Program-made: the position numbers and the translations under genes
Notes under the pieces: model-generated
Seen by the model: the letters and a program-made list of their open reading frames with translations, nothing else
Told to the model about the DNA's origin: nothing
Database searches by the model: none
NCBI GenBank assembly: GCA_012511885.1
Contig: JAAZFE010000092.1
Location: 1-32,962, forward strand
Length of the DNA: 32,962 nt
Direction of reading: 5' to 3'
Origin: Lentisphaerota bacterium
GTDB lineage: Bacteria > Verrucomicrobiota > Kiritimatiellia > CAIQIC01 > Lenti-01
In this document: one piece after another, positions 1-32,962 of the stretch
Numbering within the stretch: the first letter of the stretch is position 1
How the letters are laid out: every line of letters begins with the position of its first letter

Positions 1-112
1 CTGCCTAAAACCACCGCTTAGGCTTGCCAGACAGCCCAAATCCTGCCACTTTGACCCCGAGTAGCAACCCAAGGCGAGGAAACGCTAGAACAAAACCCTG
101 GTGTTGCAATAG
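1..112. other. Left-edge non-coding stretch
   Basis: No gene is visible in this stretch. It lies directly downstream of the broken transposase frame and may be the decayed end of the same insertion. The bases around 37-60 (a CCTGCCACTTTGACC-like string) resemble the repeated end sequences of some insertion elements, but I cannot pair them with a matching end inside the window, so no element boundary is called. Confidence 0.3.
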
Positions 113-676
113 CTACTGGCTAACAAGTGTCGAAATGGCGATCCAGATCTGGGTCTTCACCGCATTTGGTGTAGTGCCGAGGAAAGTTTTAATGCGGAGG
201 TGATGTTTGCTCCACTTGAAGAACAGCTCGACCATCCATCGTGCTTTGTACAACTTGGCTATGGTCATGGCTGGCAGTGTGAAATCGTTGGTGAGAAACA
301 CGAGCAGAGAACTTGGATCGTCTGGGTTGCGAAACTTGATCCGGCGCAGAGGTTCGGGATACGCCCTGGCTGGGTAGAAATTTGTGAGAAGCACGGTCTG
401 CTCGCAGATCAGGCCAGTACTCCTGTCGGCCGAGTGAGAGTATCGACGTTGAAACTTGAAGTTGGTTTTGGCCCTGGTGACAAAGAACGCTCGGCAGGTG
501 TTGATTTCGAAACGCCGGGTGAAGTCGAGATAGGCACGGTCCATAAGATAGTATGCGCCGGGCATGGGGATGAGATTGTCTAGGATGTTGACATCGTGCA
601 TTCGCCCGTCGGAAATATGAATAAACTCGAGGATGTTGCCCCGAAGGTTCATCAAGGTATGATCGTATAGGCGGAT
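113..676 (-). pseudogene. IS4-family transposase remnant
   Basis: This is the catalytic C-terminal half of a DDE transposase of the IS4 type. The sequence shows the segment HISDGRMHDVN, the second catalytic Asp in MDRAYLDF, and near the end the IS4 signature Y-2-R-3-E-6-K (Y, R, E and K in LYKARWMVELFFKWSK). The frame is open only from 676, just after a stop at 677-679, so the N-terminal domain with the first Asp is missing. The only start codon in reach is a TTG at 655. The 3' end also breaks: the frame stops after ISTLVSQ, where relatives continue, and a +1 shift gives only a short resumption (VAI). At roughly 50% GC it is less GC-rich than the genes that follow. No terminal inverted repeats were found. 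It is a dead fragment, not an active element. Confidence 0.8.
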
Positions 677-951
677 TCAAGTCGACAACAGCCGTATATT
701 GTCATAACAAACTCACTATTAATATGTTGCGAAGGCACTCTTCTCAAACGTTGGGACACGAGTGATAATATGTGAGAATAATTTTCAGCCGTGGGATGAG
801 GCAAAAATCGGGTAATTTGCATGAAATCTGTCTCTTTTTGAGCCTGGATTATGCACGTGACAAGTCTGGCCCGGCGGGGCGAAGCTGTATGCACATACCG
901 CGAGCCCCGAATAATGCCGCAGACAGGTTGGAATCGTCGCGCCGAAGGGCA

Positions 952-1031
952 ACATGGATGAAAACTGAATTGTTCATGATTATTTCCGCATCATGCTGCT
1001 CTGCGGCAAATAACAATACTTTCATCCATGT
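952..1031. repeat. Imperfect inverted repeat
   Basis: The left arm 952-990 and right arm 1002-1031 are inverted copies. The outer 12 bases (ACATGGATGAAA against TTTCATCCATGT) match perfectly, and an inner block (ATTATTTCCGCA against TGCGGCAAATAA) matches with one gap or mismatch. The left arm has about nine extra bases in its middle. The loop is 11 bases. There is no T-run after it, so it is not a typical intrinsic terminator. It could be a hairpin remnant of a small inserted element. Confidence 0.6.
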
Positions 1032-1305
1032 TGATAAATTATTCAGGCAAAATCCGTCCACACGACGCTCCTTCAGCGCCAAATCAGCAAAAAACACCAA
1101 ATTTTGACCGTTTTTTGCCTTTCCGAGCTGATTTTAAGCATGATTTCTGCTCATACGCCGTCTTTTGAGCCTCTCGCTCGCCTGTTTACCCGCAAAGCCC
1201 CATTATTCAGCCTTACCTTCTCCCCGTGTGTAGTGAGCCGTGTGACGATCATTTCAGCCCATCTCCCGCATCGCCCACAAAACCAGGATAAATACACACA
1301 AATCT

Positions 1306-1333
1306 ATTTCCATATATAATTATATGTGGAAAT
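1306..1333. repeat. 28-bp near-perfect AT-rich palindrome
   Basis: Thirteen of 14 base pairs match around a central AATT. Its half-site TTTCCATATA (1307-1316) recurs at 1381-1390, and a variant, TTTTCACATA, lies at 1394-1403. The spacing and symmetry fit a set of operator half-sites for an unknown dimeric regulator, or simply a cruciform-prone AT island. It lies about 220 bp upstream of the promoter at 1527. Confidence 0.6.
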
Positions 1334-1461
1334 ATTGATATATATAACTTACTCTATCTCAAATTGTTGCCAAATTTAGTTTTCCATATAATATTTTCAC
1401 ATATGACAAAAATCGAGAATAAACAGCTCAAATCCACGCCTGCCATGATTCTACCCCCTCA

Positions 1462-1528
1462 TTTTGCATAATCCTGCCAACTTTTACGCGTTTTTCGTAT
1501 TTTTTGATCATATTTTTCGATTTTTTTT
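1462..1528. promoter_or_regulatory. Phased T-tracts upstream of promoter (predicted curved DNA)
   Basis: T-runs centred near 1463.5, 1483.5, 1493, 1502.5, 1515 and 1524.5 are spaced at roughly one or two helical turns and end at the -35 element of the promoter at 1527. Tracts in helical phase are known to curve DNA and can act as upstream activating sequence. The effect here is inferred. Confidence 0.45.
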
Positions 1529-1556
1529 GAGAGGAACTTGAATGTGACGCTATATT
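1527..1556 (+). promoter_or_regulatory. Sigma-70-like promoter for the Na/Pi-family gene
   Basis: TTGAGA (1527-1532), an 18-base spacer and TATATT (1551-1556). The predicted transcript start is near 1563-1564, giving a leader of about 20 bases to the ATG at 1585. The only Shine-Dalgarno-like bases in the leader are a weak CCGGA. Confidence 0.55.
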
Positions 1557-1584
1557 TTGTTACGGATTTCCACCGGACAAAATT

Positions 1585-3441
1585 ATGAGCGCACAAGATA
1601 TTTTCATGTTGTTATTTCAAGTTCTCGGCGGGCTGAGCCTGTTCATCTATGGCATGAACGTGATGACCAGCAGCCTGCGCGAGGCGGCTGGCAGCTCGCT
1701 TCGCACCATTCTGGCCCGCGCCACGCAAAGCCGGGTTCATGGCTCGGTGTTTGGCACCATGTTCGGCTTTTTGGCGCACTCGGGCGCCGCGGTGGCCGCG
1801 CTGGCCGGCTTCGTGAATGCCGGGGTCATGACCCTCGAACAGGCGATTGCTCCCGTGTTTGGCGCCAACATCGGCACATCGGTTTCCATGCTGATGATCT
1901 CCTTTCGGATTGCCGACTACTGCTGGGTGGTGATCGGCATCGGTTTCCTGCTGGACTCGTTGATTCCGTCGGAGCGATGGAGCAAGCTGGGTCGCGCGCT
2001 CATTGGCTTTGGTCTGCTGTTCCTAGGGATGGAGGTTATTTCGACAGGCATTGCGCCGCACAAGGACGCGTTGGAGCCCTGGCTGGTGCTGTTCCGCGGC
2101 GATGTATGGACTTATCGGCTGCTGAGCGTGGCGTTTTCGGCTCTGCTGACGGCGCTGATGACGTCATCGGGCGCCATGATTGGACTGTGCTTTGCGCTGA
2201 TCAAGGCGGGGATGTTTACCGAGTTCGAGCAGGCGGCGGTGGTGATTCTGGGCGCGCACATCGGCACGTGCATCGTGCCCATTGTGGCGGCGTTGCCCAT
2301 GAGTATTGGGGCGTGGCGCGTGGCCATTGCCCACTTGTGGTTCAACGTGCTGCACGTCATTTTGTTTCTGGTCATCTGGCCCGTTTCGGTCTGGAGCGCC
2401 AAGGCCATCTCCCCCGACCTGCTGGCCCAAGCCGCCTACTTCAACACCTATACGATGGTGGTCGGCACCCTGCTGTTTCTGCCCTTTCTGCGGCACTTTA
2501 CCAAACTGGTGCGCGTGAGCACCCCCTCGAAGGAACCCACCCCCGCCCCCTCGTTTCTGGACGACAAACTCTTCGCCCGGCCCGAACAGGCTCTGGCGGG
2601 TGTCGTGCGCGAACTGCGCCGCATGGCCGAAATCTGCGTGGACAGCATGATGCTCAACGGCGAGCTGATGCTCAATTTCAACCGCAAAACCCACCGCAAA
2701 CTCCTCTCCAACGAGGAAATCATCAACGAGGTGCGCGAGGCCGTCAGCGACTACCTCGGGCGTCTCACCAAACACTATCTCTCGCGGCGGCAGACCCTCT
2801 TTCTCCAGCACCTCGACCGCTGCATGAAGGACATCGAGCGCATCGGCGACTACCTGACTCATCTGGGCGAAACCACCCGCGAACGCACCGGCAATCCCGA
2901 GGCCCTTCTGCCCGAGGATCTCTTCAACACCTGGTTCAACCTGTTCCGCACCGCCAAACACGTCACCAGCCTCATGGCGAAATCGTTCGATCCAGATTCC
3001 GAAACGTTCCAGACCACGGCGCTGGCCATCTTGCGCGCGCGCGATGCCTATATGGTTCAGTCCATGGACGCCAAGGCCGACTATGCGGACGCCATCCGCA
3101 ATCGGCGCATCGCCCCCATCGCCGGCTATTATCTTGCGCGTTACATCGAGGACCTCGACCGCATGGTCCGGCGAATCAAGTCCATTGCTTTCGCCGTGCA
3201 GCAACCCGATTTCCGCGTCAAGGCCTACAAATTCAGGCGGGAGGCCGAACCGCCCCTCGCCTATGAGCCGCCCCACCGCGTGGACCCCGGCAAGTATCTG
3301 GCCCTGCTCCAAAAGGACATCCCTTATGACGAGGACGACGACGATCTTCCCGAGCTGATCCCGCGGAAAATTCCCAGCTCCTCGCCCCACAAGGCCCCCC
3401 CCGACGAACCGCCGCCCGAGTCGCCCCCGACGGCAACCTGA
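1585..3441 (+). CDS. Na/Pi-cotransporter family protein with PhoU-like C-terminal domain
   Basis: 618 aa. Residues about 1-310 are a polytopic membrane domain of the Na/Pi-cotransporter II type (NptA/YjbB-like), with the inverted-repeat landmarks GANIGTS (about residue 93) and GAHIGTC (about residue 225). Residues about 330-550 are helical, charged and PhoU-like, as in bacterial members of the family. The C-terminus is a Pro/Glu/Asp-rich tail. The family moves phosphate or related anions with sodium at the inner membrane. Both QSSS-type substrate motifs are altered here: AHSGAA at about 64-69 and MTSSGA at about 192-197 stand where relatives have QSSS, so the substrate is uncertain. Base composition changes inside the gene: the first half favours G, and from about 2400 the sequence favours C. 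The start was chosen for the promoter just upstream and for the full-length first helix. It ends directly against the convergent HD gene. Confidence 0.85.
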   Translation: MSAQDIFMLLFQVLGGLSLFIYGMNVMTSSLREAAGSSLRTILARATQSRVHGSVFGTMFGFLAHSGAAVAALAGFVNAGVMTLEQAIAPVFGANIGTSVSMLMISFRIADYCWVVIGIGFLLDSLIPSERWSKLGRALIGFGLLFLGMEVISTGIAPHKDALEPWLVLFRGDVWTYRLLSVAFSALLTALMTSSGAMIGLCFALIKAGMFTEFEQAAVVILGAHIGTCIVPIVAALPMSIGAWRVAIAHLWFNVLHVILFLVIWPVSVWSAKAISPDLLAQAAYFNTYTMVVGTLLFLPFLRHFTKLVRVSTPSKEPTPAPSFLDDKLFARPEQALAGVVRELRRMAEICVDSMMLNGELMLNFNRKTHRKLLSNEEIINEVREAVSDYLGRLTKHYLSRRQTLFLQHLDRCMKDIERIGDYLTHLGETTRERTGNPEALLPEDLFNTWFNLFRTAKHVTSLMAKSFDPDSETFQTTALAILRARDAYMVQSMDAKADYADAIRNRRIAPIAGYYLARYIEDLDRMVRRIKSIAFAVQQPDFRVKAYKFRREAEPPLAYEPPHRVDPGKYLALLQKDIPYDEDDDDLPELIPRKIPSSSPHKAPPDEPPPESPPTAT

Positions 3442-4071
3442 TCAGTCCGCCGCCGCCTGGTTTTCTGCAGGCCGTCCCCCGGCCACCGCGCGCAGCCCCA
3501 CCACGTTGTCGAGCAGTTCGCGCAGTTCGGCGGTGGCCAAAGCGCGATCCGCCGACGCAAAAAACTTGTCGAGCCCCTCGGCGCCATTCAGCTCATACAC
3601 GCTGGCCTGGAGACCCATTTCCAGCCGGTCTATTTCCTTGATCAAGCGGGCCTCGGCCGACTCCCCGCGCTCGAACTCCTCCCAGAGCGCGAGATAGTCC
3701 GCGCCGTTGGGCAAGTGGGCAAACACCCGATCCAGCGATTCCCTCTCCCGTGCCTGCTTCTCCTCCAGCGCCATCTCGTGGGGGATGATGTCGCCCGCGT
3801 GAATCTCGCCAAAATCGTGCAGCAGGGCCATGCGCAACAGCTTGAGCGGGTCCAGATTCGGGAACCAGGCGTCGGCAACCAGCATGGCCAGCACCGCCAC
3901 CCCCAGCGAGTGCTCGGCCACGGTCTCGCATTGCTCCTCGGCCACACCACCGCGCAACCACCCCTGCCGGTAAAGATTCTTGAGCTGGTTGAACTCGTAA
4001 TATACCCGCGCCAGCGGCGCCAGATCCCGCCCGTCCAGTTTGGCCGTCACCCGCGCCCGTTTGGTCTTCAT
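3442..4071 (-). CDS. HD-domain hydrolase, YfbR/HDDC2-like nucleotidase
   Basis: 209 aa. The metal-binding HD-domain residues are visible: His54 in AEHS, His85-Asp86 in LLHDFGE and Asp148 in EIDRLE. The HDFGEIHAGD context is typical of the YfbR/HDDC2 group, which removes phosphate from deoxynucleoside 5'-monophosphates in the cytoplasm. The exact substrate is inferred from the family. It follows glutamine synthetase III on the same strand with a 73-bp gap and may share its transcript. Its stop codon abuts the stop of the transporter gene from the other strand. The ATG at 4071 gives the usual length for the family. Confidence 0.8.
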   Translation of the reverse strand: MKTKRARVTAKLDGRDLAPLARVYYEFNQLKNLYRQGWLRGGVAEEQCETVAEHSLGVAVLAMLVADAWFPNLDPLKLLRMALLHDFGEIHAGDIIPHEMALEEKQARERESLDRVFAHLPNGADYLALWEEFERGESAEARLIKEIDRLEMGLQASVYELNGAEGLDKFFASADRALATAELRELLDNVVGLRAVAGGRPAENQAAAD

Positions 4072-4144
4072 GATCCTGATTCCTTATGCTCGTGGCCATC
4101 AGCCCGCAACCGCCGTGTCCCCGGCACCGCCGCGCGATGCCACC

Positions 4145-6319
4145 TCACTTGATGAACAGCATTTCCTGATAGGTCGGCAGCGGCCAGAGATCGTCCGGCA
4201 CAATGCATTCGAGCTCGTCCACAATCACGCGCACCGCGTCCATGGCGGGCATGATCACTTCGCGGCAATAGAGCGCGTGGCGGGGCATATCCGGGTGCTC
4301 CTCACGTTCGAGGGCCTTGCGCAACGCCTCGTTGCGCTGCTGCAAATCGGCCACCAGCTTGCACAGCTCATCCAGCACCGTGGTGCAGTGCTTCCGGCCC
4401 ATCTGCTTCAACGCCAGCGAGGTCTCCGCCAACAGTTTCTGATAGGTCACCGCCGCCGGGAAAATCATGGTCTTCGAGATTTCGAACGCGAGACGTCCCT
4501 CGATCATGATGTCCTTGATGTACTTCTCGAGATAGATCTCGTTGCGGCTATGGAACTCGCGCACCGAAAGCACATCGTGCCGGGTCAGCACCTCGTCGTT
4601 CGCCTTGTTCTGGGCGGCCGGGATGGCTTCCGCCGTGTGGCGGGCATGAGGCAGACCGCGCTTGGCGGCCTCCGCGCGCCACGCCTCGGTATAGCCGTCG
4701 CCATTAAAAATGATCCGCCGATGCCGGCTGATGATCTGCTGGATCACCTTCTGGGTGGCCGCGCCCAACTCCGCGGGCGTCCGGGCTTTGGCCGCCTCCA
4801 AACGATCCGCAATATAGCCGAGCGAATCGGCCACAATCGTGTTCAGAATCACTAGCGGCCCGGCCACAGACTGGTTCGCGCCCAGCCCGCGAAACTCGAA
4901 CTTGTTGCCGGTAAAGGCGAATGGGCTCGTGCGGTTGCGGTCGCCACTATCCATGGGCAGCGGCGGCAGGGTATCCACACCCACGCTGAGCACACCCGGC
5001 GCCTTGGCACGGCTGCGGCTGCCCCGCGCGATGCTCTCGAACACCTCGGTCAGCTGCTCGCCAAGGAAGATGGACAAGATGGCCGGGGGCGCTTCGTTCG
5101 CACCCAGACGGTGGTCGTTGCCCGCGTGCGCGATGGATGCGCGCAACAGCGACGCATGCCGGTCCACCGCGCGGATCACCGCCGCGCACACCGCCAAAAA
5201 CTGCATGTTCTGATGCGGCGTGTCGCCCGGCTCCAGCAGGTTGAAATCACGCGTGCCCAGCGACCAGTTCAAATGCTTGCCCGACCCGTTGATGCCCGCA
5301 AAGGGCTTTTCGTGCAGCAGGCAGGTCATGCCATAGCGGCGCGCCACCCGCTGCAGAACCGTCATGGTCAGATACTGGTGATCCGCCGCCACGTTGGCGT
5401 TCTCATAGACCGGCGCCAGCTCATACTGTCCCGGCGCGACCTCGTTGTGCCGCGTCTTGATCGGCACGCCCAGCTTGTACAGCTCGCGCTCGACCTCCAG
5501 CATGAACGCCAGCACCCGCTCGGGAATCGCCCCGAAATACTGGTCCTCCATCTCCTGACCCTTGGGCGGCTTGGCGCCAAACAACGTGCGCCCCGCGCTG
5601 ATCAAGTCCGGCCGCGCGAAGAAAAAGTTGCGGTCCACCAGAAAATATTCCTGCTCGCAGCCGACCATCGGCACAATGCGCTCCTTCACCTTGCGCCCGA
5701 AGAGCCGCAGCAGGCGCTGGGCCTGCACGTTCAGCGCCTGCATCGAGCGCAGCAACGGAGTCTTCATGTCCAGCGCCTCGCCGGTCCACGAACAGAACAC
5801 CGTGGGAATACACAGCGTGGTCCCGTTGGGGTTCTCCAAAATATAGGCCGGGCTGGTCACATCCCAGGCCGTGTAGCCGCGCGCCTCGAACATCGCCCGG
5901 ATGCCCCCCGACGGGAAACTCGAGGCGTCCGACTCCCCCTGAATGAGCTGCTGCGCCGAAAACTCCGCCAGCGCCCCCCCGTGGCCGTCCGGCTCCAGAA
6001 AACTATCGTGCTTCTCGGCGGTCAGGCCGGTCAGCGGATAAAATACATGCGCGTAGTGGGTGGCGCCCTTCTCAATCGCCCAGTCCCGCATCGCCTTGGC
6101 CACTTCGGTGGCCACCGACACATCCAGCTTGGTGCCGCGGTCAATCGTCCGGCGCAGCGCTTGATAGGCCGTGGCCGGCAACCGCGCCTTCATGATGCGG
6201 TCGTCAAACACATTCGACCCGAAAATCTCGCGGGCTGGCGTCTTCGAAAAGTCCAGCGCCGGGGCGGTCGCCCGATAGTTGGTCACCGCCGCAATCGCGT
6301 TCAATCTTGCCATGCTCAT
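4145..6319 (-). CDS. glnN: Glutamine synthetase type III
   Basis: 724 aa, the usual size for GSIII, which makes glutamine from glutamate, ammonia and ATP in the cytoplasm as a dodecamer. The GSIII N-terminal segment is visible ([11 protein letters not shown] near residue 33). The catalytic core follows with [10 protein letters not shown] (metal-binding Glu residues), [12 protein letters not shown] (glutamate/ammonia site) and [16 protein letters not shown] (ATP and metal site). The C-terminal extension is also of type III. The frame is open much further upstream, but family homology begins at MSMARLNAI, and an AGAGG sequence lies 8 bases before this ATG, so 6319 is chosen. It is divergent from argB across a 214-bp gap, which places a nitrogen-assimilation enzyme beside arginine synthesis. 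Confidence 0.93.
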
Positions 6320-6533
6320 GCTATCCGCCTCTTTCTCGTCCACGTCACGCATTGGCGCAAGGCACACCCATCCACTCCCGCGGAAAGCTCCCGCCGGCCA
6401 GCGCGTGCCTCGTCCTCCAACACGAGACGGCCCACAGTGTGCCCCTTGCCGTTCAAGAAAGCAAGAAAACCACGGCGCAGACTTTTTCCTTCCCCTGCAG
6501 GCGGCAGACGCCGATACTATCCGCCATACGCCT
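6320..6533. promoter_or_regulatory. Divergent intergenic region glnN/argB
   Basis: 214 bp that must hold the promoters for both genes. On the + strand, TACTAT (6515-6520) is a possible -10 for argB with a very short leader, but I see no good -35. On the minus strand, TTGAAC and TTGCTT strings lie about 130 bp upstream of glnN without a clear -10. No convincing sigma-54 site or riboswitch was seen. Confidence 0.3.
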
Positions 6534-7415
6534 ATGAAACAAGTGATCCAAAAAGCCAATGTCCTGATCGAGGCGCTGCCGCATATCCAGCAGTTCCGGG
6601 GCGACACCGTCGTGGTCAAATTCGGCGGCTCCTCCATGGACAACCCCGATCTCATCCGCAACATCCTCGAAGACATCGCCTTCATGAGCTGCGTAGGCAT
6701 GCGCCCCGTGCTCGTGCATGGCGGCGGCAAGTCCATCAACATGCGCATGAAGCAGCAGGGCCTCCAGGCCACCTTCCTCCAGGGCCTGCGGGTGACCGAT
6801 GCCGCCACCATCGAGATTGTCGAGCAGGTCCTCAACCGCGAAGTCAACCCCCACCTGGTGGACACCCTCAACCAGCTCGGGTGCAAAGCCCGTGGCATCC
6901 ATGGCGAAGACATCATCACCGCGCGCCGCCATACCATTGTGGACCCCGACACCGGCAACGTCCTGGACTGGGGCTTTGTCGGCGCCATCACCCGCGTGGA
7001 TGTGCTCCCCGTCAAGGCCTACCTCGAAGCCGATATCACCCCCGTCATCACCCCCCTCGGCGCCGACGCCGACCAGCACCTCTATAACATCAACGCCGAC
7101 GCGGCCGCGGCCGCCCTCGCCGAACGCCTCCAAGCCCGCAAACTCGTCTTCCTGTCCGACGTTCCCGGACTCCTCGCCGACCCCACCGACCGCTCCTCCC
7201 TCCTCAGCACTCTGCACCTCTTTGAGGTGGAAGACCTCGTCAAGCGCGGCGTCATTGCCGGCGGTATGTTGCCCAAGATTGATGGCGCCCTCAAAGCCCT
7301 CAAGGCCGGCGTGCGCAAAACCCACATCATTGATGCCGCCCTGCCCCACTCCCTTCTCCTCGAACTGTTCACCGACAAAGGAATCGGCACGGAGATTGTT
7401 CGCGATGACCTCTGA
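6534..7415 (+). CDS. argB: Acetylglutamate kinase
   Basis: 293 aa. It phosphorylates N-acetylglutamate, the second step of arginine synthesis, in the cytoplasm. Family marks are the N-terminal KFGGSSMDN (phosphate loop, about residue 34), VHGGGKSIN (about 62) and the C-terminal DVPGLL and GGMLPKI segments that bind ATP and substrate. The N-terminal helix of about 20 residues before the first strand is typical of the hexameric, arginine-inhibited form, so feedback control by arginine is plausible but inferred. ATG 6534 is the start because it gives the standard N-terminus; the open frame extends further upstream without homology. No clear ribosome site precedes it. It overlaps argD by 11 bases. 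Confidence 0.93.
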
Positions 7416-8580
7416 CCCCAAACTCCTCCACAAGCAATACGTCATGCCCACCTACGCCCCCGGGCTCACCCTCGTCCGTGGCGAAGGCGTCACCGTCTGG
7501 GACGACACCGGCAAGGCCTACCTCGACTGCACCGCCGGCATCGCCGTCTGCAACACGGGCCATTGCCATCCGGCCGTGGTCGCCGCTATCCAGAGCCAGG
7601 CCGCCACCCTGATGCACTGCTCGAACCTCTTCCACAATCTGGTTCAGCCACGGCTGGCCCAGCGCCTCGCCGAACTCACCCTTGGCGGCAAGGTCTTCTT
7701 CTGCAACTCCGGCGCCGAAGCCAACGAGGCCCTCTTCAAAATCGCGCGCAAGTGGGGCTCCGCCGACGGCCGCTACGAAATCATCACCATGAAAAACTCC
7801 TTTCATGGCCGCACCCTCGCCACCATGACCGCCACCGGCCAAACCAAATATCAGCAGGGCTACGCTCCCCTCATGCCCGGATTTGTTTACGCCGATTTCA
7901 ACCAGCTCGACTCCGTGCGCGCCGCCATCACCCCCGCCACCGTCGCCATCCTCTGCGAGGCCGTCCAGGGCGAGGGCGGCGTCATCCCCGCCACCCCCGA
8001 CTTCATGACCGGTTTGCGCGACCTGTGCGACCAACACGACCTGCTGCTCTTCTTCGACGAGGTCCAATGTGGCATCGGCCGCACCGGAGCCTGGTTCGGC
8101 TATCAGCACTATAATGTGCGCCCCGACGGCTTCTCCATGGCCAAGGCCCTCGGCGGCGGCTTCCCCATCGGCGCCGCCACCGTCACCCCCGAACTGGCCG
8201 ACATCTTCCAGCCCGGCAACCATGCCAGCACCTTCGGCGGCACCCCCCTCGCCGCCGCCGCCGCCCTCGCCGTGCTCGACACCGTCGAAAACGAGCGCCT
8301 GATTGACAACGCCAACCAGATGGGCGCCCTCCTCAAGGACGGTCTGGCCACCCTCGCCCAAAAGTACCCGCTCATCCGGACCATCCGCGGCCTCGGCCTC
8401 ATGATCGGCGTCGAACTCACCGTGCCCGCCAAGCCCCTCGAAGCCCGCCTGCGCGATAACGGCCTCCTCTGCATCGCCACCGGCGAAAACGTCCTGCGTT
8501 TTGTGCCCCCCCTCGTCATCCGCGAGCCCCATATCCGCCAAATCCTCAAGGCCCTCGACCAAGTCCTCGCAACCGCATAG
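7405..8580 (+). CDS. argD: Acetylornithine aminotransferase
   Basis: 391 aa, a class III PLP-dependent aminotransferase that converts N-acetylglutamate semialdehyde to N-acetylornithine with glutamate as amino donor. Visible marks are the CNSGAEANEAL segment that holds the cofactor phosphate, DEVQCGIGRTG with the Asp that contacts the PLP ring, and the cofactor lysine, Lys247 in SMAKALGGG. The start ATG lies inside the last codons of argB, so the two are translationally coupled. ArgD, AstC and ornithine aminotransferase are hard to tell apart by sequence alone; the argB neighbour supports argD. Confidence 0.92.
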   Translation: MTSDPKLLHKQYVMPTYAPGLTLVRGEGVTVWDDTGKAYLDCTAGIAVCNTGHCHPAVVAAIQSQAATLMHCSNLFHNLVQPRLAQRLAELTLGGKVFFCNSGAEANEALFKIARKWGSADGRYEIITMKNSFHGRTLATMTATGQTKYQQGYAPLMPGFVYADFNQLDSVRAAITPATVAILCEAVQGEGGVIPATPDFMTGLRDLCDQHDLLLFFDEVQCGIGRTGAWFGYQHYNVRPDGFSMAKALGGGFPIGAATVTPELADIFQPGNHASTFGGTPLAAAAALAVLDTVENERLIDNANQMGALLKDGLATLAQKYPLIRTIRGLGLMIGVELTVPAKPLEARLRDNGLLCIATGENVLRFVPPLVIREPHIRQILKALDQVLATA

Positions 8581-8603
8581 CCTTCCCCCCCTCCTCTTCC
8601 GGG

Positions 8604-8631
8604 TTGACCCTTCGCGCCAATTCGCTACATT
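8604..8631 (+). promoter_or_regulatory. Promoter giving a near-leaderless nuclease transcript
   Basis: TTGACC (8604-8609), a 16-base spacer and TACATT (8626-8631). Transcription would start at about 8638-8640, essentially on the A of the ATG at 8640. No ribosome site could then be present, so a leaderless mRNA is predicted. Confidence 0.55.
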
Positions 8632-8639
8632 CAATCCCG

Positions 8640-9485
8640 ATGCTCAAAAGCAAATTCCATCTCGTCTTGGTTGTCTTGGCGGTCGCTTGCCTGATCGCCC
8701 CCCCCGCCCATGCCGCCAAAAAATGGCGTCCTCCCTATACCAACTGCCAGATCATCCCCAATCCCAGCAACGACGGCGACAGCTTCCACGTCCGCGCCGG
8801 CAACATCAAAAACCGCACCTACCTCTTCCGCCTCTACTTTGTGGATACCCCCGAAGACGACCGCTCTCTGCCCGAGCGCCTCCAGGAGCAGGCCGACTAC
8901 TTTGGTATCGAAAACATCAACGACGTCATCAAAGCCGGCAAAGAAGCCACCAAATTCACCCAAAACTTCCTCAAAGACGGCTTCACCGTTTACTCGCGCC
9001 TCTCCGACGCCCTCGGACGCTCCAAAAAAGACCGCGACTACGCCATGGTCAACGTCAACGGCGTTGACCTCGGCTATGAGCTCGTCCGCCACGGACTCGC
9101 CCGCATCCACGGCATGCCCACCGATCTCTCCGACCAGCCCGACTACAAATGCAGCGCCGACAACTGGAAACGCAAACTCCGCGGCGCCGAAGCCGAGGCC
9201 AAGCGGGAAAAACGCGGCGCCTGGGCCTATGCCGGCGCGCCTATGACCCGCATGGAAGCCCTCATGGCCCCGCGCAACGTTGATGAGCAGGATGTCGTCC
9301 TCACCACCTCCATTGACATCTATCCCGCCGATCCCGCCCAAACCCGCCCCATCGGCCGTCTCAACCCCGGCGTCACCATCCACGTCATCAAAGGCATCAG
9401 CCACGACCGCGCCCTCGTCCGCTTCACCACCTCCAGCGGCAACGAATACGAGGGCTCCGCCCGCTTCATTGACCTCGGCCTCTGA
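8640..9485 (+). CDS. Secreted thermonuclease-like (SNase-fold) protein
   Basis: 281 aa. Residues 1-24 form a signal peptide ending in AHA, so export is likely. The middle (about 30-200) is a staphylococcal-nuclease-like OB-fold domain: FRLYFVDTPE carries the Arg, Asp and Glu of the catalytic site, and LSDALGRSKKDRDYAMVNV with GYELVRHGLARI matches the later strands and the helix of the family. A long insert lies between these segments. The last 70 residues (from about 210) look like a small SH3-type beta domain, inferred from the strand pattern VTIHVIKG and ALVRFTT. Calcium-dependent nucleic acid cleavage is the family activity; extracellular or periplasmic action is inferred. ATG 8640 fits both the signal peptide and the promoter. 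Confidence 0.8.
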   Translation: MLKSKFHLVLVVLAVACLIAPPAHAAKKWRPPYTNCQIIPNPSNDGDSFHVRAGNIKNRTYLFRLYFVDTPEDDRSLPERLQEQADYFGIENINDVIKAGKEATKFTQNFLKDGFTVYSRLSDALGRSKKDRDYAMVNVNGVDLGYELVRHGLARIHGMPTDLSDQPDYKCSADNWKRKLRGAEAEAKREKRGAWAYAGAPMTRMEALMAPRNVDEQDVVLTTSIDIYPADPAQTRPIGRLNPGVTIHVIKGISHDRALVRFTTSSGNEYEGSARFIDLGL

Positions 9486-9496
9486 CCCCCCCCCCC

Positions 9497-9510
9497 GCGC
9501 GACCTCGCGC
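9497..9510. terminator. Small GC hairpin between convergent genes
   Basis: GCGCG-ACCT-CGCGC, a perfect 5-bp stem with a 4-base loop between the converging nuclease and folB genes. There is no T-run, so termination here is only a guess from position. Confidence 0.3.
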
Positions 9511-9527
9511 GCACGCCTCCCCCCTGC

Positions 9528-9959
9528 CTACCCCCCGGATGGCGCGGCCTTCCCCTTCTCCCGGTAAATCTCAACCGCCACGCTGGCGGTCTGCGTCAGC
9601 GCTTTCGGCTTGTCCACCACCACGCGCACGGCCCGCACCCCGGTCCAGGCCAAGCACACCTCGGCCACGGCCGACGCGAGCGCCTCGACCAAATGAAACT
9701 TGCCCTCCTGGGCCACCTCGATCACCGCCGACTCGATCTGCTCATAATTGAGCGTATCCTCGAGGCGATCCGACTGCGCCGCCCGGCGCGTATCCACCGC
9801 CAGCGCCACATCCATCCACACCGTCCGCCGGCGCTTGCGCTCCCGGGGATACACCCCCAGCACACACCCCACCTCAAGCCGCCGCAGGTGAATCCAGTCC
9901 GCCAGATCCTGCCGAACCACAGAACCCGATAACCAATTGGGCTGATTCCGTTCGTTCAT
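9528..9959 (-). CDS. folB: Dihydroneopterin aldolase
   Basis: 143 aa. It cleaves 7,8-dihydroneopterin to 6-hydroxymethyl-dihydropterin and glycolaldehyde in folate synthesis. The FolB core begins about residue 21: DWIHLRRLEVGCVLGVYPRE with the pterin-site strand and Glu, LNYEQI with the family Tyr, and VVVDKPKAL with the catalytic Lys. The roughly 20 residues before the core are unusual, so a later start is possible, though ATG 9959 is the only good one upstream. No other folate gene is adjacent. It converges on the nuclease gene and is divergent from the gene at 10113. Confidence 0.87.
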   Translation of the reverse strand: MNERNQPNWLSGSVVRQDLADWIHLRRLEVGCVLGVYPRERKRRRTVWMDVALAVDTRRAAQSDRLEDTLNYEQIESAVIEVAQEGKFHLVEALASAVAEVCLAWTGVRAVRVVVDKPKALTQTASVAVEIYREKGKAAPSGG

Positions 9960-10047
9960 ATCGCCCCTAATCTAGCCCCATTCCCCCGATTCACGCAACC
10001 CCCACCCACCCCGGATCCAAAAAGCGGCGGGCCTATCGTCTTTAAGA

Positions 10048-10077
10048 TTGCCCCGCGCCATCCCGACCCGTTAGAAT
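10048..10077 (+). promoter_or_regulatory. Promoter for the coiled-coil membrane protein
   Basis: TTGCCC (10048-10053), an 18-base spacer and TAGAAT (10072-10077), followed by a strong ribosome site GGAGG (10100-10104) 8 bases before the ATG at 10113. It lies in the 153-bp gap divergent from folB. Confidence 0.55.
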
Positions 10078-10112
10078 GCACCCAGTAGAAATCCGATGCG
10101 GAGGAAAGCCAT

Positions 10113-11477
10113 ATGACCGACCCTACTGACAACCTCGACCCGGCAGAAAACCCGGATGTGATCGAACCCGCCGAAGACACCACCCCCGACGACGTCCAGC
10201 CGCCCCAAACCGGCCTGGCCGCGCCGCCGCCCCTGCCCCAGCCCAAGGTGGGGTTCTTCCGACGCCTGTTCATGTCGCGCAAAAAACAGCAGGCCCTGGC
10301 CGTGCAGAACGGCTATCTCGAAATGGTGGACCTCATCCGCGCCATCCGCGCCCACCTCGACCGGCAGGAAGCCGTCCAAGGCCGTGTGCTGTCCATGCTT
10401 GAAATGGTCCCCGGAGCCATGGAGCGCCAAAACGATGTCATGACGCTCTTCAAGCAGCAGCTTGAAAACTCCATGGACAACGACCAGCAGCTCGCCGACA
10501 CCATGGGCCGCCTCAACGGCACCCTCGACGCCATGAACGAGTCGCAGAAAACCTCGTCGCGCACCATCACCGATCTCATCGGGCGCTCGCGCGAAACCGA
10601 GCTGCTCCTGCGCGAAGTCATGCGCCGCGCCGAGCGCCGCATGAACCTGCTCATCGTCATTTTCCTGGTCCTGGTCATCGGCGGTGGCTTCTACTTCTTC
10701 CGCACAGCCTCGCGCTCCGCCCCCCCCCCGACCGACGCCAAGCCCGCCAAAACCCAGGTTGCCGAACCCAAGCCCGAGCCCCCGACCGAGGCCAAGCCGG
10801 CCCCCGCCAAGACCGAACCGAAGAAAGCCGACAAGCCGGCCAAGGAAACCAAGGCGCCCGCCGTCAAACCAAAAAAAGAAAAGAAAGCCGAGCCGGCCCG
10901 GGAACCCGCTCCCGTAAAGGCGGAAAAGAAAAAAGCCGAACCCAAAACCGAACCCAAAGCCAAACCCGAGCCCAAGCGCGAACCCGTGGTCGCGCCTTCC
11001 CCCGAACCGGCACCGGAACCCGTCCCCGCCGAGGAACCGGCCGCGGAAGTTCAACCTGAAGCCGAACCCGCTGCGGAGCCAATCCCCGCTCCTGTCGTCA
11101 CCGAAAAACCCGAGCCCAAGTCCGTGGCCAAGCCTGAACCCAAGCCCGAGGCCAAGCCTGAGCCCGCCAAGAAAAAGGATAAGGACTCCGGCAAGTCCCA
11201 GCCCGTGAAGCTGGACGCCAAATCCAAGGACGCCCCCAAGAAAAAATCCGAACCGAAGGCCAAGCCCAAAGCTGAACCCGCGCCCGAGGCCGCTCCCCCG
11301 CAACCCGCCGCGGAAGAACCTGCCGCCGCGGCCGAACCGGTCGAAGTGCAGACCTCTCCCGAGCCCGAGCCCGTTTCCGAACCCGCGACAATTGACCTGT
11401 CCCTGACCGCTGAAACCATCAACCTCGAGCCGTCCGGCGACAACATCTCATCCGGCATCACCGCTTCGACTCCATGA
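10113..11477 (+). CDS. Coiled-coil membrane protein with Lys/Pro/Glu/Ala-rich tail
   Basis: 454 aa, not a family I recognise. Residues 1-45 are acidic and Pro-rich. Residues about 60-175 are helical with heptad-like spacing, predicted coiled coil. A single membrane segment (LLIVIFLVLVIGGGFYFF) spans about 179-198. Residues about 205-440 are a low-complexity run of Lys, Pro, Glu and Ala with recurring EPKPEPK- and KAEPK-like units, similar in style to TonB or periplasm-spanning linkers. The last 30 residues are acidic and Thr/Ser-rich. The basic segment FFRRLFMSRKKQQ before the coiled coil suggests a cytoplasmic N-terminus, which would put the charged tail in the periplasm. Its stop overlaps the start of the dehydrogenase gene (ATGA). 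It may bridge to cell wall or outer membrane, by analogy only. Confidence 0.75.
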   Translation: MTDPTDNLDPAENPDVIEPAEDTTPDDVQPPQTGLAAPPPLPQPKVGFFRRLFMSRKKQQALAVQNGYLEMVDLIRAIRAHLDRQEAVQGRVLSMLEMVPGAMERQNDVMTLFKQQLENSMDNDQQLADTMGRLNGTLDAMNESQKTSSRTITDLIGRSRETELLLREVMRRAERRMNLLIVIFLVLVIGGGFYFFRTASRSAPPPTDAKPAKTQVAEPKPEPPTEAKPAPAKTEPKKADKPAKETKAPAVKPKKEKKAEPAREPAPVKAEKKKAEPKTEPKAKPEPKREPVVAPSPEPAPEPVPAEEPAAEVQPEAEPAAEPIPAPVVTEKPEPKSVAKPEPKPEAKPEPAKKKDKDSGKSQPVKLDAKSKDAPKKKSEPKAKPKAEPAPEAAPPQPAAEEPAAAAEPVEVQTSPEPEPVSEPATIDLSLTAETINLEPSGDNISSGITASTP

Positions 11478-12475
11478 CCGATCCCTCGCGGGAAGCCCCG
11501 CAGGCCTACTTTTATGAAGCGTTCGCCGAGGAGGCCGAACGCCTGCTCCATCATGCTGCCAAGGCCGGCCTGCGCGTGGCCGCCACGCCCCACACCATCC
11601 AGGAGACGGGTCACGCCACCCCACCCGCCCCCGTCATCAGCGTCCGCACTCAATCCATCCTGCCAACCGGCTGGGCTCCGTCGCTGCGCGGCCTTCTCAG
11701 CCGCTCGACCGGCTATGACCATCTGCTGGCCTATCGCGATGCCGCCGGCGCCTCCTGCCCTCCGCTCGGCTATCTGCCCCTCTACTGCGCCCGCGCCGTC
11801 GCCGAGCAGGCCCTGCTGCTTTGGACCGCCCTGCTCCGACGCCTGCCCGCCCAGCTGCGCCAGTTCGACACCTTCGACCGCGACCACCTGACCGGGCACG
11901 AAAACGCCGGTCGCACCCTCGCCATCTGGGGCGTCGGCAACATCGGCCGTCAAATCTGGCGCATCGCCACCGCGCTCGACATGACCGTGCTGGGCGTGGA
12001 CCCCGTTCAGCGCCATGCTGATGTCGCCTATACCACCCCCGAAGACGCTCTCGCCCGCGCCGACATCCTTGTCTGTGCCATGAACCTCACCCCGCGCAAC
12101 CGGGGCTACTTCACCGCCGAACGCCTCGCGCTGACCCGCCGCCAGCCCATCTTGGTCAACATTGCCCGGGGCGAGTTCACCCCCGCCGCCGTGCTGGAAA
12201 CCGCCCTCGACCAAGACCAACTCTCCGGCGTGGCGCTGGATGTCTATAACGAGGAAGCCAGCCTGGCCGTGGCCCTGCGCAACCGCCAGCCCGACCAACT
12301 GACCGCAGACAACCAAGCCCTCCTGCGCCTGCAGAAACGGCCCGATGTGCTGCTGACGCCTCACAACGCATTCAACACCGCCGAAGCCGTCGAACGTAAA
12401 TCCGAGCAATCCATCCGCGCCCTGCGCGAACTGCTGCAAACTGGCGCTTTCCTCTGGCCCGCCCCCGAGGAATAG
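11474..12475 (+). CDS. D-2-hydroxyacid dehydrogenase, NAD-binding
   Basis: 333 aa. It has the standard two-domain fold: a split catalytic domain at the ends (YFYEAFAEE at the start resembles D-lactate dehydrogenases) and a central Rossmann domain with GVGNIG at about residue 152. The catalytic residues are present: Arg in NIARGEF (about 231), Glu in VYNEE (about 258) and His in LTPHNAF (about 297). It reduces or oxidises a 2-keto/2-hydroxy acid with NAD(H) in the cytoplasm; the substrate cannot be read from the sequence. Translation is coupled to the membrane protein before it by an ATGA overlap, a pairing with no obvious metabolic logic. Confidence 0.85.
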   Translation: MTDPSREAPQAYFYEAFAEEAERLLHHAAKAGLRVAATPHTIQETGHATPPAPVISVRTQSILPTGWAPSLRGLLSRSTGYDHLLAYRDAAGASCPPLGYLPLYCARAVAEQALLLWTALLRRLPAQLRQFDTFDRDHLTGHENAGRTLAIWGVGNIGRQIWRIATALDMTVLGVDPVQRHADVAYTTPEDALARADILVCAMNLTPRNRGYFTAERLALTRRQPILVNIARGEFTPAAVLETALDQDQLSGVALDVYNEEASLAVALRNRQPDQLTADNQALLRLQKRPDVLLTPHNAFNTAEAVERKSEQSIRALRELLQTGAFLWPAPEE

Positions 12476-12493
12476 CCGCCCCCCTCCCGCGAC

Positions 12494-12958
12494 TTACTCG
12501 GCAAAACCCCGCCACAGCGGAGTGGCCGGCGCAACTTGCCGGCACCAGTCCGCCAGACTCTCCGCCAACGCGCGCGGCAGCAGCTCCGACTCCCCCACCT
12601 GCTCGAGCGGCATCCACTCGAAGGCCAAATGCTCCTCCCGCGCCGCAGGCGGACGGTCCTCCGGCAGCTCGTCGCTCGCCACCGCGAATACCAGCGAGAT
12701 CTCGCTCACCCGACCCTCGCGCGCGTCATACACCTGCTCCACCACCCCCAAAAGCCGCCCCACCCGGCAGTCCGCGCCCAGCTCCTCGCGCCACTCGCGC
12801 CTCAGCGCCTGCGCCGAGTCCTCGCCCCAGTCCACATGCCCCCCCGGCAAATACAAGTTGCCAAATTCCCGGTTGCGGCAAACCAAAACCTGGCCCGCGC
12901 GCACACAGGCCCCGCGCGCCAATACCTCAATGGCCGGACTCGCGCCGTGAGTCATCAT
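12494..12958 (-). CDS. Nudix hydrolase
   Basis: 154 aa. The Nudix box G-x5-E-x7-REWxEExG is complete at residues about 40-62 (GGHVDWGED, then REWREELGA). Family members cleave nucleoside diphosphates linked to another moiety, using Mg on the box glutamates. The substrate is not predictable, and the ending gives no diagnostic motif. It follows the YjbQ-family gene by 15 bases on the same strand, so the two are probably co-transcribed. Two ATG codons stand in tandem at the start; either could be used. Confidence 0.87.
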   Translation of the reverse strand: MMTHGASPAIEVLARGACVRAGQVLVCRNREFGNLYLPGGHVDWGEDSAQALRREWREELGADCRVGRLLGVVEQVYDAREGRVSEISLVFAVASDELPEDRPPAAREEHLAFEWMPLEQVGESELLPRALAESLADWCRQVAPATPLWRGFAE

Positions 12959-12973
12959 GGGTGAAGTTTCCGG

Positions 12974-13393
12974 CTAGTCCCCGATGATCTTGATCAGGAC
13001 ACGCTTGCGACGGAGGCCGTCAAACTCGCCGTAGAAAATCTGCTCCCAAGGGCCCAGATCCAACTGACCCTCCGTAATGGCCACCACCACTTCCCGGCCC
13101 ATCACGCTGCGCTTGAGGTGGGCGTCGGCATTGTCCTCGCCGGTCAGGTTGTGGTCGTACTGCGAGTACGGTTTTTCCGGCGCCAGCCCTTCGAGCCAAC
13201 GCTCGAAGTCGCGGTGCAGCCCGCTTTCATTGTCATTGATGAATACGCTGGCGGTGATGTGCATGGCATTCACCAGACAGAGGCCCTCGCGCACACCGCT
13301 GGCGCGCACCGCCGCCGACACCTCCGGTGTCAAATTCACATAGCCCCGCCGGTTCGGCACCTGCATCCATAGTTCTTTGCGATATGACTTCAT
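12974..13393 (-). CDS. YjbQ/UPF0047 family protein
   Basis: 139 aa, the full length for the UPF0047 family. Conserved marks are [16 protein letters not shown] with its His and Asn/Asp, [15 protein letters not shown] with a second His, [12 protein letters not shown], and the ending [16 protein letters not shown]. Members form trimers and E. coli YjbQ has weak thiamin-phosphate synthase activity; the true role is not established. ATG 13393 starts the family homology; a longer frame back to 13435 adds an unrelated Arg-rich stretch. It is divergent from the gene at 13500 across about 105 bp. Confidence 0.88.
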
Positions 13394-13458
13394 GCCGTCA
13401 TGATGCCGTCTTGACGCCCGTCCGACAACCCTCAACTTGCCCGCCGCCGCCGGGAGGC

Positions 13459-13486
13459 TTGACAGAAATGGCCGCGCTTATAGGAT
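13459..13486 (+). promoter_or_regulatory. Promoter for the polytopic membrane protein
   Basis: A perfect -35 TTGACA (13459-13464), a 16-base spacer and a weak -10 TAGGAT (13481-13486). Transcription would start near 13493, leaving a leader of about 7 bases before ATG 13500. It excludes the upstream ATG at 13485, which would lie before the transcript start. Confidence 0.45.
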
Positions 13487-13499
13487 GCTCACCCAACTC

Positions 13500-14168
13500 A
13501 TGAGCATTCATCAGCATCCAAAATCGTCGTTCCCTTGGTTTCCCGGCTCAAGGCAGGAGTGGCATGCCGCCGGACGAGCCCTGGGCGAATTCGTCCTGCT
13601 CGGCGCCCTGACCTTCCTGCCCTCGCTGCTCGTTGCCATCGATTCGGTTTGGCTGCAGCGCCGCATCGGGGAAGTCTCCTGCACCGAAAGTGTGCAGCAC
13701 GTGAGCGTGCTGGCCGCGGCGCTCCTGTTTGCCTGGCGCGCCTACCGCGATCCCGCTGTGCGCGGTGCCGCCGCGCTCTTTGCCGGCTTCTTCGGCACCA
13801 TGACCATCCGCGAATTCGATGGCCTCCTCGACCGGATCGTCCATGGCTTCTGGCTGTGGCCCGCCCTGCTGATGACCGCCATCACCCTCCTCTATGTCGG
13901 GGCCCGAGAGCGCCACACCCTCATCCCCGGCCTGGCCGCCTTCGTGCGCACGCACGCCTACTACCCCATTTTCTTCGGCCTCCTCATCATCCTGGTCTTC
14001 TCCCAAACCTTCGGCAGCGGCGCCTTCCTGTGGTATCACCTGATCGACGAAGCCACCGTGCGCGAATTCAAACCGGCCTTCCAGGAAGGGCTCGAAGTGT
14101 ACGGCTATATCATCCTGCTCTACGGCGCCTGGCGCTACGCACGCCAACCCCGCATGGACCCCGCGTAA
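13500..14168 (+). CDS. Polytopic inner-membrane protein, unknown function
   Basis: 222 aa, not recognised. About six hydrophobic segments are visible: near 25-45, 63-78, 85-100, 112-130, 150-175 and 195-210. Between them are short charged loops including TIREFDGLLDRIVHGF and WYHLIDEATVREFKPAF. The acidic and His residues inside or near the membrane segments (Glu, Asp, His) are notable but no catalytic motif is known to me. The N-terminal 20 residues are Pro/His/Trp-containing and cytoplasmic in a positive-inside reading. It stands alone between a divergent YjbQ gene and the MarR-led efflux operon. Confidence 0.65.
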   Translation: MSIHQHPKSSFPWFPGSRQEWHAAGRALGEFVLLGALTFLPSLLVAIDSVWLQRRIGEVSCTESVQHVSVLAAALLFAWRAYRDPAVRGAAALFAGFFGTMTIREFDGLLDRIVHGFWLWPALLMTAITLLYVGARERHTLIPGLAAFVRTHAYYPIFFGLLIILVFSQTFGSGAFLWYHLIDEATVREFKPAFQEGLEVYGYIILLYGAWRYARQPRMDPA

Positions 14169-14207
14169 ACACCCGCCCCATCCCGGGAAAAAACTTTGAG
14201 CAAGGAC

Positions 14208-14235
14208 TTGACAAATTAGTCCAATGTCGTATTGT
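14208..14235 (+). promoter_or_regulatory. Promoter and possible operator for the efflux operon
   Basis: TTGACA (14208-14213), a 16-base spacer and TATTGT (14230-14235). The spacer and -10 contain CAAT-GTCGT-ATTG, a short inverted pair that would suit self-repression by the MarR protein encoded next; the operator role is inferred. The predicted transcript start near 14242 favours ATG 14260 over the upstream ATG 14224, which lies in the promoter spacer. Confidence 0.5.
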
Positions 14236-14259
14236 CCCAAACTGTATGAATTATTTGCC

Positions 14260-14757
14260 ATGACTTCAACCCCTCCATCCCATGCCCGCTTGCGGCGGCG
14301 CGCCCCCTCAACCGAGCGCACGCTGAACGTGCCCACGCTGCTGCCCCTGTGGCAGCGCATCCATCAGGAATTCATCCTGCACAGCCAACGTTGGGGCCTG
14401 CCCCCCAAGGTCTATATGGCCCTGGTGTACCTGTACACCAACCCCGGCGAAGCCGAACCGGCCATGATCGCCCAGGCCATCTTTGCCCCCCGCCAAACCG
14501 TAACCTCGGTCCTCAACACCCTTGAACGCCAACAACTGGCCACCCGCGAAGCGCATCCCCATGACCTTCGCCGCATGCAAATCCGCCTGACCGCCAAAGG
14601 CCAACGGCTGGCTCACGATATACTGCAGAATCTGATCGAATTTGAAACCGCCGCCCTGCAAGTGCTCGCCCAGCATAAGGTGCCAGCCCTGCTCAAGGAT
14701 CTCAACCGCTATGCCGATGCGCTGGTCGCTCAGAACGACCGCGCGGCTCAAACCTGA
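14260..14757 (+). CDS. MarR-family transcriptional regulator
   Basis: 165 aa. It has a winged helix-turn-helix of the MarR type: the helix PKVYMALVYLYTNPG, then PAMIAQAIFAPRQTVTSVLN as the recognition region, then the wing REAHPHDLRRMQIRLTAKG with its Asp-x-Arg-Arg. Terminal helices would form the dimer. The first 25 residues are basic and Pro-rich. MarR proteins usually repress a nearby operon and release DNA when they bind a small aromatic ligand. It lies 11 bp before the TolC-like gene of an RND efflux set, so it most likely controls that set and itself. Confidence 0.87.
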   Translation: MTSTPPSHARLRRRAPSTERTLNVPTLLPLWQRIHQEFILHSQRWGLPPKVYMALVYLYTNPGEAEPAMIAQAIFAPRQTVTSVLNTLERQQLATREAHPHDLRRMQIRLTAKGQRLAHDILQNLIEFETAALQVLAQHKVPALLKDLNRYADALVAQNDRAAQT

Positions 14758-14768
14758 AAGACCTGCCC

Positions 14769-16145
14769 ATGCGCTCATCCCGATCTTGCCGTTCCCTTGC
14801 TATACCTTTGCTGGCCCTGCTTCTGGCTGCCGGGTGCGCCCGGTTTGAGCCGACCCGCGCCAGACAGGAGCAAACCGACACCTTCAGCGCGCACCTCGCC
14901 GAGCGGGCCGAACGCGAACTGATTGCGCCGCTCTCCCTCGAAGATTGCCTGGTCATCGCCGTCTCCAACAACTACGAAGTCCGCTTGGCCGACCTCAACC
15001 GCCAGCTCTACCGCATCGGCAAGCAAGTCGCCTTTACCGCCTTTCTCCCCAACGTGGCCGCCGCCGCGGGCTATAACAGCTACGCCAAGGACCCCCAGGT
15101 CACCGACAAGCGCTTCAGCAGCGTCAGCCTCGACGCCAGCATGCCCATTTTCATGCCATCCACCTGGTTCCTCTATATGGCCGCGCGGCATGGCTACGCC
15201 ACCGCGGATATCGCCGCCAACTACGTGCGCCAAGGCATCGTGCTGCAAACCACCGCCGCCTACTTCGACCTGCAAGCGCAACGCGACACCGTGGCCGCCC
15301 TCGAAACCCAACTCGAAGCCGCCCGCGAACTCGCCCGCCGGGTCGAAGGACTCGCCGAAGAGGGCATGATCGCCCGCTGGGAAGGCGACCAGGCCATCTT
15401 CGCCGCGGAACTGCGCGAAACCTCGCTGAACCAAGCCCGCCGCCAAGTGACCGTACGGCGCGCCGAACTCCTCGAAATCATGGGCCTTTCTCCGCTGGCG
15501 CCCATTGACATCTCCGGCGAGGCCGCCGACCCCGTCCGCCCCGAGGGGGCCGTGGATGAACTCGTGCTCCAAACGCTCGAAATCCATCCCCAACTGGCCA
15601 TGGCCGATCGCCAGGTGGTCATCCAGGATCATCAGGTGCGTCAGGCCTTCTGCAATTTCCTGCCCACTGTCAACCTGTTCTCGTCAGGCTCCTGGACCGG
15701 CAACGATCTCGCCGCCCACTCGGCCAACTGGGTCTCCGGATTCCAGGGCGCGTGGACCCTCTTCGATGGCCTCGCCAATGTCGCCCGCTATCGCGCCGCC
15801 AAAGTCGAGCGCCAGCAGAGCCGCCTCGAACGCGAACGCACGTTCCTGGCCGTCATGGTCGGCGTGGTCGCGGCCGAAGCCGCCACCCACGATGCCCGCG
15901 AGGCCGCCACGCTGGCCCAGCGCGCCTATGAGGTCGCCGCGGCCAAATCCGCCGATTACGACGCCAAATCCGGCGAAGGCCTCCTGCCACTGTCCGACGC
16001 ACTCGATGCGCGCGCCGACAAAGACCTGGCCTATGTTGATCTCGTGCGAAGCCGCCACCAGGAACGCCTGGCGCTTGCCAATCTTGAACTGGCCATGGGC
16101 CTGACATTGACCCCTGAACCCCACCCCCCTGTAGCAGAGGAATGA
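14769..16145 (+). CDS. TolC-family outer-membrane efflux lipoprotein
   Basis: 458 aa. The N-terminus is a lipoprotein signal with lipobox LAAGC (Cys at about 24), so the mature protein would be lipid-anchored. Two TolC-type repeats follow, with long amphipathic helices rich in Ala, Glu, Gln and Arg (for example DTVAALETQLEAARELARR and EAATLAQRAYEVAAAKS) and the beta segments GSWTGNDLAAHSANW and FQGAWTLFDGLANV. It forms the outer channel of the tripartite pump with the two next genes. The start gives a standard signal peptide. It sits 4 bp before the adaptor gene. Confidence 0.88.
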   Translation: MRSSRSCRSLAIPLLALLLAAGCARFEPTRARQEQTDTFSAHLAERAERELIAPLSLEDCLVIAVSNNYEVRLADLNRQLYRIGKQVAFTAFLPNVAAAAGYNSYAKDPQVTDKRFSSVSLDASMPIFMPSTWFLYMAARHGYATADIAANYVRQGIVLQTTAAYFDLQAQRDTVAALETQLEAARELARRVEGLAEEGMIARWEGDQAIFAAELRETSLNQARRQVTVRRAELLEIMGLSPLAPIDISGEAADPVRPEGAVDELVLQTLEIHPQLAMADRQVVIQDHQVRQAFCNFLPTVNLFSSGSWTGNDLAAHSANWVSGFQGAWTLFDGLANVARYRAAKVERQQSRLERERTFLAVMVGVVAAEAATHDAREAATLAQRAYEVAAAKSADYDAKSGEGLLPLSDALDARADKDLAYVDLVRSRHQERLALANLELAMGLTLTPEPHPPVAEE

Positions 16146-16149
16146 TCCG

Positions 16150-17310
16150 ATGAATACTCGCCACCTTCTCATCTCCGCCAGTCTCGCGCTGGCATTGATC
16201 CTGACCGGCTGCGGCCGCGCCAAAAATCGCCAGGCCAGCCCCGAAACCGCCCGCGTATTGGCGGTCCGGGTCCAGCCCGTCGCCGAACGTGCCTTCGAAC
16301 GCCGTCTGACCATTCAAGGCACGCTCGAAGCCAAGCGCACCGCTCTGGTCGCCTCACGAGCCGATGGCAACCTCGAAGCCATCTGGGTGGACGAGGGCGA
16401 TGAGGTGGTCGCCGGAAAAACCAAACTGTTCCAGATTGATCCGGCCAGCCGGGAAAACGCGCTGACCATTGCCAAGCAGGACCTCGCCGTGGCCGAGGCC
16501 TCGTTGGCCGTCGCCAAAGCCTCCGCCGATAAAATCCGCGCCGAGGCCCGCAAGGCGGAGCTGGATTTCGCCCGCTATGAACGCCTGCACGCCGAACAGC
16601 GCGTCAGCATCAATGAGTTCGAGGCCGCCGAAGTCGGTCAGGCTCAGGCCCGTGCAGGTGTGGCCGTGGCCGAGGCCCAGGTGGACCTGGCCGAACGCCA
16701 GATCAAGCAGGCCCAAGCCGCCTTGGCCATCGCCCAGAAAAATCTCGATGACACCACGGCCATCGCCCCCCTCAGCGGCCTGATCAGCTCGCGATCGGCC
16801 GAGCCGGGCGAATTCATGTCCGTCGGGCAAACCCTGCTCAAGATCGTGGACCCCGCCTACATTGAGGCGGCCGCCTTCCTGCCCGCCCAGTATCACTCCG
16901 AAGTCGAGCCCGGCGTCACCCATTTTCGCCTGGGCGTGAATGGGCGCGATGCCGGCAGCCACCCGGTCACCTACCGCAGCCCCGTCATCAACCCCACCCT
17001 GCGCACCTTTGAAATCAAAGGCCGTGTCGAGCACGCCAACAATCTGGCCGTGCCCGGCAGCATGGCCGACCTCACCATCGTCTTCGAAGCGCGCGAAAAC
17101 CTCGGCGTCCCCAGTGCCGCCATCCTCGTTCGCGCCGGAATCTCGCTGGTGTTCATCGAACGCGATGGCATAGCCGTGAGCTGCCCGGTCACCACCGGAC
17201 TGCAAAACGATGGCTGGACCGAAATTCTCGACGGCCTCAAACCCGGCGACCTCGTCGTGGTTGAAGGCCAGACCCAGCTGCAAGGTGGCATGGCCGTCGA
17301 ACCCCTCTAA
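16150..17310 (+). CDS. RND efflux periplasmic adaptor lipoprotein
   Basis: 386 aa. The signal peptide has lipobox LTGC (Cys about 18). A lipoyl-like half is visible at GTLEAKRTALVASRADGNLEAI with DEGDEVVAGKTKLFQID, followed by a long alpha-hairpin (about 95-195, rich in Ala/Glu/Gln) and a second lipoyl half, IAPLSGLISSRSAEPGEFMSVG. Beta-barrel and membrane-proximal domains follow, ending GLKPGDLVVVEGQTQLQGGMAVE. It bridges the RND permease and the TolC-like channel. It belongs to the HlyD/AcrA type and sits in the usual order before the permease. Confidence 0.9.
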   Translation: MNTRHLLISASLALALILTGCGRAKNRQASPETARVLAVRVQPVAERAFERRLTIQGTLEAKRTALVASRADGNLEAIWVDEGDEVVAGKTKLFQIDPASRENALTIAKQDLAVAEASLAVAKASADKIRAEARKAELDFARYERLHAEQRVSINEFEAAEVGQAQARAGVAVAEAQVDLAERQIKQAQAALAIAQKNLDDTTAIAPLSGLISSRSAEPGEFMSVGQTLLKIVDPAYIEAAAFLPAQYHSEVEPGVTHFRLGVNGRDAGSHPVTYRSPVINPTLRTFEIKGRVEHANNLAVPGSMADLTIVFEARENLGVPSAAILVRAGISLVFIERDGIAVSCPVTTGLQNDGWTEILDGLKPGDLVVVEGQTQLQGGMAVEPL

Positions 17311-17336
17311 CCTGTCTTTCCCTCGGAGCCAAAACC

Positions 17337-20300
17337 ATGTTTTTAGCCAACGCCACAACTCGCCGCCCCATCGCGATGAGCTGCCTGCTGATCGCATTGA
17401 TCTTGCTGGGCATCAATTCGTTCCGCAAACTCTCCATCGAAAATCTCCCCTCGGTGGACATCCCCTACGTGGCCATCGTCACCACCTGGATCGGCGCATC
17501 GCCCGAAGACATCGAAAAAGATGTCGCCAAACATATCGAAGATGCCGTCTCCAGCATTGACGGCCTTAAGCACATCGACTCCTCCTGTCTCGAAAATGTC
17601 GCCCAAATTGTTCTGGAGTTCGACCTGGCCGTGGATGTGGACACCGCCGCTCAGGATGTCCGCGAAAGCCTCGATACGGTCCTGAGCAAACTGCCGGCAG
17701 ACGCCGACCGGCCCATGATCTTCAAGATCAACCTCAACGCCATGCCCATCGCCAATATTTTCCTCTCCGGCGATGCCCCCATCGACGAAATCTACGACTA
17801 TGCCGACAACGTGATCTCCGACCGCTTTGGCACCGTCCCCGGCGTGGGCGATGTCTGGGTCATTGGCGGAAACGAACGCGAAGTCTGGGTCGAACTCGAC
17901 CGCGATCAACTGGTCGGCGCCGGCCTGACCGTCCAGGATGTCGCCACCGCCCTCGGCCAAAGCGTGCTCTCCCTGCCCGGGGGCCGCATCCAGGAACATG
18001 GCCACGAATATACCGTGCGCTTCGATGCCGAATACGAACGCATTGAAGATATCGAAAACCTCGAAGTCGCCAACCGCGACGGCGCCCGCCGACGCCTCGG
18101 CGATCTGGGCACCGTCCGCTTCGCCACCGAGGAAGTCCGCCAACGAGCCATCCTCGATGGACAACCCGGCGTCGTCCTCAAAATCGTCAAAAAAGCCGAC
18201 GCCAACATCGTCGAAATCGTTAAGGAAGTCCGCAAGCGCTTCGACGAACTCCAGGAAACCCTGCCCGGCGGCATGGAGCTGATCTGGGCCTCCGACGATG
18301 CCGCCAACATTCAGGCCTCCGTGGATTCAGCCATCCAGGCCGTCCTCCAGGCCGTACTGGTCTGCGCCATCGTGCTCTTCATCTTCCTGATCAATCTGCG
18401 CACGACCCTCATTGTCATCATCACCATGCCGGCCACCATCCTGATCGGCCTGTTCTTCATGCAGCTTTCCGGACTGACACTCAACCTGCCCACCCTCTTG
18501 GCCCTCGGCCTCTCCACCGGCGTGCTCGTCTCGAACTCCATCGTCGTCCTCGAAAATATCGTCGAAAAATTCGAAACCATGGACGACCGCTGGGAGGCCG
18601 CGCGCATCGGTACCAGCGAAGTCTCCGTCGCCGTTCTGGCCTCTGCCGGAACCAACGTCATTGTCATGTTGCCCATCGCCATGATGTCGAGCATCGCCGG
18701 GCGCATGCTCGCCCCTTTCGCCATCACCACCCTGATTGTCAACGCCACCTCCATCTTCATCAGCTTCACCCTCACCCCGCTGCTCAGCGCCCTGATCCTG
18801 CAACCGGCCAGCGAACGCCGCGACAACGCTGTCGCCCGCATGGGCAAACGATGGGACGGCCGCATCCAGGCCTTCGGCATGGGCTTCTCCCGAGCCTTGC
18901 GCAGCATCGCCAGCAAAAAACGCTACAACCTTCCCATCGTAGCCGGCTTCATCCTCCTCTTCCTCTTCACCATGAAGTTCGGCGGCCAGCGCCTCGGCTT
19001 CAGCTTCTCCGAAACCGCCGACAATGCGCGCATTTTCATTCGCGTCGAAACCCCCACCTACTACAACCTCGACCAAACTCTGGCACGGCTCGAAGGCATT
19101 CAGGCCCGCCTGCTCGACTTCTCCGATATCGAGAACATCCTGACCGTGGCCGGCCGCGCCTCCGCCATGAGCGGCCAAGCCGGCGAAGGCGTCTACATGG
19201 GCCAAATCGAGCTGTTCTTCAAACCCAAGACCGAACGCTCCTGGAAACTCCTTGATCGCCTCGCCGAAATCCGCGAGCTGCTCAGCGATGAAACCGACTG
19301 CCTCATCTCCGCATCCGTAGCCGGTGCGCTGGGTGGACAATCCTTTCAGATCGAAAAGAACCTCTACGGCGACGACCTCGATGTGCTCAACGACACCGCT
19401 CTGGCCGTCGAAAACGCCATCCGCACCGTGCCGGGTGTCGAAAGCATCGAAACCACCGTGCGCGACTCCAAACCCGAAATCCGCGTCATCCCCAACCGGC
19501 CCGTCCTCTCCGACCTCGGCATCCCCCCGGCAGCGCTGGCCATGGTTGTGCGCGGCAACATCGAGGGCATCGAAGCCGCCAACTACAAGCGCGGCGACCG
19601 CACCTATGACATCCGTGTCAAATTGGCCGAAACCGAAGGCAAAGATCAGATTCGCCAATTCCTGCTGCCCGCCGTGGATGGCCGTCCCATCCCCCTCGAA
19701 ACCGTCGCCGATGTCGTCGATGACCGTACTCTGGTGCAAATTTATCGCGTGGACAAGCGCCGCACCATCAAGGTGCTCGGCGACATCCAAGCCGGCGCCA
19801 CCACCAGCGAGATCAACCAGCAAATCGACCAGAACGTCAAAGAACAGCAAATCATCCCGCCGGGCTATCGTCTGCGTGACGCCGGCATGATCGAAATGCT
19901 CGACGAAATTGTATCCGACTTCGGCGAAGCCATGCTCATGGCCGCCCTCATGACCTTGCTCACCCTCGCGGCCATTCTCGAATCCTGGGCACGCCCCGGC
20001 CTGGTTCTGCTCACCTTGCCCATGGGCCTCATCGGAGTCATCGGCGCGCTGGCTCTGGGCAACTTTGCCCTGACCATCTTTGCCCTCCTCGGCATCCTCA
20101 TGCTCATTGGCGTGGTGGTCAATCCCGCCATTCTTATCGTCGACAAGATGGCCGAACACCTGAAAGCCGGCGTCTGCCGCCGCGACGCCATGCTCACCGC
20201 CATGGCCGAGCAATTCCGCCCCGTGCTCATGGTCATCCTCGCGTCCGGCCTGGGCATGCTGCCCATGGCCATCGGCCGCGGCATCGGCTCCGAAAACCGC

Positions 20301-20450
20301 GCTGGCATCGGCACCGCCTCCGTGGCGGGCGTTCTCGTGGCCGGGCTGTTCACCATGACCATCCTCCCCCTCATCTACACCCTCTTCACCGGCAAACCCA
20401 GGGGCGGCGACCCCAAGGACCCTCCTTGCAAAGATGACACCTTTAAGTAA
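17337..20450 (+). CDS. RND-family efflux permease (HAE1-like) with altered proton-relay residues
   Basis: 1037 aa, the typical length. TM1 is at the N-terminus, followed by the porter domain (PSVDIPYVAIVTTWIGASPED), TM2-6 (about 335-540), a second porter domain and TM8-12 (about 855-1015). It is the inner-membrane pump of the tripartite system encoded by this and the two preceding genes. In AcrB the proton relay uses Asp407, Asp408 and Lys940. Here the TM4 motif reads GVLVSNSIVVLEN (Ser399, Asn400) and TM10 reads GVVVNPAILIV (Asn929, Pro930), so none of the three is present and TM4 has no acid at the relay positions. Energy coupling may differ; this is inference. A GGAG ribosome site lies about 10 bases before ATG 17337. 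Confidence 0.9.
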   Translation: MFLANATTRRPIAMSCLLIALILLGINSFRKLSIENLPSVDIPYVAIVTTWIGASPEDIEKDVAKHIEDAVSSIDGLKHIDSSCLENVAQIVLEFDLAVDVDTAAQDVRESLDTVLSKLPADADRPMIFKINLNAMPIANIFLSGDAPIDEIYDYADNVISDRFGTVPGVGDVWVIGGNEREVWVELDRDQLVGAGLTVQDVATALGQSVLSLPGGRIQEHGHEYTVRFDAEYERIEDIENLEVANRDGARRRLGDLGTVRFATEEVRQRAILDGQPGVVLKIVKKADANIVEIVKEVRKRFDELQETLPGGMELIWASDDAANIQASVDSAIQAVLQAVLVCAIVLFIFLINLRTTLIVIITMPATILIGLFFMQLSGLTLNLPTLLALGLSTGVLVSNSIVVLENIVEKFETMDDRWEAARIGTSEVSVAVLASAGTNVIVMLPIAMMSSIAGRMLAPFAITTLIVNATSIFISFTLTPLLSALILQPASERRDNAVARMGKRWDGRIQAFGMGFSRALRSIASKKRYNLPIVAGFILLFLFTMKFGGQRLGFSFSETADNARIFIRVETPTYYNLDQTLARLEGIQARLLDFSDIENILTVAGRASAMSGQAGEGVYMGQIELFFKPKTERSWKLLDRLAEIRELLSDETDCLISASVAGALGGQSFQIEKNLYGDDLDVLNDTALAVENAIRTVPGVESIETTVRDSKPEIRVIPNRPVLSDLGIPPAALAMVVRGNIEGIEAANYKRGDRTYDIRVKLAETEGKDQIRQFLLPAVDGRPIPLETVADVVDDRTLVQIYRVDKRRTIKVLGDIQAGATTSEINQQIDQNVKEQQIIPPGYRLRDAGMIEMLDEIVSDFGEAMLMAALMTLLTLAAILESWARPGLVLLTLPMGLIGVIGALALGNFALTIFALLGILMLIGVVVNPAILIVDKMAEHLKAGVCRRDAMLTAMAEQFRPVLMVILASGLGMLPMAIGRGIGSENRAGIGTASVAGVLVAGLFTMTILPLIYTLFTGKPRGGDPKDPPCKDDTFK

Positions 20451-20459
20451 ACTCCCCGC

Positions 20460-21167
20460 ATGATCCAGTCCACCGCGCCTGTCATCAGCACCCTGCGTTT
20501 CACCGAGCTTGCCGGCTCGCCCGATGCCTGGCAACTGCTCCGCCGCCGCCAGGCGCGCGAGACCCTGCGCTCCGTTTACCGGGCCAACGACCGCTTCATC
20601 GTCAAGCAGTTCGAGACCCACGCCTCTCTGCCCCGCTACCGCCGCCCCTGGCTCATCGAAGACTCCGCCCTGCGCCGCCTCAACGGCCGGGGCGCTCCCC
20701 GCACCTTCGGCTGGCACGAGCAAACCACCCCCGAACTCCATACCGTCTGGCTCATCAAGGAATTCATCGATGGCGAGCCGGTCGCCCGCTTCACCCCCGA
20801 AGACCTGCCCGAACTTGCCCAACTCCTGGCCCACATCCATGGCGCCGGCGTCATGACCGACGACAACAACATCAGCAACTTCCTGCGTGCCGCCGACGGC
20901 CGCCTCATCTTTCTGGATTTCGGCTCCGCCCGCCTCACCCGCCGCGAACGCCTCTGCTCCGCCCGCCTCATCGGCCGTGACCTGGCCAAACTCCGCCGCG
21001 AAGGCTTCAACTGGAACGCCAAACTCTTCACCGCCTTTTTACCCCTCTACTTCGACGCGCTCGGCGCCTCCCGGCCCCGGCGCGCCGCCATCCGCGCCGC
21101 CACCGCCTGCGTCACCGCCCTGCGCATGATCCGCAAATTTCTCACCCGCGGAAATCCCCGGGCCTGA
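20460..21167 (+). CDS. Kdo/RIO-like small-molecule kinase
   Basis: 235 aa. It is a compact protein-kinase-like fold as in lipopolysaccharide core (Kdo/WaaP) kinases. IVKQFE (about 36-41) supplies the ATP-binding Lys, and WLIKEFIDGEPV is the hinge. The catalytic loop HGAGVMTDDNNISNFL supplies the Asp and, five residues on, the metal-binding Asn. LIFLDFGSARL carries the DFG Asp. The catalytic loop differs from the usual HxDL form. It begins 9 bases after the RND permease and 3 bases before a glycosyltransferase, which together suggest phosphorylation of a lipid-linked or core sugar at the inner membrane. That substrate is inferred. Confidence 0.75.
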   Translation: MIQSTAPVISTLRFTELAGSPDAWQLLRRRQARETLRSVYRANDRFIVKQFETHASLPRYRRPWLIEDSALRRLNGRGAPRTFGWHEQTTPELHTVWLIKEFIDGEPVARFTPEDLPELAQLLAHIHGAGVMTDDNNISNFLRAADGRLIFLDFGSARLTRRERLCSARLIGRDLAKLRREGFNWNAKLFTAFLPLYFDALGASRPRRAAIRAATACVTALRMIRKFLTRGNPRA

Positions 21168-21170
21168 GCC

Positions 21171-22283
21171 ATGATCCGCCTGCTCTTAGCCGGCCTCAGC
21201 CACGACACCGTCGAGCTGCACCTCGCCGCGGCCCTGCGCGAAGCCGGCCATGATGTGCGCGCCATCGTCTCGCCCGGCTCCCCGGCCGTCACCTGGTGCC
21301 GCGACCATTCCATCCTTTTCCGCCTCCACGAATTCCGCCATCGTTTCGATCGCCGGGCCATCGCGCTCTACCGCGAATTATTGCGCGACCATCCCCGCGA
21401 CATTCTCCACGCCTTCACCAACAGGGCCCTCTCCACCGCCCTCCTGGCCACCCGCCGCTTCGAGCGCCCGCCTCGCCTCGTCGGCTACCGCGGCACCATG
21501 GGCCACCTGTCCCGCTGGGACCCCGCCTCACGCCTCTCCTATCTCCACCCCCGTGTCAACGCCATCGTCTGCGTCTCGGACGCCGTCCGCCGCTACCTCC
21601 TCGAATTCAACCTTCCCGAATCCCGCCTCGCCGTCATTTGGAAAGGCCACGAACCCTCCTGGTACACCCCCGCCCCCCGCGCCGCCCTCGATGCCTTCGG
21701 CATTCCGCCCGACGCCACCACCGTCGCCTTCGTCGGCAACATCCGCCCCGTCAAAGGCGTCAACATTCTGCTCGACGCCTTCGAAACTCTCTCCGCCGAT
21801 GACACCGGTCACCTCCTGCTCTTCGGCGAAGTGCGCGACCCCAAAATCCGCCGCCGCATGAACCGGCATCCGCGCATCCATTTTCTCGGCTTCCAGGCCA
21901 ACGCCGCCGAACTCGCCGGCGCGTGCGACATCGCCGTCATGCCCTCCATCGAACGCGAAGGCCTGCCCAAGGCCATCCTCGAAGCCATGGCCCAAGGCGT
22001 CGTCCCCGTGGTCACCCGAGTCGGCGGCCTGCCCGAGCTCGTCGAACACTATGTCTCCGGCCTCGTCGTCCCCCCCGGCGACACCCACGCCCTGCGCGAC
22101 GCCCTCACAACCCTCCTGCGCAATCCCGCCCGCCGCCGCCAACTGGCCGCCGCGGCCCGCGAGCGTGTCAACGGCCCCTTCCACTTCCGCCATACCGTCG
22201 AAAAACACCTCGCCCTCTACCGCCGTCTCCTCGACCAACCGAATCCGCCCGACAACGCGCCTGCATCCCTCACGTCAACATGA
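21171..22283 (+). CDS. GT4-family glycosyltransferase
   Basis: 370 aa, a GT-B fold. The N-terminal acceptor domain begins MIRLLLAGLSHDT. The donor domain begins about 185 with VAFVGNIRPVKGVNILLDAF, and the retaining-enzyme motif E-x7-E is present in EREGLPKAILEAMAQG, followed by VVTRVGGLPELVE, which binds the nucleotide-sugar. It transfers an activated sugar to an acceptor, probably a cell-surface glycolipid given the kinase 3 bases upstream. Sugar and acceptor cannot be read from the sequence. Confidence 0.87.
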   Translation: MIRLLLAGLSHDTVELHLAAALREAGHDVRAIVSPGSPAVTWCRDHSILFRLHEFRHRFDRRAIALYRELLRDHPRDILHAFTNRALSTALLATRRFERPPRLVGYRGTMGHLSRWDPASRLSYLHPRVNAIVCVSDAVRRYLLEFNLPESRLAVIWKGHEPSWYTPAPRAALDAFGIPPDATTVAFVGNIRPVKGVNILLDAFETLSADDTGHLLLFGEVRDPKIRRRMNRHPRIHFLGFQANAAELAGACDIAVMPSIEREGLPKAILEAMAQGVVPVVTRVGGLPELVEHYVSGLVVPPGDTHALRDALTTLLRNPARRRQLAAAARERVNGPFHFRHTVEKHLALYRRLLDQPNPPDNAPASLTST

Positions 22284-22295
22284 TATAAAACTCGC

Positions 22296-23240
22296 GTGAT
22301 GTTCTTCTTCCAAATCCTGGTCGTTCTGGGCCTCGTCAGCCTGGGCTTCGTGGCCCGCCGCCGGGGCATGCTCAGCGCCCAGGGCACCAACGACCTCGCC
22401 CATATCGCGCTCTCGCTGGTCTATCCCGCGTTGATTTTTGTCTCCATCACCCAACTCAGCCTGAGCGATCTGCGCGTCAACTTATCCCTGCCGCTGGTGG
22501 CCATGGCCATCGCCATGACCGGCTTCGGCTTGGGTCTGGTGACCGTCCGCCTGCTGGGCCGGGTGCCCCCCGAAACCTCCCGGGCCTTTCTCTTCCACTG
22601 CCTCATCAACAACTACTCCTTCCTGCCGCTGCCCCTCGTGCTCTTCCGCTATGGCAATGTCGGCGTCGGCCTGCTCGTCTTCTCCTCCGTCGGCTTCGAG
22701 CTGCTGCTCTGGTCGCTGGGCGTCATGCTCTTCACCCGCGCGGAGCGCAAACGCGACCGCCTCAAGTCGCTCTTCAGCCCCCCTCTGGTGGCTTTGCTCA
22801 TCAGCCTGGCCGTGGTCGCCGTCCGCGATCTGCACGCCTGGCCCGCCCCCCCCGCCTGGCTGGCGCTGGCTACCGACACCTTCCGCGCCGGCCTGACCAC
22901 CCTCGGCGCCGCCACCATCGCCCTATCCATGCTCGTCGCCGGCAGCCGCTTCGCCACCCTCAAATTCGAAACCATGCTCGGTTGGCGCGTCTGGTTCGTC
23001 TCGGCCATCCGCCTGCTGGCCGTCCCGCTCATCGTCTTCACCTTCCTCGGCCGCCTGCACCTCGACCCCACCGCCCGCGGCATCCTCGCCATCATCGCGG
23101 TCATGCCCTCCGCCATGGTCAGCGTGCTCTTCTCCGAACGATACGGGGGCGACACCGACTTCATCGCCGGCGGCCTGCTGCTCACCCATCTCTGGGCGCT
23201 CATCACCGTGCCCCTGCTGCTGACTATCGCGCCCTGCTGA
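22296..23240 (+). CDS. AEC-family transporter (auxin efflux carrier-like permease)
   Basis: 314 aa, an integral membrane protein with about ten hydrophobic segments. The family features are the N-terminal GFVARRRGMLS and the segments NDLAHIALSLVYPALIF and FLFHCLINNYSFLPLPLVLF, with an INN motif in the broken helix of TM4, and a final GGDTDFIAGGLLLTHL. Bacterial members carry organic acids such as malate or malonate; the substrate is not known here. It follows the glycosyltransferase by 12 bases and overlaps the end of murC from the other strand by 17 bases. Confidence 0.87.
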   Translation: MMFFFQILVVLGLVSLGFVARRRGMLSAQGTNDLAHIALSLVYPALIFVSITQLSLSDLRVNLSLPLVAMAIAMTGFGLGLVTVRLLGRVPPETSRAFLFHCLINNYSFLPLPLVLFRYGNVGVGLLVFSSVGFELLLWSLGVMLFTRAERKRDRLKSLFSPPLVALLISLAVVAVRDLHAWPAPPAWLALATDTFRAGLTTLGAATIALSMLVAGSRFATLKFETMLGWRVWFVSAIRLLAVPLIVFTFLGRLHLDPTARGILAIIAVMPSAMVSVLFSERYGGDTDFIAGGLLLTHLWALITVPLLLTIAPC

Positions 23241-24630
23241 GGCGTTCCTTCAACATCGGGCCGAGCGCCTCGACATCCCCCGCCCCAATCACCAAGACCC
23301 AATCCCCGTCCTGCCAGCGCGCGGCCACCCGCTCCGCCGCCTCTTCCAAATCCGCCGCCAACTCGACCGCCCCCCCCCCCTGCCGCTCAAAATGTGCCAG
23401 CAGATCCTGCTCACGCCCCCCCGGCAGCGGCTCCTCACTGGCGGCATACACCGGCAGCAGAATCACCCCGGCCACCCCCGCAAAAGCCGCCGGAAATTGC
23501 GCGCCCAGCATCTGCGTCCGCGTATAACGATGCGGCTGAAATACCGCCCAAATCCTCTCGGCGCCCGCCTGGCGCGTAGCCTCAATCAGCGCCCGGATCT
23601 CCGCCGGATGATGCGCGTAATCCGCCACCACCCGCAAACCGCCCGCCGCCGCCACCAACTCGAAACGACGCCGCGGCAAACGAAACGTGGCCAGCGCCGC
23701 AACCGCCGCCGCCGGCTCCACACCCATGTGCCGACAAGCCGCAACCGCCGCTAGCGCGTTCAGCACATTATGCCGACCCGTCACCGGCAACCACGCCCCC
23801 ACCCCCCCCCCCGCCCAGCACAGCCGGAAACGGGTCCCATTCGCCTCCGCCACCAGCTCCTCCGCGCGCACATCCGCCCCGGCCCCAAAGCCAAACAGCG
23901 TGGCGCCCACCGCCCGTCCGAGACGCGCCGCCTCTGCGTCATCCGCCCCCGCCACCACCCCCCCCGCCCGCCGCGCGAACTCCTCAAAACAGGCCACCAG
24001 CTCCGCTTCTTCCCCAAAATATTCCATGTGGTCAAACTCAATGTTCGTAATCACCGCCAGCTCCGGCTCATAGAGCGCGAGCGTGCCATCGCTTTCGTCC
24101 GCCTCCGCCACCAGCCATTCGCCGGACCCCAGCCCGGCCGGCGCGTTGTCCGGCGCCAGCTCGCCGCCCACGCACCACGACACCCCCGTTCCCCGCGCCC
24201 GCATGATGTGCGCGATCATCGCCGCTGTGGTCGTCTTGCCGTGCGACCCGGCCACCGCCAGCGTACGCCACCGCTCCGCCAGCACCGCCAGCACCTGGCC
24301 TCGGCGGTACAGCGGCAATCCCATCCGCTCCGCCATCATCCGCTCGGGATTCTCCGGCCCCACCGCCGGACTGAACACCGCCCAGTCAGCCCCCTCCAGA
24401 TGCGCCGGGTCATGCCCCGCCGCCACCTCGATCCCCCCCGCCTTCAGCCAGTCCACCGTGCGCGGCACCCCCCGGTCACACCCGTCCACCCGCTGACCGA
24501 GCCCCGCCAGCAAATGCGCCAGACCCGCCATGCCGATCCCCCCCGCCCCCAGCATATGCACCCGCGCCCCCGGCGTGGCCAGCAGGCGGCGCACATCCCC
24601 GCGCCAGTCTGGAGCCGCGCCAACGCTCAT
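23224..24630 (-). CDS. murC: UDP-N-acetylmuramate-L-alanine ligase
   Basis: 468 aa. It adds L-alanine to UDP-MurNAc using ATP, the first peptide step of peptidoglycan synthesis. The N-terminal UDP-binding motif is HMLGAGGIGMAGLA (about 25-38), the ATP P-loop is GSHGKTTTAAM (128-138), and the Mur-ligase ADDYAHHP equivalent reads VVADYAHHPAEI. The C-terminal domain follows with WAVFQPHRYTRTQ. The ATG at 24630 overlaps the murG stop as ATGA, and homology begins here; the open frame upstream is the shadow of murG. The murG-murC order matches the classical division and cell wall cluster, but ftsW, murD and ddl are not adjacent. Confidence 0.95.
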   Translation of the reverse strand: MSVGAAPDWRGDVRRLLATPGARVHMLGAGGIGMAGLAHLLAGLGQRVDGCDRGVPRTVDWLKAGGIEVAAGHDPAHLEGADWAVFSPAVGPENPERMMAERMGLPLYRRGQVLAVLAERWRTLAVAGSHGKTTTAAMIAHIMRARGTGVSWCVGGELAPDNAPAGLGSGEWLVAEADESDGTLALYEPELAVITNIEFDHMEYFGEEAELVACFEEFARRAGGVVAGADDAEAARLGRAVGATLFGFGAGADVRAEELVAEANGTRFRLCWAGGGVGAWLPVTGRHNVLNALAAVAACRHMGVEPAAAVAALATFRLPRRRFELVAAAGGLRVVADYAHHPAEIRALIEATRQAGAERIWAVFQPHRYTRTQMLGAQFPAAFAGVAGVILLPVYAASEEPLPGGREQDLLAHFERQGGGAVELAADLEEAAERVAARWQDGDWVLVIGAGDVEALGPMLKERLSRAR

Positions 24631-25715
24631 GTCGCCCGCGCGCAGGACTCCACCAGCGACGCCAGCGCTTTGGTCCCGTCCTGCACCCCCCGCCGACCGG
24701 CCGCCTCGCGCATCCGTTCCAACCGCTCCGGCATCGCCGCCATGTTGCGCAGATAGGCCTCCAGCCAATCCTCGGTCAGCGCCGACTCCTCAATCACGTC
24801 CGCTGTGCCACGCTTCTCCAACGCCCGCGCGTTAGCCATCTGGTGATCCCCCGCCGCGAGCGGATACGGCACAAACAGCGCCGGCAAACCAAAATATGCC
24901 AGCTCGCCGCAGGTCGAGGCCCCCGCCCGGCAAATCGCCAAATCCGCCGCGTAATACAGCGGCGCCATATCCTCGGTAAACCCGATCACCTCCGCCTCAA
25001 CCCCCGCCGCCGCGTACTTCTCGCGCACGGCCGCCTCCTCCGCCGTGCCCGTCAAATGGACCGTGCGGATCTTCTCCCCACCCCGCTTCATGCGCTCGAG
25101 CGTCGCCACCATCACATCGTTCAACCGCCGCGCGCCCAGGCTGCCGCCCGTCACCAGCAGCCGGAATTCGCCCCCGGCCCCGCGCTCGCGCGGCGGCAGA
25201 CTCGCCGCCTTTTTGGTCAGCTCCTCGCGCAGCGGCAAACCCACCACCTCGAGACGCGCCCGGCTCAAATGAAAACGCGTCTCCTCGAACGCCGCGGCCA
25301 CCGCGGTCGCCCGCCGCGCGAACAGCCGCACCGCCTTGCCGGGAATCACATTCGCCTCGTGCAACACCAGCGGAACCCCCAGCCCCCGCGCCGCCCCGCA
25401 CGGACCCACCGACGCATACGATCCCATCGCCAGCAACACATCCGGCGGCTCCTCGCGCATGATCTGCCGACAGCGGCGCACCGCCCGCAACAGATGCCAG
25501 CCCGCCTGCACCGACTCCCAGCTCACGCCCGACGGCAGCCCCCGCGCCGGCACCTCCACCACCCCCCCCCCCCAGCTCTCCCGGGCCGCCCGTTCCGTCG
25601 CGCGCCCCGTCAGCCACAGCGTCACCTCGTGCCCCCGGCGCGCCAGCTCCTGCGCCGTCGCCAAACCGGGATACACATGCCCGCCCGTCCCGCCGCAAGC
25701 CACCGCAATCTTCAC
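24627..25715 (-). CDS. murG: UDP-GlcNAc:lipid I GlcNAc transferase
   Basis: 362 aa. It transfers GlcNAc from UDP-GlcNAc to lipid I at the inner face of the membrane. It has the GT28 two-domain fold: the glycine loop ACGGTGGHVYPGLA at the N-terminus, a second loop LVTGGSLGARRLND in the donor domain, then the UDP-GlcNAc site CRAGASTCGELAYFGLPALFVPYP and DHQMANARAL. Start GTG 25715 is chosen because it begins directly at the first beta strand, lies just after the stop of the alkyltransferase gene (25729) and has GGGGACGGA before it. An ATG further upstream would extend into the previous gene. Confidence 0.93.
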   Translation of the reverse strand: MKIAVACGGTGGHVYPGLATAQELARRGHEVTLWLTGRATERAARESWGGGVVEVPARGLPSGVSWESVQAGWHLLRAVRRCRQIMREEPPDVLLAMGSYASVGPCGAARGLGVPLVLHEANVIPGKAVRLFARRATAVAAAFEETRFHLSRARLEVVGLPLREELTKKAASLPPRERGAGGEFRLLVTGGSLGARRLNDVMVATLERMKRGGEKIRTVHLTGTAEEAAVREKYAAAGVEAEVIGFTEDMAPLYYAADLAICRAGASTCGELAYFGLPALFVPYPLAAGDHQMANARALEKRGTADVIEESALTEDWLEAYLRNMAAMPERLERMREAAGRRGVQDGTKALASLVESCARAT

Positions 25716-25728
25716 GCGTCCGTCCCCG

Positions 25729-26280
25729 TCACTTCCCGCGCGCGGCGTCCGCGCCAATCGTCACCCCTTCGCGCGGCAGCAGCCCGCGCTTCCAGCCCAG
25801 GCCGCCCGAAAAACCGCCCAAGCCCCCGTGCGCCGCCACCACCCGGTGGCACGGAATAAACAACGCCAGCGGATTTGCCCCGCACGCGCCCCCGGCCGCG
25901 CGCACCGCCGCCGGCCGCCCCGCGCGTCGCGCCACCTCGGCATAGGTCAGCACCCGCCCCCGCGGAATACGCTGCAACACCCGCCACACCTCGCGCTGAT
26001 ACGGCGACGCCTGCCGCCATACGTCCGGATGCACCTTCGGCGGGCGGATCCCCTCCACCCCCTCCAGCGCCGCCCGCGCGAACTCGAGCGCCTCGCGCAG
26101 CAAAGCCGGCGCGCCCTTCGGCGCCCGCGCCCGCCCCGTCCGCACCCAGGGCTCCGGCGCTCCCGCCGGCGGCTCCGGCAAATCGCAGCGCCACACCCCG
26201 CGCTCCCCTGCCGTCACCACGATATCCCCCCAGGTGCTCTCCAGCACCCCGGTCACGCAATCTGGAGGCGTCCCGCTCAC
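25729..26280 (-). CDS. ogt: Methylated-DNA-[protein]-cysteine S-methyltransferase
   Basis: 183 aa. It removes alkyl groups from O6-alkylguanine in DNA by transfer to its own cysteine. The active site IPCHRVV is intact (Cys about 144). The recognition helix precedes it (SPYQREVWRVLQRIPRGRVLTYAEVA), and the Asn hinge GANPLALF, with GGFSGGLGWKRGLL after it, completes the ATase domain. The first 90 residues are a less conserved N-terminal domain. It overlaps the preceding gene as ATGA (26277-26280) and lies just before murG. This DNA repair protein therefore sits in a cell-envelope operon, and coupling is likely translational rather than functional. Confidence 0.92.
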   Translation of the reverse strand: MSGTPPDCVTGVLESTWGDIVVTAGERGVWRCDLPEPPAGAPEPWVRTGRARAPKGAPALLREALEFARAALEGVEGIRPPKVHPDVWRQASPYQREVWRVLQRIPRGRVLTYAEVARRAGRPAAVRAAGGACGANPLALFIPCHRVVAAHGGLGGFSGGLGWKRGLLPREGVTIGADAARGK

Positions 26281-26786
26281 GTCACCATGCGGAACAGGAT
26301 GTATCCCAGAATCAGCACCATCGCCAGCATGAAGATCACCCGCATGCGCTGACGCGCGTTCTCGCGCTCCGCCTGCCGGTTCTTCCGCAAGGTACCCACC
26401 CCGAAATACCCGCGCAAACGATCATGCTCCGGCGGCGTCAAACGGCTCGGCGACGCCTTCCCCCCGAGCGACGGCCGCAGCATGTCCGTCCGCTGCAAAC
26501 TCGGCATCACCACCCGCTTGACATCCAGCCCCGCCGCCGGCACTTCCAGCGCCTCCTCCGCCTCCGGCGCCGCGCCCTCCAGCTCCAGCACCCCCACCGC
26601 CAGCGGCGGCGGCAACTCCTCGACCGGCAGCGACTCCAGCGCCGACTCCGCCGCGCGCAGCGTCACCTCGGGCAGTCCGTCCGCCCAGCGCTGGATGTCC
26701 CGGATGCGATGGTTCACCAGGCGCTGCTCGCGCTCGATCTCGCGCAACCGCTGCTCCATCAACCGCACTCGACTCACGGCTGCCAT
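26277..26786 (-). CDS. Tail-anchored coiled-coil membrane protein, unknown
   Basis: 169 aa, not recognised. Residues 1-35 are a charged helix with heptad-like pattern (RVRLMEQRLREIEREQ). Residues about 45-95 are acidic and rich in Leu, Pro, Ala and Glu. A basic stretch with FGVGTLRKNRQAERENARQ precedes a single C-terminal membrane segment (IFMLAMVLILGYILF), so it is probably a tail-anchored inner-membrane protein with a cytoplasmic body. ATG 26786 has GGGCGGA before it; a TTG 12 bases upstream is less likely. It lies 39 bp after the next envelope gene on the same strand. Confidence 0.7.
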   Translation of the reverse strand: MAAVSRVRLMEQRLREIEREQRLVNHRIRDIQRWADGLPEVTLRAAESALESLPVEELPPPLAVGVLELEGAAPEAEEALEVPAAGLDVKRVVMPSLQRTDMLRPSLGGKASPSRLTPPEHDRLRGYFGVGTLRKNRQAERENARQRMRVIFMLAMVLILGYILFRMVT

Positions 26787-26825
26787 CGTTCCGCCCAATC
26801 CAAATTCTTCACGCTCGATTGCACA

Positions 26826-27572
26826 CTAAAAACCGAAGTAATACATAAACATCCACACCACCGCCAACACCACCATCAGCACCATCAGCGGCAGGGTAAA
26901 AGCCACCCCCGCCCATAGCCAGTACAAAAACGGCCGGTCATCCGCCGCCGTCGCGCTGGCGCGCGCGCGCCGCTTGGATTCCGCCCCTGGCAGGCCTCCG
27001 CCCCCCCCGGGCCGCACCGACTCCAGATCCGCCAGCGCCTGCTGGTATTCGCCGCGCACCCCGTCCATCAGCGTCAGCGCCCGGTTCAGCTCCTCCAGCA
27101 AATGCGCGTCATCCCAGTCATCCGCGTTCAGCGCCTGCAACTCCTCGAGGCGCGCGCGAAACGACCGGCGCGTCTCATCCAGCATCGGCAGCAGCCGCTC
27201 CGCCTGCGCGTACTCCTTGTCCAGGCCCGCCGCCCCCGCGGCCAACTGGCTCTTCAGCGCCGCGATGCCCTGCTCGAACGCCTGCTGCTTCTCGCGCAGC
27301 TCCTCCAGCATCCGCCGTTCACGCTCCAGTTCCGCCTGCCGCGCGCGCAGCTCATCCAGCTCCTTCGCCTTGTCCACCACCTGGTCCGCCACCGTCCGCT
27401 GGTGCTGCGCCAGATGCGTCAGCGGCAAATCCCCGACCGGACGGCTCGGCAAATCGCGCGACGACGGAATATGCCCGTCCCGCGGAATCGCCGCGCTCTC
27501 ATCGCTCAGCTTGATCTTCAGCGCCGCCTCGCGCTCGCGTACCAGATCGTCATCAAAAAAGTCCGTCGCCAT
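26826..27572 (-). CDS. Coiled-coil protein with C-terminal membrane anchor, unknown
   Basis: 248 aa, not recognised. The N-terminus is acidic (FFDDDLVRE). A long charged helical region (about 65-165) has strong coiled-coil character, with DKAKELDELRARQAELERER as an example. A Gly/Arg-rich spacer with PGGGGGLPG follows. The end is one or two hydrophobic helices (FLYWLWAGVAFTLPLMVLMV, then VVWMFMYYF). A purine-rich GAGGAGCGAGAAGA precedes the ATG and should act as ribosome site. It shares architecture, but no obvious sequence, with the protein of the next gene. It lies 48 bp after the LysM lipoprotein gene in the same direction. Confidence 0.72.
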   Translation of the reverse strand: MATDFFDDDLVREREAALKIKLSDESAAIPRDGHIPSSRDLPSRPVGDLPLTHLAQHQRTVADQVVDKAKELDELRARQAELERERRMLEELREKQQAFEQGIAALKSQLAAGAAGLDKEYAQAERLLPMLDETRRSFRARLEELQALNADDWDDAHLLEELNRALTLMDGVRGEYQQALADLESVRPGGGGGLPGAESKRRARASATAADDRPFLYWLWAGVAFTLPLMVLMVVLAVVWMFMYYFGF

Positions 27573-27620
27573 TCTTCTCGCTCCTCGTCCTCTAAAACTC
27601 TCCAGGCCCCGGCTCCACTC

Positions 27621-28409
27621 TCAGCCCTCCGGAATCACCAGCGTCAGGCCTTCGCGTATTCGGTTGGGATTCTTGAGCTGATCCCGGTTCGCCTCGAAAA
27701 TTTTAATCCACTCGTTCGGCGTCCCGTAATACTGTGCCGCAATCGTCCCGAGCGTTTCCTTGGGCTTCACCACATGCGTCCGGCCTGCGGCTGCCGGTTG
27801 CGCCGCCGCGACCTTCTGCTCCCCGGGTTTCTCCGCCGGCTTCGTCTCCTTGGCCTTGGTCTTCCCCTTCGCTGGCCGTTGCGCCGCGGCCTTCGTCTCC
27901 GCCGCCGGCTTGGCCGCCACCGCCCCCGCCGTCTGGATTTCTCCCGACCGCCACATCGCCAGCTCCGTCTCCAGCTCGCGGATGCGGTCGTTGCGCACCT
28001 GCAAATCCCGCTGCCACTCCTGCGGCATCGCCCCCGCCTGCGACGCGAACGTCATCCGGCAGTGCCGGATCAGCTCCTCGACCGCCTCGCGGTTCGGCGT
28101 CTCCGGGCGCAACTCCAGATACCGTTCATAGTGATAAATCGCCCCCACATAATCCTCATAATAGTTGTCCAGAATCAGCGCCAGCTCCCGATGCGCCAAC
28201 GCCAGCTTCGGATCCTTCTCCAGCGCCCGCCGGCACCACGCCGACGCCTCGTCAATATCGTTCCTTTGCTTCGCCGCCAGCGCCCGCCGCATGTGCCGCT
28301 GACGCGCCTCGCGCGCATCCGACGACACCTGTTTGCACCCCGCCCCCCCCGCCAGCAGCAGCGCCGCCGCAAACAGTCCAATCCAACTGATCTTCAACAC
28401 CCTTCTCAT
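27621..28409 (-). CDS. LysM- and TPR-containing lipoprotein
   Basis: 262 aa. The N-terminal signal MRRVLKISWIGLFAAALLL ends in lipobox AGGAGC, so it should be a lipoprotein. Residues about 30-105 hold a TPR-like pair (ALAAKQRNDIDEASAWCRRAL, then YEDYVGAIYHYERYLELRP). A coiled-coil stretch (about 120-150) and a Lys/Ala/Glu/Pro-rich linker follow. The last 50 residues are a LysM domain (HVVKPKETLGTIAAQYYGTPNEW, then IFEANRDQLKNPNRIREGLTLVIP), which binds peptidoglycan GlcNAc. The start is chosen at 28409 because the promoter places the transcript start there; ATG codons at 28418 and 28421 are alternatives. It heads an operon ending in murG-murC. Confidence 0.85.
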   Translation of the reverse strand: MRRVLKISWIGLFAAALLLAGGAGCKQVSSDAREARQRHMRRALAAKQRNDIDEASAWCRRALEKDPKLALAHRELALILDNYYEDYVGAIYHYERYLELRPETPNREAVEELIRHCRMTFASQAGAMPQEWQRDLQVRNDRIRELETELAMWRSGEIQTAGAVAAKPAAETKAAAQRPAKGKTKAKETKPAEKPGEQKVAAAQPAAAGRTHVVKPKETLGTIAAQYYGTPNEWIKIFEANRDQLKNPNRIREGLTLVIPEG

Positions 28410-28416
28410 GAAAATC

Positions 28417-28446
28417 ATCATAGCAAACCCCAATTCCAAAAATCAA
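28417..28446 (-). promoter_or_regulatory. Promoter for the LysM operon, predicted leaderless start
   Basis: On the minus strand TTGATT (28446-28441), an 18-base spacer and TATGAT (28422-28417). Seven bases after the -10 comes the A of ATG at 28409, so a leaderless mRNA is predicted. The two upstream in-frame ATGs at 28421 and 28418 overlap the -10 itself. Confidence 0.55.
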
Positions 28447-28528
28447 AACAAACCGACATCCCATCCCATTTTCATCCCTCCCTCCAGACTCTCGCGCGCC
28501 CCCCCCCCAATCACCTGCAAAACATCCG

Positions 28529-28646
28529 AAATCCACCAAAAACCTCGTTTTTCAAGCCGTTTTTCGCGATTTTTCGTGTTTTCGACCCACTTTTGGCCCG
28601 TTTTCGGCCTATGTTTCGACATTTTTCAGCACTTTTCGCGCGTTTT
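28529..28646. other. Helically phased A/T tracts, copy 1 (predicted curved DNA)
   Basis: A- or T-tracts of three to five bases are centred near 28530, 28540, 28550, 28562, 28572, 28580.5, 28592.5, 28602.5, 28615, 28624, 28634.5 and 28644.5. The average spacing is about 10.4 bp, close to one helical turn. Such phasing is known to give a stable bend; its role here is inferred. Confidence 0.7.
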
Positions 28647-28663
28647 CGTGACCTCCTGTCTCC

Positions 28664-28679
28664 GGTCAATTTTTTGACC
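28664..28679. repeat. Inverted repeat GGTCAA-TTTT-TTGACC, copy 1
   Basis: A perfect 6-bp stem with a TTTT loop at the boundary between the T-rich and GC-rich halves of repeat copy 1. It is exactly conserved in copy 2. It could be a protein-binding site or a hairpin. Confidence 0.7.
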
Positions 28680-28909
28680 TGCCGCGATCTTTTCGGCTGC
28701 TGATCACCGCACAATTTGCTCACCGCTTCCTCCGTTGCGCTCGACGCCAAATCGCCGTCGCTCGATCACCCAACGACGCCTCCTCATCCACCGCCAATTC
28801 CGGCCGCCTGCAAACCGCGCGAAATGAGTGTCGAAATGAGTTTGCCAACCGCCCAACAGCAAAGGGGTTAGTCCTATAAATTAATAAAAGTGAGTCGTCA
28901 ATTGCGACG

Positions 28910-29039
28910 TTTTTTTTACCCGTTTTTTGGCCAAAAACACCCGAAATCCACCAAAAATCACGTTTTTTGACCCGTTTTTTGCAATTTTTCGCGTTTTCGG
29001 CCTATTTTTCGACATTATTCAGCACTTTTCGCGCATTTT
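28910..29039. other. Helically phased A/T tracts, linker and copy 2 (predicted curved DNA)
   Basis: Tracts are centred near 28913.5, 28925.5, 28935, 28945, 28955, 28965.5, 28977.5, 28987, 28995.5, 29007, (29017, interrupted), 29027.5 and 29037.5. The average spacing is about 10.3 bp. The individual tracts differ in length from copy 1, yet the phasing is kept. Confidence 0.7.
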
Positions 29040-29239
29040 CACGACCTCCCGCCTCCGGTCAATTTTTTGACCTGCCGCGATCTTTTCGGCTGCTGATCAC
29101 CGCACAATTTGCTCACCGCTTCCTCCGTTGCGCTCGACGCCAAATCGCCGCCGCTCGATCACCCAACGACGCCTCCTCATCCACCGTCAATTCCGGCCGC
29201 CTGCAAACCGCGCGAAATGAGTTTGCCAACCGCCCAACA
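28941..29239. repeat. Direct repeat, copy 2
   Basis: Second copy of the module, offset 415 bp from copy 1 at its left end, 393 bp in the middle and 381 bp at its right end because of two indels. The right half (29057-29239) is almost identical to copy 1. Its last bases supply the -35 of the promoter for the gene at 29280. Confidence 0.9.
29057..29072. repeat. Inverted repeat GGTCAA-TTTT-TTGACC, copy 2
   Basis: Identical to the inverted repeat at 28664-28679 in copy 1 and at the same internal position of the module. Confidence 0.7.
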
Positions 29240-29250
29240 TGATCTATACT
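29223..29250 (+). promoter_or_regulatory. Promoter for the RsbW-like operon
   Basis: TTGCCA (29223-29228, inside repeat copy 2), a 16-base spacer and TATACT (29245-29250); the overlapping TACTAT (29247-29252) is an alternative -10. The ribosome site GGAG (29271-29274) lies 5-6 bases before ATG 29280. The same TTGCCA exists in copy 1 but has no -10 at the right distance there. Confidence 0.55.
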
Positions 29251-29279
29251 ATAGGCTCTAGAGGTGTACTGGAGACCCG

Positions 29280-29741
29280 ATGATGCAAAAACCCGCTGAA
29301 AGAACCTGGCAGATTGCCAACCAATTCCCCGCCATGGCTCAGGCCGCCCGCGAAGTCTTCGACTGGCTCGTCAACCAACCCCTCCCCTCCCGCGTCAAAT
29401 ACTCCGTCGGCCTCGCCATCGAAGAGCTCGTCACCAACTCCATCAAATATGGCTACAGCGACGACAACGAGCACATCATCCGCGTCACCATCTCCATCCA
29501 GCCCGACTACATCAAGATCGTCTTCGAAGACGACGGCAATCCCTTCGACCCCACCGCCTACCCCCCCCCCGACATCCAAAAGGTGGTTGACTCCGCCCAT
29601 GCCGGCGGCCTCGGCATCCAGCTCGTCCGCCGCATCACCTCGAAAATGACCTATGAACGAGTCGGCCACATCAACCGCAACACCCTCCTGATCCGCCGCA
29701 TGGAGCCCGGCGACACCCAGGTCATCAAGCTCAACCTCTAA
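29280..29741 (+). CDS. RsbW/SpoIIAB-like ATP-binding protein (HATPase_c_2)
   Basis: 153 aa, a single GHKL ATPase domain as in anti-sigma factor Ser kinases. The N-box is IEELVTNSIKYGY (Glu and Asn for Mg-ATP), the G1 box is EDDGNPFDP and the G2 box is GGLGIQLVRR. Members bind a sigma factor or phosphorylate an anti-sigma antagonist (STAS protein). No STAS protein, PP2C phosphatase or sigma factor gene is in the window, so the partner is unknown. It is followed by a second copy of the same family after 21 bases, and both belong to an operon with a lipoprotein and pdxB. Confidence 0.85.
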   Translation: MMQKPAERTWQIANQFPAMAQAAREVFDWLVNQPLPSRVKYSVGLAIEELVTNSIKYGYSDDNEHIIRVTISIQPDYIKIVFEDDGNPFDPTAYPPPDIQKVVDSAHAGGLGIQLVRRITSKMTYERVGHINRNTLLIRRMEPGDTQVIKLNL

Positions 29742-29762
29742 CCCCGCCCACCCCCCGACGGA

Positions 29763-30242
29763 ATGCGCAGCCCCCAGCTATACGGACAGCGAGGCTGGCC
29801 CATTCCCAATCAACTGGCCGCCGCCGTCGCCATGGCCCGCGAAGCCTACACCTGGGTCGAATCCTTCCCCATCTGCGAACACGCCCAATACGCCCTCCGC
29901 CTCGTCCTCGAAGAAATGCTCTCGAACACCATCAAATACGGCTACTCCAACTCCGCCCCCCGCACCATCTCCATCCGCATCACCGTCAACAGCCAGCACA
30001 TCCAGATCGTCCTCGTCGATGACGCCAACCCCTTTGACCCCACCGACCAGCCCCGGCCCGACATCGCCAGCCGCATCGAAGCCGACGGCGAAGGCGGCTT
30101 CGGCCTCGAACTCGTCCGCCAAAGCTGTTCCAGCATGACCTATCAACGCGCGCAAAACCAAAACCGTCTCACCCTCGAAATCCCTTCCGCCGACTCCGAC
30201 AACAACGAAGCGGATCTGGTCGAAGCCCGGGAGCATACATGA
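29763..30242 (+). CDS. Second RsbW-like ATP-binding protein, diverged G1 box
   Basis: 159 aa, a paralogue of the preceding gene. Matching marks are the N-box LEEMLSNTIKYGYS, the G1 region VDDANPFDP and the G2 box GGFGLELVRQ, with the shared SMTYQRA-like strand near the end. The usual glycine in the G1 box (DDG in the first copy) is Ala here, which may weaken ATP binding. The C-terminus adds an acidic extension (ADSDNNEADLVEARE). Its stop overlaps the start of the lipoprotein gene (ATGA). The pair may form a heterodimer or act on different partners; that is inference. Confidence 0.82.
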   Translation: MRSPQLYGQRGWPIPNQLAAAVAMAREAYTWVESFPICEHAQYALRLVLEEMLSNTIKYGYSNSAPRTISIRITVNSQHIQIVLVDDANPFDPTDQPRPDIASRIEADGEGGFGLELVRQSCSSMTYQRAQNQNRLTLEIPSADSDNNEADLVEAREHT

Positions 30243-30700
30243 AAACTCATCCCATCCGTTGGCTCGCGGCCGCCGCGCTGCTCCTTGCCGCCGCCGGGTG
30301 CGCCAGCACCCCCTCCCGGCGCATCCAGCAAAATCAGGAACTCTTCGACTCCCTCCCCGTCGCCGACCAGGCCCGCATCCGCAGCGGCCAGATCGCCCTC
30401 GGCTACACCGCCGACATGGTCTCCATCGCCCTCGGCCCGCCCACCCGCCAACTCGTCCGTTCCACCCCCGCCGGCGACACCGCCATCTGGCTCTACCTCG
30501 ATCTCGTCCGCCGCTACGAACGACAGCGCGCCGACATTGACGGCCTCCACGTCAGCGGCCCCGGCGGCATCCGCACCATCGGCGGCAGCGCCTGGGTCAA
30601 TGTCCTCCACGAACGCGAATACACCCGCATCCGCGTCGAGTTCAACAACGGCATCGTCACCGCCATCGAAACGCCCGACGCCAACTCCCCCGCGCCATGA
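30239..30700 (+). CDS. Small lipoprotein, unknown function
   Basis: 153 aa. The N-terminal signal peptide carries lipobox AAAGC (Cys about 21), so it is lipid-anchored, probably in the outer membrane. The mature part begins with a charged helix (RRIQQNQELFDSLP), then QIALGYTADMVSIALGPPTRQ. This helix-turn with G-x-T-x-x-x-V-x-x-x-L-G-x-P resembles the SmpA/BamE-like fold used by small envelope lipoproteins. The end has beta strands (TRIRVEFNNGIVTAIE), as in that fold. The resemblance is weak and function is not assigned. It is coupled by ATGA overlaps to genes on both sides. Confidence 0.75.
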   Translation: MKTHPIRWLAAAALLLAAAGCASTPSRRIQQNQELFDSLPVADQARIRSGQIALGYTADMVSIALGPPTRQLVRSTPAGDTAIWLYLDLVRRYERQRADIDGLHVSGPGGIRTIGGSAWVNVLHEREYTRIRVEFNNGIVTAIETPDANSPAP

Positions 30701-31857
30701 AAATCGTGTGCGCCGTCAGCGTCCTCCAGGGACGCGACGCCTTCTCATCGCTCGGCCAAGTCGTCCTCCGGCCCAACCGCGACATCTCTCGCGCCGACCT
30801 CGCCGACGCCCGCGCCCTCATTGTCCGCTCGAAAACCATCGTCAACCGCCGGCTTCTCGAAGGCACCCCCGTTGAGTTCGTCGCCACCGCCACCGCCGGC
30901 TCCGACCACCTCGACACCGCCTGGCTCGACTCCGCCGGCATCGCCTGGACCGCTTCCCCCGGCTGCAACGCCAACGCCGTCGCCGAATACGTCCTGACCG
31001 CCATCGCCCTTCTCGCCCAGCGCCACGGCGCCCCCCCCCGCGGTAAAACCCTCGGCATCATCGGCGTCGGCCAGGTCGGCTCACGCGTCGCCGCCAAAGC
31101 CCCCCTCCTCGGCATCCGCCCCCTCCTCAACGATCCCCCCCTCACCGACGCCGCCCCATCCGCCAACTACCTCCCCCTCACCGACCTCCTCCCCCGCTCG
31201 GACATCATCAGCCTGCACCCCACCCTCACCGACACCCCCCCCCACCCCTCCCGCCACCTCGCCAACGCCGCCTTCTTCGAACTCGCCCGCCCCGGAGCCT
31301 GGTTCCTCAACACCTCCCGCGGCGCCATCACCGATTCCGACGCCCTCCGCCACGCCCTCGACACCCGGCGTCTCTCCGCCTGCGTCCTCGATGTCTGGGA
31401 GCGCGAACCCGAGCTCTCCCCCCACCTCGCCCAAGCCGCCGACTATCTCACCCCCCACATCGCCGGCTACTCCCTCGAAGGCCTCCTCAACGGCACCCTC
31501 CAGTGCCACCAACAACTCGCCCGCCACCTCAACCGCGAACCAACCTGGACCCCCGACCCCCGCCAACTCCCCCCCCTGCCCGTCCTCCACGTCAACGCCG
31601 CCAACCGCTCCGACCACGACACCCTCGCCGAAGTCCTCGCCGCCGCCTGCCCCATCCCCACCGACGACCACGCCTGGCGGCACATCATGCAAACCACCTC
31701 CACCAGCTCCCTGCGTACTGCCTTCGATCAATTCCGCAAAAACTATACCAACCGCCGCGAATTCTCCGCCTGCCGCCTCCATCTCGCCAACGCCTCGCCA
31801 AGCCTCCGCGACACCCTTGCCGCCCTCGGCTTCCAGCTTCAAAACGCCACCCCATGA
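30697..31857 (+). CDS. pdxB: Erythronate-4-phosphate dehydrogenase
   Basis: 386 aa, the length of PdxB. It oxidises 4-phosphoerythronate in the DXP-dependent route to pyridoxal phosphate. It has the 2-hydroxyacid dehydrogenase fold, with GIIGVGQVGSRVA for NAD (about 120), the catalytic Arg in NTSRGAITD (about 207), Glu in VWEREPEL (about 235) and His in TPHIAGYS (about 254). The C-terminal dimerisation domain particular to PdxB follows (RREFSACRL near the end). The very early start MKIVCAV with ARALIVRSKTIVNRRLL matches the family N-terminus. It overlaps both neighbours by ATGA. Confidence 0.9.
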   Translation: MKIVCAVSVLQGRDAFSSLGQVVLRPNRDISRADLADARALIVRSKTIVNRRLLEGTPVEFVATATAGSDHLDTAWLDSAGIAWTASPGCNANAVAEYVLTAIALLAQRHGAPPRGKTLGIIGVGQVGSRVAAKAPLLGIRPLLNDPPLTDAAPSANYLPLTDLLPRSDIISLHPTLTDTPPHPSRHLANAAFFELARPGAWFLNTSRGAITDSDALRHALDTRRLSACVLDVWEREPELSPHLAQAADYLTPHIAGYSLEGLLNGTLQCHQQLARHLNREPTWTPDPRQLPPLPVLHVNAANRSDHDTLAEVLAAACPIPTDDHAWRHIMQTTSTSSLRTAFDQFRKNYTNRREFSACRLHLANASPSLRDTLAALGFQLQNATP

Positions 31858-32795
31858 CCGCCCCCCCCCCGCTCACCTTCACCGTCGGAGAACCAGCCCC
31901 CCGCCTCGATCTCTACCTCGCCGGCATCCACCCCGCCCTCTCGCGCTCCCGCTGGAAACAGCTTATCCAAAACGGACACGTCACCCTCAACGGCAGCCCC
32001 GCCCTCAAACCCAACACCCCCCTCGCCCCCGGCGACACCCTCCTCTGCGCCATCCCCCCCGACACCCCCGCCCCCCTCACCGCCACCCCCATCCCCCTCG
32101 ATATCCTCCACGAAGACACCGACATCCTCGTCCTCAACAAGCCCCCCGGCCTCGTCGTCCATCCCGCCCCCGGCCACGCCACCGACACCCTCGTCAACGC
32201 CCTCATCGCCCATTGCCCCGGCCTGCCCACCGCCAACGGACAGCGACGCCCCGGCATCGTCCATCGCCTCGACAAAGACACCTCCGGCCTCCTCGTCGTT
32301 GCCAAAACCGAACCCGCCCTCGCCAACCTCATCGCCCAGTTCGCCGCCGGCCAAGTCGAGCGCGAATATCTCGCGCTCGTTTGGGGCGTCCCCTCCCCCC
32401 CCTCCGGCGCCATCAACCAGCCCATCGGGCGCCATCCCGTCCACCGCAAAAAAATGGCCGTCATCCCCGCCGGACGCCCCGCCCTCACCCGCTATCAAGT
32501 CCTCGCCGCCGGCCCTCTCGCCAGCCTCCTGCGCCTCGAACTACTCACCGGCCGCACCCATCAAATCCGCGTCCATCTCGCCCACCTGCTCCATCCCGTC
32601 GTCGGCGACACCACCTACGGCCGCGCCCGCGCCAACCTCCCCCCCGGCCTCGCCCTCCCCCGCCAAATGCTCCACGCCCACACCCTCCGCCTACGCCACC
32701 CCGCCACCGCCCGACCCCTCGCCTACACCGCCCCCCCGCCCCCCGACTTCCTCACCGCCCAACACCACCTCCTCCCCTCCGCTCCAACCCCATAA
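31854..32795 (+). CDS. RluA-family 23S rRNA pseudouridine synthase
   Basis: 313 aa. An S4 RNA-binding domain at the start (about 10-75, RLDLYLAGIHPALSRSRWKQ and VTLNG) precedes the catalytic RluA domain. The catalytic Asp is Asp140 in HRLDKDTSG, and later marks are VEREYLALVWG, GRTHQIRVHLA and GDTTYG. It isomerises specific uridines in rRNA; the S4 domain and order suit the RluD/RluC type, but the target cannot be fixed. Composition is extremely C-rich. The start ATG overlaps the pdxB stop as ATGA; the open frame further upstream is the shadow of pdxB. Confidence 0.9.
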   Translation: MTAPPPLTFTVGEPAPRLDLYLAGIHPALSRSRWKQLIQNGHVTLNGSPALKPNTPLAPGDTLLCAIPPDTPAPLTATPIPLDILHEDTDILVLNKPPGLVVHPAPGHATDTLVNALIAHCPGLPTANGQRRPGIVHRLDKDTSGLLVVAKTEPALANLIAQFAAGQVEREYLALVWGVPSPPSGAINQPIGRHPVHRKKMAVIPAGRPALTRYQVLAAGPLASLLRLELLTGRTHQIRVHLAHLLHPVVGDTTYGRARANLPPGLALPRQMLHAHTLRLRHPATARPLAYTAPPPPDFLTAQHHLLPSAPTP

Positions 32796-32843
32796 AGCCG
32801 CCCTCCTCGCACTGTTGTAACTCCCTTTGCCGATTGCCGTGCG

Positions 32844-32859
32844 TCCCGCGCCTGCGGGA
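32844..32859. terminator. GC hairpin after the RluA-family gene
   Basis: TCCCGC-GCCT-GCGGGA, a perfect 6-bp stem and 4-base loop about 50 bases after the RluA-family stop. There is no T-run after it, so it may be a Rho-assisted end, a repeated palindromic element or an mRNA-stabilising hairpin. Confidence 0.4.
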
Positions 32860-32918
32860 TGGCAGCGCCGCAAAGGATTTTGATAAACGAGGGGCTCCAC
32901 CGGCAAAATATGCGCTTT

Positions 32919-32954
32919 CCGCCACTGCCGTCCGTAGGACGTGGATATTGGCGG
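32919..32954 (+). terminator. Nested hairpin followed by T-rich end
   Basis: Outer stem CCGCCA (32919-32924) with TGGCGG (32949-32954), inner stem CGTCC-GTA-GGACG (32929-32941), then TTTCTT at the window edge. This fits a rho-independent terminator for the operon 29280-32795, though the unpaired side bases between stems make it imperfect. The next gene is outside the window. Confidence 0.45.
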
Positions 32955-32962
32955 TTTCTTGA

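Follow-up and report, generated by a model that had tools for sequence, protein, structure and literature searches.

Two phased A/T-tract arrays between divergent operons of a Lentisphaerota bacterium, probable members of a genome-wide set of predicted DNA bends

Clusters of A-tracts ~100 bp long are described in bacterial nucleoids and are thought to lie at the tips of nucleoid loops (Tolstorukov et al., 2005, as cited in PMC4761138). Phasing of A-tracts at 10–11 bp has been tied to DNA curvature and to nucleoid proteins (Tong and Mrazek, 2014; PMC3940949), with bends proposed, from that comparative study, to lie at loop tips and cooperate with such proteins (PMC3940949). Single-molecule work has shown that intrinsic curvature pins plectonemes, with pinning found upstream of promoters (Kim et al., 2018; PMC6301789). 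One survey argues that a genomic periodicity of ~10 bp need not reflect selection for bending (PMC7537859). The REP elements, another dispersed extragenic feature, are favored by particular insertion sequences (Tobes and Pareja, 2006; PMC1525189). Among the papers searched, none dealt with A-tracts in Kiritimatiellae.

The arrays analyzed here resemble the nucleoid clusters, as these are outlined in the citing text, in being ~100-bp clusters of A-tracts that recur through the chromosome; they differ from that outline in being discrete and dense, in belonging to a genome of 62% GC, in lying mostly at gene borders, in recurring in place between species, and in being flanked by an insertion sequence (IS)-like end. 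Unlike the genome-wide periodicity of A-tracts (PMC3940949), the present signal resides in discrete arrays, and all other coding sequence, when pooled, is near shuffle level (55 versus 7 ± 19). The mechanism proposed below is the same as that of the curvature-pinned plectonemes (PMC6301789), but the present arrays are not promoter-specific; and whereas REP elements are conserved palindromes (PMC1525189), the arrays share spacing and not sequence. Curved A-tract clusters are thus already known, and it is the density, discreteness and positional conservation found here that are unusual.

The two arrays and their tandem duplication

The window, i.e., the whole stretch of 32,962 nucleotides that was analyzed, is one entire contig (C60) of a 2.49-Mb MAG (166 contigs, 84.6% complete) whose nearest named relatives, judged by its type III glutamine synthetase, are MAGs assigned to Kiritimatiellae or other Verrucomicrobia (83% identity). 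In it an 870-bp gap separates a TPR/LysM protein gene (27621–28409, minus strand; PF00515, PF01476), with murG and murC further down the same strand, from a divergent operon with two genes for RsbW-like HATPase_c_2 proteins on the plus strand (29280–29741, PF13581; and 29763–30242). This gap contains a tandem duplication; each duplicate begins with an A/T-tract array and continues into a tail of ~200 bp that is not phased. Tracts were defined as AnTm runs of at least four bases with no TpA and were listed by script, and the arrays were evaluated using shuffles and a bend model. Copy 1 (28519–28646) contains 12 tracts with a best period of 10.4 bp, of which, on the plus strand, three of A type are followed by nine of T type; copy 2 together with its linker (28910–29039) also contains 12 tracts, with a best period of 10.2 bp. 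In both arrays, tracts of at least four bases therefore repeat at the helical period over several turns. The power at the best period, which could be at most 12, is 10.3 for copy 1 and 10.1 for copy 2, and it is matched in 0 of 500 dinucleotide shuffles of either copy (shuffle maxima 6.7 and 7.9). The AA/TT autocorrelation within the arrays peaks at 10, 20–21, 30–31 and 41–42 bp and in the remaining contig displays a weak coding rhythm only, and the two copies are the top two 130-bp phased places of the contig.

The predicted bend was calculated as summed wedge vectors (Bolshoy-type parameters), so that the values are model sums rather than measurements: 187 degrees per 125 bp for copy 1 and 220 degrees for copy 2, versus a genome-sample mean of 34. 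These predicted bends fall in the top 0.05–0.2% of the genome sample, and no shuffle reaches them; a model using A-tracts only gives ~150 degrees for each copy, which again no shuffle equals. The predicted net bend of both arrays is far above background. In autocorrelation (~10-bp peaks) as well as in predicted curvature (above all shuffles) the arrays thus stand apart from shuffled sequence, as a preliminary description of this DNA, made from the letters, had anticipated. That description had reported about 25 tracts, in two copies, repeating every ~10.4 bp across 28529–29039. The phasing is borne out, as is the mean spacing of 10.3 bp in the linker plus copy 2 (from 28913.5 to 29037), but between the two 12-tract arrays ~260 bp (28647–28909) are without phase; for copy 1 the count of 12 tracts stands, and the array starts at 28519, one extra tract leftward of the extent first given.

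The two arrays are tandem duplicates and not independent loci. The duplicates span 28519–28859 and 28934–29239, and an ungapped repeat of 238 bp that extends into the array is 95% identical between them. The tails (28647–28859 and 29041–29239), the first of which matches nowhere else in the genome outside the locus, differ at 7 of 201 bases, versus 11 of 106 aligned bases in the array part (p = 0.02), which corresponds to ~3-fold faster divergence of the array than of its adjoining tail. The only indel in the array is a 22-bp segment of copy 1 (28577–28598), equal to two helical turns and containing two tracts, that copy 2 lacks; since two whole turns are missing, the phase is kept. The earlier claim that spacing persists between the copies despite base changes is correct. 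A dispersed repeat was considered as the identity of the window arrays and rejected: outside the locus there are just five weak short matches, with none for the tail, and four of the five fall within other phased arrays of different sequence.

Promoter-like sites are present on either side of the duplication, both outside the arrays. That of the LysM operon (TTGATT-18-TATGAT; 28417–28446, minus strand) is 73 bp from copy 1, and a similar TTGATT...TTTGATAG is found upstream of LysM at the same place in two congeners (three species in all); that of the RsbW-like operon (TTGCCA-16-TATACT; 29223–29250, plus strand) is 184 bp from copy 2. Beside copy 2, at 28894–28917, is a hairpin that resembles a terminator and has a T run, and an Rfam scan of 28300–29400 gave no match up to E = 1.

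Two further phased arrays occur in the window, one of 7 tracts (1081–1166) in a divergent gap adjoining an IS remnant, and one of 6 T-tracts (1461–1528) located 56 bp before the gene at 1585. A DDE transposase remnant (PF01609) is found at window positions 113–652 and in the first 127 bases. The first ~124 bases of the window are identical to the ends of four other contigs (L077, L078, L079 and L080); because of this recurrence, the contig is taken to break at a multi-copy IS. Positions ~847–1039 are part of a dispersed repeat of ~120 bp, copies of which, ~75–97% identical, are present on ~30 other sample contigs.

Arrays across the genome and among relatives

The pattern TTTTN{5,8}TTTTN{5,8}TTTT has 900 matches in the genome, and a control that is out of phase, its gaps being 10–13, has 26; as matches overlap within arrays, these numbers are not counts of arrays. 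Phased/control counts are moderately raised in members of the family (218/22 in G002 and 74/13 in G001), and for most of 56 relatives they are far closer to 1:1. With a four-tract pattern the genome has 219 matches, the highest number among 195 genomes of the phylum, 88 of which have zero. The second-highest four-tract count, 174, belongs to a genome of the same class and another family (G043), possibly reflecting an independent expansion of phased arrays.

Arrays themselves were counted in a 756-kb sample (~30% of the genome, with genes from a home-made caller) that is not random, in that it includes the contigs of the first matches. It contains 85 arrays of at least five tracts, versus 1 and 2 at control spacings, and 72 of the 85 are intergenic, though ~83% of the sample is coding. 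Scaling of this non-random sample suggests, as a rough figure, ~280 arrays in the whole genome; the two window arrays are thus two of probably a few hundred bends located mostly at gene borders. The arrays are ~60–150 bp long, with a mean tract spacing of 10.29 bp, and occur in divergent, co-directional and convergent gaps. Among gaps longer than 600 bp, divergent ones have an array density of 1.03/kb, convergent ones of 0.90/kb and co-directional ones of 0.32/kb; co-directional gaps of 300–600 bp have 0.71/kb. The arrays are not specific to sequence upstream of promoters, as they occur in convergent gaps, at similar density where these are long, and in coding sequence too. Palindromes of the type TTTTCCAYRSYRTGGAAAA were seen beside or within phased tracts (L002 1430–1680; L124; L165 15214–15330) in at least two genera of the family.

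Comparison of intergenic tract pairs shows that those on opposite strands peak at 10, 20–21, 30 and 40 bp, like those on the same strand, with few at 5, 15 and 25 bp. Spacer identity is 0.43 between neighboring same-strand units and 0.38 between different arrays. Opposite-strand phase being equal and neighboring units being barely more alike than unrelated ones, it appears to be shape that is conserved rather than sequence; the same small difference means that tandem duplication of units does not explain the arrays, and a satellite (tandem-repeat) array was rejected on this ground. A few arrays also extend into coding sequence, where chains of at least five tracts number 11 versus 1.7 in synonymous shuffles. 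An intact ApbE gene (PF02424; L059 4694–5794) holds chains of 13, 11 and 6 tracts, with a phasing of 68.9 versus 19.4 ± 5.2 in synonymous shuffles, and each of five genes, picked for their arrays, exceeds its synonymous shuffles (0–7 of 1000).

Arrays recur at orthologous gene borders. Where a gene flank in G002 has an array, the orthologous flank in the window's genome has one in 7 of 9 cases, versus 17 of 213 otherwise (600-bp flanks; 0.82 Mb of G002 covered); the Fisher p of 2e-6 is too small a value, since the 7 flanks represent 4 loci. At the starts of the DUF3108 and FecCD genes, tracts lie at matching places in both species, with spacers and tract edges that differ. The phased T-tracts there encode Phe-rich N-terminal segments of the DUF3108 protein (L068 15043) and the FecCD permease (L074 1140) in the two species. 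An array upstream of a tRNA-synthetase-like gene is common to G002, and some arrays are located 3' of genes in both species (L035/L258). Selection on DNA shape, which the preliminary description had suggested from the two copies of the window, is thus supported more broadly, by strand-independent phase, the excess in coding sequence and the recurrence at orthologous borders together with the whole-turn indel.

Neither G001 nor G002 has counterparts of the two arrays of the window. In both congeners the RsbW-like gene faces efp, and LysM follows tadA, in each case across a short gap with no array (efp and tadA were named by eye from translations); in these two relatives, then, the corresponding operons have no upstream arrays. 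Because the neighbors of the RsbW-like and LysM genes differ in G001 and G002, the window junction is rearranged compared to these congeners. The idea that arrays are general marks of synteny breakpoints was rejected, as gene neighbors are broken at 6 of 7 array gaps versus 7 of 12 other long gaps, with no clear excess.

A mobile element is also associated with the arrays. The same 122-bp IS-like end occurs, whole or partial, in 14 places, mostly contig ends, and its edge is readable in 13 copies, 9 of which have an array of at least six tracts starting within a few bases outside; as background, 6.3% of intergenic 110-bp segments have at least five tracts (binomial p = 9e-9). Judged from the peptide MKYHRITQEER, this 13-copy end is putatively IS30-like; an HTH_38 search of the assembly (84.6% complete) for the transposase behind it gave no match.

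Possible roles of the arrays

The explanation we favor, with about even confidence, is that both arrays are part of a genome-wide set of curved segments that are kept for their shape and act in chromosome architecture. The scatter of arrays throughout the genome, mostly at gene borders, suggests chromosome shaping more than the switching on of two neighboring genes. Each array, with a bend of about half a turn, would anchor a supercoiled loop (plectoneme) by its tip at a gene border, and a nucleoid protein such as HU may bind there preferentially; the host MAG has two HU-family genes, HU being ordinary, and a search for a histone-fold protein with PF00808, the sole histone family searched, gave no match in the 84.6% complete assembly. 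One mobile element may take advantage of DNA that is bent or bound by protein when it inserts. At the present locus a rearrangement, found in this species and not in the two congeners, has the LysM and RsbW-like operons diverging from a tandemly duplicated array; effects of the arrays on the two local promoters would be secondary, possible as a side effect. As arrays are rare in the nearest relatives, their function would be either lineage-specific or dispensable.

We regard it as unlikely that the arrays serve instead to bend DNA upstream of promoters, thereby assisting RNA polymerase or regulators, both at the LysM/murG/murC and RsbW-like operons and at other loci. The preliminary description held that the bends flank the promoters of these two operons, and this stands to the extent that the gap holding both arrays is divergent and has a promoter-like site on each side of them; curvature upstream of promoters is known (PMC6301789), long divergent gaps have the top array density, by a small margin, and the array upstream of the tRNA-synthetase-like gene is common to G002. 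A specific link to these promoters, however, is not supported. The sites lie outside the arrays at the distances given above, the same two operons in the congeners have short upstream gaps and no arrays, long convergent gaps have nearly the density of divergent ones, and elsewhere some arrays are 3' of genes in both species or within coding sequence. The arrays in convergent gaps and 3' of some genes, and the hairpin with its T run beside copy 2, would suit insulation or termination of transcription, in which polymerase arriving from either direction would be halted or slowed by T-rich arrays where genes end; this is most improbable, as tract strand is mixed within arrays, arrays are found upstream of genes and in coding sequence as well, and termination requires no 10.3-bp phase.

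That the arrays are functionless by-products, left in slack intergenic DNA by slippage, by unequal recombination or by some mutational habit, would be consistent with the tandem duplication in the window and the faster change of its array part, with the preference for long gaps, and with the strong variation in array number between close species. We nevertheless consider this decidedly unlikely: slippage leaves the equal phase of opposite-strand tracts unexplained, neighboring units resemble each other scarcely more than unrelated ones do, one helical period is common to many unrelated arrays, phased tracts exceed synonymous shuffles in intact coding sequence, and arrays recur at orthologous borders. 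It is quite improbable, too, that the arrays chiefly serve, or were shaped by, insertion sequences and rearrangements, with a transposase that recognizes phased bent DNA, even though most readable copies of one IS-like end adjoin an array, the gene neighbors at the window junction differ on both sides from those in two congeners, and targeting of repeated extragenic elements by insertion sequences has precedent in the REP elements (PMC1525189). Most arrays of the sample do not touch the IS-like end, arrays of unrelated sequence are most likely older than the insertions, array gaps show no clear excess of neighbor breakage, and no transposase of the expected type was found in the assembly; moreover, IS targeting can itself be a consequence of bending.

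Extended to the lineage, the architectural explanation would amount to a shape code, which we put forward tentatively and with some doubt: discrete bends at gene borders, a few hundred in number, whose place and phase but not sequence are conserved and some of which overlap the coding sequence of N-termini, would fix chromosome loops and be read as a target by a mobile element. The long-standing argument over whether bacterial phased A-tracts are selected for chromosome shape has drawn on genome-wide averages that are weak. With a signal that resides in discrete arrays, is shared in place with a congener and is rare in most relatives, the question becomes directly testable, as a half-turn shift can put a single array out of phase and leave its composition as it was, and the link to the IS-like element may provide a natural read-out of DNA shape.
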